Part shown: positions 1-58,170 of the stretch, piece by piece
How the letters are laid out: each line of letters starts with the position of its first letter
How positions within the stretch are numbered: the first letter of the stretch is position 1
Assembly: GCA_021835025.1 (NCBI GenBank)
Contig: JAKBQY010000054.1
Span: forward strand, 1 to 58,170
Source of the DNA: Thermoplasmata archaeon
GTDB lineage: Archaea; Thermoplasmatota; Thermoplasmata; Thermoplasmatales; Thermoplasmataceae
Length of the DNA stretch: 58,170 bases
Reading direction: 5' to 3'
Program-made: the position numbers and the translations under genes
Notes under the pieces: model-generated
Seen by the model: only the letters and a program-made list of their open reading frames with translations
Database searches by the model: none
Told to the model about the DNA's origin: nothing

Positions 1-79
1 CTTAACAGTATTTCACACATGCATGCAAGTTTAGTGGTTAAAATCGTAAGCTTCAAAGCTTTAGCTTGAGGTAGTTCAC
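1..79 (+). mobile_element. Decayed right end of an IS200/IS605-type element (tnpB tail plus omega-RNA-like hairpin)
   Basis: Frame 1 reads a short tail (ASLVVKIVSFKALA, stop at 67-69) resembling the C-terminal tail of archaeal TnpB proteins. It is followed by an imperfect hairpin (CTTCAAAGC / GCTTGAGG around a TTTA loop) and by GTAGTTCAC at 71-79, a common terminal sequence of archaeal IS605 right ends. In intact elements the tnpB 3' end overlaps a guide RNA of this kind. No tnpB body is visible because the window starts here, so an intact element to the left is possible. The rest of 80-236 shows no gene. Confidence 0.45.
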
Positions 80-236
80 ACTGAATTATGAACATAATAT
101 ATTCTGGCAAATGAATTAATACAATGGAGAAGAAGGTAAATGAAACGCTTGAATAGTCAGGAGTTGAACAAAAGATAATTATCTCTAAGATTGTATAGTG
201 CATTCATTACCAAATTATAATTACGAATAAACAGGT

Positions 237-1460
237 TTATTTTAGACCATGGCACATTTTTCTTGATTCATCCATAAAACGAAGTTTCGTCATGGAAATT
301 ATTCCTAACACTGGTCCTATTGCCAGAAAAGAAAAAGCCCAATGCCAACCTATAATATTTTTTAATTCGTCGATCAGGAATATAGATCCTACTGTAATAA
401 GAAAACCAATGGCCATCTGAAAAGTTAATGCACTTCCCCTTATTTTTTCGTCGCTTAATTCTGTAACTGCCGTGGAAAATTGGGCAGAATCAGCTATCAC
501 AGTTATGCCCCAAATAATTGCTATTATGATAACAATATATGGTAAATATCCATATACGAAACCTATTAAAATTGCACAACTTCCACTGATTCCCATATAT
601 ATAGATGTTGAAAATGTTCTCCCAATCCTATCGGATATTATTCCTCCAGCAATTGAACCAATTAATCCTGAAACACCTATAACCACAAATGAAATAATAC
701 CAGTAATTATAAGAAGGTGATTCCCTGAATAATAAAGGGAAAAGCTTGAAAATAAAAATAAAGGTATCCATGTCCACATGGCATATAGTTCCCAAGTATG
801 CCCAAAATATCCAAAGTTTGCAAGCATTACCGATCTTGTTTTAATTATTTTTCCTATCATATTCCATTTAAACCTGTTGGATTTTACCATATTCTTATCA
901 TTGTGCAGGAATAGGTATACAGATAAACCGCCCAAAAATGATAACAATGAAGAGAATTCCATGAGTGATTCCCATATCTTAATAAATGGTAAATCCAGTA
1001 TTATATGCGGCAATGACGATCCGAGAGTCAAACCGGCAATAACTATACCAAGTGCTAAACCCCTTCTGGAGGGAAACCATGACGAAACTATCATCACGGA
1101 TACAGGATAAATACCCGCCATCATGATACCTGTGAGAAACATCAAAATAATTTCAACCATAAAATGTTGATACATCAACACAAAAAGAAGGTTGAATGCC
1201 CCACTGGAAAATGCGGATATTGAAAATAAAAATCTTGGATTAACTCTATCTGCCAAGCCAATGGATGCGCTTATCAATGACCCCACAACAAAACCAAACT
1301 GTACCATCATGGTTATTATAAGCGTGCCAAGACCATGTATTCCCCATAACGGTGCAAGATCTGAAGCCACAACAGATGCACTAAACCATAGGCTCATAAC
1401 CATTAATTCTGATATACTCATTACAATCAAAACAAACCATTTATAATCTATTCTAGACAT
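237..1460 (-). CDS. MFS transporter
   Basis: This 407-residue integral membrane protein has about 12 hydrophobic segments. The loop after the sixth or seventh span carries a basic stretch, and ISDRIGRTFS is the typical MFS DRxGR loop between spans 8 and 9. The N-terminal half contains SSWFPSRRGLALGI, which resembles the signature of oxalate/nitrate-type MFS carriers (WFPxRRGLAxGI). It should act as a secondary carrier for a small anion or organic acid in the cytoplasmic membrane, but the substrate cannot be read from sequence. It ends just downstream of a TauE/SafE permease gene on the same strand (13-base gap), so the two are probably co-transcribed. Confidence 0.85.
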   Translation of the reverse strand: MSRIDYKWFVLIVMSISELMVMSLWFSASVVASDLAPLWGIHGLGTLIITMMVQFGFVVGSLISASIGLADRVNPRFLFSISAFSSGAFNLLFVLMYQHFMVEIILMFLTGIMMAGIYPVSVMIVSSWFPSRRGLALGIVIAGLTLGSSLPHIILDLPFIKIWESLMEFSSLLSFLGGLSVYLFLHNDKNMVKSNRFKWNMIGKIIKTRSVMLANFGYFGHTWELYAMWTWIPLFLFSSFSLYYSGNHLLIITGIISFVVIGVSGLIGSIAGGIISDRIGRTFSTSIYMGISGSCAILIGFVYGYLPYIVIIIAIIWGITVIADSAQFSTAVTELSDEKIRGSALTFQMAIGFLITVGSIFLIDELKNIIGWHWAFSFLAIGPVLGIISMTKLRFMDESRKMCHGLK

Positions 1461-1473
1461 TTTTATACCCCTT

Positions 1474-2223
1474 CTATAAAACGATCTGTGCTATTCCGAT
1501 CAATATAAATATTGTACCAAGCACAGTATACGTGGTTTCTGGCCTCATTTTATTTCCCATTTTTGAAAAAAGGAAACCTGAAAAAATGGAAATACCGCCT
1601 ATGATTATTGCGGCAATGAGGATTATATTGCCGGCAACCAAATAACCAATTGAACCGGATAATGCGGAAATAATCATTGCAAAAGTTGCTGTTCCGACGG
1701 CAGTTTTAATATCGAGCTTCAAAATTAAAATTGATATCATAAGAAACATGATTCCACCACTTGCGCCAAGGACACCAGTAGCCAGCCCAATTGGTATGGT
1801 AATTAAAATTATTTCAAAGGTTGACAATTTTATATTGATATTTTTCTCAGTTTTATCATGTTTATTGCGTAGAAGAGAATAAATGCCCATGGCAATTATA
1901 AAAATTGCAAATCCAATCTTTATATATTCCGATGGAACCAAAAATGCAATTCTCACTCCAATTTGAGAACCAATAATTGCACCTATTATCATGGGAAAAC
2001 CCTTCTTTAAGTTAACCCTCTTATTTATAAAATAAACATAAGCCACCACAATAGATGTGATTACATCAATCAAAAGGCTGGTTCCTATGGCATCCTGGGG
2101 AAGAACTGAATTAATAATTATAAGTGCTGGAACTACTGCAACAACACCACTGGATCCCATAATGCCTGTTAGTGCCCCAACAATAATCCCAAGAATTATA
2201 AATTCAATATATATGAAATACAT
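1474..2223 (-). CDS. TauE/SafE (DUF81) family anion permease
   Basis: The protein has 249 residues and is almost entirely hydrophobic, with about eight predicted spans. Glycine-rich repeats near each half (IVGALTGIMGSSGVVAVVP and ATGVLGASGGIMF) are the duplicated signature of the TauE/SafE family. Members export or import sulfite, sulfonates or related organosulfur anions; the substrate here is inferred only at family level. Length fits the family (about 250). It lies upstream of the MFS gene on the same strand, suggesting a two-transporter operon. Its promoter is a run of TTTAAATAT just upstream of the start, preceded by an unusual triple AAGATT half-site array. Confidence 0.85.
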   Translation of the reverse strand: MYFIYIEFIILGIIVGALTGIMGSSGVVAVVPALIIINSVLPQDAIGTSLLIDVITSIVVAYVYFINKRVNLKKGFPMIIGAIIGSQIGVRIAFLVPSEYIKIGFAIFIIAMGIYSLLRNKHDKTEKNINIKLSTFEIILITIPIGLATGVLGASGGIMFLMISILILKLDIKTAVGTATFAMIISALSGSIGYLVAGNIILIAAIIIGGISIFSGFLFSKMGNKMRPETTYTVLGTIFILIGIAQIVL

Positions 2224-2269
2224 AATAATAGTATATTATTTAAATATATTTAAATATATAATATTTTTT

Positions 2270-2304
2270 AAGATTTACCTTAAATAATAATCTTATTTAA
2301 GATT
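2270..2304. promoter_or_regulatory. Triple AAGATT / AATCTT / AAGATT half-site array upstream of the TauE gene
   Basis: AAGATT occurs at 2270-2275, its inverse AATCTT at 2289-2294, and AAGATT again at 2299-2304. The last two form a perfect 6-bp inverted repeat with a 4-base spacer. The array sits just upstream of the TATA-like TTTAAATAT of the TauE gene (minus strand), where an archaeal activator could bind. It is also only 44 bases from the 3' end of the regulator gene at 2348, so a terminator hairpin is the alternative. Confidence 0.3.
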
Positions 2305-2347
2305 ATAAAAATTATAGAAGATCATTCCATATTTTAATATAGTTTTT

Positions 2348-2989
2348 TTAGAATAATGTTCCAACACTCATTTTCTCAATGAGTTTTATGATGCTATCGA
2401 GATATTTAGCTTCAATAAATAATTCAAAGCCATCGATGGATATCATAAATTGTGATATTTTGATATGGTTGAATGCAATGGTTCTCAAAAATGATTGTAT
2501 AGTATCGTCATTAACCTCTTCTTTACCCAATTTTATATGGATTTCTATATAATCCCCATATTTTTTAATATTGTCGCCATTTTGTATGTTGTTGGTTGAG
2601 GAAAGCATGATCCACATAGTGTTATCTTCTGGCATTATTCTTATAGCCCTAGCATTATTTATATATGCCTTGATATATTTGTCATTAAAATTGCAGGATA
2701 TGAGAAATAAACCAGTAATTATATCTATTTTTAAATTTTTAAATGAATTTTCAGAATTTTTTTGATTATTTCTATATATTTTTCTCAGAATACTGGATAT
2801 TGTATTTATTTTAGGTGAATAATGATAGGTATTTTTTATATATTCCTGTATTTTTCTAGAAATGGAATTGTAATTTGCCATTCCAGATTTTAGTACCCAG
2901 AAAATATCGTTGTGTTCATTTAAAACATCTAAAACATTATCTTTAATATCACCCTTTTTTCTATTTTCATTATCAGAATTCATTTTCAT
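2348..2989 (-). CDS. Predicted HTH + ACT-like regulatory protein
   Basis: This 213-residue soluble protein has two parts. Residues about 20-70 (including MANYNSISRKIQEYIK and INTISSILRKIYR) match the layout of an archaeal winged-helix that recognises 'INY..lAr.I' and 'aI..aLrr' patterns. The C-terminal part (about 85-213) alternates short beta strands and helices like tandem ACT-type ligand-binding domains (IDIITGLFLISC, WIMLSSTNN, FMISIDGFELFIEA). Such archaeal proteins are usually taken as amino-acid-responsive regulators; that role is inference. Start is at the first of two near ATGs (2989 or 2983). It stands alone, with about 125 bases to the TauE gene. Confidence 0.5.
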   Translation of the reverse strand: MKMNSDNENRKKGDIKDNVLDVLNEHNDIFWVLKSGMANYNSISRKIQEYIKNTYHYSPKINTISSILRKIYRNNQKNSENSFKNLKIDIITGLFLISCNFNDKYIKAYINNARAIRIMPEDNTMWIMLSSTNNIQNGDNIKKYGDYIEIHIKLGKEEVNDDTIQSFLRTIAFNHIKISQFMISIDGFELFIEAKYLDSIIKLIEKMSVGTLF

Positions 2990-3162
2990 AAATATAAAAA
3001 AAATATATAATAATTTTTGGTATTTACTATTTATTATATAAATTAATTAATGGGGCACTCCATGAATTGAAAATTATAAATGCTTTATTTGATAATGGCA
3101 AAGATAATTTCTGATCAATACAAAATTAACGATTTTAAATAAAAATAAAATATTTTATAAAA

Positions 3163-5361
3163 TTATAATGAAGCGTAGTATTCTTCGTTATAGGGTTCAG
3201 GTTTAAGGCCTTTTCTTTCCCTTATCTTTCCTACTACATTTGTCTGAAGTTCATAAGGCACTCTCTGATAGCCAGAATTCTCCGAGCTCCATATTGCCTT
3301 TCCACCAGTAGCGCTTCTTATGGCCGATGCAAAACCAATCATTCCTGACACTGGAACTTTTGCAATCACAGTTATTTCATCACCATTTTGTTGCATATCC
3401 TCAACAACGCCACGCCTCTGCTGCATTTCACTGGTAACAGGGCCCATAAGTTCCTGTGGTACACTGATATAAACTTTCTGGATTGGCTCCAGAAGAACTC
3501 TTCCCGCTTCACACATCGCACCATATATTGAGTTTCTGCCTGCAGGTATAACCTGGGCCGGGCCCCTGTGAATGCTATCCTCGTGCAATTTTGCATCCAT
3601 TAAACTGACTTTAAGGCCATATACCTTTTCATTTGCCAGTGGACCCTTGTCAAGCGATTCATTGAATGATTCAATTAATAATTCCATTGTTTCATCAAGA
3701 TACTGTATACCCTTGGTCATATCCAGCAACAAATTTGCTCCATGAATTGAAACAAGGCCGCGTGCCTCATCATGTGGTAAACCACCCTCTTCAAGAGTTG
3801 CCATTATTGTTTTTTTGTCCTTCAACTTTGAACCTTCTGGTACTTTCCCATCAAGTATGACCTGAACCACACCCTCAGGCAATGGTTCAACCTTGAAGTA
3901 AAATCTATTATGTTTGTTGGGCGATTTCCCCTCAAAAGGTCCTCCTTTTTTGTCAACAGTTTCTCTGTAAACAACCAGAGGTTCTGATGTTACAACATCA
4001 ACATGATAATCATTTTTAATTCTATACATGGTAATTTCCAAATGCAGTTCACCCATACCGGATATTAAATGTTCCCCTGTTTCCTGGTTAATATCAACTT
4101 GTATTGAGGGATCTGCCTTTGATACTGATCTTAAAACGTCTATGAGTTTTGGCAAATCAGCCGTATGTTTTGCTTCTATTGCAAGAGTAACCACTGGATC
4201 CGAGTAATGTGACATGGGCTCGAAATCTTCCATTTCAGGACTTGATGAAATTGTAGAACCTGCTATTGCACCCTTTAATCCTATAACAGCGGCGATATTT
4301 CCTGCCGCTATTTCATCCACTGTTATTCTATCTGGTCCAACCATCATTGAAAGCATTTGAACTTTTGATTTCCCAGCACCGGTAACATATAATTCACTCC
4401 CCTTCCTTATAATTCCACTGAAGACTCTTCCCACAGCTATTTCACCCGCATGCGGATCAATTAATATCTTTGTAATCATCATTGTTACAGGTCCGTGATC
4501 ATCGCATGCCATCATGGCCTTTCCTATTGGTGATTCTGGCTCTCCGTGCCATATCTGTGGAATTCTGTATTTCTGAGCTGTTTCAGGATTTGGTAAATTT
4601 TTAATAACCATATCAAGAACTACCTTATGCAATGGGGCTTTTTTAGCAAGCTCCCTTTGTTTTCCAGCACTTACAAGATCCACTATTTCTTTGAAGGATA
4701 TCTTAAAAATTCCCATGGCCGGAACAGATAATGCCCAGTTATTATATGCAGAACCAAACGCCACTGTACCCGCCTGAACGTTAACTTGCCATGTATTTTT
4801 GAACTCCTCTGCCGAATATTTTAATATTAAACGGTTAACATCTCCTATGACCTTTATAAAACGCTTTTGCATTTCCTCTCCATTTAACTTCAATTCATTG
4901 ATTAAACGATCAACCTTATTTATAAATAAAACTGGTTTAACTCTTTCCCTCAAGGCCTGCCTGACAACAGTTTCTGTTTGTGGCATAACACCTTCTACAG
5001 AATCAACGACTATTACAGTCCCATCTACTGCCCTCATTGCCCTTGTAACATCACCACCAAAATCAACGTGACCGGGGGTATCAATTAAATTGATAAGATA
5101 TTCCTTTCCATCAACATCATGCACCATTGAGGCATTTGCGGCATTAATTGTAATGCCCCTTGCCTGTTCCTGTTCATCATAATCCAGCAGTAGCTGTTTG
5201 CCAGCAAGTTCCTCACTCATCATGCCTGCTCCAGCGATTAAATTATCACTCAATGTGGTTTTGCCATGATCTATATGAGCTGCTATATCAATATTTCTAA
5301 TTCTATCGGGAATTTCAATTAATTTCATTGCTTTTGCAATATTGTCTTCTTTTCGACCCAT
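3163..5361 (-). CDS. fusA: Translation elongation factor 2 (EF-2)
   Basis: A 732-residue GTPase that drives ribosomal translocation. Visible GTP motifs are AHIDHGKT (28-35), RGITI (switch I region), DTPGH (G3) and NKVD (G4). Domain IV carries SIHRGPAQVIPAGR, in which His598 is the residue converted to diphthamide in archaeal and eukaryotic EF-2. Length matches archaeal EF-2 (about 730). A GGTG ribosome site precedes the ATG. The gene follows rps10 on the same strand after a 77-base AT-rich gap that may hold its own promoter, so the order EF-1alpha, S10, EF-2 differs from the usual archaeal order with EF-2 first. Confidence 0.97.
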   Translation of the reverse strand: MGRKEDNIAKAMKLIEIPDRIRNIDIAAHIDHGKTTLSDNLIAGAGMMSEELAGKQLLLDYDEQEQARGITINAANASMVHDVDGKEYLINLIDTPGHVDFGGDVTRAMRAVDGTVIVVDSVEGVMPQTETVVRQALRERVKPVLFINKVDRLINELKLNGEEMQKRFIKVIGDVNRLILKYSAEEFKNTWQVNVQAGTVAFGSAYNNWALSVPAMGIFKISFKEIVDLVSAGKQRELAKKAPLHKVVLDMVIKNLPNPETAQKYRIPQIWHGEPESPIGKAMMACDDHGPVTMMITKILIDPHAGEIAVGRVFSGIIRKGSELYVTGAGKSKVQMLSMMVGPDRITVDEIAAGNIAAVIGLKGAIAGSTISSSPEMEDFEPMSHYSDPVVTLAIEAKHTADLPKLIDVLRSVSKADPSIQVDINQETGEHLISGMGELHLEITMYRIKNDYHVDVVTSEPLVVYRETVDKKGGPFEGKSPNKHNRFYFKVEPLPEGVVQVILDGKVPEGSKLKDKKTIMATLEEGGLPHDEARGLVSIHGANLLLDMTKGIQYLDETMELLIESFNESLDKGPLANEKVYGLKVSLMDAKLHEDSIHRGPAQVIPAGRNSIYGAMCEAGRVLLEPIQKVYISVPQELMGPVTSEMQQRRGVVEDMQQNGDEITVIAKVPVSGMIGFASAIRSATGGKAIWSSENSGYQRVPYELQTNVVGKIRERKGLKPEPYNEEYYASL

Positions 5362-5438
5362 ATTAACACCTTATAAAAAACTATATTGTACATTATTATT
5401 TAATTATTATTTTATTTAATTAAAATTAAAAAAAATTA

Positions 5439-5750
5439 TTAACTTTTTATCTGTATTTCTATTCTAACTCCATCTGGAATAGAAATTCTCATCAATTGCC
5501 TTAATGTTCTCTCGTCCGCATCAACATCTATGAGTCTTTTATGGACTCTCATTTCCCATCTATCCCAGGTTGGTGAGCCTTCACCATCGGGACTTTTCCT
5601 TACTGGAACTGAAAGCTTCTTTGTGGGAAGTGGTATGGGACCGTGAACTTCCACCCCTGTTCTTTTTGCAATTGTTTTTATTTCATCACAGACAACGTCA
5701 ACTATTTGATTTTCGGTTCCACTCAATGAAATGCGTGCTTTATATGCCAT
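5439..5750 (-). CDS. rps10: 30S ribosomal protein S10
   Basis: The 103-residue product has the S10 core: the N-terminal strand [10 protein letters not shown], the [18 protein letters not shown] loop and the [12 protein letters not shown] segment. S10 (uS10) is a head protein of the small ribosomal subunit. It starts only 6 bases after the EF-1alpha stop, the classic archaeal tuf-rps10 pairing, so the two are surely co-transcribed. Length is normal for archaeal S10 (about 102). Confidence 0.97.
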
Positions 5751-5756
5751 CTATAA

Positions 5757-7037
5757 TCACACTGTTGCTTTTTCAAGATCTATGCACTGGCCTGCCGCTA
5801 CTGTCATACCCATATCCCTTATAGCAAACCTGCCCAGCTGTGCAAATTCTGAAACTTTTTCAAGCACCAAAGGACGGTCAGGTACAACTTTTACCACCGC
5901 TATATCTCCAGCTTTGATGAAATCAGGTTTATCCTTAAGTGTAGTTCCATCCTTTGGATTTATAGTTTTGATTAATTCATCTATTCTGCATGCTACCTGT
6001 GCTGTATGTACGTGGAAAACAGGCTTGTATCCTGCAGCTATAACGCTTGGATGCTGTAAAACAACTATCTGTGCTGTGAATGATTTTACAACTGTTGGTG
6101 GGTTCGTCTGTGGGCCACATACATCTCCTCTCTTTAAATCATTTTTACCTATACCTCTTACATTGAACCCAATATTGTCACCGGGTTCAGCCTTTGGCAT
6201 AGTTGTATGGTGCATTTCTATTGATTTTACTTCTCCTGATTTATTTGCTGGCATGAAAATAACCTTATCATTTATCTTGATAACTCCAGTTTCAACTCTG
6301 CCAACGGGAACGGTTCCTATACCTGTAATTGAATATACATCTTCAACCGGTATTCTAAGAGGTTTGTCTGTTGGTTTCGGTGGTATTTTCAATGCGTTCA
6401 ATGATTCCATAAGGGTTGTGCCCTTCCACCATGTTAAATTCGAACCTGTTTTCAGAATGTTGTCACCCTTATATCCGCTTATAGGTATTATAGGCACATC
6501 TTTAAAGCCTATTGGGGCTAAAAGCTTTGTTACCTGATCTTTTACTTCATTGAATCTTGCCTCATTATATGGTGGCTGTGTTGCATCCATTTTGTTGATT
6601 GCAACTATTATCTGCGACACACCAAGTGTTCTTGCCAGGAATGCGTGCTCTTTTGTCTGAGCCATAACGCCCTCTCCTTCCCTTGCAGATACTACAAGAA
6701 CAGCTGCATCAGCCTGACTTGTGCCTGTGATCATGTTTTTAACAAAATCCCTGTGCCCTGGTGCATCAATTATGGTAAAGTAATACTTGTCTGTTTCAAA
6801 TTTCCTGTGTGTTAAATCTATTGTAACTCCTCTTTCTCTTTCCTCCTTGAATCTATCCATGACCCATGCAAATTCAAATGTGGCCTTTCCCTTCTCTTCG
6901 GACTCCTTCTTGTACTCATCTATAATATGCTGTGGAATCTCTCCATGCTCGAATAGCAATCTCCCTACAAGAGTAGACTTTCCATGATCGACATGCCCTA
7001 TTACAACTAAATTCATATGTGGTAATTCCTGTGCCAT
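5757..7037 (-). CDS. tuf: Translation elongation factor 1-alpha (EF-Tu homologue)
   Basis: GTPase that delivers aminoacyl-tRNA to the ribosome; 426 residues from the chosen start. G1 is GHVDHGKS (14-21), followed by ERERGVTID (switch I), DAPGHRDF (G3) and NKMD (G4). The beta-barrel domains II and III end in [13 protein letters not shown]. An upstream in-frame ATG at 7076 would add 13 residues (starting MVKKGSYS) not typical of the family. The internal ATG at 7037 is preceded by GGTGA at good spacing and gives the normal N-terminus, so it is preferred. Co-transcribed with rps10. Confidence 0.96.
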
Positions 7038-7243
7038 TTTTTCACCTTTAATGGAATAACTTCCTTTCTTTACCATATAATACTTTAATATTTAAATATC
7101 TTTTTTTTTTAATGGGTCTTATATAAATAAAATACGATTATCAACTGTTGGATAAATTGCTATTATCACTCAAAAATGTGCAATCACAAATTTCCTTTAA
7201 AATTATTGTATTTACAGGTCAATAATGTACATCATGTGGATAA

Positions 7244-7253
7244 TTAATATATA
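7244..7253 (+). promoter_or_regulatory. TATA box of the rpoL-trmG10 operon
   Basis: TTAATATATA is centred about 25 bases before the rpoL ATG, the spacing expected for a leaderless archaeal transcript. There is no ribosome site before the ATG, which agrees with leaderless translation. Confidence 0.5.
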
Positions 7254-7273
7254 CTGATTTATAATATGGTTTT

Positions 7274-7591
7274 ATGGATACGAAATTTAATGTTATAACA
7301 CGTGAAAAGGATTTCATAACTCTTGAAATGATAAACTATGACAATACCCTATTAAGACCATTGATTGAGGAAATATCGAAAGATGAGAAGGTGGAAGATA
7401 TCCATTATTACATAAAGCATCCAGAAATAGATAATCCACAAATTTATTTGAAGGTAAGCTCTGGGAAACCACAGGCTGCTATTAAAAGAACAATAAGAAA
7501 AATGAATAAAACATATGAAAATATATTTATGGATTTGCAGAAAGAAACAGAAAAATTAAACAAAAATACTGAAAAAAATGGATCAAATTAG
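7274..7591 (+). CDS. rpoL: DNA-directed RNA polymerase subunit L (Rpo11/RpoL)
   Basis: A 105-residue protein with the RpoL/Rpb11 dimerisation fold. It has FITLEMINYDNTLLRPLIEEI, where the family has the 'DHTLCNLLR' segment, then IHYYIKHPEIDNPQIYLKV, the conserved 'Y.i.HPl.d.p.l.I.T' segment. RpoL pairs with RpoD in the platform of archaeal RNA polymerase. A lysine-rich C-terminal extension of about 20 residues follows the core. The last 14 bases overlap the tRNA methyltransferase gene, indicating translational coupling. RpoL is small and divergent, so the call relies on the two motifs. Confidence 0.8.
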   Translation: MDTKFNVITREKDFITLEMINYDNTLLRPLIEEISKDEKVEDIHYYIKHPEIDNPQIYLKVSSGKPQAAIKRTIRKMNKTYENIFMDLQKETEKLNKNTEKNGSN

Positions 7592-8549
7592 GTACATAAT
7601 AGAAACATCTGCAGAAAATCCAGATTTAAGCAAAAATGAAATTGTATCTATAAAAAATACATATCGTGATTTTGATATAATATGTAATAATGAAAAATTT
7701 TTTCTTGTAAAAGGAAACATAAATAATCTTAAGGATGGATCCTTTGTTAATTATATATCTAGAATACTTGATGAAAAAGATGACTTTAAGTATTTTAAAG
7801 CGGACATCCCGGATGGAAAATTTTTTGTAAGGGCATCAGGATGCCAGAAGAATGAGAGTGAACTTATAGAATCAAACATTGGAAGAATTTTAAATGGCAG
7901 GGGGAAGATATCGTTCACAGATCCGGATTTTAAAATAAGAGCCATTAAAATGAATAAATGGTACTTATGCATTCAAATTTATGAAAAAAACAAAAAGGAT
8001 TTTGAATCACGAAGGGCCCCATTACGGCCTTTCTTTTCCCCCGTCTCGCTACACCCAAAATATGCAAGATACATTGTTAATACGTCATATGCAAAAAAGG
8101 ATGAAACGGTGCTTGATCCTTTTTGTGGCACGGGTGGTATTTTGATAGAAGCAGCTCTGACTGGTAGGAAAATAATTGGCAATGACTCTTCCCTAAATAT
8201 GGTAATGGGAGCAAAATTGAACCTCAAATATTTTGATATAAAAAATTCGGTTATGTATAACCAGGATATAAATAATTTAAAACTCGATAAAAATGTTGAT
8301 GCTATTGCTACTGATATGCCCTACGGCAGGAGTTCAACATTGAATAAAAATGATATACAGAATCTCTATAAAAACTCATTCATAAAATTTAATGAATTTT
8401 TAAAAACGCATGGACATTGTTCCATAATAATAAACAATCTTGATTTTTTGGAATATTCAAAAAAATATTTTAAAATAAATGAAATAATACCTGTATATCA
8501 ACATAAATCATTAACAAGATTTTTCGTTACAATGGAAAAAATCAATTAA
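7578..8549 (+). CDS. tRNA (guanine-N2) methyltransferase, TrmG10/Trm11 family
   Basis: 323 residues. An N-terminal THUMP-like region (about 1-140) binds tRNA. The C-terminal SAM-dependent domain has SAM motif I DPFCGTGGILIEAALTG and the catalytic N-methylation motif TDMPYG (a variant of the D/NPPY motif). Archaeal homologues make m2G/m2,2G at position 10 of tRNA; the exact position here is inferred from family. It overlaps rpoL by 14 bases upstream and converges on ileS with an 8-base 3' overlap. Confidence 0.85.
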   Translation: MDQIRYIIETSAENPDLSKNEIVSIKNTYRDFDIICNNEKFFLVKGNINNLKDGSFVNYISRILDEKDDFKYFKADIPDGKFFVRASGCQKNESELIESNIGRILNGRGKISFTDPDFKIRAIKMNKWYLCIQIYEKNKKDFESRRAPLRPFFSPVSLHPKYARYIVNTSYAKKDETVLDPFCGTGGILIEAALTGRKIIGNDSSLNMVMGAKLNLKYFDIKNSVMYNQDINNLKLDKNVDAIATDMPYGRSSTLNKNDIQNLYKNSFIKFNEFLKTHGHCSIIINNLDFLEYSKKYFKINEIIPVYQHKSLTRFFVTMEKIN

Positions 8550-11500
8550 CGCTCGCTATTTTTATTCCAATTTTTTCACTGTCAACATCCCATATCTTTA
8601 AATCCTCATCCATTGTTAATATTATATTTCTGGTTAACGTTTCATTCTTAATCATGTCACCATACTTTTTAATTGAAGCTTTTATCTGGTCACTACATTT
8701 CAAATAAGTATCAATATACTGGGAATATTCAAGATTCATATCCTTTCTCATTATCTGTATTCTCCTTATTATTTCCCTGGCATAACCGATTAATTTGAGA
8801 TTTTCATCTATATTTTTATTTATAAATACATCTATGCCCAGTTTATCATCGGATGTGAACGAATAATAGGAGTCAGGTATCTCCTCAATGTTCAACATAT
8901 CCTTTGTGAATTTATTATTCTGGTAGCTGATATTTCCATTCTGCAAAAGTTCTTCATAAAGTTTTTTTGAATTTTGCAATGCATAATTTGCAAATTCTGC
9001 TGTATCTGATTTCAATATTGGGGCTATTTTTGAATAATTGGGCTTTATTATGGCATTCAAGGGTTTCTCATTTACCTTTATAAATTTTATTTTTTCCGAA
9101 TTCAGTTCAGGAGATATTATCTCAAGAATTTCCCCGGCCAGGGTTATATCACTGTAAATAAGCACTTCACTTACTGGTTGCCTTCCCTTTATTCCTGCAT
9201 CCTGCCTTGCCCTTCTGGCCAGTTCCAGGATATTCATTGCATATTTAAACTGGTTTTCAAGGTCAGTATCCACAAAATCCCCATCCATCTCGGGAAATAA
9301 TTCTTCATGTACACTTTTTTCCTCTCCAGAAAGCAACTGATAAATGTATTCAGAATAAAATGGAGTGAATGGTGCCAGCATTTTAACCACGGTCAAAAGT
9401 GAGTGATAAAGAACCTCATATGATAGTTTCTTTTGTCTGTTTAATTCCCCTTCCCAGAATCTTTTCCTTGATAATCTCAAATAGAAATTTGAAAAGTCAT
9501 CAATAAAATCGATCAAATTTTTTAATGCTATATGCATATTGTAGCTATCCATATTGTTTCTGACATTTTTTATTGTTGAATTGAGCCTTGATAAAAGCCA
9601 TTTATCAATAAAATTATCAGGTTTTTCAAGCTTTTCAAATACAAAGTTATCCAGATTTGCATTGGAGGAAAAGAATGAGTATACGTTTCCAAGTGTGCCA
9701 AGTGTTTTTCTTGATAGATCCCCTATTAGTTTTTTATCTATTGATTTTGAATTCCATGGAGCACCTGAGAAGAAGAATAGTCTTGCAGCATCTGCACCAT
9801 AAATATCTATGAATTCCCTTGCTGTAACAAAATTACCTTTGCTCTTGCTCATCTTCTGGCCATGTTCATCAAGTATAAAGGCAATTGAAAGTACATTTTT
9901 ATATGCATTTGTTCCAAATAAAAGCGAAGATATAACATGCTGAGTGTAAAACCATCCCCTGGTTTGATCAATAGCTTCAGTGATAAAATCAACTGGTATA
10001 TTGTTTACAGCTTTAAAATCCTCATTGAAAGGGTAATGCATCGCAGCATAATTTGCACTTCCTGAGTCAAACCATGTGTCAATAACATATGGTTCCCTGT
10101 CCATTGTTTCGTAGCAATATGGACAATTTAACTTAACGTTATCAATAAATGGCCTGTGCAGGTCTTCGGGTATTGTGCCTCCATACTTTTTTATGTCCTT
10201 CTTTCCACTTATTGAAATATAATGGTTATTTTTGCATTTCCATATTGGCAATGGCGTTCCCCAGTAACGATTCCTGCTTAGGGCCCAGTCCTTCGCCTCT
10301 GATAGAAAATTACCGAATCTCCCGTCCTTTATGTAATCAGGATACCAGTTTATTTTTTCATTATTATCAACAAGAAGATTTCTTATTTCTGAAACCTTTA
10401 TGAACCATGCATCCATGGGATAATATAGCAACCTAGTACTGCAGCGGTAACAGAATGGATAAGTATGTTTTATTTTCTGGCTTTTGAAAAGCACCTTATT
10501 TTTCTTTAGGTAATCTATTATTGGTATATTTGCATCCGTAACAAAGATATTTTTCCACGGTACCATGTCATTGAATTTTCCATCAAGCAAAACCGGATTT
10601 ACTATACCTGTTTTTTCTTTTTTGGCGATTTCAAAATCATCCATTCCGAATGCTGGTGCTGCATGGACAATGCCAGTACCATCTTCCGATGTTACGAAAT
10701 TACCGGAAACTATTTTTAAAGTATTTTGAGGTAATTTAATGAATGGCATCAGCTGATAATATTCCAGATTCACAAGGTCTCTTCCCTTACATTTTGATAT
10801 TAATTTATAATCCCCGAATAATTGGTCAACAATAGATGATAAAAGATAGTATTCGTTTCCTTCACTTGATATCAAGGAATATTCAAATTCGGGATTAACA
10901 ACTAAAAATTCATTTGATGGCAATGTCCATGGAGTTGTAGTCCACGCTATGAAATATCTATTATCATAATTTTTCTCCCTGAATTTAACATATACCGATG
11001 GATCATCAACATTTTTATAACCCTGTGCAACCTCGTGCGAACTTAGTGAAGTCCCGCATCTTGGGCAATATGGTACAATTTTATAATCCTTCGTTAACAT
11101 CTTTTTATCAAATAATGTTTTTAAAGCCCACCACTCGCTTTCCATATACTCATTTTTTAAAGTTATGTATGAATTATTTCTATCTATCCAGAAACCTATT
11201 AAATCATCAACTTCGTCCCATTCATCTATATATCTGAATATACTTTCCTTACAGTATTCATTAAATTTTTCTATGCCAAAATTCTCTATTTCTGATTTGC
11301 TATTAAAACCAAAATGCTTTTCTGCTTCGAGTTCCACCGGTAGGCCATGGCAATCCCATCCGCCAGTCCTCCGGAAAATATCATAACCGTCCATGAATTT
11401 ATATCTCATGACGGTGTCCTTCATTGTTCTGGTCATTAAATGGCCAACATGCGGTTTCCCATTTGCTGTGGGGGGGCCTTCAAGAAATATGAATTTTTTC

Positions 11501-11625
11501 ATATCCCTTTTTTTATGGATGATTTCATTTATAATATCATTTTTTTTCCAGTATTCAAGAATTTCCTTATCTATATCATTTATCGATTTATTTGTATCAA
11601 TGCTACTATATACCTTACCTGTCAT
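8542..11625 (-). CDS. ileS: Isoleucyl-tRNA synthetase
   Basis: A class I synthetase of 1027 residues that charges tRNA-Ile. The HIGH signature is PHVGH (His59-His62) and the KMSKS signature is Lys591-Ser595. The CP1 editing domain lies between, with the threonine-rich TTTPWTLPSN segment. Paired CxxC motifs (CPRC, CYRC, CPYC) point to metal-binding sites. Length and layout fit the archaeal/eukaryal-type IleS. It stands alone between convergent and co-directional neighbours; the 86-base gap to the downstream MFS gene holds a 10-bp tandem repeat. Confidence 0.97.
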   Translation of the reverse strand: MTGKVYSSIDTNKSINDIDKEILEYWKKNDIINEIIHKKRDMKKFIFLEGPPTANGKPHVGHLMTRTMKDTVMRYKFMDGYDIFRRTGGWDCHGLPVELEAEKHFGFNSKSEIENFGIEKFNEYCKESIFRYIDEWDEVDDLIGFWIDRNNSYITLKNEYMESEWWALKTLFDKKMLTKDYKIVPYCPRCGTSLSSHEVAQGYKNVDDPSVYVKFREKNYDNRYFIAWTTTPWTLPSNEFLVVNPEFEYSLISSEGNEYYLLSSIVDQLFGDYKLISKCKGRDLVNLEYYQLMPFIKLPQNTLKIVSGNFVTSEDGTGIVHAAPAFGMDDFEIAKKEKTGIVNPVLLDGKFNDMVPWKNIFVTDANIPIIDYLKKNKVLFKSQKIKHTYPFCYRCSTRLLYYPMDAWFIKVSEIRNLLVDNNEKINWYPDYIKDGRFGNFLSEAKDWALSRNRYWGTPLPIWKCKNNHYISISGKKDIKKYGGTIPEDLHRPFIDNVKLNCPYCYETMDREPYVIDTWFDSGSANYAAMHYPFNEDFKAVNNIPVDFITEAIDQTRGWFYTQHVISSLLFGTNAYKNVLSIAFILDEHGQKMSKSKGNFVTAREFIDIYGADAARLFFFSGAPWNSKSIDKKLIGDLSRKTLGTLGNVYSFFSSNANLDNFVFEKLEKPDNFIDKWLLSRLNSTIKNVRNNMDSYNMHIALKNLIDFIDDFSNFYLRLSRKRFWEGELNRQKKLSYEVLYHSLLTVVKMLAPFTPFYSEYIYQLLSGEEKSVHEELFPEMDGDFVDTDLENQFKYAMNILELARRARQDAGIKGRQPVSEVLIYSDITLAGEILEIISPELNSEKIKFIKVNEKPLNAIIKPNYSKIAPILKSDTAEFANYALQNSKKLYEELLQNGNISYQNNKFTKDMLNIEEIPDSYYSFTSDDKLGIDVFINKNIDENLKLIGYAREIIRRIQIMRKDMNLEYSQYIDTYLKCSDQIKASIKKYGDMIKNETLTRNIILTMDEDLKIWDVDSEKIGIKIASVN

Positions 11626-11700
11626 TTACCAGTTTAGTAATAAAATGTATATATTATTTTTTATAGCCTTATTATTTTCAATATATAGGTTCAATTATTT

Positions 11701-11730
11701 ATTATAATTTATTATAATTTATTATAATTT
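11701..11730. repeat. Three perfect tandem copies of ATTATAATTT
   Basis: The 10-bp unit is repeated exactly three times, with a partial copy before it. It overlaps the stop codon of the MFS gene (minus strand), so the final residues NYNKL of that protein are encoded by the repeat. It lies downstream of the gene, near the ileS start. It looks like slippage expansion in AT-rich DNA. Confidence 0.7.
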
Positions 11731-12941
11731 AATGTAATATTTTTATTTTTGGTTTCATTTTTAGATCTAAGATTAAAGATTATGGAGATAATCATCAACG
11801 CCGTCATAGGTATTGCGGTAATATAAATAGCAAATCTTATTGTGTAATATTGGGATATTAAACCGAACAAAAATGGTATCAGGAAAAATATTATGTTCAA
11901 AATGAATGTAAACACCGAATAAACTATGTTTAGATATTCAATATCAATGCTTGTTGCTATATAGAAGCTTGAAATTGGAAATATCGTTCCATGTGGTACA
12001 CCCAGAATTAATAAGGCTACTAAGAATATTATATAATTATTGCTTAATCCAAGTACAATATATCCAATTACGCTGAATATGAATGACATGTACATCAGGC
12101 TATCCCTGTTCTTAACATTCTTCAATGATAAAATTAACCTTGAGATAAAGGATAAGGAGTAAAACGAGGCCAGAAGGTAAAAAAATACATCCGGATTTAT
12201 TCCATTATATTCTGTTCCAATGATACTCCCATACGTTATTAACAGTATAAATGGAAAGGCATATGCTATATTGCCGAACATTGCAAATAATACTTTCCCC
12301 TGTTTAAGTGAAGAAGAGGCTTTTGCCAGAATCTCTGAAAATTTAAGATTTTTCTTTACTTCTGGCAATTTTATTCTTATCGAAAGAGTATACATTAAAA
12401 CGGATGAAATCAGGGATATAAAAAAGAATATAATAAAGGCATATCTTAAATCAATAAAAGAAACAATATAGCCCTGCAATAAAACACCAAAGATTAAGCT
12501 AAGTGACAAGGAGGCTGTATAAGCCGCAATGTATTTTGCTCTTTTATCAGGGGGAGATATTAAATTTGTAACAGTCATCAATAGGGGTTGCACGACACCC
12601 ATTGTGGATCCGGTTATCATTGATAATAGGAGAACTTCAAAGATATTGGTTGTAAATATATATAAGAAAATTCCCAGGGTCATAATAAAAAGAAATATGG
12701 TGATAACTTTAGGTGTTTTACTGATGTTTACCCTCCCATTTATAAGCACATTTGAAATAAGTGCCCCGATACCATATAAAGTTGCAGTCAACCCAACATA
12801 AAACACATTGGCAAATAGAATATATCTTGAAAAAACAGGAACGACTGTCATGAGCATATTGGTTGATGCACGCATTGTAAATGTAACAGATAATAATACA
12901 ATTATATTTATCAAAAATAATTTACTGTTGGTATTATTCAT
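11712..12941 (-). CDS. MFS transporter
   Basis: A 409-residue protein with about 12 hydrophobic spans, typical of the major facilitator superfamily. The N-terminal half has STNMLMTVVPVFSRYI and the 'GALISNVLINGRVNISKTPK' loop between spans 2 and 3, a weak form of the GxxxDRxGRR motif, so the signature is poorly conserved. The C-terminal half has GVPHGTIFPIS, a common MFS span-10/11 segment. The substrate is not identifiable. It is followed on its upstream side by an APC permease on the same strand, 50 bases away. Confidence 0.75.
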   Translation of the reverse strand: MNNTNSKLFLINIIVLLSVTFTMRASTNMLMTVVPVFSRYILFANVFYVGLTATLYGIGALISNVLINGRVNISKTPKVITIFLFIMTLGIFLYIFTTNIFEVLLLSMITGSTMGVVQPLLMTVTNLISPPDKRAKYIAAYTASLSLSLIFGVLLQGYIVSFIDLRYAFIIFFFISLISSVLMYTLSIRIKLPEVKKNLKFSEILAKASSSLKQGKVLFAMFGNIAYAFPFILLITYGSIIGTEYNGINPDVFFYLLASFYSLSFISRLILSLKNVKNRDSLMYMSFIFSVIGYIVLGLSNNYIIFLVALLILGVPHGTIFPISSFYIATSIDIEYLNIVYSVFTFILNIIFFLIPFLFGLISQYYTIRFAIYITAIPMTALMIISIIFNLRSKNETKNKNITLNYNKL

Positions 12942-12991
12942 TTGTAAAGTATTGCATATTAGTATATATTTATTTTTAAACCAGTTACAAA

Positions 12992-14374
12992 CTATTTATA
13001 GGATTTTTTCAATAATAAAATTGCTGGCAACATTAAAATTATTATCACTATAATAAACATTATATTTGTTATCAGGCCAAAGACTATCATGGTTGAAAAA
13101 CCAACAAATGCAATGATTGCAATAAGAATATAATAATATCTTAGATATGGGTTTCTGCTGGGTTTATAAATATATAAATAAATGCCAGTAAATGAATCAA
13201 TGGCAAATTCAAGCATTAAAAATATACCAGATATAGATAGTAATTCAGCAAAGAAATTTTCTAGCGATGGTAAAAACAACATTAGAGAATTTATTGCTTC
13301 AGCGGAAATTGCGATTAAGATTAAATTTGACCAGGGTGTTCCGTACTTTTTGTGTGTATAGCCAAATAAATTAGGGAATAATTTATCTCTTGTCATTGCA
13401 TACCATGCTCGGCTAAGAATATATGTTGTTAGCCACAGTGAACTTGCGGTAGATGAAATGACCGCTATATCCATTATGAAAGAATATCGAGGGAATATAT
13501 ACTGAGACCATGTTGCCAAAGGATCTATGCTTATTGATAATAATTTCATTGGTGTTTCTGCATCCATTAATGTCATTGTAACAATATAAATAATAAAAAC
13601 AAAAATAAAGCCTATTATTCCCGTGGTACCAGGCCATTTTGTTTTATTGGATGATTCTTCTGAGGCGTATGAATCTATTTCCCATCCATCCATTATTGTT
13701 GCTATTATGGGAAATGCAAGCATAAAACTGTAAGGTTTCTTGAAAATTGCATTCAAATTAAAATACCATTTAAAATTTATGGAATTTACAATATGGCCTG
13801 GAAGATAAAATAATGCAATAACAATAAATAATGATATAATAAAAATTTCAATAAATAAAAATAATTCAGTTAACCTTGCCGTTGGCCTTGCACCCAGAAT
13901 TGATGCTATAATAGTTATCAAAACCCAGAAACTTCCTATTATAAATACTGTATAATCACTTATATATGTACTATAATTTATAATTCCCATATTGTATAAA
14001 AGAACGTCCGTGTATTCTCCCGCAGGTATTATTATAGGAGGTATGGAAAAGAAATATGCCAACGTAATAACCCATGCCTGAAATGACCCATATTTTTTGG
14101 AAACTATTTTATTCCCCCAATGATAGGAGGCACCAGCGTTCGGAAATAATTTATTGAACCTCCTGAACAATAGCGATGCAAATAAATATATTGGAAATAC
14201 TATGATAATGCCCATAATGGAATAAAATCCAAGGTAATACGCTATTACGCCGTATGATGCGGCTATACTAAATGCTGGAGCAACACTTGATGTAGATAAT
14301 GCCGATAAATCAAGGAATTTATGAACATTTTCTTTTAATGACCCTACCTGATATTTATTTGTTTTCTTGTTCAT
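12992..14374 (-). CDS. APC family amino acid permease
   Basis: A 460-residue permease with about 12 membrane spans. The first span region LSTSSVAPAFSIAASYGVIAYYLG has the unwound small-residue segment of the APC fold. FPNAGASYHWGNKIV is the conserved span 2-3 loop ('P.aGg.Y.w'), and further on IMDGWEIDSYASEES resembles the span-6 substrate-site segment. It should import amino acids or polyamines by proton symport; the specific substrate is not determined. It may share a transcript with the MFS gene downstream. Confidence 0.88.
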   Translation of the reverse strand: MNKKTNKYQVGSLKENVHKFLDLSALSTSSVAPAFSIAASYGVIAYYLGFYSIMGIIIVFPIYLFASLLFRRFNKLFPNAGASYHWGNKIVSKKYGSFQAWVITLAYFFSIPPIIIPAGEYTDVLLYNMGIINYSTYISDYTVFIIGSFWVLITIIASILGARPTARLTELFLFIEIFIISLFIVIALFYLPGHIVNSINFKWYFNLNAIFKKPYSFMLAFPIIATIMDGWEIDSYASEESSNKTKWPGTTGIIGFIFVFIIYIVTMTLMDAETPMKLLSISIDPLATWSQYIFPRYSFIMDIAVISSTASSLWLTTYILSRAWYAMTRDKLFPNLFGYTHKKYGTPWSNLILIAISAEAINSLMLFLPSLENFFAELLSISGIFLMLEFAIDSFTGIYLYIYKPSRNPYLRYYYILIAIIAFVGFSTMIVFGLITNIMFIIVIIILMLPAILLLKKSYK

Positions 14375-14454
14375 GCATATACCTTAAATCAACTTTATAA
14401 AAGTTAAATGTATTTCATTATATAATTTTTTTTAAATCAAAAATTCATATAAAA

Positions 14455-15852
14455 TTAAAAGTTTTTAATTGTATTTTCCATTGTTTTTGAATCAATTAAA
14501 ATAACATTTTTTTCTATTTTTGATATATTTCTAAGATCATCTTTAAAACCACTGAATGAAAAAATTATGTAAATATTATTAATTGAGTTAAATAATGATG
14601 CTTTTCTTTTTAAATTTTCAAAAATATCAAGTCCTACTTTACTATTCCGATATTTTACCTCGCAGTATATATTATTATTTTGATTATCAATTCCCATTAT
14701 ATCTATTTCCTCAATACCCTTGCCCTTTTGCTTGTTTTTATTATTTCCCCACCATTTTCCAATTGAAACAATTTTTGAATTCAATATTTTTTCTGAATAT
14801 TCTTTAATGAATTGAATACTTATTCCTTCAAATATACTTGAAATGTATTCATTTATATTTTTATTTATTAAAAATTTTACATAATCATATTCATTATTTT
14901 CAATATAACTCTGGTTTTCAAAAATGTATTTAAAATAAAAATTAAAATAATTACTTTTTATTCTATAAATAAATGAGCCCCTTTTTTTATTGAGTAATGG
15001 ATATTCCTTTTCAATAATATCCATGGATATCAATTTATCAATATATGGTGATAATTCATTTGAGTTATAATTCATAGTGTTTGATATTTCATTTATTTTA
15101 TTTTTTCCTGATGCTATCAATTTCAATATTGTGAAATATTTTTCGGGGCCTTTCAATTCCTCTCTTAATATAAAAAGTGCATCATTATAAAATATATTAT
15201 TTTTAGAAATAAACTGATATACTAAATCCTTATTTTTATCAATGAGTGATAAATAATATGGTATTCCACCCGTTAATGCATATATTTTTATTGCATTATC
15301 TATATTCACATTTAAATATTTATATACAGATTTAAAATCAAATTCTTCAATTTTGATATTTCCTGTTCTTCTGCCATATAATGGCGAACTATAATTTAAA
15401 ATATCATTGTAAACAACATTTATCAATGAACCACTTATTATAAACATTATGTTTTTGTTTATAAAATGTTCATCATAAAATTTTTGGAATATTGATAAAA
15501 ACGATTTGTCTTTTTCAATTATATATGTTATTTCATCTATTGCTATTACAATTTTTTCTTCCCCACTCCTTTGTATTATATATAGAAATAGCGAATCCCA
15601 ATCCTTCAATGGATTATTATATGTTATACTATCATCGTAAAATTCTGCTATTTTCATAGAAAATTTTTTGATCAATTCCTTTTTTTCCTCTTGTGTTGCC
15701 ATAAAATATATGCTTTTTTTGTTCTTTAGAAATTCTTTTATTAAAAATGTCTTTCCGATTCTTCTTCTACCGAATAATAAAATTAAGGAATTTCTTTTAT
15801 TTTTATATGTTTCTTCAAGGAAAATTATCTCACTTTCTCTATCAATAAACAT
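14455..15852 (-). CDS. Archaeal-type AAA ATPase with C-terminal DUF234 domain
   Basis: 465 residues. Walker A is GRRRIGKT (28-35), Walker B is the VIAIDEITY region, and FIISGS fits sensor 1. This is the 'archaeal ATPase' (MNS/STAND-like) layout. A winged-helix segment follows (around SGKNKINEISNTMNYNS). The C-terminal DUF234 region carries EIDIMGID and CEVKYR, an E-ID...ExK arrangement like the PD-(D/E)XK nuclease fold. The biological role of this family is not established. The start lies 28 bases from a motif array at 15880-15935, and a 50-codon ORF is divergently placed beyond it. AT content is even higher than in neighbours, hinting at acquisition. Confidence 0.8.
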   Translation of the reverse strand: MFIDRESEIIFLEETYKNKRNSLILLFGRRRIGKTFLIKEFLKNKKSIYFMATQEEKKELIKKFSMKIAEFYDDSITYNNPLKDWDSLFLYIIQRSGEEKIVIAIDEITYIIEKDKSFLSIFQKFYDEHFINKNIMFIISGSLINVVYNDILNYSSPLYGRRTGNIKIEEFDFKSVYKYLNVNIDNAIKIYALTGGIPYYLSLIDKNKDLVYQFISKNNIFYNDALFILREELKGPEKYFTILKLIASGKNKINEISNTMNYNSNELSPYIDKLISMDIIEKEYPLLNKKRGSFIYRIKSNYFNFYFKYIFENQSYIENNEYDYVKFLINKNINEYISSIFEGISIQFIKEYSEKILNSKIVSIGKWWGNNKNKQKGKGIEEIDIMGIDNQNNNIYCEVKYRNSKVGLDIFENLKRKASLFNSINNIYIIFSFSGFKDDLRNISKIEKNVILIDSKTMENTIKNF

Positions 15853-15879
15853 ATAATTATATTTAGTTGATGTTAATAA

Positions 15880-15935
15880 ATTTATCTAAATTGAATTAGA
15901 ATAATTTAACTTAGACTAATAAAATTTAGATAAAT
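15880..15935. repeat. Iteron-like array: one inverted and three direct copies of TTAGANNAAT at 15-bp spacing
   Basis: Direct copies TTAGAATAAT (15896), TTAGACTAAT (15911) and TTAGATAAAT (15926) begin exactly 15 bases apart. An inverted copy ATTTATCTAA lies at 15880-15889, so the ends form a perfect 13-bp inverted repeat (15880-15892 with 15923-15935). Outer arms TTAGTTGA (15863-15870) and TCAACTAA (15954-15961) give a second, nested inverted repeat. The array lies in the divergent promoter region between the DUF234 ATPase and the small ORF at 16008. Confidence 0.6.
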
Positions 15936-16007
15936 CAAACGTATATAATTATCTCAACTAATACTTAATTAAATTATTTATCAATTAAGGTGATTACACT
16001 ATAACCA

Positions 16008-16160
16008 ATGCCAAAAAAAGATCTTGATTTTATGTATGATAGGAATAGTTACATTGCAGTTAAATTCAAGATGAGTCCAAATGAAGAGTATAATAATCTA
16101 AGGCACACTAATGAAGAGATAATCCTTGAGTATAGGGGATATATGCAAAATAATGAATAA
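16008..16160 (+). CDS. Small hypothetical protein (50 residues)
   Basis: An ORF of 50 codons starting MPKKDLDFMYD and ending RGYMQNNE. GGTGAT lies 13 bases before the ATG, a reasonable ribosome site for this genome. The product is soluble, charged and predicted to be mostly helical at its C-terminal half. It has no recognisable domain. It is divergent from the DUF234 ATPase across the iteron-like array, so the two may be regulated together; this is inference. It could also be a chance ORF. Confidence 0.4.
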   Translation: MPKKDLDFMYDRNSYIAVKFKMSPNEEYNNLRHTNEEIILEYRGYMQNNE

Positions 16161-16174
16161 TTTCATCCTAAGGC

Positions 16175-16579
16175 CTATTTTTCATTATTTATTTCATATA
16201 AATAATCTAATTTAGGTGTTGTTATTATCTTCGTAGCCCTATGCCTCACACGTTCTAGACTTATATAAATTATCATAAGCGATAAAATGGGCAATAAGAG
16301 AATGACAATACCTATGACATTAGAAATATTACCTATAGTAAGCACAACAATTATCAGATAATCCAGTAACAACAATAAAAACAAAATAATCCTGAGTTTT
16401 CTATGCCAGAAGAGTGAATTAATAGTAAATGGGCTGTCTTTTTTTGTTTTTTTTATTTTTAATTTTATTCCTTTTATTTTTATTATCATTATAAAAAAAA
16501 TAAAATTTATTGCCAAAAAAATAATATAAAAAAGAATTAACCATGCAAATATTTTTTCATATACTGCTATAACACTCAT
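16175..16579 (-). CDS. Small membrane protein of unknown function
   Basis: A 134-residue protein with about three hydrophobic spans (roughly residues 8-35, 63-84 and 86-110). A lysine-rich loop after the first span (KIKGIKLKIKKTKK) should face the cytoplasm, and the tail is charged. No family is recognised. It lies 55 bases downstream of the hydantoinase B gene on the same strand, so it may be the last gene of that transcript, although this gap is larger than the overlap between the two hydantoinase genes. Confidence 0.5.
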   Translation of the reverse strand: MSVIAVYEKIFAWLILFYIIFLAINFIFFIMIIKIKGIKLKIKKTKKDSPFTINSLFWHRKLRIILFLLLLLDYLIIVVLTIGNISNVIGIVILLLPILSLMIIYISLERVRHRATKIITTPKLDYLYEINNEK

Positions 16580-16634
16580 AGAACACTTTTTATTATAATG
16601 TTGTAAATAGATATTTTATAATTTTGTGTAAAAG

Positions 16635-18161
16635 TTATTTTTTTCCATAACCCCCGCCACCAGGGGTTTCTATGATTGCTTCATCATTTTCATTTAAAAC
16701 GGAGGAAAATTTACTATTCATTTTTTTCTTTTTCCCTGATAACACTAAATATAACGATCCCGTTTTCCCAGGATTTCCACCATGTATTCCATAGGGATGT
16801 ATGATAAATCTTTCAGCTATAACGGATATATATGTTTTATTTAAAACCTTAAATGACCTTATAATTCCATTGCCACCTTTATATTTTCCAGAACCACCGG
16901 AATTTTGCCTTAATTTATATGCAGTGAAAAACATTGGGTATTCCTTTTCTGCTATTTCCACAGGTGTATTCAAAGTATTTGTCATGTTTGAATGAATGCC
17001 TGATTCACCGTTTGAGTTGTATCTTGCACCATTTCCACCACCAATTGTTTCATAGTATGACCAGTATTTATTATTATTTTTTCCGCCAAGCATTATATTC
17101 ATCATTGTTCCAGATGATCCTGCTGGTATTTCATTTATAAATAAGCTTAAAGCCTTTAATGTAACATCCGAAACTCTCTGCGTTGTTTCAACATTTCCTC
17201 CTGATACCGGGTGTGGGCTTTCCGGATTTAAAATTGATTTATATGGAGCTATTAGATCTATAATTGAGTAAAAGCCGTCATTTGTTGGTATATCATAGTT
17301 CATTGCACTTCTTATTGCAAAAGATACAGAAGAAAATGTTACGCCAAGAACAGCATTTAAAGGATAATCTATTTCATTATCTGTTCCCGTGAAATCTGCT
17401 ATAATTTTACCACTTTTAACGGTTAATTTTAATTTAATTTTTATTTGATCATTGTCCTTTTCCAGAAAATCCGAACTTTCATATGACCCTTCAGGCCATT
17501 CTGATATTCTTTTTATTGATAATTCCCTTGAATGCTTTATAAGTTCATCCCATGCTTCCAGTAAATCCTTTTCACCATATTTATCTATCATTTCCTTAAT
17601 TCTTTTTATTCCCATGCGGTTTGCAGCCATCTGTGCATTTAAATCTCCTGATGCCGTGTCGGGATCCTTAAAATTTGATAATATTATTGATATGATATCA
17701 TCTGTAACCTTAACCGGAGGTATTACCATTCCCTCCTGATATAGATTTATTGCCCCCGGATTTAAGCTGCCAAAAACAGGCCCTCCAACATCAACATTAT
17801 GCGCCTTATTTATCACATAGCATATCAATTTATTTTCATGGTAAACTGGAGCTATAAAGGTAACATCATTTAAATGCGTACCAGAAATATACGGATCATT
17901 TGTAATTATTGTTTCATTTTCATTCAATGTTATATTGTTTTTTTCCATATAATTTAATATGTTTTTTGAGCCTATTTTAAATGATCCTAAATGAACTGGT
18001 ATGTGTTCAGCCTGAGCTATAATTCTTCCATTTATATCCAGAATGGCACAGCTGTGGTCCATTCTTTCCCTTATATTTGGGGATAATGCGGATCTTTTAA
18101 GTGCAACTCCCATCTCTTCTGCTATAAATTGAGTTCCTTTTCCTATAATTTCCCAGTTCAT
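16635..18161 (-). CDS. hyuB: Hydantoinase B / oxoprolinase family subunit
   Basis: A 508-residue protein with the HyuB signatures: [12 protein letters not shown]-type segment ([10 protein letters not shown]), the PVHLGS segment after [21 protein letters not shown], and the glycine-rich GGNG...[12 protein letters not shown] and C-terminal ETPGGGGYG tail. HyuB works with HyuA in ATP-dependent opening of cyclic amides (N-methylhydantoin, 5-oxoproline) or in related carboxylases. Its ATG overlaps the HyuA stop by 4 bases, so the two subunits are translationally coupled. The exact substrate is unknown. Confidence 0.93.
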
Positions 18162-20134
18162 TTTATCACCACTATTTCATCGTTTTCTCCCAGTCTAGCA
18201 GACCATGTTTGAGGAATAAAAGTACTGCTTCCATTTTCCTCTATTATGCATGGCCCCTCTATATTTTCATCCTTTACCAGGGAATTTCTGGAATAAACAT
18301 TTATTTCATGCCATTTGCCTTCAATATATACCTTTCTTTTATATGATAATGATTTTTTACTTCCAGAACTTTTTATTTGAGGTTTATTCCTTTTTTCTAT
18401 TGCAAATAGCTTTATTGTGAATATTTCTATATCTTTATTGAGTTTAAAGCCAAATGTTTTTTCATGAATTTTCTCAAAATCCTTACATATTTTATTTTTG
18501 TTTATTTCTGTTACTGGGACTGTAAGCTCTGAACCCTGCCCCACATAACGGCAATCGGCATATTTTAAAAATTCGGGGTTTTTAAGTTTTGTTTTTATTT
18601 TATCTTCTAGTTCCCTATAATCATTTTCAAGGTCTTCAGGATATGATTTCCTTGCCTCATATCTCATATCTGAATACATTAAACCCAGAGCACTAAAAAC
18701 ACCTGGGCCTGGAGGAATTATAACCTTTTTCATATTCAGTTCTTCCGCTATTCTGGCAACGAATTGTGGGCCTGCACCGCCAAAACCAAATAATGTGAAA
18801 TTCTCGGGATCCAGGCCCCTTTCAACAGTCACCAATCTTATACCTCTTGCCATTTCCAATACCGCAAGTTTTATTGCTTTCTCAGCAATTTCATACGGAT
18901 CTCCCAGTTTTTCAAGAGCCTTTACAGATAAATCTTTTCTCAATTCAAAATCCGAGCCAGACATTTTATCATTTATTATTCCTAAAATAAGATTTGAATC
19001 GGTTAATGTTGGATATTTACCTCCCTTATTATAGCATACAGGTCCCGGCTCTGATCCCGAACTTTTTGGGCCTATATTTAAACCACCTGCTTCATCCTTC
19101 CATATTATTGTACCTCCACCTGCGGAAACCTCAGATAAATCAATAAAAGGAAATCTCACGGGATAACCTGATCCTTTTACCAACCTGCCGTGGTGGGATG
19201 ATCCACCCACCTCATATTCGGATGTAATTTCGAAATTGCCATCCAGTATTGTGCCAGCCTTTGCGGTTGTGCCTCCCATATCAAATGCTATAACATTATT
19301 AATATTCATTATTTTTGCAAATTCAGATGCTGCTATAACACCTGCTGCAGGCCCCGATTCAATAATATTCACTGGTTTTTTGGAAGCTTCATCGCCAAAT
19401 ATTAAGCCCCCCGCATTTGACATTATTCTTATATCGTTTGTCCCAAATACTTTTAAGCTCGATTCAAGCCTTCTTATATATTCAGATGTCACTGGAGAGA
19501 GGGCAGCGTTTACAATTGTTGTCGACATTCGTTCATATTCCCTTGGTTCTGGAGAAATTTCATATGAAATTGAAATGTTTTTAATGTATTTTTCAAAGAA
19601 TTTTTTTGCCTTTAATTCATTTTCGGGATTTTTATATGAATGTAAAAAACATATTCCTATTGATTTTATATTATTTTTTTCAAGATTTTTTACTATTTCC
19701 CTTAAATCTTCTACATTTAAATCCTTAATTATGTATCCCGAAATGTCTGTTCTTTCATTGACTTCATATCTGAATCTTTCAGGAACAAGCATTTTTGGCC
19801 TGTGAAAATTTAAATTGTAAAGTTCCGGCCTGTTCTGCCTACCAATTTCTATTACATCCTTAAAACCCCTGGTTGTTATCAACGCTATTTTAGGCAATTC
19901 CAAACCATATTGTCCTAATAAGGAATTCGTTGCTATCGTTGTTGCGTGCAAAAACTCATCTATTTTTTTATCTTTTAAATATTTATTAAGTCCCAGCACA
20001 ACTCCAATTTCAGGATTCTTTGGGGTTGTTGGCACTTTATAATAACTTATTTCACTATTTTCTATTGACACTATATCAGTAAAAGTGCCGCCTATATCAA
20101 CAGAAACCAATACCATGAATGGTAAAGATAACAT
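18158..20134 (-). CDS. hyuA: Hydantoinase A / oxoprolinase family subunit
   Basis: 658 residues. The N-terminal [12 protein letters not shown] is the actin-like ATP-binding phosphate-1 motif of Hyu[12 protein letters not shown] is the second phosphate-binding motif and [18 protein letters not shown] follows in the C-terminal part. HyuA binds ATP and phosphorylates the cyclic amide substrate, which HyuB then helps hydrolyse. An alternative start six codons in ([10 protein letters not shown], 20116) is closer to the family N-terminus. It is divergent from an MHS-type transporter 102 bases away, which may import the substrate. Confidence 0.93.
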
Positions 20135-20204
20135 TATATTATTAATTTTCCTATTAAAACACTTTTGATAGAAATTTAATCCATTTATTCAATATTTTGT
20201 GACA

Positions 20205-20220
20205 AAAATTTAAATAAATT
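20205..20220 (+). promoter_or_regulatory. TATA-like promoter of the MHS-type transporter
   Basis: AAATTTAAATAAATTT lies about 25 bases before the ATG at 20237, suiting a leaderless or short-leader archaeal promoter in the hyuA/transporter divergent region. Confidence 0.45.
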
Positions 20221-20236
20221 TAAATAATCAAACAGG

Positions 20237-21499
20237 ATGGAAAAATCAAAGGACATTATTTTAGCATCAATGATGGGGACAATAATAGAATGGTATGGAA
20301 TTTTTATTTTCTCTTCAGGAGCGGTATATATTGCTGATGTTTTTTATCCATTTGTGAATCCTTCAATAGCAATACTTTTAACCCTTCTGACATTTGCCCT
20401 AGGCTTCATTACAAGGCCTATCGGAGCTTTTGTTTTCGGGCATTATGGAGATAGAATTGGAAGAAAGAAAATGTTATTATTAACCCTTTTAATTTCCGGT
20501 ATTGCAACTGGTTTAACAGGATTAATTCCGGGGGAAAAATCAATTGGTTTCGCTGCAGTTGCAATTCTTATAATATTGAGATTGATACTTGGCTTTGGTC
20601 TTGGCGGTGAGTGGGGAGGTGCAATGCTGCTTAATCTTGAGAATTTCCAGAAAAAAAGAGGGTTTTATTCTTCATTTGTTCAGGCAACTGTTGGCATAGG
20701 TTTATTGATAGGAGTTTTTATATTCATGCCACTGGTTTATTATCTACCGCATAATTTAATGATATCATATGGCTGGAGAATACCATTTTTATTGAGCTTT
20801 GTAATAGTTATTATAGGAGTTTTTATAAGATTAAAAATAAATGAAACGCCATTATTTATGAAGGAAAAGGAAAAAAACACGATATCAAAATCACCATTTA
20901 AAACATTGATGAAAAAGCACTGGAAAGGCGTTTTATTGGGGACTGTTCTTGCCGGTTCATCAGGAAATTTTTTCTATTTCGCTATATCACTTCTGCCTGT
21001 TTTGTTTGAATCGGCTCATAAAATAACAGTTTTCGATGGACTTATTGGAACTGCCATATTTGGCATTGTCGATATAATATTTGTCTTCATTGGTGGCAAG
21101 ATATCAGATAAAAATGGAAGAAGAATAACAATAGCGGCGGCAAATACCATAGCATTAATAGTAATTTATCCCTCAATATATCTCATTTCTCCTATCTATT
21201 TTATAATATTTTTAACCGTATTTGGAATAGCCCATGGATTGAGTTATGCACCTCTAGGCGCCATGATTTCAGAAATATTTCCAACAGATGTTAGATATTC
21301 TGGAAATTCTGCGGCATACCAATATGGCAATTCATTTATTGGGGGCCCCGCACCGTATGTTTCGGATTATTTTGGCGGAATTTTTTATTTCCTTTATCCA
21401 GTATTTACAGTAATTTTCATATTGATAGCCCTATATTCAATATATAGAACAAAGGAATCAATGAACATATCAATGGATGTCGAGGATGCATCAACATAA
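20237..21499 (+). CDS. MFS transporter of the metabolite:H+ symporter (MHS) type
   Basis: 420 residues and about 12 spans. GHYGDRIGRKKML is the span 2-3 loop and GFGLGGEWGGAML the span-5 segment characteristic of MHS-family symporters (ProP, KgtP, shikimate carriers). A second conserved loop GGKISDKNGRR follows in the C-terminal half. It should import a carboxylate or zwitterionic compound with protons. Its divergent position to hyuAB suggests it brings in the hydantoinase substrate; this is inference from context. Confidence 0.88.
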   Translation: MEKSKDIILASMMGTIIEWYGIFIFSSGAVYIADVFYPFVNPSIAILLTLLTFALGFITRPIGAFVFGHYGDRIGRKKMLLLTLLISGIATGLTGLIPGEKSIGFAAVAILIILRLILGFGLGGEWGGAMLLNLENFQKKRGFYSSFVQATVGIGLLIGVFIFMPLVYYLPHNLMISYGWRIPFLLSFVIVIIGVFIRLKINETPLFMKEKEKNTISKSPFKTLMKKHWKGVLLGTVLAGSSGNFFYFAISLLPVLFESAHKITVFDGLIGTAIFGIVDIIFVFIGGKISDKNGRRITIAAANTIALIVIYPSIYLISPIYFIIFLTVFGIAHGLSYAPLGAMISEIFPTDVRYSGNSAAYQYGNSFIGGPAPYVSDYFGGIFYFLYPVFTVIFILIALYSIYRTKESMNISMDVEDAST

Positions 21500-21568
21500 T
21501 TTTTAATACAATAAAAATAATTTTAGATTTTAACACATAATATAAATAATTGAGTACAATTATAAAGA

Positions 21569-22711
21569 GTGTATGATGTAACTATTGTTGGCTCTGGCCC
21601 TTCAGGATCTTATCTTTCATATGAATTGTCAAAAAAAGGATATGAAGTTTTGAACCTTGAAGAACATCGAGAGATAGGTAAACCTGTTGAATGTACAGGA
21701 CTTGTTTCAGAAAGGGTTTTTAAATATGTTAAATCAAAGGCAGGCATTAACAGTGTACATGGTGCAAATGTTTATTTCCCGAACGGAAAAAGCATTCATA
21801 TATCAAAATCTGAAAAAACAATAGTAATGTACAGGGATGACTTCGACAAAGATGTTTCTGCAATGGCAATAAATGCAGGTGCAGATGTTGAAATAAATTC
21901 AAGGGTTATGGATGTTTCAGTAAACGATGAATACGCAGAGGTAAAGTATAAACAGAATGGAACGGTCAAATATGAAAAATCCAAAATTGTTGTTGGTGCT
22001 GATGGTGCAAATAGCAGAGTCAGAAAATCATTGAATTATGAAATGCCCAAAAAAATAATTTCAACATACCAGGTTGATTCAGCATATTCAATTGAAGACC
22101 AGGATAATGTCAATGTTTTTATTGGGTCAGAAAATAGTAAAGGTTTCTTTGGATGGGCAGTTCCGTCAGGTGATATAACAAGAATTGGTGTTGGCGTAGA
22201 CCACGTAACTGCATTAAAGTACTTTAAAAATATAAATAAAAACTTTGGGGAATCAAAAATTCTTGGCATAAATGCAGGACCAATACCAATTAATTATTTG
22301 AAAAAAACATATGGTAACAGATCATTATTGATAGGGGATGCTGCAGGAATCGTAAAACCATTATCAGGAGGAGGTATATATACGGGAATTATTTCAGCAA
22401 AGAATGCAGCAATTGCAATAGACCATTCATTAAAAAATGAGGATTATTCTGAGAATTACCTGTCGGAATATCAAAAATTGTGGAAAAGGGAAATTGGGTT
22501 TGAACTAAAAAAGGACGCAATAATACAGAAATATTTTGCCTCAATAAGCATTAATGATAAACTGTTGAATAAAATATATGAAAATATAAATGATGAGAAC
22601 ATAATAAGAAAAATAAATGAACTTGGAGATATTGATTATCCATCAAGGGTTGTTCTTTCGATAATTTTAAAAAAACCAGTATTGTTAAAATATTTAATAA
22701 TGAAAAGATAG
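21569..22711 (+). CDS. Geranylgeranyl reductase family flavoprotein (archaeal lipid saturation)
   Basis: 380 residues starting with a GTG codon; the nearest ATG is out of frame and the GTG gives the correct N-terminus, where the first strand runs directly into the dinucleotide motif GSGPSGSYLSYEL. CTGLVSERVF is the family's 'C.g.vs' segment near the isoalloxazine. GDAAGIVKPLSGGGIYTGI is the second FAD contact and substrate-channel motif. The family hydrogenates geranylgeranyl chains of archaeal membrane lipids (digeranylgeranylglycerophospholipid reductase) or of quinones. It stands alone between two transporter genes. Confidence 0.85.
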   Translation: MYDVTIVGSGPSGSYLSYELSKKGYEVLNLEEHREIGKPVECTGLVSERVFKYVKSKAGINSVHGANVYFPNGKSIHISKSEKTIVMYRDDFDKDVSAMAINAGADVEINSRVMDVSVNDEYAEVKYKQNGTVKYEKSKIVVGADGANSRVRKSLNYEMPKKIISTYQVDSAYSIEDQDNVNVFIGSENSKGFFGWAVPSGDITRIGVGVDHVTALKYFKNINKNFGESKILGINAGPIPINYLKKTYGNRSLLIGDAAGIVKPLSGGGIYTGIISAKNAAIAIDHSLKNEDYSENYLSEYQKLWKREIGFELKKDAIIQKYFASISINDKLLNKIYENINDENIIRKINELGDIDYPSRVVLSIILKKPVLLKYLIMKR

Positions 22712-22780
22712 ATAATACTTTACTAACAATATGATTTATTAAACAATTAAATTTATTAAGCATATACAACTTAACTCACA

Positions 22781-23668
22781 ATGAACCAGAAATTACTGTA
22801 TTTATTCCTTTTAATAATTGTGGTATTTTTCTGGGGCATTACATTTCCAATAATGAAACTTTCCCTTATTTATATATCTCCTGGAATGCTTCTGGCATTC
22901 AGATTTCTTTTGTCTGCAGCTATGATGGTACCATTGATACATAAAAATAAAAAATTATTTGAAAATAAAAATATCGCTGTAGGAATAATTGCAGGCACTC
23001 TTTTATTCATTGCATATTATTTTCAGACGGTGGGATTAAAATACACAACAGCATCGCAATCTGGATTAATAACAGGACTGTATGTTGTTTTATTGCCATT
23101 AATATCATTCATTTATGTGAGGGTCAGGGTTAAAAAGGTGGATATGGTATCGGTTATAATTGGCCTTACGGGCCTTATACTAATGTCATCCATTGATTTT
23201 GCATATAGGTATGCTCTGGGCGATGCTTTAACATTTCTATGTGCCATATTTTACGCATTGCAAACAGTTTACGTATACAAGCATACAAAATTTCTGGATT
23301 CAATGGTATTCACATTTTATCAATTACTTGTTGTTGGTATATTATCCTCATTGTTCATCCCATTTGATCCAACTTTCTCTGGACTTGTGCACCCCATAGT
23401 AATATTCACCATAGTGTTCACTGCATTATTTGCTAGTGTCTTTGCGGTAATTATAAACACAAAAGCCCTTGTATACGTAGAACCGACAGCAGCAGGAATA
23501 ATATATATTGGGGAACCCGTTTTTGCTGTAATTTCATCAATATTTATCTTAGGAGAAGTACCATCTTTATTTATAGTAGGCGGGGGAAGCATTATAGTGA
23601 TTGCAATGCTTATTGAAACTCTTAATAAATATTATGAGGGGAAAAATTCATATAAAGTTAAAAAATAA
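22781..23668 (+). CDS. EamA/DMT family transporter
   Basis: 295 residues with ten hydrophobic spans forming two EamA repeats. The first repeat starts at VVFFWGITFPIMK, the typical 'W.s.fp..k' entry. The second ends with EPVFAVISSIFILGE, the conserved 'EP.fa.l.a...lgE' segment of the family. Members export amino acids or small metabolites. The substrate is unknown. A leaderless start is likely, since there is no ribosome site and an AT-rich promoter-like region lies upstream. Confidence 0.88.
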   Translation: MNQKLLYLFLLIIVVFFWGITFPIMKLSLIYISPGMLLAFRFLLSAAMMVPLIHKNKKLFENKNIAVGIIAGTLLFIAYYFQTVGLKYTTASQSGLITGLYVVLLPLISFIYVRVRVKKVDMVSVIIGLTGLILMSSIDFAYRYALGDALTFLCAIFYALQTVYVYKHTKFLDSMVFTFYQLLVVGILSSLFIPFDPTFSGLVHPIVIFTIVFTALFASVFAVIINTKALVYVEPTAAGIIYIGEPVFAVISSIFILGEVPSLFIVGGGSIIVIAMLIETLNKYYEGKNSYKVKK

Positions 23669-24308
23669 TCCAAAAATTGTATATCAACAGTAAGGATTCA
23701 ATCAATGCACCTATTACAATAAATAACAATTTGTTATAAAGTATGTTTTTGTCTTTATCAATTTGATTGACTCAACTCACTCCGCTAAAATTGCTACCAA
23801 TACATTACCCCCAATCTCATGGTTTACTCCATCAAGAAGGATAAAAGAATATTCGCTACTGCAGTTGAAACCCATGCACCTGCAGTAACCGCAGCAACTA
23901 TTTCACCGGTTAGAGCTACAACACCAGTATTGACAGCATACCCGATATAGAAATAGTTTTAACGTTTAAATTCCCTATATTTTCAATAACTAACAAACCA
24001 TCATATACTGGAACTCCTACCGACATCATTAGCAATGCTAACACAAAAATAGATATCATAGCTTTTATCCAATTATTTTTATGTTTTTTTCGTTAAAAGG
24101 GATTTTTACACAACTGGAGTTTATGAGATTTTTATACATTGGCTTGAATTTAATAATTAGTGTTTTTAAAAAATAAAAATCTTTATATAGGAACTATATA
24201 ATATCTGTTGTTTTGCGTTAATTATATCTCAATATAATTATTAATATCCCCAAATTCACTGAAAATATTTTTTTGATATCGTCCTGTATTCTGTTGATTC
24301 AGATGGGA
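23669..24308. other. 640-base stretch without an intact gene
   Basis: It holds one recognisable decayed coding segment on the minus strand (23824-24059, listed separately). The rest is AT-rich with no ORF that looks protein-like and no tRNA. On the minus strand, the frame of the orphan gene ending at 24309 continues open for about 26 codons past its stop. Confidence 0.6.
23824..24059 (-). pseudogene. Frameshifted small membrane/secreted protein gene
   Basis: Starting at ATG 24059 the first frame reads MISIFVLALLMMSVGVPVYD, a strongly hydrophobic signal-like segment, and continues to about residue 41 before an early stop. One base out of phase, the next frame carries a small-residue hydrophobic segment (GYAVNTGVVALTGEIVAAV, then AGAWVSTAVANILLSFLME) and stops at 23824. 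The two pieces join naturally if one frameshift is corrected, giving a roughly 78-residue protein with an N-terminal signal or span and a Gly/Ala-rich hydrophobic C-terminus. Function unknown. Confidence 0.35.
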
Positions 24309-25232
24309 TTATTCTTTATTAATAAATGCCTTGAATATACTATCACTTCCTGATATTTTATTTCCATTTTTAATCAAAATTCCGGAATCAAATAGTTCAT
24401 GCAGATAATTCTGGAATTTAACAGGATCTATTTTTTTGCTGTATATTTCAATATATTTCCCGATCATTTCCTCGACATTCATATTTATCAGTTTTCCAGA
24501 TAAGGCCACAAAATAATAATATGAATACGCTGCTCTTACATAAGGTTTGATTGATGTTACATTGTAAAAATATCCTGGTCTTTCCCTTAATAAATAAGGA
24601 AAAATACCGTAACTTTTCTTAATATTATCATAAATATCCGTGGGCCTTATAACTACCTTTCCATACTTTTCTTCAAAATTAAATAAACCTGTACCAGAGA
24701 ATTCAATGAAATAATTTATTCTCTTTAACTCCGCTTTTTTATTTTTTGAAAGTATAACTTCCCTCTTTTCATCAATTACCCTTAGAATTTCAATTACTGG
24801 AGTGGCGGACATTTTAATTTCAGGTATTTTAGCAAAGCAGTCAAAGCCTGCCCTTAAAAGTTTTTCAGAATTGTTGTTGTAGTATATCTCCAACGCATTT
24901 TTTATTTTATTTTCAGCAATTTCAATTGATGGACCATGGGTGATGCATATATCATCGTTAATGTCCATGCCCAAATAAAAAACATGCTTTAAAATTGTTA
25001 GATAGGAATTGCCATCAAAGGATTTAATTGATTCGGGAATATAGGCATCAACATATGCATTTATTTCTCCAAGTTTTTCTATGGAAGTTCTATCAACCGA
25101 TAGGAATTCTCCATATTTTGCATGCAGGAAATTATTCATAATATTTTCAATATTTTCATTATTATTTTCCTTTATCGAAAATTTTTCATGAATTAAACTA
25201 TCATAGTCAAGCATATTAATCGCCATATTCAT
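24309..25232 (-). CDS. Orphan protein of unknown function (307 residues)
   Basis: Not recognised. The protein is soluble, with predicted mixed helix and strand. The N-terminal part is acidic and Asn-rich (KENNNENIENIMNN), the middle holds MSATPVIEILRVIDEKREV, and the C-terminal 100 residues look like a helical winged-helix-type domain (VKFQNYLHELFDSGILIKNG resembles wing and recognition-helix spacing). It has no membrane segment. The start is uncertain: ATG codons at 25232, 25226 and 25214 are in frame, the last lying just after the stop of the upstream gene. It overlaps that gene by 17 bases, so they form a translation-coupled pair. Confidence 0.6.
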   Translation of the reverse strand: MNMAINMLDYDSLIHEKFSIKENNNENIENIMNNFLHAKYGEFLSVDRTSIEKLGEINAYVDAYIPESIKSFDGNSYLTILKHVFYLGMDINDDICITHGPSIEIAENKIKNALEIYYNNNSEKLLRAGFDCFAKIPEIKMSATPVIEILRVIDEKREVILSKNKKAELKRINYFIEFSGTGLFNFEEKYGKVVIRPTDIYDNIKKSYGIFPYLLRERPGYFYNVTSIKPYVRAAYSYYYFVALSGKLINMNVEEMIGKYIEIYSKKIDPVKFQNYLHELFDSGILIKNGNKISGSDSIFKAFINKE

Positions 25233-25845
25233 TTAAAGACTTTATTGGAGTCTTATTTTTATCTATAATGCTTATTTTAATAATATTGCTATTCACATTA
25301 TCTTCAAACAATTCAACCAGGCCATCTTCACTAAAATTACAATTGAATCTATTATCATTAAAAAAATCTTTTATATCCATGTTTTTATTTATGAATTTAT
25401 ATGGATTTATTTCAACAAAAGAACCATTATAATAGCATATTGGAAACCATTGGCCTACAGATAAAGGTATTTCTGGACTAATGGAACTATCTTTTCCACC
25501 CATATATTTTTTATACGGTATTTTAAAAATCATCACTCTTCCATTTTTCAATAAATTGATTGCATTATTCACATTCCCAAATTTTATATTTATTACTATT
25601 TCTGAAAGGCCATATTGTTTTAGTTTATTTGTGGCATATTTGGATAATTTTTCCAGCAATGCTGAATTCATAATCGGGCCTGTATACTGTTTAAAGTTGA
25701 ATATCTTTTTTATTTCTCTTGGTTTTATGTATAAATCATCAGATTTTAAGAAGTTGTAAATATTTGTATTGATAGCAATACTTATAGAATTTATAACATC
25801 CATCTGTGGATCATTTATTGTATGGTATGCAATTTTATTTATCAT
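25216..25845 (-). CDS. Orphan protein of unknown function (209 residues), partner of the downstream gene
   Basis: Not recognised with confidence. The segment VGQWFPICYYNGSFVEINPY has the spacing of the strand pair that holds the catalytic His and Asp/Asn in C39/papain-like folds ('hW.v..g..dg.y.v.dPy'), but Gln stands where His would be. The N-terminal part lacks a CGP-type active-site cysteine. A degenerate papain-like fold is therefore only a suggestion. It is the first gene of a two-gene unit with the 307-residue orphan and has no membrane segment. The region upstream (25846-26112) separates it from the divergent mqnE gene. Confidence 0.55.
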   Translation of the reverse strand: MINKIAYHTINDPQMDVINSISIAINTNIYNFLKSDDLYIKPREIKKIFNFKQYTGPIMNSALLEKLSKYATNKLKQYGLSEIVINIKFGNVNNAINLLKNGRVMIFKIPYKKYMGGKDSSISPEIPLSVGQWFPICYYNGSFVEINPYKFINKNMDIKDFFNDNRFNCNFSEDGLVELFEDNVNSNIIKISIIDKNKTPIKSLNEYGD

Positions 25846-25962
25846 ATACTCACTTATACACTTATAATAGTATTAAATATATAATTATATCACATTTTTT
25901 TCCTACAATATATCGCACCATATTTATATAGTAACATATGAAAAATGTTAACTGATATGATA

Positions 25963-25987
25963 TCCACCAATTTCTCTATCTGGTGGA
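25963..25987 (+). promoter_or_regulatory. Hairpin in the leader of mqnE
   Basis: TCCACCA (25963-25969) and TGGTGGA (25981-25987) form a perfect 7-bp stem with an 11-base loop. It lies 125 bases before the mqnE start and about 35 bases after a TATA-like ATATTTATATAG (near 25920-25931). A further GC-rich motif (AAGGTGGCGGTCACAC near 26034-26049) follows, unusual in this AT-rich DNA. It could be a structured leader, a terminator fossil or the edge of a mobile element. Confidence 0.3.
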
Positions 25988-26112
25988 GGGATGCCAAACC
26001 AATAAAAAATTGTTCCATAGCTCCTTCTCTTTTAAGGTGGCGGTCACACAAAATTTTGTTAAATATATTTTAAATATAGTAAATTATTTATCATTAAGAT
26101 ATATCATTAATA

Positions 26113-27231
26113 ATGCAACAGTACAATGAAGAATATTGGATTGATTATATTAGAAATAATGAAATAACAAAAAAGGAATCACTTGAACTTTATAATAACA
26201 ATGATATATATTCTTTGATGAAGATTGGTGATTATTTAAGGTCATATGATACTGGAGATACAGTTTCATATGCTGTATCATACAATATAAATTATACAAA
26301 TTACTGTGCAGCTTCCTGCCCAATATGTGCCTTTTATGTTCCATATAAAACTAAGAAATTTGAAATGAATAAAGAAAATAAAAAGGGATATGAATTAACT
26401 ATAGAAAATGTAAAAAATGAAATTCAAAAAGCAAAAAATTTTAATGTAACAGAAATACATATGGTTGGAGGTTTTGACCCAGATTTAAGTATTGAATATT
26501 ATGAATCAATTTTCAAGGAAATTAAAAAATATTTACCTCAAGTAACATTAAAAGCATTCACAATACCAGAAATAGATTTTATAGCCCGAACCCATAATAT
26601 TTCAATTAAGGAAATGGTTGAAAGATTTAGGGAAGCGGGCATGGATGCACATACTGGCGGTGGAGCTGAAATATTCAATCCGGAGGTAAGGAAAATTATA
26701 ACAACGGATGAAAAAATTTCAGGTGAAAAATGGCTTGAGGATGCAAAAATAATCCATGGCATGGGTATAAAAGGCAATTCAACAATGACATATGGCCACG
26801 TTGAAACGTTTGAAGATATAATAGACCATATGGTAAAACTCAGGGATAATCAACTGGAAGTCCCTGGATTTTTATCATTTATCCCATTAAAATTCAGTAT
26901 TTATAATACTCCACTGTATAAAATGGGTAAAATTAAATATCCATCTTCCGGGGAAAAAGATATAAAAATTTATGCAATGGCGCGTGCAATACTTGGAAAA
27001 TCAATAAGGAATATAAGTGTATACTGGGTAGCCCTCGGGAAAGAGATAGCACAGATAGCGTTGATGTCGGGGGGTAGCGATCTTGTTGGCACTGCCTTCA
27101 GTGAGAAGGTCTTTGGAGCAACGGACAGGAAAACAGGAACCACAATTGAGGAGATGAATCATATAATAAACAATATTGGAAGAATACCTGCTTTGAGGGA
27201 TACGTTTTACAATATAAAGGAGTATTACTGA
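26113..27231 (+). CDS. mqnE: Aminofutalosine synthase (radical SAM, menaquinone pathway)
   Basis: 372 residues. The radical SAM cluster motif is CX3CX2C at Cys65, Cys69 and Cys72 (YCAASCPICAFY). HTGGGAEIFNPEVR and GHVETFEDIIDH are the MqnE-type segments (MqnC has PGAGAEIL in the equivalent place), followed by FLSFIPLKFSIYNTPL. MqnE joins the chorismate-derived enolpyruvyl benzoate to adenosine using SAM, giving aminofutalosine. The stop TGA shares one base with the ATG of mqnA, so the two are coupled. Assignment to MqnE rather than MqnC rests on these motifs. Confidence 0.88.
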   Translation: MQQYNEEYWIDYIRNNEITKKESLELYNNNDIYSLMKIGDYLRSYDTGDTVSYAVSYNINYTNYCAASCPICAFYVPYKTKKFEMNKENKKGYELTIENVKNEIQKAKNFNVTEIHMVGGFDPDLSIEYYESIFKEIKKYLPQVTLKAFTIPEIDFIARTHNISIKEMVERFREAGMDAHTGGGAEIFNPEVRKIITTDEKISGEKWLEDAKIIHGMGIKGNSTMTYGHVETFEDIIDHMVKLRDNQLEVPGFLSFIPLKFSIYNTPLYKMGKIKYPSSGEKDIKIYAMARAILGKSIRNISVYWVALGKEIAQIALMSGGSDLVGTAFSEKVFGATDRKTGTTIEEMNHIINNIGRIPALRDTFYNIKEYY

Positions 27232-27956
27232 TGATTTATGGAATCATAGATTTAATGCACAGTGATCCGTTATATTTCTCACTTAAAAATGATATCGACA
27301 TCAGGAGGGAAAGTGCTAAAGATATATTAAATGATATTGAACATGGTAAAATAGATGCGGGAATGGTATCCCTTGTATCTTTTTTAAGGTCAAAACTCAA
27401 TCTGGTAAAAACCGGAAATATACACACATTAAGCAATACAATATCAACTGTTTTAATATCCAGAAAAAATCATTTAAAGAACTCAATGGAAATAGGTGTA
27501 ACTTCAATGACTGAAACAACATCATTTTATTTATCATTGATACTGAATAAAATGAATATAAAATTTAAATTTAAAAAATCCAATTACATTGATGCAGATA
27601 ATATTTTAAATGAGAATGATTATGCCCTTGTAATAGGGGACGAAGCATTGAAAGTATATTCATATAAGTACAATATATTGATGGATATAGGCTATGAATT
27701 TTCAAGATTGTATAATCTGGCTCCGGTTTATGCTGTAACTGCATCAAAATATAATTTAAGTAAGGATGATATTGACATAATAAATAATGGAATTAAAAAT
27801 TCAAAAAATTTTGTTGGAAAATCTATAGAAAAAAACAGGGATAAAATAAAAATGAATGTTCTTGAATATTATTATAAAGCAATAATATATGATTATAATT
27901 TTGAGGTGGAAAATACAATAAATTTTATAAGAAATAACTTTCCTAATAATATTTAA
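27231..27956 (+). CDS. mqnA: Chorismate dehydratase (menaquinone pathway)
   Basis: 241 residues of the MqnA/MqnD periplasmic-binding-protein-like fold, without a signal peptide. IDAGMVSLVSFLRSK and IGVTSMTETTSFYLSLIL are the typical segments ('D.glvp...y', 'i.l...S.Ts..L'), and DYALVIGDEAL is the MqnA 'aL.IGD.AL' motif. The enzyme removes water from chorismate to give 3-enolpyruvylbenzoate, the first futalosine-pathway step. It directly follows mqnE and converges with mqnC, overlapping its 3' end by 14 bases. Confidence 0.88.
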   Translation: MIYGIIDLMHSDPLYFSLKNDIDIRRESAKDILNDIEHGKIDAGMVSLVSFLRSKLNLVKTGNIHTLSNTISTVLISRKNHLKNSMEIGVTSMTETTSFYLSLILNKMNIKFKFKKSNYIDADNILNENDYALVIGDEALKVYSYKYNILMDIGYEFSRLYNLAPVYAVTASKYNLSKDDIDIINNGIKNSKNFVGKSIEKNRDKIKMNVLEYYYKAIIYDYNFEVENTINFIRNNFPNNI

Positions 27957-29034
27957 TATTTTTATATAAATTATCCCTTTCAACTGGAATCATGTTCAGT
28001 TGTTTTATGGAATTTATTATCATTTCTTTTCTTAAATTTCCTACATTTTTTCCGGTTGCGGGTATGACTTTTTCATCATAAATTGTTCCTCCCCAGTCAT
28101 TTGCCCCCCAAAGTATTGCCATCTGTGCCATATTCACTCCATTGGTTAACCATGAACTTTGTATTACTGGCAGTTCACGGTTAAATACTATCCTCGATAT
28201 TGCAATGTTTCTGAGAACATCAGATCCACCTGACCTGTATACAACCTCCTTTCCAAGCTCTGTATTCCCGGGTTCAAAATTCCATGGTGTAAAGGATAAA
28301 AATCCATGGAACTTTTTCTGCAAACTCAATATTGAAAGCAAATGTTTTGCTTTATCTGAAGATGTTTCAATATGTCCAAACATCATTGTGGCCGATGTTT
28401 TAATTCCAAGTTTATGGGCCTGTTCCATAATATTTAACCATTCATATCCACTGTTTTTTGGCCTTCCCATTTTTATTCTTGTTTCCTGGTTTAAAATTTC
28501 AGCTCCAGCTCCCGGTATTGTTTCAAGCCCATGGTCCCTTAGCTTAATCAATAATTCTTTTATAGTTATATGTGACTTTATTGCTATATAATTCAATTCA
28601 GCGGTGGATAGGCCATGTATTCCAATATCTGGAAATTCAGACCTTATCCTTGAAAATAAATTTAAATAATAATCAAGATCAAGGTGTGAATTAACTCCAC
28701 CCTGTATTAATAACTGTTTTATTCCATATTTATGATATTTATTTATTTCATCTATGACCTCATCTATAGACATTGTATATTTATCATTGTCAGCATCAGT
28801 TCTATAAAAAGCACAGAATTTGCACCTGACATTACATATATTTGTATAATTCAATATTAAATTTGAAACAAATGATATATTATCTCCAGAAATGCTGTAT
28901 GATATTTTTCTTGCTATTTTTCCAAGATCATATAAATTTGCTTCATCATACATATATACAATATCATCCTCATCTAATTCCTCTTTACTGTTAATCTTAT
29001 TTTCAATTTCATAGATTTTATTATATGAAAGCAT
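27943..29034 (-). CDS. mqnC: Cyclic dehypoxanthinyl futalosine synthase (radical SAM)
   Basis: 363 residues. The cluster motif is CX3CX2C at Cys67, Cys71 and Cys74 (ICNVRCKFCAFY). LETIPGAGAEILNQETR and FLSFTPWNFEPGNTELG are the MqnC signatures ('lPGaGaEil', 'f.PWtfqpgNT'). MqnC cyclises dehypoxanthine futalosine to the naphthoate precursor. It is transcribed toward mqnEA and away from mqnD, 83 bases from it, so the pathway genes are clustered but not in one operon. Confidence 0.9.
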   Translation of the reverse strand: MLSYNKIYEIENKINSKEELDEDDIVYMYDEANLYDLGKIARKISYSISGDNISFVSNLILNYTNICNVRCKFCAFYRTDADNDKYTMSIDEVIDEINKYHKYGIKQLLIQGGVNSHLDLDYYLNLFSRIRSEFPDIGIHGLSTAELNYIAIKSHITIKELLIKLRDHGLETIPGAGAEILNQETRIKMGRPKNSGYEWLNIMEQAHKLGIKTSATMMFGHIETSSDKAKHLLSILSLQKKFHGFLSFTPWNFEPGNTELGKEVVYRSGGSDVLRNIAISRIVFNRELPVIQSSWLTNGVNMAQMAILWGANDWGGTIYDEKVIPATGKNVGNLRKEMIINSIKQLNMIPVERDNLYKNIKYY

Positions 29035-29117
29035 AGTGTTTTTATTTATGCGCTTTATATATACTTTTTCTTTAAAAAAGATGGATAATTATTTTAATTA
29101 TATGAATATAATGTAAT

Positions 29118-29930
29118 ATGAAAATGATAATAGCACACACACCTGACCCGGATGATGCTTTCATGTTTTATGCAATGTTTGAAAACAAAATAAAAACATC
29201 ATTTGAATATGAGCAGGTTGTAAAGGATATTGAAACATTGAATATTGAAGCAATAAATGGATTATACGATGTTACCGCAATATCTGCAAATGGTTATATG
29301 AGAGTTTCGGATAAGTATGATTTAACCGCCTCCGGTGCAAGTTTTGGAATTTCATATGGGCCCATTGTCGTTGCGAAGAAAAATATAGATTTAAAAAATG
29401 CTGTTATAGGAGACCCAGGAATATATACATCATCTTACTTGCTATACAGAATGTTCAATGATTCAAAGGAATATAAAGAAATAAAATTCGATAAAATTAC
29501 TGATGAAATATTAAAGGGGACTATTGATGCAGGCATATTGATACATGATGAACAGTTGAAATACCAGGATAAAGGATTAATAAAAATCCTTGATTTATAT
29601 GACCAATGGAAAGATTACGCAGGTGATTTGCCCGTACCACTGGGATTCAATGCAATTAGAAAATCATTATCAATGGAGGATAAGAAAAAATACAGGGAGG
29701 ATTTTGAAAATTCAATAAAATATGCTTTTGAACATGAAAATGATGCGGTAAAATACGCAATGAAATACTCAAGATACGATGATTTTGAACTTGAAAGAAA
29801 ATTTATAAAAATGTATGTTAATGATCTTTCCCTCGACTTTGGGGATTCTGGAAAAAAGGCATTGCAAAAATATTACCAGAAGGCATATGAAAGAAAATTA
29901 ATTAATAAATTTGAACCTGTGATAGTTTAA
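29118..29930 (+). CDS. mqnD: 1,4-dihydroxy-6-naphthoate synthase
   Basis: 270 residues. HTPDPDDAFMFYAMFENKI is the MqnD entry motif ('spcPNDtf.f.a'), with aspartate residues in place of the usual Asn. DVTAISANGY and FGISYGPIVVAKK follow as in the family, and GTIDAGILIHDEQL is the 'vDAGllIHE' motif. The enzyme opens the cyclic futalosine product to 1,4-dihydroxy-6-naphthoate. It is first in a run followed by isopentenyl phosphate kinase 56 bases later. Confidence 0.9.
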   Translation: MKMIIAHTPDPDDAFMFYAMFENKIKTSFEYEQVVKDIETLNIEAINGLYDVTAISANGYMRVSDKYDLTASGASFGISYGPIVVAKKNIDLKNAVIGDPGIYTSSYLLYRMFNDSKEYKEIKFDKITDEILKGTIDAGILIHDEQLKYQDKGLIKILDLYDQWKDYAGDLPVPLGFNAIRKSLSMEDKKKYREDFENSIKYAFEHENDAVKYAMKYSRYDDFELERKFIKMYVNDLSLDFGDSGKKALQKYYQKAYERKLINKFEPVIV

Positions 29931-29986
29931 ACTTCATATAACGTATTTTCAAATAAATTTAATATGAAAATTATATTACATATACA

Positions 29987-30718
29987 ATGATAATTGTAAA
30001 ACTTGGTGGTAGCATAATAACTGAAAAATCCAGATATAAATATTTTAATAAAAACAACACAATAAACATTGTTAAACAGTTAAAAAAATTAGATAAGAGA
30101 TTAATAATAGTACACGGTGGCGGATCATTTGGCCATATAAAATCAAAGGAATATAATTTACCCGGCCATGTAAATAATAAAACGCTGGAAGGAATGTCAA
30201 TCGTACACAATGATATGACAGAACTTAATCTGAACATATCAAGAATATTCAATGATAATGGAATGTATAATATTTCAATACCACCATCTTCATGTATTTT
30301 TGGCGGGAATAAAAATTATGATATTTTTTCAAAATATGCCAGCATGAATTTAATTCCAATTACCTTTGGGGATGTATACATGAAAGATGGAGAAAATATA
30401 GGCATTTACTCTGGCGACAATCTTGTATATGACCTATCAATGATGTTCAAGCCTGAATATACTGTATTTTTCAGCGATGTTGATGGAATATACAACAAAA
30501 ATCCAAAAAAATATAAGGATGCAAAGCTTTTAAATTCTATAAATGGCAATTTTCAATTTGAAAGCATTGTTGATGACGTTACTGGAGGGATAATGAATAA
30601 GTATAACATCATGAAAAAGATTTCCTCCCTTGGAATAAAATCATATATAATTAATGGGCTATTTCCTGAAAGAATAATGGACATTGGAAAAAATGATTTT
30701 ATTGGAACGGTGATATAA
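29987..30718 (+). CDS. Isopentenyl phosphate kinase
   Basis: 243 residues of the amino acid kinase fold. IIVKLGGSIITEK is the N-terminal phosphate-binding strand, and IIVHGGGSFGHIKSKEYNL carries the His that marks isopentenyl phosphate kinases within the superfamily. VFFSDVDGIYNKNPK is the nucleotide-binding 'TDvdGVy...P' segment and DDVTGGIMNKYN the catalytic 'DvTGGm..K' segment. It phosphorylates isopentenyl phosphate to IPP in the archaeal mevalonate route. It is followed one base later by the type 2 IPP isomerase gene, so the pair forms an isoprenoid operon. Confidence 0.93.
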   Translation: MIIVKLGGSIITEKSRYKYFNKNNTINIVKQLKKLDKRLIIVHGGGSFGHIKSKEYNLPGHVNNKTLEGMSIVHNDMTELNLNISRIFNDNGMYNISIPPSSCIFGGNKNYDIFSKYASMNLIPITFGDVYMKDGENIGIYSGDNLVYDLSMMFKPEYTVFFSDVDGIYNKNPKKYKDAKLLNSINGNFQFESIVDDVTGGIMNKYNIMKKISSLGIKSYIINGLFPERIMDIGKNDFIGTVI

Positions 30719-30719
30719 A

Positions 30720-31763
30720 ATGATAGAGAATAGAAAGGAGCAGCATATAAATATAGCGGAAAATGAAAAGGTGACTTCGGAGCATAATTACTGGGATGAT
30801 ATCAGAATACTTCACCGGGCTGTATCAGAGGTAGATTATGACGACATAAATACAGAGGTCAATTTTCTCGGATATAAGTTTTCCCATCCATTTATGATAT
30901 CATCAATGACAGGCGGTACTGAAAGGGCAAGAAAAATAAATATGAATCTTGCCAGAGCGGCTGAAGAGTACAATATTGGCATGGGAGTAGGCAGTATGAG
31001 AGCCGCCATAGTTAATAAAGATCTTGCCGATACATTTTCAGTGATAAATGACTATAAAATTCCTGCAACGTTTGCAAATATAGGTGCACCACAGCTTATA
31101 AAACAATCCTCCGATGCAATAACTGATAAAGATATTGAATATGTGTTCAATTTGATCCACGCAAAGTTTCTGATAGTGCATTTTAACTTCCTGCAGGAAA
31201 TGGTTCAACCTGAAGGAGATAGAAATGCCAGGGGTGTTATAAATAGATTAAAGGAAATAGCAGGATCATATCCGGTAATAGCAAAGGAAACAGGCAACGG
31301 GTTCTCAAGGGAGGATGCAATTGAATTGAGAGATGCAGGAGTCAAGGCCATTGATGTCGGCGGTCTTGGAGGTACTTCCTTCGCTGCCATAGAATATTAC
31401 CGTGCAATGAAATCAGGAAACATGGAAAAAATGCATACGGGTGAAACTTTCTGGAACTGGGGAATACCTTCTCCCGCATCATTAAAATACTCCAATGCCG
31501 GATTGCCATTAATTGGGAGTGGCGGCTTAAGAAATGGGCAGGATATTGCAAAGTCAATAATGCTTGGCGCAACAATGGGCGCTATGGCGAGAAATTTTCT
31601 TAAAGATGCAGATACATCATATGAGGATTTGAAATTCAACATAAACAATCTTATCAGAGATATAAAGATAACAATGTTTTTAACATCATCAAAAAATGTC
31701 CAGGAACTTACAAAAGCAAAATTTATTATACTTGAACCGCTATTATCCTGGTTAAGGGGGTAA
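30720..31763 (+). CDS. fni: Isopentenyl-diphosphate delta-isomerase, type 2 (FMN-dependent)
   Basis: 347 residues, a TIM-barrel FMN enzyme. RKEQHINIAENE is the N-terminal 'RK.dHi.i' motif, FMISSMTGGTERARKIN and MGVGSMRAA are the FMN/phosphate segments. HFNFLQEMVQPEGDRN holds the 'N.lQe..qPeGd' substrate motif, and VGGLGGTSFAAIEYYR the glycine-rich FMN site. It interconverts IPP and DMAPP, completing the isoprenoid precursor supply after the kinase gene just upstream. Confidence 0.95.
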   Translation: MIENRKEQHINIAENEKVTSEHNYWDDIRILHRAVSEVDYDDINTEVNFLGYKFSHPFMISSMTGGTERARKINMNLARAAEEYNIGMGVGSMRAAIVNKDLADTFSVINDYKIPATFANIGAPQLIKQSSDAITDKDIEYVFNLIHAKFLIVHFNFLQEMVQPEGDRNARGVINRLKEIAGSYPVIAKETGNGFSREDAIELRDAGVKAIDVGGLGGTSFAAIEYYRAMKSGNMEKMHTGETFWNWGIPSPASLKYSNAGLPLIGSGGLRNGQDIAKSIMLGATMGAMARNFLKDADTSYEDLKFNINNLIRDIKITMFLTSSKNVQELTKAKFIILEPLLSWLRG

Positions 31764-31766
31764 TTC

Positions 31767-32261
31767 ATGGAAGAAAAATTAACGGATAGGATGTGCCCAA
31801 ATTGCAATGATTACCTTTTTTATATGGAATATAACACAGAGATTCCATATGAAGGAAACATTACAATAAAGACCTATTTATGCAAATCATGCTATTATAA
31901 GGATGTATCGATTAAAAGACACGATATGGAAAAACCAAAGATCTTGAAATTGAAAATAAGGAATAAAAACGATCTCAAAACAATAATATACAGATCACCC
32001 GATGCCTCTATTAAAATTCCAGAAATTGATGCAGAAATATCTCCAGGCATCGCATCCAGAGGATATATCACCACCGTGGAAGGCCTGATAACTGGCATTA
32101 AAGAGAAACTGTCATTGATGGATTCTCATGATGCCATTTATATTGAGGAAAGGATAAACAACATCCTGAAAAAAAACAGTGAGGAAATTACACTAATTAT
32201 AGATGACAGTAGTGGAAAGAGTAAAATAAATAGCGGCAGGGCAGAGGTAATAGAAAAATAA
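31767..32261 (+). CDS. ZPR1-type zinc finger domain protein
   Basis: 164 residues. A zinc ribbon with CPNC at residues about 9-12 and CKSC about 28 residues later is followed by a ZPR1-like beta domain containing RSPDASIKIPEIDAEISPG and RGYITTVEGLITGI, the ZPR1 family segment ('P.l.lei.pG...g..tTvEGll'). Archaeal versions have a single zinc ribbon plus domain unit, as here. In eukaryotes ZPR1 is a chaperone for EF-1alpha; whether this holds in archaea is inference. It begins 3 bases after the isomerase gene stop. Confidence 0.85.
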   Translation: MEEKLTDRMCPNCNDYLFYMEYNTEIPYEGNITIKTYLCKSCYYKDVSIKRHDMEKPKILKLKIRNKNDLKTIIYRSPDASIKIPEIDAEISPGIASRGYITTVEGLITGIKEKLSLMDSHDAIYIEERINNILKKNSEEITLIIDDSSGKSKINSGRAEVIEK

Positions 32262-32329
32262 AGCATAAAGGTATATCGTGAAATAAATAATTTTATATAA
32301 CGTGTTTTAATATTCTTTTAAGGATATTT

Positions 32330-32560
32330 ATGGTTATTACTACAGCAGATGCATTACTGGCAATAGCAGCGTCGATAGCTATTGCAGGAGGTTTGATCGG
32401 GACTGGTATGGCGCAACAGGGTATAGGAGCTGCCGGTATGGGTATAATAGCGGAAAAACCAGAAAAATTTGGTCAGGTGCTTTTCTTCTTTGTTATACCT
32501 GAAACACTGTGGATTATAGGATTCGTGTTGGGGATAATTCTTCTTCTTCATGTTATATGA
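32330..32560 (+). CDS. atpK: A-type ATP synthase subunit K (c ring, proteolipid)
   Basis: 76 residues forming one helical hairpin. The first span has the glycine-rich 'GGLIGTGMAQQGIGAAG' stretch and the second FFVIPETLWIIGFVLGI with the ion-binding Glu58. It forms the membrane rotor ring. It is the first gene of the ATPase operon; TTTTATATAA about 35 bases upstream serves as promoter and AAGGAT precedes the ATG. Its stop overlaps or adjoins the subunit E start. Confidence 0.93.
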   Translation: MVITTADALLAIAASIAIAGGLIGTGMAQQGIGAAGMGIIAEKPEKFGQVLFFFVIPETLWIIGFVLGIILLLHVI

Positions 32561-32565
32561 TTTTT

Positions 32566-33129
32566 ATGTCTCTTGAAAACATTTTAAATGAAATTGACAA
32601 AACGCGAGAAGAACAAATCAAAAAAATAAACGACTACTATGATCAGAAATTAAATGAAGTCAAGGCAACATGCAATACAAAAATTAAACATCTTGGAGAA
32701 GATTATGCTATCAAAGAAAAAAATGATACCAGCAGCATTATAAGGCAATACGAAGATCGAATTAAAATACAGGAAAAACAGATAATTGATGGCAAAAAAA
32801 GGGATATTATAAAAAATGCCCTTGAGAAAAGCAGATCATATATAGATTCCATGAATCGATCGTCGAAATACCATGAATTGCTTCAGGCCATGATAGATAC
32901 AGCAACAAAAAAATTTGGAAATGATCTTATAATACACTGTTCAGAAAACGATAGGGAAAAAATTGCCTCAATTTTAACATCTGGAAATATCATAATTGAT
33001 AAAAGTATTAAATCTGGGTTAATTGCAGTTACAGGCGACAATAAAAAGATGCTTGACTTCAGAATGGATTCAATTTTTGACGATATATCAGATGAACTGT
33101 CAATATATCTTTATGGAAATATAAAATAG
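32566..33129 (+). CDS. atpE: A-type ATP synthase subunit E
   Basis: 187 residues from the chosen start MSLENILNEI. An ATG three codons earlier (32557) overlaps the subunit K stop and is an alternative; a start farther upstream inside atpK would add an unlikely 19 residues. The N-terminal 80 residues are a charged coiled coil (EQIKKINDYYDQKLNEV and following) and the C-terminal domain is globular, the layout of the peripheral stalk subunit E that pairs with subunit H. Confidence 0.88.
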   Translation: MSLENILNEIDKTREEQIKKINDYYDQKLNEVKATCNTKIKHLGEDYAIKEKNDTSSIIRQYEDRIKIQEKQIIDGKKRDIIKNALEKSRSYIDSMNRSSKYHELLQAMIDTATKKFGNDLIIHCSENDREKIASILTSGNIIIDKSIKSGLIAVTGDNKKMLDFRMDSIFDDISDELSIYLYGNIK

Positions 33130-33137
33130 GTGGTTAA

Positions 33138-34187
33138 ATGAATACAGGTTATCCCGGTAGTTTTGGCAGATTAAAAGTTCATTCCATTGATTTTTTAAGC
33201 AATGACTTCATAAAATCACTACTAGATCTCGATTTAAGGGATATAAGATTAAAACTTTACAATACATCGTATCGAGAGGATATAGATAAACTATCTTTCA
33301 TGAACAATAATGAGGTAAATCTTTTGATTTCTGCAATTAACAGGCATGTTATAAACAATTCCAAACTCGCAATTTTTGCAGTTCCACCTGAAATTAAGGA
33401 TTATATAAAATTATACATTTCAAAATGGGATATCGAATCTATTAAGGCAATACTTATTTCCAAGGTTATAAAACATGATATAAAATACAATGATAGTTTT
33501 ATTTTGAGCTTTAGAGATGTACCGCTTGGAATTTTTGCTGGAAATTTGTCTCCAGAAAATTTCAGGTCACTATTGTCAAGAAATGATGTGGAATCAATAA
33601 TAAATTATCTTCTAGATTATGGCTATAATTACCTGCTGAAATATGTTGATGATTACAAAAAGAGTGGCGATATTTCACCAATGATCTCAGCAATTGATTA
33701 TAATTATTATATTAATTTGGTAAATAGTATAAAATATTTTAATGGCGATGAAAGCATAATCCTAAATTATACAAAGGAAATAATAGATGTAAAAAACATT
33801 CTTACAATGATCAAGGCACTGGAATTGCAGGTTCCTTATAAAAATATTGAAAAATACCTTATTGAAAATGGATTCCGCAGCAAGAATATACTTGAAGATA
33901 TGTACAGATCAAAAAATACAATACAAATTCTTGAAATTTTCAGGTCATATAATATTGATGATGCAATTGACTTTTACAGGAAAAATGGTAGTCTTTCATT
34001 ATTTGAAATATCAATGAGGAAGGCAATTATCGATAAATATATTCCGATGATGGCGAGAACAACTGGAGCCCCGTTTATCTTGGGATATATATTGACGGCT
34101 GAAAGGGAGAGGGATAATTTGAGAACAATAATAATTGGTAGATTTTATAATCTTGATGATAAAATACTTGAAAAAATGTTGATATAA
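33138..34187 (+). CDS. atpC: A-type ATP synthase subunit C
   Basis: 349 residues, mostly helical, with the three similar helical repeats of AtpC/Vma6. The C-terminal TTGAPFILGYILTAERERDNLRTIIIGR is the conserved family segment ('p.....y...kE.E..nlR.i..gr'). It couples the central stalk to the rotor ring. GGTGG precedes the start and its stop is directly followed by atpF. Confidence 0.9.
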   Translation: MNTGYPGSFGRLKVHSIDFLSNDFIKSLLDLDLRDIRLKLYNTSYREDIDKLSFMNNNEVNLLISAINRHVINNSKLAIFAVPPEIKDYIKLYISKWDIESIKAILISKVIKHDIKYNDSFILSFRDVPLGIFAGNLSPENFRSLLSRNDVESIINYLLDYGYNYLLKYVDDYKKSGDISPMISAIDYNYYINLVNSIKYFNGDESIILNYTKEIIDVKNILTMIKALELQVPYKNIEKYLIENGFRSKNILEDMYRSKNTIQILEIFRSYNIDDAIDFYRKNGSLSLFEISMRKAIIDKYIPMMARTTGAPFILGYILTAERERDNLRTIIIGRFYNLDDKILEKMLI

Positions 34188-34496
34188 ATGAATGAAAATA
34201 TCTGTGTGGTTGGAGAAAGAGAGATTGCGATGGGGTTTAGGCTGGTTGGCATAAACAATACATTTATAGCCGAAGAGGAGGATGGGGCAAAAACTTTGAA
34301 AACTCTTTACAACTCAAAAAATTATAATGTGATACTGGCATCCCAATCATTACAAAAATATCTGGCTGAAGATGATTTGAATTTATATAATGGTTCAATA
34401 AATCCACTTGTAGTTTTCATTCCAATTCCAGGTGTAAGAGAGGAGGAATCGGTCTACGATCTAGCAAAAAAGATACTGGGGATAGATATAAGTTAA
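34188..34496 (+). CDS. atpF: A-type ATP synthase subunit F
   Basis: 102 residues with the Rossmann-like AtpF core: ICVVGEREIAMGFRLVGI at the N-terminus ('i.viGd.d...GFrLaGi') and NPLVVFIPIP in the second half. It is a central-stalk subunit. Its ATG follows the subunit C stop without a gap. Confidence 0.92.
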   Translation: MNENICVVGEREIAMGFRLVGINNTFIAEEEDGAKTLKTLYNSKNYNVILASQSLQKYLAEDDLNLYNGSINPLVVFIPIPGVREEESVYDLAKKILGIDIS

Positions 34497-34512
34497 TAAT
34501 GGTGAAAACTTT

Positions 34513-34719
34513 ATGAATGTACACTCAAAAAAAAATGATAATGCGTTTTTTAACATTTTCTTAGGTGTAAAATTTAAGCATTATTTTTTTAAACGAGTAT
34601 GCAATATTCTTTATAATATGGTAAGGAAAATTGGTATTGACGGATCTATAAAACCGTTAAATTTTCATGAAATGGATACGAATATGTGTGGTTTTTTATT
34701 AATTGGTGATTTAATATGA
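34513..34719 (+). CDS. Small ORF between atpF and atpA, uncertain
   Basis: 68 codons with a GGTGA ribosome site at 34501-34505, 7 bases before its ATG. Its stop codon overlaps the atpA start (ATGA). The predicted product is basic in its middle (KFKHYFFKRVCNILYNMVRK) with no recognised family. The good ribosome site and 4-base overlap with atpA argue for a real, coupled gene or a translated leader; the bland composition argues for a chance ORF. Confidence 0.35.
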   Translation: MNVHSKKNDNAFFNIFLGVKFKHYFFKRVCNILYNMVRKIGIDGSIKPLNFHEMDTNMCGFLLIGDLI

Positions 34720-37574
34720 ATAATGGTGTGATATACAGTATTTCAGGTCCGGTTGTAATAGCCACAGACCTGGACGGAAAAATGTTTGATGTGGTTAAGG
34801 TTGGCAATATTGGCCTTATAGGTGAAGTTATTAAAATAGTTGGCAATAAATATACAATTCAGGTTTATGAAGATACAAGTGGCTTAAGACCTGGAGAACC
34901 AGTAGTGTCAACGGGCAAACCACTATCAGTGGAATTGGGGCCGGGCCTGCTCAGGTCAATTTATGATGGTATTCAAAGGCCGCTGGATATAATTAAATCC
35001 CAAACTGGCGATTTCATAGTAAGGGGCGCAATTGCACCGCCACTTGATGAAAACAGGGAATGGAATTTCAAGCCCCTGGTAAAGGAGGGGGAGGAAGTTA
35101 AAGCTGGATACATAATTGGTGAGGTCCCTGAGACCGATCTTATAAAAACAAAAATTATGGTTCCCGAAGGAATGTCAGGTATTGTAAAGGAAATAAAATC
35201 CGGGAAATTTAAAGTTTCTGATACAGTATGTATAATATCAAACGATTCAAAAAAATTTGAAATTAAATTAAAGCAAATATGGCCAGTAAGAAACCCAAGA
35301 AAGGTATTTTTAAAATTCCCTCCAGAATTACCATTGATAACTGGCCAGCGGGTTATAGATTCATTTTTCCCCGTTGCAAAGGGCGGTACTGTCGCTGTTC
35401 CAGGTCCATTTGGAAGTGGAAAATGTGTAACTGGAGATACGCCTGTTTTGATGGCCAATGGTACCATAGTTACTATGGAAAATCTTTACAGTGAAAATAT
35501 AAATAATGGAAAAAGAACGGTTAGGGGTAATGAGGAAATTATAGAGCTTGATTCCCCCTTAAAGATCCTTTCATTCTATAAGGGTAAAATAGAGCCAAGC
35601 GATTCCCAATTGCTTTATCACGGTAAAAGCGATTCCGTAATAAGAATAAAAACTGGAAGTGGAAGAGAGGTCAGAGTGACGCCTGTGCATAAATTATTCA
35701 GGGTTGATGTGAGTGGTAATATAAAGGAAACAGAAGCGTCAGATTTATCCATAGGGGATTATATTGTATCTGCCCAAAATGTTGAAATAATAAATCAGAA
35801 TAAAATAAATTACGTTATAGAAGGAAATAGTTCAATGGAATTCCATATGGATAAATTATCAGAATTTTTTGGCTATTTAATATCTGGTGGCCAGATAAAC
35901 GGAGAGAATATTATTTTTTCAAACAACAGGGAGGCTGTTATTGAAAAATTCCTTGAGGTCACTGAAGATATATTTGGATATCGTGGAATAAAGAACAAAT
36001 CGGAAGCGATCATTAAAAGTAAAAAAGTAAGGGATTTCGTTCTATCCTTTGGCATATCAAAGATACCCGATTTTATTTTGAAATCGGAAAATAAAGAAAT
36101 AATTTCATTCTTAAGGTCATATTGTATGTCTACTGGGAAAACGTTTGAATTTGAGGCCAAAAACAGGTGGATTTCTGTACAGTTTTCATATTTACTAACA
36201 AGATTTGGAATAATTCACAGTATATCAAACAATAACATTTACGTTGATTCCAATGATGATATTAATAAATTGTTAGAACTTTTAAAGAGCCCGGATTCAG
36301 AAAATAAATTAAACCTTGAGGAAGGCAATTTAAACATCACTGAGAATGGGGATACCCTCCTTATCGATCCTGTGAAAAGTGAAAATAAGGATGTTTTTTT
36401 TGATAGAATTGTCGAAAAGGAGGAGATATATGGCGGATTTGATGTTTATGATGTTTCAGTTCCTGATTATGGAAGAAATTTCATCGGGGGTTATGGTGGT
36501 ATAATCCTGCATAATACAGTAATTCAGCATCAACTTTCAAAATGGTCAGATGCGGATATAACCGTATATGTTGGTTGTGGAGAGAGAGGGAATGAAATGA
36601 CAGAAATACTGTCAACATTCCCGGAATTGCAGGATCCAAAAAGTGGAAAACCATTAATGGAAAAAACAATTTTAATAGCGAATACGTCAAATATGCCCGT
36701 TGCCGCAAGAGAGGCAAGTATTTACACCGGTGTTACCATAGCAGAATATTACAGAGATATGGGATATGATGTGGCTTTAATGGCTGATTCAACAAGCAGA
36801 TGGGCAGAGGCTCTGAGGGAGATTTCTGGAAGGCTTGAAGAAATGCCGGGTGAAGAAGGATATCCGGCATATCTTGGGAGGAGAATATCCGAATTTTATG
36901 AAAGATCTGGAAATGCCCAAATAATAGCAGAAGATGATAGAACGGGATCGGTTACACTGATAGGTGCCGTATCTCCACCCGGAGGAGACCTGTCTGATCC
37001 GGTTGTGCAAAATACATTAAGGGTTACAAGGGTCTTCTGGGCCCTGGATGCCTCTCTGGCATCAAGAAGGCATTTTCCATCAATCAACTGGCTAAATAGC
37101 TATTCATTATACCTGGATTCATTATCTTCTTGGTTTAAAAATAATGTTGACCCTGACTGGATAAATGTCCATTCATTGATGATGGGTATTTTGCAGAAAG
37201 AATCCGAATTACAGGAAATAGTCCAGCTGGTTGGTTATGATTCATTACCGGAAAAACAGAAAAATATACTTGATGTTGCAAAGATAGTAAGGGAGGATTT
37301 TCTTCAACAAAATGCCTTTGACGATACTGACACGTATTGTTCAATGAAAAAACAATACATGATGTTGATGATTATAAAAACCTTGAATGATTACCAAGAA
37401 AAGGCAATAGACGCAGGAAAGAAATTAACACAGACCTCATCTTTGCCTGTCAGGTCTAAAATATCCAGAATGAAGGAGATAAAGGAAGAGGATTTTGAGA
37501 AGTTTTACAATGGTATTGTAAAGGAAATAATGGATGAATACAATAGCATAATGGAGGGTATTCAAAATGTCTGA
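34716..37574 (+). CDS. atpA: A-type ATP synthase catalytic subunit A, with intein
   Basis: The 952-codon frame encodes two exteins of 588 residues together and a 364-residue intein (residues 237-600). Extein features: the N-terminal barrel [12 protein letters not shown], the A-specific non-homologous insertion (residues about 110-190), the P-loop GPFGSGK split before its Thr, GCGERGNEM, and [23 protein letters not shown]. After splicing the P-loop reads GPFGSGKT, so activity depends on splicing. It is the ATP-hydrolysing/synthesising subunit. Its 3' end overlaps atpB by 8 bases. Confidence 0.96.
35424..36515 (+). mobile_element. VMA-type intein (364 residues) with a degenerate LAGLIDADG endonuclease
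   Basis: Insertion lies in the P-loop between GSGK and T, the VMA-b site used by Thermoplasma-type inteins. Block A begins [14 protein letters not shown] with catalytic Cys1; block B has [10 protein letters not shown] (TxxH); blocks F/G end [15 protein letters not shown]...GGIILHN, then Thr as the +1 residue. All splicing residues are present. The central region (about 110-300) keeps the shape of a LAGLIDADG endonuclease, but the motifs read [10 protein letters not shown] and [10 protein letters not shown], where Gly and Thr replace the two catalytic acids. It should splice but not cut DNA. Confidence 0.93.
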
Positions 37575-38952
37575 AATAATATATAGATCAATATCGCAGA
37601 TTAATGGCCCTTTGCTTTTTATAAATAATATTAATAATGCTTCATATAATGAAATTGTTGATGTTATTCTTGACAACGGTGAAAAGGTAAAGGGCCAGGT
37701 TTTAGAAACGAGAAATGGCGTTGCCATAGTGCAGGTTTATGGTTCAACCACGGGTATGAGTCCTGAGGGCACGGGTGTTAAAATGACCGGAAATACCTTT
37801 AAATTACCGGTTTCCGATGATATGCTCGGAAGAATTTTCAATGGTTTTGGTGAACCAATAGATAATGGGCCAAAGATATATTCTCGGGATAAGGTAGACA
37901 TTATAGGCGCAGCAATAAATCCTTATTCAAGGGAAGAACCAAGTGAATTCATACAAACGGGAATATCAACAATAGATGGTATGAACACCCTTGTTATGGG
38001 GCAGAAATTGCCAATTTTCTCTGGAGCAGGGTTATCGCATAACAGGCTTGCTACCCAAATAGCAAGGCAGGCCACAACCCTTAGGGGGAACGAAGAATTT
38101 GGTGTCGTTTTCGGGGCAATAGGAATAACCAGCGAGGAAGCAAATTATTTTATGAGGCAATTTCAGAATTCCGGTGCACTTTCAAATTCTGTGATATTTT
38201 TAAACCTTGCTTCCGACCCCTCAATGGACAGAATAATATTGCCAAGAGTTGCATTGACCACAGCAGAGCATATGGCATATGAGAAAGATATGAACGTTTT
38301 GGTTATATTGACTGATATGACCAATTACTGTGAGGCTTTAAGGGAGATATCGTCATCAAGGGATGAAATACCCGGAAGAAGGGGATATCCAGGATATATG
38401 TACACGGATTTAAGCACGATATATGAAAGGGCAGGCAAAATAAAAGGGAGGAAAGGCTCAATTACACAGATTCCCATTTTAACCATGCCTGGTGATGATA
38501 TTACAAATCCTGTACCGGATTTAACCGGATATATTACTGAGGGGCAGATAACCTTATCAAGGGATTTAAACAGAAAAAATATATATCCAGAGGTCGATGT
38601 TTTACTATCATTATCAAGATTGATGAATCAGGGTATTGGAGCAGACCATACAAGAGAGGAACATAGGGGGCTTGCGGATCAATTGTATTCATCCTATGCA
38701 AAGGGAAAGGATGCAAGAGCACTGAGTGAAATTGTTGGTGAAGAGGCGCTTAGTGATGTGGATAAATTGTATCTCAAATTTGGTGATAACTTTGAAAATA
38801 AATATGTAAATCAGGGAAATGAAAACAGAACAATAGAAGAAACATTGAATCTAGGGTGGGACCTTCTATCTGTACTTCCCAAATCGGAAATGAAAAAGGT
38901 AAAGGCAGCCCATATATCAAAATATGGGAGATGGGATAATAATGGCAAATAA
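37567..38952 (+). CDS. atpB: A-type ATP synthase subunit B
   Basis: 461 residues. Core features are the barrel domain [25 protein letters not shown], the '[22 protein letters not shown]' stretch with the non-catalytic nucleotide-site region in place of a P-loop, and [40 protein letters not shown]. It forms the hexamer with subunit A as the regulatory partner. The start overlaps atpA by 8 bases. Confidence 0.95.
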
Positions 38953-39580
38953 TGTCAGATTAACAAGAATTGAATTGATAAATACGAAAAAAAGAATCAA
39001 GGTCGCCTCCAGAGGTCTTGATCTTTTGAAAATGAAAAGATCAGCCCTTGTGATGGAATTTCTTAAAATAAACAATGAAGTAAAGGGGATGAGGGAAAAT
39101 GTTAGAAAGGATATTCAAGATGGCATCGAACAGGTAAAGATTGCGGAAACCGTCGATGGGACCCTAGAAATAGAGAGAATTTCATATATGTCCGCAAATC
39201 CCGATATTTTAATAAATATGAAAAACATAATGGGCGTTAAAATTCCGGAACTGGATATCAACGTGAATAAAAATATATTAAACAATGAATATCTTGTGAG
39301 TTCAGTTCCAGTTTCAATATATGATTCTGTAATAACATTCAAAAAAATATTCAATGAATTGCTTGAAATAGCCCAGAAGGAGAATTCAATGCGTAAATTA
39401 TTATTTGAGATAGACAAAACAAACAGAAGGTCCAATGCAATTGAAAATATTATGATACCACGATTTAACAACAATCTAAAGATAATCAAGGAATATTTGG
39501 ATGAACGTGATAGAGATTCATTTTCCACATTAAAGTTTGTCAAAAGTCATGTGGTAAATAATGAAAATGAACAATCTTGA
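38942..39580 (+). CDS. atpD: A-type ATP synthase subunit D
   Basis: 212 residues from [19 protein letters not shown], the usual start (an ATG 18 bases upstream would add an unlikely extension). Two long helices at the ends, with [31 protein letters not shown], match the conserved 'L..ei.kt.RRVNaLe...ip' segment. It is the central rotor shaft. Start overlaps atpB by 11 bases and the 3' end overlaps the mini-membrane ORF by 20 bases. Confidence 0.93.
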
Positions 39581-39674
39581 AAAATTCAAAAAAATTAGAA
39601 AAATAATATTTATTATAAATATATTGATTACACTTATATTTATAATAGTAATTATAATGGTGATATACAAATGA
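39561..39674 (+). CDS. 37-residue single-span membrane protein inside the ATPase operon
   Basis: From ATG 39561 the frame reads [15 protein letters not shown] then a hydrophobic span (IIFIINILITLIFIIVIIMV) and IYK. A second ATG at 39567 is also possible. The 5' end overlaps atpD by 20 bases and the stop overlaps the atpH start as ATGA, the coupling mode used elsewhere in this operon. The basic N-terminal helix should lie in the cytoplasm with the tail outside. It has no recognised family. It may be an accessory or assembly subunit of the A-ATPase; that role is inference from position alone. Confidence 0.55.
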   Translation: MKMNNLEKFKKIRKIIFIINILITLIFIIVIIMVIYK

Positions 39675-39991
39675 CCGAAATTGATGAATTAAATGTTATA
39701 AAAAATAAGGAAGAAGAAAATAAAAAGGCCATAGAAGATTTAAAAAAATCAAGAGAAAATGAGCTCTCTGAGGCTAGCAGGCTATGCTCTGAAAAATTTG
39801 AAAATACGAAAAATCAGATAATAAATAAGTATAACAGCGATATTGAATCAGTCAAGGATGATGAGAAAAAAAAGCTTGCAGATGCCATTGATAAAACAAC
39901 TGCAAAATCGCAAGTTATAACTCTTGATTTATCCAATAGGGAAATTGAGGATTATGCATATAAAATATTAATTAAACGCATTAAAGAGTGA
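39671..39991 (+). CDS. atpH: A-type ATP synthase subunit H
   Basis: 106 residues, nearly all a charged coiled coil (KNKEEENKKAIEDLKKSREN and following), as expected for the peripheral stalk subunit H/G that pairs with subunit E. The family has low sequence conservation, so assignment rests on shape, length and position between atpD and atpI. Its ATG overlaps the mini-ORF stop. Confidence 0.85.
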   Translation: MTEIDELNVIKNKEEENKKAIEDLKKSRENELSEASRLCSEKFENTKNQIINKYNSDIESVKDDEKKKLADAIDKTTAKSQVITLDLSNREIEDYAYKILIKRIKE

Positions 39992-39996
39992 AATTC

Positions 39997-41955
39997 ATGT
40001 TGAAACCTGAAAAGATGGTAAAGATACGTATAATCGGTACAAACCAGAAAAGATCCACAATTGTACAGGATCTGCACGATCTTGGAATAATGCAAATAGA
40101 AAATGTTAATTCCGATGTGGAAAAATTATTCCAGAATCAATACAACAATGAAAATTATAAATTGCTATCCAATTATCTTTCAGAATTTAAGGGATATTTA
40201 TCAATGTTAAATGTACATGAAGTCAGGCATAAAATATATTTTGCATCAGAAGAAGAGCTTTTTGATGCGATATCAAAAATAAATATAAAGGATAAGCTCT
40301 TACATATAAAGGAAACTGAGGAATCCCTATTATCAACAATAAAAGAGAATGAGAATTATGTAAAAATTTTTAGCATTCTAAAAAATTTTAAGTGGGATAT
40401 CTCAATTTTAAACAATTCTTACATTAAAAGCTTTATCATAGAAAAATCTGAGGAAATAAACAAGTTAAAAAATGATTATACGGAAATCATTGCACTTAAC
40501 GATGACTATTCCCTTGTTGCCATAAACCGGAAATATGAGGCAGAGTTTTTATCCACTCTATCCGGTATTTCATCACATATTATTCACATACCCGAATTTA
40601 ATGGAAAACCTCAAGCTTTATTGAAAGAAGCACATAACAGGATTAAGGAGGCCACTGAACAACGTAATAAGGCATTAAATGAACTGAATGACATTTCAAA
40701 GGAGAATTATGAAGAAATAGTTCAAATTGAAGAACAGCTTGAAATAGCTTTCAAAGAGGCAGAAATAACAAGTCAGCTAGCCTCATCAGAAAATGCTTTT
40801 GCCATGGAGGGGTGGGTACCTGAAAAGGAACTGGAAAATACAAGGAAGATACTTGAAAGGGATTCAGATAACGAAATGATAATACAAGTACTTAAAACAA
40901 AGGAGGAACCACCAACAAAACTTTCAAACAGCAAACGTTTTAAAATATTTGAATTCTTCATAAAATTCTATTCACTCCCTCAGGAATATGAATTTGATCC
41001 AACCTTGATATTTGCTTTGATATTTCCCGTATTTTTTGGCATAATGGTTGGAGACGCAGGTTATGGCCTGGTTATACTGCTGTTTTCATTATTCATTATA
41101 CACAGGCTTGACCATCCACCAAAAGTGAGCCATATACCCAAAAAAATATCGAGATTCGTGTTGATGATTCTTGGGAAAAACGCCCTTAGGAATCTGGCTA
41201 AAGCGCTTGTCCCCTCATCAATTATTGCCATATTCTTTGGTATAATATTCAATGAATTTTTTGGCTTTACAATATATCCAATTCCATTCAAAATTGCAAC
41301 ATCACCAGTTCCAGTTCTGTATTTGGGGAAATTGCTGTTAATTTCCGGGTACATTGGGCTGGTTCTTGTCACCTTCGGATTTATACTTGGAATAATAAAT
41401 AACATATATATAAACCATAAAAAAGCTGCAGTGGCAAAGGCGGGATGGATATTTATGGCGTGGGCTCTTGCAATACTTGGACTGAATTTAATACACAGAA
41501 TAAATTTATCGCCAACAAATATTTCCTCATTAATAGGGTATATCTTATTTGTATCTGGATTTGCCCTTGTAATTTCGTTTGAAGGAGTTCAAAGTTTGAT
41601 GGAAATACCATCAATTATAAGCCACATACTGTCTTATACAAGAATTGTAGGAATTCTGCTAGCATCAGTTGTACTTGCTCTGGTGATAAATACAGTATTT
41701 AGGTCAACATTGTCGGATCCTTTTTACTTCATCATTTTAGGTATTGTGATACTTGTATTTGGGCAGATTTTCAATCTTGTAATTGCTGTATTTGAACCCG
41801 GCATACAGGGCGCAAGGCTTCTTTACGTGGAATTTTTTTCAAAATTTTATTTTGGAAATGGAAAACCATTTTCACCATTCGGCACAAGAAGGCTATACAC
41901 ATTAAAAAAGTTTGATGTAAACAAGAATGAAATTAATCCTGATAAAAAAACTTAA
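39997..41955 (+). CDS. atpI: A-type ATP synthase subunit I (a)
   Basis: 652 residues from ATG 39997 (MLKPEKMVKIRIIG, the usual family start); a GTG 9 bases earlier overlapping atpH is the alternative. The N-terminal half is cytosolic with coiled-coil arms (up to about residue 320). The C-terminal half has about eight spans, beginning FGIMVGDAGYGLVILL. SYTRIVGILLASVVLAL contains the essential channel arginine, Arg549. It forms the ion half-channels next to the K ring. Confidence 0.94.
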   Translation: MLKPEKMVKIRIIGTNQKRSTIVQDLHDLGIMQIENVNSDVEKLFQNQYNNENYKLLSNYLSEFKGYLSMLNVHEVRHKIYFASEEELFDAISKINIKDKLLHIKETEESLLSTIKENENYVKIFSILKNFKWDISILNNSYIKSFIIEKSEEINKLKNDYTEIIALNDDYSLVAINRKYEAEFLSTLSGISSHIIHIPEFNGKPQALLKEAHNRIKEATEQRNKALNELNDISKENYEEIVQIEEQLEIAFKEAEITSQLASSENAFAMEGWVPEKELENTRKILERDSDNEMIIQVLKTKEEPPTKLSNSKRFKIFEFFIKFYSLPQEYEFDPTLIFALIFPVFFGIMVGDAGYGLVILLFSLFIIHRLDHPPKVSHIPKKISRFVLMILGKNALRNLAKALVPSSIIAIFFGIIFNEFFGFTIYPIPFKIATSPVPVLYLGKLLLISGYIGLVLVTFGFILGIINNIYINHKKAAVAKAGWIFMAWALAILGLNLIHRINLSPTNISSLIGYILFVSGFALVISFEGVQSLMEIPSIISHILSYTRIVGILLASVVLALVINTVFRSTLSDPFYFIILGIVILVFGQIFNLVIAVFEPGIQGARLLYVEFFSKFYFGNGKPFSPFGTRRLYTLKKFDVNKNEINPDKKT

Positions 41956-41980
41956 TACGTTTTGAATAATTATATATACC

Positions 41981-43168
41981 ATGGAAAAAATAAAAAATAT
42001 TGAGATTCTGGAACTTGGGTCGCCTGAAGAAAAATCATCACCATGGAGTTCAACAATTCTTGTGTTGAAATTAACATCATCCAATGGAAATGTTGGATTT
42101 GGTGAGGCCCCAACAACATTGATGACATTCCCCGTTAAGGAAAGCATGAAAGAAGTAGCAAGGATATTCAATGGGAGAAATTATTTTGATATTGAAAGAA
42201 ATAATAGGGAATATTATAAAAATGCTTTTTACATATCAAAATCCATAGAAGAAACAGCGGCCTTGAGTGCATTTGAAATAGCATCGTGGGATTTAATAGG
42301 AAAAGATCTTGGAACACCCGTATATAATCTTCTGGGTGGGCAATTCAATGAACATATAAAGGCATATGCAAACGGCTGGTATTCCGATTGTGTTGAACCG
42401 GATGATTTTGTTAAAAAAGCAAAGGCACTTGTAAATAAAGGATACAAGGCTTTTAAATTTGATCCATTTGGGAATAATTATGATAAATTGAGCAAAAAGG
42501 GACTAGATCAAGCAGTTGCAATAGTGTCAAAAATGAGGGAATCACTTGGAGACTATGTTGATTTGTTGATAGAATATCATGGCCGTTTTGCCACCAAATA
42601 CGCAATAATGGCGGGACAGGCACTTGATCCATTTAACCCCCTGTTCATGGAAGAACCAGTGCACCCAGAACTTGAAACTGGCGTATATGAATTCAAAAAA
42701 TATGTAAATACACCTGTGGCACTGGGGGAACGCTTGTTGAACAAGGAGGATTTTGCAAGGGTCATATCATCTGGCCTTGTGGATATAATACAACCAGACA
42801 TAACAAATTCAAAGGGAATACTTGAGGCAAAAAAAATAGCTGCCATAGCTGATTCCTTCGGGACACCCGTTGCGTTCCACAATGCATTTGGACCGGTACA
42901 GACTGCAGCAACACTCAATGTGGACTACACCATACCAAATTTTTTGATACAGGAAAGTTTTGAGGAATCATGGCCCCAGTGGAAAAAATCATTATTTTCT
43001 GGTTATAGCATAGAAGATGGTTATTTCAAATTATCAGGTAAACCCGGAATAGGAATTGAGGTAAATGAAAAAATTCTTGAACAGAGTAAAACGGATGCCA
43101 TGGAACCGCTGGATCCCAATGAACCTCCATGGGTTGTTTCTGGGACATTTAAAAAAAGCCAAAAATAA
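41981..43168 (+). CDS. gnaD: Gluconate dehydratase (enolase superfamily)
   Basis: 395 residues, the same length as Sulfolobus GnaD. Enolase-superfamily segments are YANGWYSDC, KAFKFDPFGNNYD (catalytic Lys region), LIEYHGRF, EEPVHPE and GERLL (metal ligands), DIIQPDITNSKGI and FHNAFGPVQ (catalytic His region). It converts D-gluconate to 2-keto-3-deoxygluconate in the non-phosphorylative Entner-Doudoroff path of acidophilic archaea. It follows the ATPase operon by 25 bases and may use its own promoter (TATATATA lies right before the ATG). Confidence 0.9.
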   Translation: MEKIKNIEILELGSPEEKSSPWSSTILVLKLTSSNGNVGFGEAPTTLMTFPVKESMKEVARIFNGRNYFDIERNNREYYKNAFYISKSIEETAALSAFEIASWDLIGKDLGTPVYNLLGGQFNEHIKAYANGWYSDCVEPDDFVKKAKALVNKGYKAFKFDPFGNNYDKLSKKGLDQAVAIVSKMRESLGDYVDLLIEYHGRFATKYAIMAGQALDPFNPLFMEEPVHPELETGVYEFKKYVNTPVALGERLLNKEDFARVISSGLVDIIQPDITNSKGILEAKKIAAIADSFGTPVAFHNAFGPVQTAATLNVDYTIPNFLIQESFEESWPQWKKSLFSGYSIEDGYFKLSGKPGIGIEVNEKILEQSKTDAMEPLDPNEPPWVVSGTFKKSQK

Positions 43169-43171
43169 AAA

Positions 43172-43726
43172 TTATTTTTTTATATTTCTTGCAGTATCGA
43201 CAAGGTTATTCAATAATTGCCTCATAAACCCGATGGTCATTTCATCTTTTAAATTCCCATTCTCATCAAATTTATCTGGTGCCATTGTAACAAAAACCTC
43301 AGGCCTGTTAATTGGTATCATATTTAAAAATACAAAACTCTGCCTTAAATGATACTGTGCCCTAGCTCCCCCAAGCATGCCTATGGATGCACTCATTAAG
43401 GCCACGGGCTTATTCTCAAAGGAATTATCTCCATAAGGCCTTGATGCCAGATCTATAGCATTCTTTAAAAATCCAGGAGTAGAGTAATTGTATTCTGGAG
43501 TTGATATCAAAACACCATCGGAATTTTTAATCTTTTCCTTGAACGACCTGACGTTTACAGAGGGGCTATTTTCCTCATCCTGATTAAACATTGGCAATCC
43601 AGAAATATCAAGAATCTCGAGGCTTGAATTTTCAGGCATAAGGCCTTTGCTGATATTCAATAAATAACCGTTATATGACTTCTTTCTTAAACTTCCTCCA
43701 AATCCAACAATTTTTATTTCTTCCAT
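43172..43726 (-). CDS. NADPH-dependent FMN reductase family protein
   Basis: 184 residues with the flavodoxin-like fold. GFGGSLRKKSYNG is the phosphate-binding 'GS.r..s.n' loop, STPEYNYSTPGFLKNAID is the conserved flavin segment ('PEYn.s.pg.LKna.D'), and RPYGDNSFENKPVALMSAS the 'p.....Kp.a.i..s.g' strand. It reduces FMN or quinones with NAD(P)H. It converges with gluconate dehydratase, the 3' ends separated by 3 bases. Confidence 0.9.
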   Translation of the reverse strand: MEEIKIVGFGGSLRKKSYNGYLLNISKGLMPENSSLEILDISGLPMFNQDEENSPSVNVRSFKEKIKNSDGVLISTPEYNYSTPGFLKNAIDLASRPYGDNSFENKPVALMSASIGMLGGARAQYHLRQSFVFLNMIPINRPEVFVTMAPDKFDENGNLKDEMTIGFMRQLLNNLVDTARNIKK

Positions 43727-43927
43727 AGGCTCAATATTTATATGAAAATAATAAGGATTTGGTTTATAATTGTATATCTAGTATAAAATTGGTATGTTGT
43801 GGATTTTATTAATAATTTAAATAAATCCATTTAAAAGACGGGGTATGGTTTTCACTTGGATTTTCCATATACACCATATGCACTAGGTTGATTTTTGGCA
43901 TGAATAATGATATCATAAAATAAAAGA

Positions 43928-43937
43928 CTATATACAC
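43928..43937 (+). promoter_or_regulatory. TATA box of thiI
   Basis: CTATATACAC lies about 25 bases before the ATG at 43956 with no ribosome site between, so a leaderless transcript is likely. Confidence 0.45.
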
Positions 43938-43955
43938 ATATAAAATATATAATTA

Positions 43956-45380
43956 ATGTTTATTATTAGATACTCCGAAATTGGGCTTAAGGGCGACAAA
44001 TCCCGAAGGGAGATGGAACATTTATTGATAGAAAATATAAGGTCTGAAGCCTCAAAAAATAATATTGATTTCGAATATAAAAAAACAGATGGCAGGATAT
44101 ATATTTTATCCAACGACAGTAAATTCCATGACATATTGCCACGAATCTTTGGAATAAAATCTTTTTCACATGCAGATGAATATACATTCAAAAATAAGGA
44201 AGAAATTGCATCCATAATTTTAGGAAATTTCAGGGAGAAGGTTATAAATAAAAAATTTGCAGTTAACGTAAGAAGAAAGGGTACCCACACCTTTAATTCC
44301 CTTGACATTGAAAAAATGCTTGGAGATGCGTTGTATGAGTATTCAAGTGGAGTAAATCTTGAAAACCCAGATATAATGATATATATTGAAATAAGGGATA
44401 ATAAATTCTATACATTTACAGAAAAAATAAATGGTCCGGGCGGATTGCCATTGAAATCGGAAGGAAAACTGATTTCCCTGTTTTCTGGCGGAATTGATTC
44501 GCCAGTATCCACATACATGGTTATGAAACGTGGATCGGCAACCGATCTCCTTTTCTGCACACTTGCACATCCTGCCGATACAATATCTATGCTGAAAATA
44601 GCCATGAATTTATTGAATAAATATTCTATAGGATACAATTCAAGAATATATATAATAGATGGGTCGCCCCTGATTTCATATATTGTTAAAAACCCCGGAC
44701 AGAAATATGCTAATCTGATTTTCAAAAAATTACTCTATGATTATGCTGAGAAATTATGCCTTGATCACGGATATAATGGCATCGTAACCGGGGAATCAAT
44801 AGGCCAGGTTTCTTCACAGACACCTGAGAACCTTAATGCAATGTCATACGGTATGAGTTATCCGGTATTCCGGCCTTTGATAGGATTTGATAAGGAAGAA
44901 ACAATAGAATATTCGAAAAATAAGGGACTGTATTCCAATGAATCAATTGGGGAATTTTGCTCTCTTTTCTCTAAAAATCCGGGTATTAAGGTAAAACGCT
45001 GGGATTTTATGGAAGAGATCAAGAAATTCAGCATAAATGATTATTTCAGTGAGCTCATTTCATTAAATAAAAATAATATTGAGGAATATTTGAATTCAAT
45101 AGTAAACAGGAAATTTTCCGGGGACACAGACGAAAATACAGTGTTTATTGATCTTCGCAATAGAGATGAATATGAAAAATGGCATCATTGCGATTCAATC
45201 AATTTAAACCTTGCACATCTAAATGAATTTATATCAGAATCCAGCAAAAATAAAAAATATGTATTTTACTGTAAAAAAGGCCTTAACAGTGCATATGCTG
45301 CATCAATAATGGTTAAAAATGGGTTCTCTGCCTATTATATTACGGAAAAAGAATTGAAAAAGAAGGGAGTAAATGCTTAA
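43956..45380 (+). CDS. thiI: tRNA 4-thiouridine synthase ThiI with rhodanese domain
   Basis: 474 residues. Order of domains: N-terminal ferredoxin-like and THUMP region (RYSEIGLKGDKSRREME, NVRRKGTHTFNS), PP-loop pyrophosphatase SLFSGGIDSPVST, then a C-terminal rhodanese-like domain. FCSLFSKNP carries the cysteine equivalent to E. coli Cys344, and FYCKKGLNSAYAAS the rhodanese active-site cysteine (Cys456 in E. coli). It moves sulfur to U8 of tRNA and may serve thiazole synthesis. Many archaeal ThiI lack the rhodanese part, so the presence of both cysteines is informative. It converges with the next gene by a 4-base overlap. Confidence 0.95.
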   Translation: MFIIRYSEIGLKGDKSRREMEHLLIENIRSEASKNNIDFEYKKTDGRIYILSNDSKFHDILPRIFGIKSFSHADEYTFKNKEEIASIILGNFREKVINKKFAVNVRRKGTHTFNSLDIEKMLGDALYEYSSGVNLENPDIMIYIEIRDNKFYTFTEKINGPGGLPLKSEGKLISLFSGGIDSPVSTYMVMKRGSATDLLFCTLAHPADTISMLKIAMNLLNKYSIGYNSRIYIIDGSPLISYIVKNPGQKYANLIFKKLLYDYAEKLCLDHGYNGIVTGESIGQVSSQTPENLNAMSYGMSYPVFRPLIGFDKEETIEYSKNKGLYSNESIGEFCSLFSKNPGIKVKRWDFMEEIKKFSINDYFSELISLNKNNIEEYLNSIVNRKFSGDTDENTVFIDLRNRDEYEKWHHCDSINLNLAHLNEFISESSKNKKYVFYCKKGLNSAYAASIMVKNGFSAYYITEKELKKKGVNA

Positions 45381-45985
45381 TCTATACTGTAATTAATGTA
45401 TTTTCTGTTGCCTATGGCTTCCTCATAATCTATATTTTTTCCATGAACCGTTGCATATTTGTAAAGTTTTTTTAATAATATTTTCTTTGTTCTTTCCTTT
45501 TGTTCCATGAGTTTGACAGTCTGTGGTTTTATATATTCATCGTTCCTTGGAAAGCCTATAATCACAGTATTGAATTTGGGGTATGCAAGCTGAAAAACTC
45601 TCACCTGTTTCCTCACATATTCCGGTAAGGGTTTTAATGAAAAACTTTTCATTTCATATATTACCTCCTTCTCATAATCCACAAAGTCCGGCTGTGCATA
45701 TATTCCAACCTCGTCATTAATTATAATAATTCTCGTTCTATCCCTTAACAACATATTTTCATATAGCACGCTTTTTTTAAAGGCATTTATAAACTTCCAT
45801 CCCATTGCATAATATTTCCTCATTTCACTTTTATCAACAACGATATCATTTATTTCAAATTCTGATTTGAGAAATGCAGTATAACTCTTAAGTGCCTTTA
45901 AACTTATATTCCTGTTTATTTGAAACTTATAATTGTAATAATTCATTTTTGATACAGTTTCATCAAGGCATTTGCCAAGTACCAT
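45377..45985 (-). CDS. Predicted PD-(D/E)XK nuclease-fold protein
   Basis: 202 residues, soluble. GIYAQPDFVDYEKEVIYEMKS contains PD followed by ExK at the spacing of the PD-(D/E)XK core, and RKQVRVFQLAYPKF fits the following helix with a conserved Gln as in RecB/Cas4-like nucleases. FNTVIIGFPRNDEY gives the last core strand. No full family match is recognised. A GGGGGAT ribosome site supports this ATG. The gene follows ogg (77 bases) and sod on the same strand, suggesting a DNA damage context. Confidence 0.55.
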   Translation of the reverse strand: MVLGKCLDETVSKMNYYNYKFQINRNISLKALKSYTAFLKSEFEINDIVVDKSEMRKYYAMGWKFINAFKKSVLYENMLLRDRTRIIIINDEVGIYAQPDFVDYEKEVIYEMKSFSLKPLPEYVRKQVRVFQLAYPKFNTVIIGFPRNDEYIKPQTVKLMEQKERTKKILLKKLYKYATVHGKNIDYEEAIGNRKYINYSID

Positions 45986-46061
45986 GCCAACTTTATCCCC
46001 CGTATATTTTATAAAGTCATTGATATATTCATGGGTTGCTATTATTTTCAGTGAATACCGC

Positions 46062-46694
46062 CTACTTCAAAATTTTCCCTGTTGCAATTTTCCACAGGTA
46101 AAGGTCAATTATTCCAGGTTTCATATGAAATTTCCTTGCTATTTTTTTAAATACCAATTCATTTTTAATATAATCCTTATCCGTACTTAATTTTACATCA
46201 TCTATATAGTTATTTTCGAACAGCAACCTCATTATGTGTTTATCAAGAATGGCAAAATCAAATATGCCCACATTCCTCAAGAAATGGGAGGCTTCTTTAT
46301 ACCCAATTCCTTTTATATTTTCAACAAGATAATGACGTATATATTCACGATCTTTACTCGATAATAAATTCTTTATTTCCGGTATGATAAATCTGGAATT
46401 AACTATGTATTCTGCCCTTTTGTTATAAAATCTGTACTTATTCTTTTTCAATTCATCTTTCAATTTGTCAATGTCATATTCAATAAACCCCGTATTGATC
46501 AATCTTTGAGTTTTTATGCCCATCTCGGCGGATGTATTTGCTGTCAATATACAAAAACTTAGCTCTATAAACAGTGAATAATTATCAGATTTTCCCATAT
46601 TAATAAAATCCTTTATTCTCTCGTTTATTTTTGGCCCATATTCAAGCCCGACGCTGTAAATTTGCCGTGATAAATAATCATCAACTGTAATCAT
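46062..46694 (-). CDS. ogg: N-glycosylase/DNA lyase (Ogg2-type 8-oxoguanine glycosylase)
   Basis: 210 residues from ATG 46694 (an upstream TTG would add three residues). The HhH-GPD segment GIGYKEASHFLRNVG contains the catalytic Lys, and AILDKHIMRLL the catalytic Asp 18 residues later, the same spacing as in the characterised archaeal Ogg2 enzyme. SFCILTANTSAEMG matches the N-terminal 'lc.LTAn.sa..g'. It removes 8-oxoguanine and nicks the strand. Its gene lies 18 bases downstream of superoxide dismutase, tying oxidative damage repair to prevention. Confidence 0.93.
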   Translation of the reverse strand: MITVDDYLSRQIYSVGLEYGPKINERIKDFINMGKSDNYSLFIELSFCILTANTSAEMGIKTQRLINTGFIEYDIDKLKDELKKNKYRFYNKRAEYIVNSRFIIPEIKNLLSSKDREYIRHYLVENIKGIGYKEASHFLRNVGIFDFAILDKHIMRLLFENNYIDDVKLSTDKDYIKNELVFKKIARKFHMKPGIIDLYLWKIATGKILK

Positions 46695-46712
46695 AAAAAA
46701 CAAAAAATAAAA

Positions 46713-47336
46713 TCATTCTTTTTGGAAAGCCTCATAAGCCTTTTTTGCCCTTTCAATCCTTTTTTCTACAACTTTCCAGTTAACATTTTTCATGAATGCA
46801 TCCATGTATGGTGCCCTTTTTGCCCCATAATCCACATAATATGCGTGTTCATATACATCCAGAGGTAATATCATCAAAGAATTCCATATTGCAGATGCAC
46901 TGTGAATATCGGCACCCACAACCCTCAACTTTCCACAGTTCAGGTCAAATATTAAATGTGCCCATCCCCTGAATGCTGTACCTGTGGCCTTGAACAGTGC
47001 AACAAAGTTTTCATAGCTGCCAAAGTCCTTCTCTATCTGCCCCCTAACCGAGGCAGGCATTTCAATATGCTCCTTACTGAGGGATTCAAAGTAATATTCA
47101 TGAAGCATGGATCCATCATAGTTGAATGCTTCTTCAAGCTTCATTTCTCTGAGATCACTGTAATTCTGGTTTGCCTTGGTTAAATCCACACCGGGTAATT
47201 TAGACCAGATTTCGTTTAATTTTGTTACATAACCTTTATAGTGTGTATCGAAGTGGTAATCAATCTGTGTATCGGATATGCCATCTAAACCTTTTGGCTT
47301 TAATTTTTCCTTAACATCCCATGTTTCTGCTGCCAT
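46713..47336 (-). CDS. sod: Superoxide dismutase, Fe/Mn family
   Basis: 207 residues. Metal ligands are in DYHFDTHYKGYV, MLHEYYFESL, and DVYEHAYYVDYG (the 'DvWEHAYy.dy' signature, here with Tyr in place of Trp). GWAHLIFDLNCGKLRVV is the central strand. The metal cannot be fixed from sequence. A TATA-like TTTTTAAAT about 33 bases upstream fits its promoter. Confidence 0.95.
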   Translation of the reverse strand: MAAETWDVKEKLKPKGLDGISDTQIDYHFDTHYKGYVTKLNEIWSKLPGVDLTKANQNYSDLREMKLEEAFNYDGSMLHEYYFESLSKEHIEMPASVRGQIEKDFGSYENFVALFKATGTAFRGWAHLIFDLNCGKLRVVGADIHSASAIWNSLMILPLDVYEHAYYVDYGAKRAPYMDAFMKNVNWKVVEKRIERAKKAYEAFQKE

Positions 47337-47462
47337 AATGATCCCGTTAGTATTAATTTATCATTTAAAAATTTATTGACAAAATTACAGCTTAAAATAT
47401 ACTAAATAATAGATTTATTAGCCCACTGAAAAAATTATTAACGGATAAAACCATAACGATGC

Positions 47463-48068
47463 ATGATTCCAATTATACTTGTTGGTGGTATTCCTGGTGT
47501 TGGCAAAACCAGCATTTCTTCCTATATTGCAAGAGAATTTAATGTAAATATAGTTTTATCAGGAGATTATTTAAGAGAATTTTTAAGGCCATACAATGCA
47601 TCGGAAATATTATCAAAAAGTGTATATGATTCGTGGCAATTTTTTGGAAAAAAAACTGATGAAAATATAGTTAAGGGGTACATTGCCCAGAGTGAAGTTA
47701 TATACAAGGGTATAAATTCGATATTCAATAGGGCCATACTGAATGGGGAACCCCTAATTCTAGAAACACTTTATTTCCTTCCTGCCCTCCTGAATAAGAA
47801 CATCCTTGATAGGGTGTTGAAAATCTTTATATATGTATCAGATATTAAAAAGCACGAAAATATGCTTGCTTCCAGAACTGAATATACACATAAAAATTCC
47901 CCAGGGGAAAGATTGATAGAACAATTGCCAGTGTATAATAAAATATCGGATTATTCAATTGAAGAAAGTAAAAAATATAATGTTTTCCTAATTGACAATG
48001 TTGACTATAATAACACAAAGGAAAAAATAAAGAACTATATAAAATTAAATTTTGAAAATATTAACTGA
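47463..48068 (+). CDS. P-loop kinase similar to 2-phosphoglycerate kinase
   Basis: 201 residues. Walker A is GGIPGVGKT (8-16). IVLSGDYLREFLRP follows as in 2-phosphoglycerate kinases ('vistDsiRe.lR'), then YDSWQFFG in the place of their 'sSyeAw', then VIYKGINSIFNRAILNGEPLILETLYFLPALL ('..gi......eg...viEg.hl.Pg'). Members make 2,3-bisphosphoglycerate for cyclic 2,3-DPG in methanogens; in this lineage the substrate may differ. It stands alone upstream of decayed IS605 ends. Confidence 0.65.
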   Translation: MIPIILVGGIPGVGKTSISSYIAREFNVNIVLSGDYLREFLRPYNASEILSKSVYDSWQFFGKKTDENIVKGYIAQSEVIYKGINSIFNRAILNGEPLILETLYFLPALLNKNILDRVLKIFIYVSDIKKHENMLASRTEYTHKNSPGERLIEQLPVYNKISDYSIEESKKYNVFLIDNVDYNNTKEKIKNYIKLNFENIN

Positions 48069-48134
48069 ATCCTATTTCCATTATGGCTCTTGCTGAGGCC
48101 AAATTCAGAATAGTTGTAGGTGGAAACAAATAAC

Positions 48135-48215
48135 ATATGGATAACTGTCTTTCTTAGTCCCCCCTCACACGACTAAGTTGGCTTCCTGCTTAGACTTTAC
48201 CAGCCAAACATCCCG
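48135..48215 (-). mobile_element. Decayed IS605-type right end, minus strand
   Basis: On the minus strand, 48198-48154 reads KV-stop-AGSQLSRVRGD-stop, like a TnpB tail VEAGS... with a GAA to TAA change. AAGCAGGAAGC (complement of 48181-48191) is shared with the plus-strand fossil at 48399. A hairpin CTTAGTC / GACTAAG follows (48153-48176). The terminal bases are poorly conserved. Confidence 0.35.
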
Positions 48216-48331
48216 GTATACATGGAAACATATGTGATTCGGCTTGCTTTCATTCTGTCTGCTGCTTGGCGAGTTGCTGTTCCTTTACCACTAAAAAAGG
48301 TTTCGCGTTCATTCCATCCATAAAAGTATGA

Positions 48332-48438
48332 TTTCCTGCTCAAAGTTTTAAGCCTGTGGAGACTGAGGAACTACCCGCAAGGGCAACTCCGGTCACAGAA
48401 GCAGGAAGCTCCGTCCGATAGGGCGGGGAGGATATCAC
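48332..48438 (+). mobile_element. Decayed IS605-type right end (tnpB tail plus omega-RNA-like hairpin)
   Basis: 48332-48421 reads the TnpB-like tail FKPVETEELPARATPVTEA then GSSVR and stop. It overlaps AAGCAGGAAGC (48399-48409), a strong GC-rich hairpin (CTCCGTCC GATA GGGCGGGGAG) and the terminal GGATATCAC. This is the layout of the 3' guide-RNA scaffold of TnpB elements. A stop just upstream and the absence of any upstream tnpB body show the element is dead. Confidence 0.55.
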
Positions 48439-48642
48439 GGATTAAAAGAACCAATTCAGTGCGTTAACATGATTAGAAATAAACAGGGAGTATTCTATTC
48501 AGCAAAAACCAGAGAGGAAATATATTTATTGTGGGGCATCGACATAAAAGATTAAAGGTCATGCTGAAACAATAAACATTCAAATGGAAGAAAAAAGAGG
48601 TATCGGACTATAGATAAATGATACAATAGCAAGTTTACGGAC

Positions 48643-49743
48643 TTAAGTATTATTCTGCGATGCGTTGTTAATATCGTTTATTAAGATATCGGGGTTTTCT
48701 ATGCCAACTGAAAGTCTCATAAATTTTTTATTTATATTAAGAATTTTTATCTCTTTTTCGTTCAATGATCTGTGAGACATTGTAAATGGATTTGCGATTA
48801 TTGTATTGATTCCACCAAGAGTATTTGCAGGAACAATTGTTTTCAAATGTTTAAAGAAGGATTCTACATTATTTTTAATTTCAAAACCTATGATTCCCGA
48901 ATAGCCTTTCATGTATTTTCTGGCTATTTCGTGGTCAGGATGGCTTTCAAGACCAGGATATATAACATTTTCAATATTTTTGTTCTCATTAAGCCTTTCT
49001 GCAATTTCCATGGCATTCCTGTTGATTTTTTCCATTCTCAATTCAAGAGTTTTGAAATCCTGATTAATCAGGAATGCTGTATTTGGATCCATTGACGTTC
49101 CCAATGTTCGCCTCATTGAATCGACCTTCTCTATTAGTTCTTCATCACCTGCCGCAAATCCTGCAATAACATCATTATGCCCGGAAATAAATTTTGAACC
49201 ACTATGAATAACTATATTAGCACCAAGATCCAGGGGGTTTAAATTCACCGGAGTTGAGAATGTGGAATCCACAATTAATATAGCGCCATTTTCCTTGCAT
49301 TTTTCCCCTATTTTTTTTATGTCATTAAATCTTAATATAGGATTTGTTAGACTTTCAATAAAAACCAGTTTTGTATCCTTTTTAATTCCGTTCACCAGGT
49401 TATTTGTTCCAGGAAGTGAAATATCTGCCCTGACATTCCACTTTGATAAAAAATCCTTGAAAAAGTGATACGATCTTGCAAAGGTATCAATATGTGTTAA
49501 AACGCGATCTCCAGGGTTTATAAGGCTTAACAATGTTGTTGTTATTGCCCCCATTCCAGAAGAAAATGCATTGCACGCTTCTGCATGCTCTATCTCTTTT
49601 ATTTTAATGCCAATATTTTCAACGGTAGGATTATATTCTCTAGAATACCTATATTTTTCACCATCAGGAACAATGTAAGAACTTGTCTGATAAATCGGAA
49701 ATGTCAGGGGTTTGGAATATACATTATCTATATTGTCATTCAT
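48643..49743 (-). CDS. Cystathionine gamma-synthase / methionine gamma-lyase family PLP enzyme
   Basis: 366 residues from ATG 49743; the two adjacent ATGs (49746, 49743) overlap the end of thrB and GGAGGG precedes them. YRYSREYNPTVENIG is the N-terminal 'Y.R..NPT...le' motif, FSSGMGAITTTLLSL the cofactor loop, DSTFSTPVNLNPLDLGANIVIHS and SGSKFISGH hold the PLP lysine. ESHPDHEIA and SVGIEN are also typical. The enzyme makes cystathionine in methionine synthesis or breaks C-S bonds. Coupling to homoserine kinase suggests O-phosphohomoserine as substrate; this is inference. Confidence 0.88.
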   Translation of the reverse strand: MNDNIDNVYSKPLTFPIYQTSSYIVPDGEKYRYSREYNPTVENIGIKIKEIEHAEACNAFSSGMGAITTTLLSLINPGDRVLTHIDTFARSYHFFKDFLSKWNVRADISLPGTNNLVNGIKKDTKLVFIESLTNPILRFNDIKKIGEKCKENGAILIVDSTFSTPVNLNPLDLGANIVIHSGSKFISGHNDVIAGFAAGDEELIEKVDSMRRTLGTSMDPNTAFLINQDFKTLELRMEKINRNAMEIAERLNENKNIENVIYPGLESHPDHEIARKYMKGYSGIIGFEIKNNVESFFKHLKTIVPANTLGGINTIIANPFTMSHRSLNEKEIKILNINKKFMRLSVGIENPDILINDINNASQNNT

Positions 49744-50644
49744 CATATCCCTCCATAATATTTGTCTCAATAATATCATATTTTAATTTAAATGAGCTCA
49801 TAATATTGTTTATATCAATTTTTATTTGCTTTTTATTGGTTTTATCATCGGTAAAAATCAGTATTGTGGGGCCTGCACCGCTGATACAAACAGAAACGGC
49901 ATTATTGTCCAAGGCTTTTTCCTTGACATTTTTATAAAATGGAAATAGGCTCTGCCTTGCTATTTCAACAATGCGATCATCCATTCCATACCTTATTTCA
50001 TCACGATCTCCATAAAAGAAACCGTATAACATTGATGAAAGATGTGATGTCTGTTCAACAAGGTCATTAATTTTAACCTCATTTGGGACCATTGATCTGG
50101 CCAGCTTTGTTTTTTCATTTATATTGATTTCCGGTATCAACAGCATTAAGTTGAAATTATAATTTATTTTGATTTTTTTTACCCTGATAGGGTTTTTTGA
50201 TGAAATCAATGTTAGGCCCCCATATATGCCTGAGGAAACATTGTCTGGATGGGCGGCCCCACATGCAGCTATTTCCCCATACATTGAATAATATACCATT
50301 TCATCCTTAGTCATATTAAGGTTGAACAATTCATTAAATGCCTTGACCGCAGCTGAAGAGGAAGCCCCGCTGCTTCCAAGCCCGAGACCTATTGGAACAT
50401 TTTTTTTAATACTGACCTTAATGCCTTCATGTATGTCCTTATCCTCCATAATTTTCATAAGACTTAATCCCGCAGTGTTTTTATCAGGGTTTTCTGGTGT
50501 TTTATCGGAAATTATTTTTATTTTTTTATCGTCTGAGTTCTCAACAGATACTTCATCATAAAAAGCACCATGGCTTATGGACAGTATATCATATCCCGGA
50601 CCCAAATTTGCTGATGAGGAGTAACTAATTTTTTTAACGTTCAT
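49736..50644 (-). CDS. thrB: Homoserine kinase
   Basis: 302 residues of the GHMP kinase fold. SSSANLGPGYDILSIS is the N-terminal motif ('atsANlGpGFD.lg.Al'), PIGLGLGSSGASSSAAVKA the ATP loop, and VSVCISGAGPTILIF the third GHMP motif. HPDNVSSGIYGG is the 'HpDNv.a.l.GG' segment that marks ThrB. It phosphorylates homoserine toward threonine. The MetB-like gene overlaps its 3' end. Confidence 0.93.
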   Translation of the reverse strand: MNVKKISYSSSANLGPGYDILSISHGAFYDEVSVENSDDKKIKIISDKTPENPDKNTAGLSLMKIMEDKDIHEGIKVSIKKNVPIGLGLGSSGASSSAAVKAFNELFNLNMTKDEMVYYSMYGEIAACGAAHPDNVSSGIYGGLTLISSKNPIRVKKIKINYNFNLMLLIPEININEKTKLARSMVPNEVKINDLVEQTSHLSSMLYGFFYGDRDEIRYGMDDRIVEIARQSLFPFYKNVKEKALDNNAVSVCISGAGPTILIFTDDKTNKKQIKIDINNIMSSFKLKYDIIETNIMEGYDE

Positions 50645-50784
50645 AAAATGTTATGCGCTCATAAAATAAAATTCTTATTTAATGATATATTACTGTTAGT
50701 AATTTATATAAAAGCGACACATAAGTATTGGTTGGTTTAACTGCTGTATTTATATGATTAAAATTAATCCCTATTTGTGATACA

Positions 50785-51573
50785 GTGTCAAGGATAATAA
50801 TTTTTATTGATTTTGACAGAATTCAGGGTAACAAATCACTCGATTATGTACAATTTGAATCCAGCTTGGAAAATATTTTTGATAAAATTTCATCGGTTAT
50901 ATCCAGCAACGACGTTGCGTTAACATTCAATTATAAACATTATAAATTAAATACAACCACAGGAATTGCCAGTAAGGGAATTTATGATGGTATGATCCAC
51001 GGAGGCATAATGTACATTCTGGCATCTGTATATAATAAAATTAAATATGAACATGGGCTATCAAAGGATATAACTCCAGTTTTATCCAGAACTCTTGTGG
51101 ATGCCCGCAATTTAAATGAAAAAAACGGAAAAACAATATCAAAATTTCTTGCAAAGCCCTTGGATATTCTTGAAAAATCAGCAATATCATCGCTATTATA
51201 TGAAGGTTATATGCCAGTGACGCTTATCAACGGTGGAATTCCAGTCCTACAAAAACTGCAATATTATCAAGAATTCACGGGAGAAATTGATGCATGTGCT
51301 GCATCATCCCTTCTCGCCGTTCTTGTTGAAGCTGATACATTATTGATTGTTACCAGTTACAGATGCATATCCATAATTGAAAATAATAAATTAGTTGATA
51401 TTCAAAAAATAAGGTATGACGACATGAAAAAATATTTTTACAATAATAATTTCAAAAATGCGGATATGAAAAATAAGGTATACACATCATTGGATTTTCT
51501 GGAAAAGGGAGGAAAATATGTTTATATAAATTCAGCAAACAATATTATGAATGGAACGTATATTCATGCATAA
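50785..51573 (+). CDS. Divergent carbamate-kinase-like protein (probable loss of catalytic motifs)
   Basis: 262 residues beginning with GTG (no in-frame ATG nearby). The C-terminal half follows carbamate kinase: INGGIPVLQKLQYYQ ('nGGiPv'), GEIDACAASSLLAVLVEADTLLIVT ('.viDKD.as.lLA..l.Ad.lliltd'), then a GKYVYINSANNIMNGT ending ('aiit...n......Gt'). The N-terminal 'ALGGNA' motif reads FIDFDRIQ and the 'THGNGPQ' motif reads TFNYKHYK, and the Lys of 'vDKD' is Ala. So the fold seems kept but phosphate chemistry is unlikely. It is a single gene. Confidence 0.6.
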   Translation: MSRIIIFIDFDRIQGNKSLDYVQFESSLENIFDKISSVISSNDVALTFNYKHYKLNTTTGIASKGIYDGMIHGGIMYILASVYNKIKYEHGLSKDITPVLSRTLVDARNLNEKNGKTISKFLAKPLDILEKSAISSLLYEGYMPVTLINGGIPVLQKLQYYQEFTGEIDACAASSLLAVLVEADTLLIVTSYRCISIIENNKLVDIQKIRYDDMKKYFYNNNFKNADMKNKVYTSLDFLEKGGKYVYINSANNIMNGTYIHA

Positions 51574-51607
51574 ATTATTTGTAGTTTATTCAAGTGTGTT
51601 TCCCAAT

Positions 51608-51900
51608 TCAATATGCAAATGTCACCCTCCTCATTTCATTGAAATAAGCTACTTTAATCCCAAGTTCCCGTTTCATGTACTCGGGTTTTACTGCTCTGAT
51701 AACTTCCTCCATTACCCTCCTGAATGCTGAAAATATATTTCAACTATCGCGCGTTTTCCATAATGTATAGAATCCTTTCATTTATAGAATAATGACGATG
51801 CTACACCATTATTTCTGCATATCTCTGCTATCGATATATTATTCTCAATGGATTCCATTACTATACTATATTCCTCTTCAACAGTCCATATTTTACCCAT
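51608..51900 (-). pseudogene. Decayed IS3-type transposase OrfA (helix-turn-helix)
   Basis: From ATG 51900 the frame reads MGKIWTVEEEYSIVMESIEN, then NISIAEICRNNGVASSLFYK and a stop. This is the HTH of IS3-family OrfA ('...sv.eiCr..gvs.s.fY.Wk'), with the Trp codon following FYK changed to TGA. The remaining 170 bases hold several stops and a frame shift (a frame MEEVIRAVKPEYMKREL is open to 51608). Confidence 0.5.
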
Positions 51901-52095
51901 TCTTCATCATCTCTTTTTTTTATTAATTTCCATTATACAATTATACCGAATAAATTTGCTAAAGTATTACACACCTTATAGTTTTATGCAATTTTAAACT
52001 GGTTATAACCACTAGAAACAAACGTGAAAGCATAGGGGAAAGAAGAAACTAAGGAAGTGCAAAAATAAGGTGGACATTCACAAAAGAAAAGGTAG

Positions 52096-52254
52096 ATAAA
52101 AATTGTCCAAGTATTATACGGCATAATTAACGGTCATGGCAATAGTTATCTTATATTTAAAGGAAAAATAACAATAAATAACCATAGTACTACTTATAGA
52201 ATATTTTCTTATCATCTAAAACCGAATAAAAAATACACAATTGAGAATCTCTAA
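52096..52254 (+). pseudogene. Open segment without a start codon, possible gene remnant
   Basis: 52 sense codons (IKIVQVLYGIINGHGNSYLI and following, ending YTIENL) run from a stop at 52093-52095 to the stop at 52252-52254. There is no ATG or GTG near the beginning. Its composition looks protein-like, but no family is recognised. Confidence 0.25.
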
Positions 52255-52273
52255 AAATCTCAGTTTTTTAGAG
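52249..52273 (+). terminator. Hairpin with T-rich tail
   Basis: CTCTAAAAA (52249-52257) pairs perfectly with TTTTTAGAG (52265-52273) across a 7-base loop and is followed by a T-rich run. It coincides with the stop of the remnant ORF just upstream, fitting a transcription terminator. Confidence 0.3.
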
Positions 52274-52547
52274 CCTTTTTAATTTGTCAGTTTCTATGAA
52301 CTCAGGCAAATACGTATTTTTTAATAATAAGGCAATTACATGAAATATGCAATTTTTAGAGTTATTAGAAAACCTCAATTATAGTTATTATATTTATATT
52401 AATGACTTTCTACTTATTTTCACATTATTGGAAGGTGTCATTTTCTGGGTTATTAGAAATCCTCTTAAATTTATAAACAGTTCTAAGCAATATGTCAAAG
52501 TAGTAAAATATGCTACGAGATATATATATTAGTATTGTATTATTAAG

Positions 52548-52784
52548 GTGATAAAAATTAATCCTATTTTTAAAAACTTCAAAAAATATTCCCGCGGGCT
52601 TAAGATTTTTGTAATAGTATTGGCAGTTTATGGTTTGGCTATTTTAGGAGGAAATTTATTGAGTATAATTCTAATAATCAGGGGAGAAAAACCCCTTTCT
52701 CTCTTTGCATTACTGGCAAATTTGGTCATTTTCCTAATATTAATGTGGGTATTTCTACTTACAAAGAAAAAAGCAATTAAATAA
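52548..52784 (+). CDS. Small two-span membrane protein
   Basis: 78 residues with GTG start (GGTGATA overlaps the start region; no ATG is in frame nearby). Two hydrophobic spans (about residues 20-43 and 52-70) are separated by a basic loop (RGEKPLS) and the tail is LTKKKAIK. It has no recognised family. TATATATATTA about 25 bases upstream could serve as promoter. It lies among decayed mobile elements. Confidence 0.4.
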   Translation: MIKINPIFKNFKKYSRGLKIFVIVLAVYGLAILGGNLLSIILIIRGEKPLSLFALLANLVIFLILMWVFLLTKKKAIK

Positions 52785-52910
52785 AAAATAAAGTGTTTGT
52801 AGTTCATCATACATTTCTGTATGTAATCGATAATATCTTTCCAATGGGAAAGTTATAGATGCCTGAATAATAACTTTCCTCTTGTGAATGCAGGTTGGAG
52901 ACATATAACA

Positions 52911-52979
52911 ATGTTATCAATTGGGATAGATACTCATCAGAAAATGGTACGCCGAGGAGAATATATGGCCAATCAATGA
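52911..52979 (+). pseudogene. Fragment resembling an IS110-type transposase N-terminus
   Basis: From ATG 52911 the frame reads MLSIGIDTHQKM followed by VRRGEYMANQ and a stop. 'GID.hk' with the first catalytic Asp is the start of DEDD (IS110) transposases. Only 22 codons remain. The surrounding 52785-53060 has no other coding signal. Confidence 0.35.
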
Positions 52980-53060
52980 AAATTTGGTATCGGAAATCAT
53001 CTATTTATAATATACACAAATATTATATCAGCTCCAATATTATTGCATGAACCTTATTTT

Positions 53061-53675
53061 TTAATGTTTTTCTGATAAATTTCTGAGTTCTTCCTGCGTT
53101 GGATGGATATAACAATTCCTGCACCGTGGCTCATAACTTTCCATCCCTCCTATTTTTATTGTTTCCCCAAATATTTCCTTATTATTCATTATTCTCTGCG
53201 TGAACGTTGCATCCTCGCCACATCTTGCACATACTGCATTTAAGGTATAAACCTGATCGGATCGGGCAATAATTTCTTGTGATGTTTTAAACGGAATGCC
53301 AAGATGGTTTTTGTTCAAAGCAGCAACATACACAATCTTTCTGCTAGATGCTATTTCATCAACTATTGTTGGAAGGGCAGAATTGTGATTCCAGAACTGT
53401 GCTTCATCAATCCCAATTACATCAACATTCTCTGATAAATTCCTCATTTTATCAACCCCCTCATTGTTTACTGGGAGAACTATTGCGGGCAATTTTATTC
53501 CTTTGTGGGTTGTAACATATGTTGTATCATATCTTTTATCAATTTCCGGTTTAAACAACAGGGTATTTCTGCCAGCAAGCATTTCTCTCTCCAATAATTC
53601 AATAAGTCTTGATGTTTTACCCGAAAACATTGGGCCTGTAATAATAATTAATTTACCTATAATGATATTTTTCAT
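53061..53675 (-). CDS. tdk: Thymidine kinase (type II, zinc-binding)
   Basis: 204 residues. Walker A is GPMFSGKT (14-21), IGIDEAQFW is the Walker B/catalytic Glu segment, and TFKTSQEIIARSDQVYTLNAVCARCG is the start of the lasso and zinc domain; the four zinc cysteines are CARC and CRNC. It salvages thymidine to dTMP. It stands alone on the minus strand, divergent from the Lrp-like gene. Confidence 0.94.
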   Translation of the reverse strand: MKNIIIGKLIIITGPMFSGKTSRLIELLEREMLAGRNTLLFKPEIDKRYDTTYVTTHKGIKLPAIVLPVNNEGVDKMRNLSENVDVIGIDEAQFWNHNSALPTIVDEIASSRKIVYVAALNKNHLGIPFKTSQEIIARSDQVYTLNAVCARCGEDATFTQRIMNNKEIFGETIKIGGMESYEPRCRNCYIHPTQEELRNLSEKH

Positions 53676-53750
53676 TGTAGGTTTTATAGCACATAGCCTA
53701 ATAAATTTATTTCATTAATAATGATTGGTAATATTAGAAAATATTATGTG

Positions 53751-53760
53751 TTTAAATAAT
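53751..53760 (+). promoter_or_regulatory. TATA box of the Lrp-domain/UPF0147 pair
   Basis: TTTAAATAAT lies 26-35 bases before the ATG at 53786. A GGGTGA ribosome site (53776-53781) precedes the ATG, so this transcript has a short leader. Confidence 0.45.
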
Positions 53761-53785
53761 ATTAAGTATACATTCGGGTGAATTG

Positions 53786-54085
53786 ATGGAGGCTGAAATA
53801 ACAAATTTCAAGGAATACTATGATAATAGAATTGTTACCGCGTTAATAGGCATAGAAGCGGATATAAATAACGTTGAGAAAATCGGCAAATTGATTGGAG
53901 AAAAAAAGAACGTTGAAGAAGTTTTCATTGTTACAGGCGATTACGACATAATTATCAAGGTAAGGTTCCCCGATTATATGTCCCTTGAAAAATTCATTGT
54001 AAATGAATTGAATTCAATTGAGGGGATAAAAAAGTCAAAAACAATGATGGTTCTATCCATCATAAAGGATATGTATATGAGGTGA
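53786..54085 (+). CDS. Stand-alone Lrp/AsnC ligand-binding (RAM) domain protein
   Basis: 99 residues from ATG 53786 (a TTG one codon earlier is in frame). The fold is beta-alpha-beta-beta-alpha-beta: IVTALIGIEADIN, VEEVFIVTGDYDIIIKVR ('v.e.y.vtGd.D.ll.v'), and the final KTMMVLSIIKD strand. There is no HTH, so it should not bind DNA alone; such proteins are thought to form octamers that sense amino acids. Four bases separate it from the UPF0147 gene. Confidence 0.88.
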   Translation: MEAEITNFKEYYDNRIVTALIGIEADINNVEKIGKLIGEKKNVEEVFIVTGDYDIIIKVRFPDYMSLEKFIVNELNSIEGIKKSKTMMVLSIIKDMYMR

Positions 54086-54089
54086 GAAG

Positions 54090-54347
54090 ATGGACGAAAA
54101 ATTGTATAATGAAGTTTTAGAGCTTATGGATGAATTGGCAGAAGATACGTCCGTACCAAGAAATGTAAGAAAAACATCCTCGGATTCGAAAGAAAAACTA
54201 CAGAATTCTAGGGAGAGCTTGGATTTGAGATGTGCCACAGCAATATCAAGTCTTGATGATATATCAAATGATCCCAATGTACCCTCACATGGCAGGGCAG
54301 CTATATATACAATTATTAGCAAATTGGAATCACTATCAAAATCATGA
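54090..54347 (+). CDS. UPF0147 family protein
   Basis: 85 residues, all-helical. DLRCATAISSLDDISNDPNVPSHGR is the UPF0147 signature ('d...ra..ai..LdeisndpNvP.h.R'), preceded by LMDELAEDTSVPRNVR, a repeat of the same pattern. The role of this archaeal family is unknown. It is co-transcribed with the RAM-domain gene. The stop codon is directly followed by an IS605-like fossil. Confidence 0.88.
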   Translation: MDEKLYNEVLELMDELAEDTSVPRNVRKTSSDSKEKLQNSRESLDLRCATAISSLDDISNDPNVPSHGRAAIYTIISKLESLSKS

Positions 54348-54351
54348 CCCT

Positions 54352-54441
54352 TTAACGATTGTGAGTAAGAAACCCCCTTCTGCAAGTGTGGGTAAGATTG
54401 TTGAAACAGGAACCTCCTGAAATAACCGAAGGGGATGTTAC
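54352..54441 (+). mobile_element. Decayed IS605-type right end (tnpB tail plus omega-RNA-like end)
   Basis: 54352-54420 reads LTIVSKKPPSASVGKIVETG then TS and stop, a typical TnpB tail. The DNA overlaps GAAACAGGAACCTCC, then GGGGATGTTAC, closely parallel to GAAGCAGGAAGCTCC ... GGGGAGGATATCAC at 48397-48438. No tnpB body precedes it; the UPF0147 gene abuts it directly. Confidence 0.5.
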
Positions 54442-54527
54442 ATAATCAAAAATGATGAATATTATATATTAATTTTATTTTAAATAGTTAAATATATATA
54501 ATGTTATAATATTATTAATGGATAAAT

Positions 54528-54884
54528 ATGGCACTCACTGAAGAGATTAATAAATTAGCCAAATATTTGATGGTATCGGAAATACCTAGAAGCGTTGCTT
54601 ATACCCTGGTATATATAAAGGATAAAGGTGAAATAACATCCGTTGAAATAGAGCGTGAAACTGGATTAAGACAGCCAGAAGTATCAATTGCCATGCAATG
54701 GTTGAGGAGAAAAGGATGGATCATAAAAAGGAATATGAAAAAGGAGGGAAAAGGTCGCCCAATTCACGGATATAAACTATCAAAGGATTTCAATGAAATT
54801 CTTGAAGAAATTATAAATGACCGCGAGAAGAAGATCGAGGAAATAAACAACACAATAAATCAATTGAAGAATTTTAAAAAATAA
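54528..54884 (+). CDS. Winged-helix transcriptional regulator with C-terminal coiled coil
   Basis: 118 residues. GEITSVEIERETGLRQPEVSIAMQWLRRKGWIIKR is a MarR/TrmB-like helix-turn-helix and the next residues, KEGKGRPIHGYKLSKD, form the wing. The C-terminal EEIINDREKKIEEINNTINQL is a coiled coil for dimerisation. It has no ligand domain. Targets are unknown. An earlier ATG at 54518 leads to a stop after seven codons, so 54528 is used. AAATATATATAATG about 33 bases upstream is its promoter. Confidence 0.8.
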   Translation: MALTEEINKLAKYLMVSEIPRSVAYTLVYIKDKGEITSVEIERETGLRQPEVSIAMQWLRRKGWIIKRNMKKEGKGRPIHGYKLSKDFNEILEEIINDREKKIEEINNTINQLKNFKK

Positions 54885-54936
54885 TTTAATTTTTAACTAG
54901 TCAAAAAAACTATTTATTTTTATTTAATATCAAAGA

Positions 54937-55419
54937 ATGGGAAACGTAATAAATGGCATAAAAGGTGGCTTAATTTCTGGTTTTATATACTTTATAATAA
55001 ATTCAATTGTGAATTTTGCTATTATTTATGTTTTTATTGATGAAATAGTCAATGCCCTCAATATACAACCAAAATATTATTCGATATTTTTAACATTGTT
55101 GCTTAATCACCAGTTTGAAACCATATTTATTATTGGTATAATTTTCGGAATTTTATTTTCAGTTCTTGTCCTTAAATATTATAAAAGTTTTCCAGGAGAT
55201 AGCATATACAAAAAGATGCGTTTTTTAAATATATTATTATGGGTTATAATTTTTGTAATTATACCAGTATATGAATTCCAGATATCAATAATATATGCAA
55301 TACCCTACTTCATTTCCTATGCCACCATTAATTTTACCACATCACTATTCTTTGCCTATTTGCTTTCACATTTCAATGGGAAATATCTTGTTGCCCAGGA
55401 TAAAAATACCCATCAATAA
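54937..55419 (+). CDS. Membrane protein of unknown function
   Basis: 160 residues with four hydrophobic spans (about 12-35, 62-88, 98-118, 122-146). The first has a glycine-rich entry, GIKGGLISGFIYFI. It has no recognised family. The start has an AT-rich TTATTTTTATTTAAT upstream and lies 52 bases after the regulator gene on the same strand. The 3' end overlaps the convergent acyl-CoA-synthetase-like gene by 47 bases. Confidence 0.6.
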   Translation: MGNVINGIKGGLISGFIYFIINSIVNFAIIYVFIDEIVNALNIQPKYYSIFLTLLLNHQFETIFIIGIIFGILFSVLVLKYYKSFPGDSIYKKMRFLNILLWVIIFVIIPVYEFQISIIYAIPYFISYATINFTTSLFFAYLLSHFNGKYLVAQDKNTHQ

Positions 55420-56575
55420 TCTTGACCTTTAAATGTGTGTTTACCCACTCTGGATACCTGATAAATTCGTTCTCACCATAAATATATGAGACAGATTGAT
55501 CGGACTTAATGGCCATTTCCCCATTTTCGGCTATTCTATATTGAACATTGCTCAATGGCACTCCAATTGACCCTTCCCTGATATCCTCAAAGGGGTTTAA
55601 ATGTGTTGTCAATAGTAGTTCATTTGAATACCCGCATATCATTTTTTTGCCTGTTTCTTTTAATACCTTATTATACAATTTTAAATTAAAATTGGGTGAA
55701 ACAAAATATGAACTTTTTTCAAGATATACCTTTTTCTGAAATAATTTATCAAAAAATGAACAATTGCCTATTAAAAAGTCAACATCAATTTTATTTAGTA
55801 TATTAATATCCCCATATATAAGGGCACCAGAAAACGATATGGGTAAAAGAATGGAATAAACCATTCCAATAGGATTATACATATCTATAGCAGAAAAAAA
55901 ATAAGGTCTTTTGTCAAGCTTAGGTAACCAATAATTCAATATAATTGTGGAAGGAATCAAATTTTTTTCAGTAAAACCAACGATTTCATCATTATTTAAA
56001 AATATAATTCTCGGCCCATCTAAAAATTTTATTTCATTAAAGTTTTTATTATTATAAATGAAATCAGAAAATTTCATTGTATTTTCATTATATTTTATCT
56101 TAATTCTATTTTTTAATGACCTTTTAATTGCATTGCCAATAGTTAAAAACTCATTATTATCTGAAATAATAAATTTTATATTAATATATTTTTCAATTAA
56201 ATTATAAAATTTTTTGGAAACAATCATATTTTTTATATTTAATTTTGTTAGTATCGTATTAAAATTTTTATTATCTAAATCCTTTTTATTTAGTATTAAT
56301 ACCCTACACCCTATTCTTAATATTGCCATTATTGATATTATGAATTCCGGTCCATTTTCAAGTAAAACAGCAATAGTAAAATCATTGTTTACTTTAAATG
56401 TATCATATAATTTTGAGGCCATTGAATTTATATAACCTAAAAATCTGTAATAAGAAATAAATTTCCCATTAAAAATTACCATTGGCTGGCTTTTATTTAT
56501 ATTTGCATTCCTCTCAAATAATTCATTTATTGATATTTCTGGGATTTTTATATTTCCTTTCAAAGAATCCAACAT
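55373..56575 (-). CDS. Degenerate AMP-binding (acyl-CoA synthetase-like) protein
   Basis: 400 residues, about 100-200 shorter than active members. The N-terminal part fits the ANL fold: NELFERNANINKSQPMVIFNGKFISYYRF, IAVLLENGPEFIISIMAILRIGC (the 'v.l.n..e.......a....Ga' segment). The Ser/Thr/Gly-rich A3 loop is missing: RIIFLNNDEIVGFTEKNL stands there. The 'YG.tE' motif reads CGYSNELL, and the protein ends about where the A8 hinge begins, so the Lys-bearing C-terminal domain is absent. It should not activate substrates. It is 24 bases downstream of the NAD(P)HX repair gene. Confidence 0.6.
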   Translation of the reverse strand: MLDSLKGNIKIPEISINELFERNANINKSQPMVIFNGKFISYYRFLGYINSMASKLYDTFKVNNDFTIAVLLENGPEFIISIMAILRIGCRVLILNKKDLDNKNFNTILTKLNIKNMIVSKKFYNLIEKYINIKFIISDNNEFLTIGNAIKRSLKNRIKIKYNENTMKFSDFIYNNKNFNEIKFLDGPRIIFLNNDEIVGFTEKNLIPSTIILNYWLPKLDKRPYFFSAIDMYNPIGMVYSILLPISFSGALIYGDINILNKIDVDFLIGNCSFFDKLFQKKVYLEKSSYFVSPNFNLKLYNKVLKETGKKMICGYSNELLLTTHLNPFEDIREGSIGVPLSNVQYRIAENGEMAIKSDQSVSYIYGENEFIRYPEWVNTHLKVKIIDGYFYPGQQDISH

Positions 56576-56599
56576 TTACCTTATATTATTAATATATTT

Positions 56600-57970
56600 T
56601 TAAATTTTATTATTTAAAATTAGGGGTATTTTATTTATCATATCCTCAATTGAATAATAAAATCCTTTTTCTTTGTATGAAAGTTCGCCGGCTTTTTTAT
56701 TTATATAAGTTCCTATAATGCATGACCTTATTGGGCTTAAATCCCTTGAAGCAAGGCCAGATATTATACCAGCAAGCAAATCACCAGTACCGCCCATTGT
56801 CATTCTTGCATTACCACCAGACGAATAATAAACATCATCTCCGTTTGTTATAATATCTATTTCTCCTTTCAATACAGTTGTTATCTTATATTTTTTAGAC
56901 AATTCAATCACATTATTTTCCCCAGGATCGGAACCATAAAAACTTTTAAATTCCATTTTATGCGGTGTTACAATACATTTTTTATTGTATACATCATTTG
57001 GCTTTAAAATTTTAAGGGCATCGGCATCCATTATTATATTGCCATTATAATTATCTATTATTTTTTTTATTAAAATAGAACAGTCATTATCAGTACCTAA
57101 TCCAGGGCCTATTAAAATTGCGTTATTTTTTAAAATTTCATCAATATTGACCTTATCTATATCCCTTACAATTATACCTGGACTATACGATGAAATTATT
57201 TGGTAGGTCAAACTTTTCGTGTATACTTTTACTAAATCTATTCCAGTATTATATGCTCCAAGAGCTGATATTACAGCAGAGCCATAAAATTCAAATCCGG
57301 CAATTATCGCAAGCGTTCCATTCATCCCTTTATGCGAATTATGTTCAGGGGTTTTTAAATATATCAAATCACCTATACCAGAATATTTTTTAACGTTATC
57401 CGGAATTCCTATATCTTTTACTACTATTTCCCCGCATATTTCTTTATTCATATTTTCCTTTATATCTGTAAATGTAATAGTATAATCTGCTTTTACCATT
57501 GGTTGATATGGGAAACCGGAAGGTACATCTATAGATATCTTAATTTTTTTTGTTTCATTTATTTTATTAATAACACTAGCATAAGGTTCTCTTGGGTTTC
57601 CGCTTATACCTATACCAAAAATAGAATCAATTATAATATCACAATTTTTTAAATTATCATCTAAAGATTCTGAATTATAATAATTTTGATTTAGTTCATT
57701 GAAGGCTCTCCTAGCTTCATAAGTTTTTAATTCTACAAAACTTTTTATAAATTGGATTTTTATATTTTTATTTTTTAAAAATGATGCTGCAGATATTCCA
57801 TCACCTGCATTATTTCCAGTTCCACAAATAATAAGAATATTTTTTTTATCTGGAAATCTTTCATTTATAAAATCTGCAACAGCCTTTCCTGCATTTTTCA
57901 TTAAAACATATGTATCATTATACAATACTGAATAATTAATATCCTCCCGTTTTACATCTAAATAGTCCAT
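56600..57970 (-). CDS. nnr: Bifunctional NAD(P)H-hydrate epimerase / ADP-dependent dehydratase
   Basis: 456 residues in two domains. The N-terminal epimerase (YjeF_N, about 1-200) has MKNAGKAVADFI, ILIICGTGNNAGDGISAASFL and IIDSIFGIGISG...SIDVPSG. The C-terminal ribokinase-like dehydratase has SHKGMNGTLAIIAGFEFYGSAVISALGAYNTG, VTPHKMEFKSFYG and ARMTMGGTGDLLAGIISGL. It repairs hydrated NADH and NADPH. It heads a minus-strand pair with the acyl-CoA-synthetase-like gene. Confidence 0.94.
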   Translation of the reverse strand: MDYLDVKREDINYSVLYNDTYVLMKNAGKAVADFINERFPDKKNILIICGTGNNAGDGISAASFLKNKNIKIQFIKSFVELKTYEARRAFNELNQNYYNSESLDDNLKNCDIIIDSIFGIGISGNPREPYASVINKINETKKIKISIDVPSGFPYQPMVKADYTITFTDIKENMNKEICGEIVVKDIGIPDNVKKYSGIGDLIYLKTPEHNSHKGMNGTLAIIAGFEFYGSAVISALGAYNTGIDLVKVYTKSLTYQIISSYSPGIIVRDIDKVNIDEILKNNAILIGPGLGTDNDCSILIKKIIDNYNGNIIMDADALKILKPNDVYNKKCIVTPHKMEFKSFYGSDPGENNVIELSKKYKITTVLKGEIDIITNGDDVYYSSGGNARMTMGGTGDLLAGIISGLASRDLSPIRSCIIGTYINKKAGELSYKEKGFYYSIEDMINKIPLILNNKI

Positions 57971-58046
57971 GATTAATAATTATAATTTTATACTTAAATT
58001 ATTCATATTAAATTTAATAGCATAGTGTCCCAAATATTGTGTGTAT

Positions 58047-58170
58047 TTAAACATACCTCCTCTGGAACATTTCTTGTATTTCATAATTGCATTTAAAGTA
58101 TCCCCTCATTACCCTTTGTGACCATTCATTGTTTACTTCTATTGATCTTAAATAGAGTATTTTCTCAGTA
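58047..58170 (-). CDS. C-terminal end of a protein running out of the window (possible transposase)
   Basis: The minus-strand frame open at the window edge reads TEKILYLRSIEVNNEWSQRV, then MRGYFKCNYEIQEMFQRRYV and stop at 58047. The Arg/Tyr/Trp-rich composition (SQRVMRGYFKC, MFQRRY) recalls transposase C-termini, but no family is certain. The gene is cut by the window end. Confidence 0.45.
   Translation of the reverse strand, partial: TEKILYLRSIEVNNEWSQRVMRGYFKCNYEIQEMFQRRYV

Follow-up and report, generated by a model that had tools for sequence, protein, structure and literature searches.

A 15-bp-periodic palindromic array as the probable autoregulatory operator of a DUF234 (PDC-S27-type) ATPase gene in a Thermoplasmata archaeon

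In a 58,170-nucleotide stretch of DNA from a Thermoplasmata archaeon (contig JAKBQY010000054.1, referred to here as the window), the gene for a DUF234 ATPase and a divergent 50-residue open reading frame (ORF) are separated by a short region in which one sequence recurs at strictly regular intervals. The locus raises the question of whether this array is an operator, a replication origin or the end of a mobile element, and which protein it serves. The original prediction recorded three direct copies of TTAGANNAAT at 15-bp spacing and one inverted copy, set within a perfect 13-bp inverted repeat, and the sequence agrees in every particular: the direct copies start at 15896, 15911 and 15926 on the plus strand, exactly 15 bp apart, the inverted copy occupies 15880-15889, and the arms of the repeat are 15880-15892 and 15923-15935. 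The term "iteron-like", under which the array was first described, is better replaced by a reading on the minus strand, that of the ATPase gene, as four units of the form TTAG(n)CTAA. In this orientation the array (15881-15934) reads TTTATCTAA-N6-TTAGTCTAA-N6-TTATTCTAA-N6-TTAGATAAA, with units exactly 15 bp apart, and the gaps between the four units create three CTAA-N6-TTAG palindromes, at 15916-15929, at 15901-15914 (one base off) and at 15886-15899. The end of the array lies 28 bp from the ATG of the ATPase gene and is immediately followed by TTTATTAA (15873-15880, minus strand), a TATA-like element that is presumably the TATA box of the ATPase promoter; an A/T-rich stretch occupies the same place in orthologues. 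A second, outer 8-bp inverted repeat had also been noted. It is present at 15863-15870 and 15954-15961, and an inverted-repeat search additionally reports longer imperfect versions of the array repeats; in an alignment with the closest orthologue the outer repeat is lost, and it is probably due to chance.

The individual 10-mer TTAGANNAAT is not rare, having 132 matches with one mismatch in the window against 194 expected. Matches to the spaced pair TTAGNCTAA-N6-TTAGNCTAA with up to two mismatches are confined within the window to the array (2 against 0.06 expected; two matches in 0/100 shuffles). A motif score, which was derived from the array itself and is therefore post hoc, reaches 23/24 at a period of 15, and none of the other periods between 11 and 20 exceeds 17. 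In shuffles of the intergenic region, a score of 23 was reached in 0/5000 (shuffle maximum 18) and the dyad alone in 3/2000. Copies of the array elsewhere in the genome, which the original prediction proposed to look for, did not appear: the 96%-complete assembly contains no second TTAGNCTAA pair with up to two mismatches, so that control looks local. A looser pattern occurs with one or two mismatches at 9 other places, against 6 for a reversed control, and the idea of a regulon of further array sites was rejected on these two results.

Within the order, 117 genomes were searched (E ≤ 1e-60), and ten places, counting the window, show at least 46% identity. Eight of these carry TTAGTCTAA units, namely the window, L011 (83% identity), L045 (61%), L046 (58%), L047 (56%), L012 (49%), L013 (47%) and L048 (46%, containing a stop). 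The remaining two, L014 and L049 (46-47% identity), carry TTATGATAA units in the same layout; L049 shares its start with L014, L045 is the same place as L043, and both pairs were merged by the script. In all seven intact genes of the TTAGTCTAA type, the window and six others of 47-83% identity, the array is found at a 15-bp period and ends 28 bp before the start codon, which is GTG in L013. These seven score 18-24/24 at period 15, above every other period from 12 to 18, with at most 1/1000 shuffles as good. The weakest array is that of L012, which scores 18/24 (1/1000 shuffles as good) and fails a motif-free lag test (12). Broken gene copies score lower (of 24): L048 reaches 14, and L189, a truncated copy in G081 with a stop after about residue 178, reaches 17 with a weak array of TTATA-type units. 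An array missing before orthologous genes, or one matched at chance frequency, would speak against the proposal of an operator-like array belonging to the ATPase; neither was found, and the proposal is supported by the presence of the array upstream of orthologues and the rarity of shuffles as good. At the level of sequence, the array, its 15-bp period and its conservation and fixed position in close orthologues are established.

The gene that follows the array (14455-15852, minus strand) encodes a 465-residue protein with an AAA+/STAND-like ATPase core, a winged helix and a PD-(D/E)XK domain, as judged from profiles and a structure model. Two Pfam profiles match above their curated cut-offs, ATPase_2 (PF01637; 91.3 against 33.2 bits) and DUF234 (PF03008; 63.9 against 22.5 bits), and the PADLOC model PDC-S27 matches residues 2-423 (E = 1.4e-52). 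The structure model (mean pLDDT 92.2, pTM 0.89) comprises the AAA+ core, a winged helix-turn-helix at residues 237-298 (14959-15144, minus strand) whose third helix spans residues 264-276, and a C-terminal domain. Residues 1-309 match PABY2304 (2qen; Z 21.9, rmsd 3.0, 292 aligned), which is also matched by sequence, and SSO1545 (2fna; Z 21.1, rmsd 3.0, 287 aligned); the next structural matches are plant NLRs and Orc1/Cdc6, at Z of about 16. The C-terminal domain (14458-14895, minus strand) was modelled with a pLDDT of 87.8 when folded alone, and among its best fold matches are AF1548 (Z 11.8, of unknown function according to its title), the Pyrococcus repair endonuclease 2vld, AspBHI, MspJI, EndoMS, SduA and Card1. 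The model thus assigns this domain the fold of the PD-(D/E)XK superfamily and makes it a putative nuclease. The residues D384, E398 and K400 are invariant in 12 sequences; across 11 C-termini D and K are invariant and E is present in at least 90%, and across 14 more distant ones D and K are invariant and E398 falls below 90%.

The small ORF on the other side of the array (16008-16160, plus strand) had been proposed to form, with the ATPase and the array, a self-regulated two-gene system. It had no match among 40 relatives, of which two belong to the same genus (of the 41 genomes searched, 26 have a completeness of at least 90%), nor in plasmids, nor in viral contigs, where the search detects close relatives only. 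It belongs to no Pfam, PADLOC, NCBIfam or PHROGs family, and its coding score is unremarkable, ranking 34 among the window's 153 ATG frames with a length of 40-70 residues, a set that includes many ends of longer genes. Since the ORF is not conserved (0/40), the two-gene, toxin-antitoxin-like reading was abandoned, and the ORF probably lies outside the system. It may nevertheless be expressed, as the TATA-like sequence TATATAAT at 15942-15949 is placed to serve it. Elsewhere in the window, at about 51778-51900 on the minus strand, an ORF beginning MGKIWTVEEEYSIVMESIENNISIAEICRNNGVASSLFYK resembles by eye the start of an insertion-sequence transposase.

The same layout is found well beyond the close orthologues. 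A profile search with PF03008 matched 49 of 194 genomes of the phylum. Units of the form TTATnATAA stand in the 15-bp layout before L014 (24/24) and before L118 (22/24), a gene of the same class outside the order of the window, with 0/1000 shuffles as good in each case; for L120 the TTATnATAA score does not distinguish period 12 from period 15, and the motif-free test favors 15. The best lag is also 15 for a plasmid gene of Methanocaldococcus jannaschii and for the genes of Cetobacterium and Fusobacteria bacterium ZRK30 (Fusobacteriota); the Vescimonas gene shows no preference for it. Before four haloarchaeal genes, two copies of CATTATC can be seen by eye at a distance of 15 bp. Lag 15 is best in three of the four, though the score of 13 is modest, and none of them has a significant dyad; among the eight start regions of that comparison, only L208 and L209 have a significant dyad. 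Among relatives from IMG/VR, the lag test is passed by L191 and by L194, which does as well at lag 11, and failed by L192, L193 and L198. An exact triple array on the viral contig L207 was set aside as an apparent chance tandem repeat, as the contig is G+C-rich and none of its 16 listed ORFs is DUF234-like by eye.

Across the family, a lag-15 score of at least 15 in the motif-free test was obtained for 15 of 55 non-redundant DUF234 starts (drawn from 76 start regions, with ZRK30, L210, passing alone outside the 15 counted); no other lag between 10 and 21 gave such a score in more than 1 of 55. Control gene starts, which were not hand-curated, passed at lag 15 in 8 of 300 cases (p = 2e-8 against the DUF234 starts), and two of these eight are arrays of the DUF234 family viewed from the divergent gene. 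Another of the eight, L029, encodes a P-loop protein resembling the DUF234 family by eye; its 15-bp-spaced palindromic pair begins 33 bp ahead of the start, a hint that the layout might extend beyond DUF234. In the dyad test, 64 DUF234 starts have a median z of 1.6, against 0.09 for 263 of the 265 control starts (p = 7e-11). A non-DUF234 regular-expression match (L132-11317) was excluded, as were sequences whose upstream DNA was too short. These are tendencies of the family as a whole, as most members fail singly, 40/55 in the lag test and 43/64 falling short of p ≤ 0.033 in the dyad test. In other DUF234 subfamilies a dyad lies over the start codon, for example GTTGAGTATAAAGTATTATACTTATGTCTCAAC, so that operator and N-terminal residues would share sequence, the dyad taking in the first codons; these dyads were assigned by eye to classes A-D, and one subfamily with a start-overlapping dyad comprises L015, L016, L017, L019, L032, L033, L050, L051 and L053. 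From sequence, then, a different motif in the same layout stands before the genes of other clades.

Conservation of the array does not reflect shared synteny with the window. In the five genomes whose surroundings are comparable (G001, G082, G083, G086 and G004), no window gene other than the DUF234 gene itself is found at the locus; of the six other intact orthologues, L012 in G006 was left out, its contig being 3.6 kb long. The same-genus relative G001, whose protein is 83% identical, has different neighboring genes, and what the two loci have in common is the array, the gene and some 45 bp beyond the stop codon, which gives an approximate moved unit of 14406-15950 (minus strand); the corresponding blast alignment (window 14406-15979, L135 4355-5931) becomes weaker past the array. 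At the site used in G001, the window genome has other genes and neither the ATPase gene nor an array (best 16/24). In G001, G002, G011 and G082, the two flanks of the window locus map to separate contigs or to distant positions, and none of these genomes offers a clean empty site.

In another genus the DUF234 gene occurs at two sites. Site 1 adjoins a methyltransferase gene and has array and gene in G082; in G084 the gene is absent, and the array is followed by unrelated sequence up to the far flank. G081 has no array there, and a remnant of a DUF234 3' end (L186, G081:C22) lies beyond its methyltransferase gene, on the opposite side, so that this arrangement is not a simple deletion. Site 2 has array and gene in G083 and G086, an array without the gene in G085, a degenerate array (17/24) without the gene in G087, and no array in G011 and G079 (13/24 each). 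A gene beside site 2 (MPMYETENSLDEKTKDMSRARQSLIEEMQ...), which resembles a ferritin-like family by eye, recurs several times in some genomes of that genus (G085:C19, G083:C22 and others). At a third locus, TTAGTCTAA arrays without the gene, each with a TATA-like element and identical across three species, are found in G011, G079 and G083 (L067, L121 and L127, at G011:C1:1006042, G079:C1:112312 and G083:C82:3454). Such combinations of array, gene and missing gene at unrelated loci of related genomes show that gene and array have moved together as a one-gene unit that was repeatedly gained or lost. Gene-less arrays remain largely intact (21-22/24) in five genomes at three loci, namely in G084, G085, G011, G079 and the second locus of G083, and they are the main facts that an operator does not require, though the gene losses may be recent. 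Between the gene-less arrays of G011 and G079 there are 0 changes in 34 columns where about 1 would be expected, a comparison with no power to reveal conservation in excess of the surroundings.

Taken together, these observations are best explained, with a probability of roughly two in three, by an autoregulatory operator of the adjacent ATPase, which would be bound by the protein's own winged helix and would most likely mediate autorepression by occlusion of BRE/TATA. Autoregulation accounts best for an effector that carries its own winged helix behind a promoter-overlapping palindromic array whose motif varies by clade: the position over the putative promoter is conserved (28 bp, 7/7), and a DNA-binding domain is present in the modelled gene product. 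Repression is favored over activation because the array lies against BRE/TATA here and the dyad lies over the expected transcript start in other subfamilies. In the proposed mechanism, the winged helix would bind the CTAA-N6-TTAG palindromes, and their recurrence every 15 bp against BRE/TATA would allow several protomers or dimers to assemble side by side and exclude TBP and TFB from the promoter. As 15 bp is about 1.4 helical turns, neighboring dimers would lie on different faces of the DNA and could wrap it. A potentially toxic ATPase-nuclease would thereby be kept at a low level, and expression would rise when the protein was diverted or consumed, for example during infection.

Activation would leave the same footprint as repression. 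Archaeal activators usually sit just upstream of BRE/TATA, as the array does, and MalT is a STAND ATPase that activates promoters. Another promoter-activating STAND ATPase is mycobacterial IniR (PMC5760070), and the DUF234 ATPase, when bound to ATP, could oligomerize on the array and recruit the basal machinery, giving a positive-feedback switch that fires on infection. However, the dyad of other subfamilies, as judged by eye, follows a TATA-like element and precedes the start codon, covering the point at which transcription is expected to begin. Such a position suits repression, and a site for activation is considered unlikely, though not negligible. It is likewise unlikely that an unrelated host regulator binds the array and that the ATPase is merely its target gene. 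Third-helix sequences do vary by class (NSNELSPY, NSGEITQY, DKSMVSKY, DKGNISKY and others), class and clade being confounded, and the operator motif differs between protein clades, yet covariation of the third helix with the operator is not significant after correction for similarity in the rest of the protein (partial correlation 0.14; 11/60 other segments at least as strong). A host regulator would fit this result, as it would the persistence of arrays where the gene is absent, including the gene-less TTAGTCTAA arrays of G011 and G079, whose nearest DUF234 relative uses TTATGATAA. Against it stand the joint occurrence of array and gene at unrelated loci, the reappearance of the 15-bp layout upstream of DUF234 genes in distant archaea and in some bacteria, and the lack of any other TTAGNCTAA pair in the genome of the window.

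The two remaining readings, a plasmid-like origin and element ends, had both been offered by the original prediction and are disfavored by the fixed distance between array and start codon and the absence of a second TTAGNCTAA pair (up to two mismatches) from the genome. The end or target site of a mobile element carrying the ATPase would explain why array and gene occur at unrelated loci of related genomes with homology starting at the array, and why gene-less array sites exist at the same syntenic positions. Nevertheless, inspection by eye recognized neither a target duplication nor a counterpart of the repeat at the 3' end, the gene-less site of G084 has unrelated sequence between the array and the far flank, and the promoter position suits an operator, which leaves an element end very improbable. 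Least credible of all is an iteron-type replication origin with the ATPase, an Orc1/Cdc6-like AAA+ protein plus winged helix, as its initiator: although second-tier structural matches to Orc1/Cdc6 exist (2qby, Z 16.4, rmsd 6.0, 266 aligned) and 149 of 72,556 plasmid records contain a relative at E ≤ 1e-10, the array is tied to the promoter at a constant 28 bp, single-contig genomes have the gene on their main contig, G011 in several copies, and the protein bears a nuclease fold.

An autoregulatory operator at a candidate defense locus would be of a known kind. BrxR and CapW are autoregulated wHTH repressors of defense islands that likewise control a defense locus from a palindromic operator; theirs is a separate repressor protein, whereas the window ATPase would be effector and repressor in one. 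The winged helix also has weak NCBIfam matches to Lrs14/Sta1, far below the cut-offs (Lrs14, E 0.003, 17.6 bits against a cut-off of 90). Lrs14 of the Sulfolobales autoregulates at its own promoter and, unlike the protein described here, is a small stand-alone DNA-binding protein without ATPase or nuclease. SSO1545 and PABY2304 share the AAA+ core and winged helix, but the match is limited to residues 1-309 of 465, and the nuclease-like domain of the window protein lies beyond it. IniR is a promoter-binding ATPase whose AAA+ domain is predicted to resemble SSO1545; in contrast to the proposed self-operator, it activates, controls another operon (iniBAC) and has MalT-like and SdiA-like domains (PMC5760070).

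The ATPase had been regarded as belonging to a family of no known function, a statement now slightly outdated: the family corresponds to PDC-S27, a phage-defense system that is so far a candidate (PMC12988326). As described for PDC-S27, the window protein is an ATPase fused to PD-(D/E)XK; the description in PMC12988326 includes no promoter architecture, and its main text contains 0 occurrences of "autoregul", "operator" or "promoter". PDC-S27 is among the most abundant archaeal defense candidates, with 3503 detected in archaeal genomes (PMC12988326), and rumen counts are given in PMC13356809. By title, the open-licence literature yielded no account of an operator for the DUF234/PDC-S27 family and nothing for PF03008; none of those titles concerns a 15-bp self-operator common to nuclease-bearing ATPases of one family. 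A bolder extension, regarded as decidedly improbable, would make PDC-S27 an immune switch built from a single protein, with the operator array doubling as its safety lock. The STAND ATPase-nuclease would be stored in an inactive form on its own promoter, as an oligomer in 15-bp register, until a signal of infection (ATP exchange, a phage protein or titration by foreign sites) set it free; its release would simultaneously lift repression of the gene and activate the nuclease.

A conserved, clade-specific self-operator would provide a DNA ligand for biochemistry, a reporter of the trigger and a route to the DNA specificity of the family. If the proposed autorepression is true, a nuclease effector that represses its own transcription would form an immune circuit of unusual compactness, and the 15-bp repeat before related genes suggests how a common defense candidate restrains itself.
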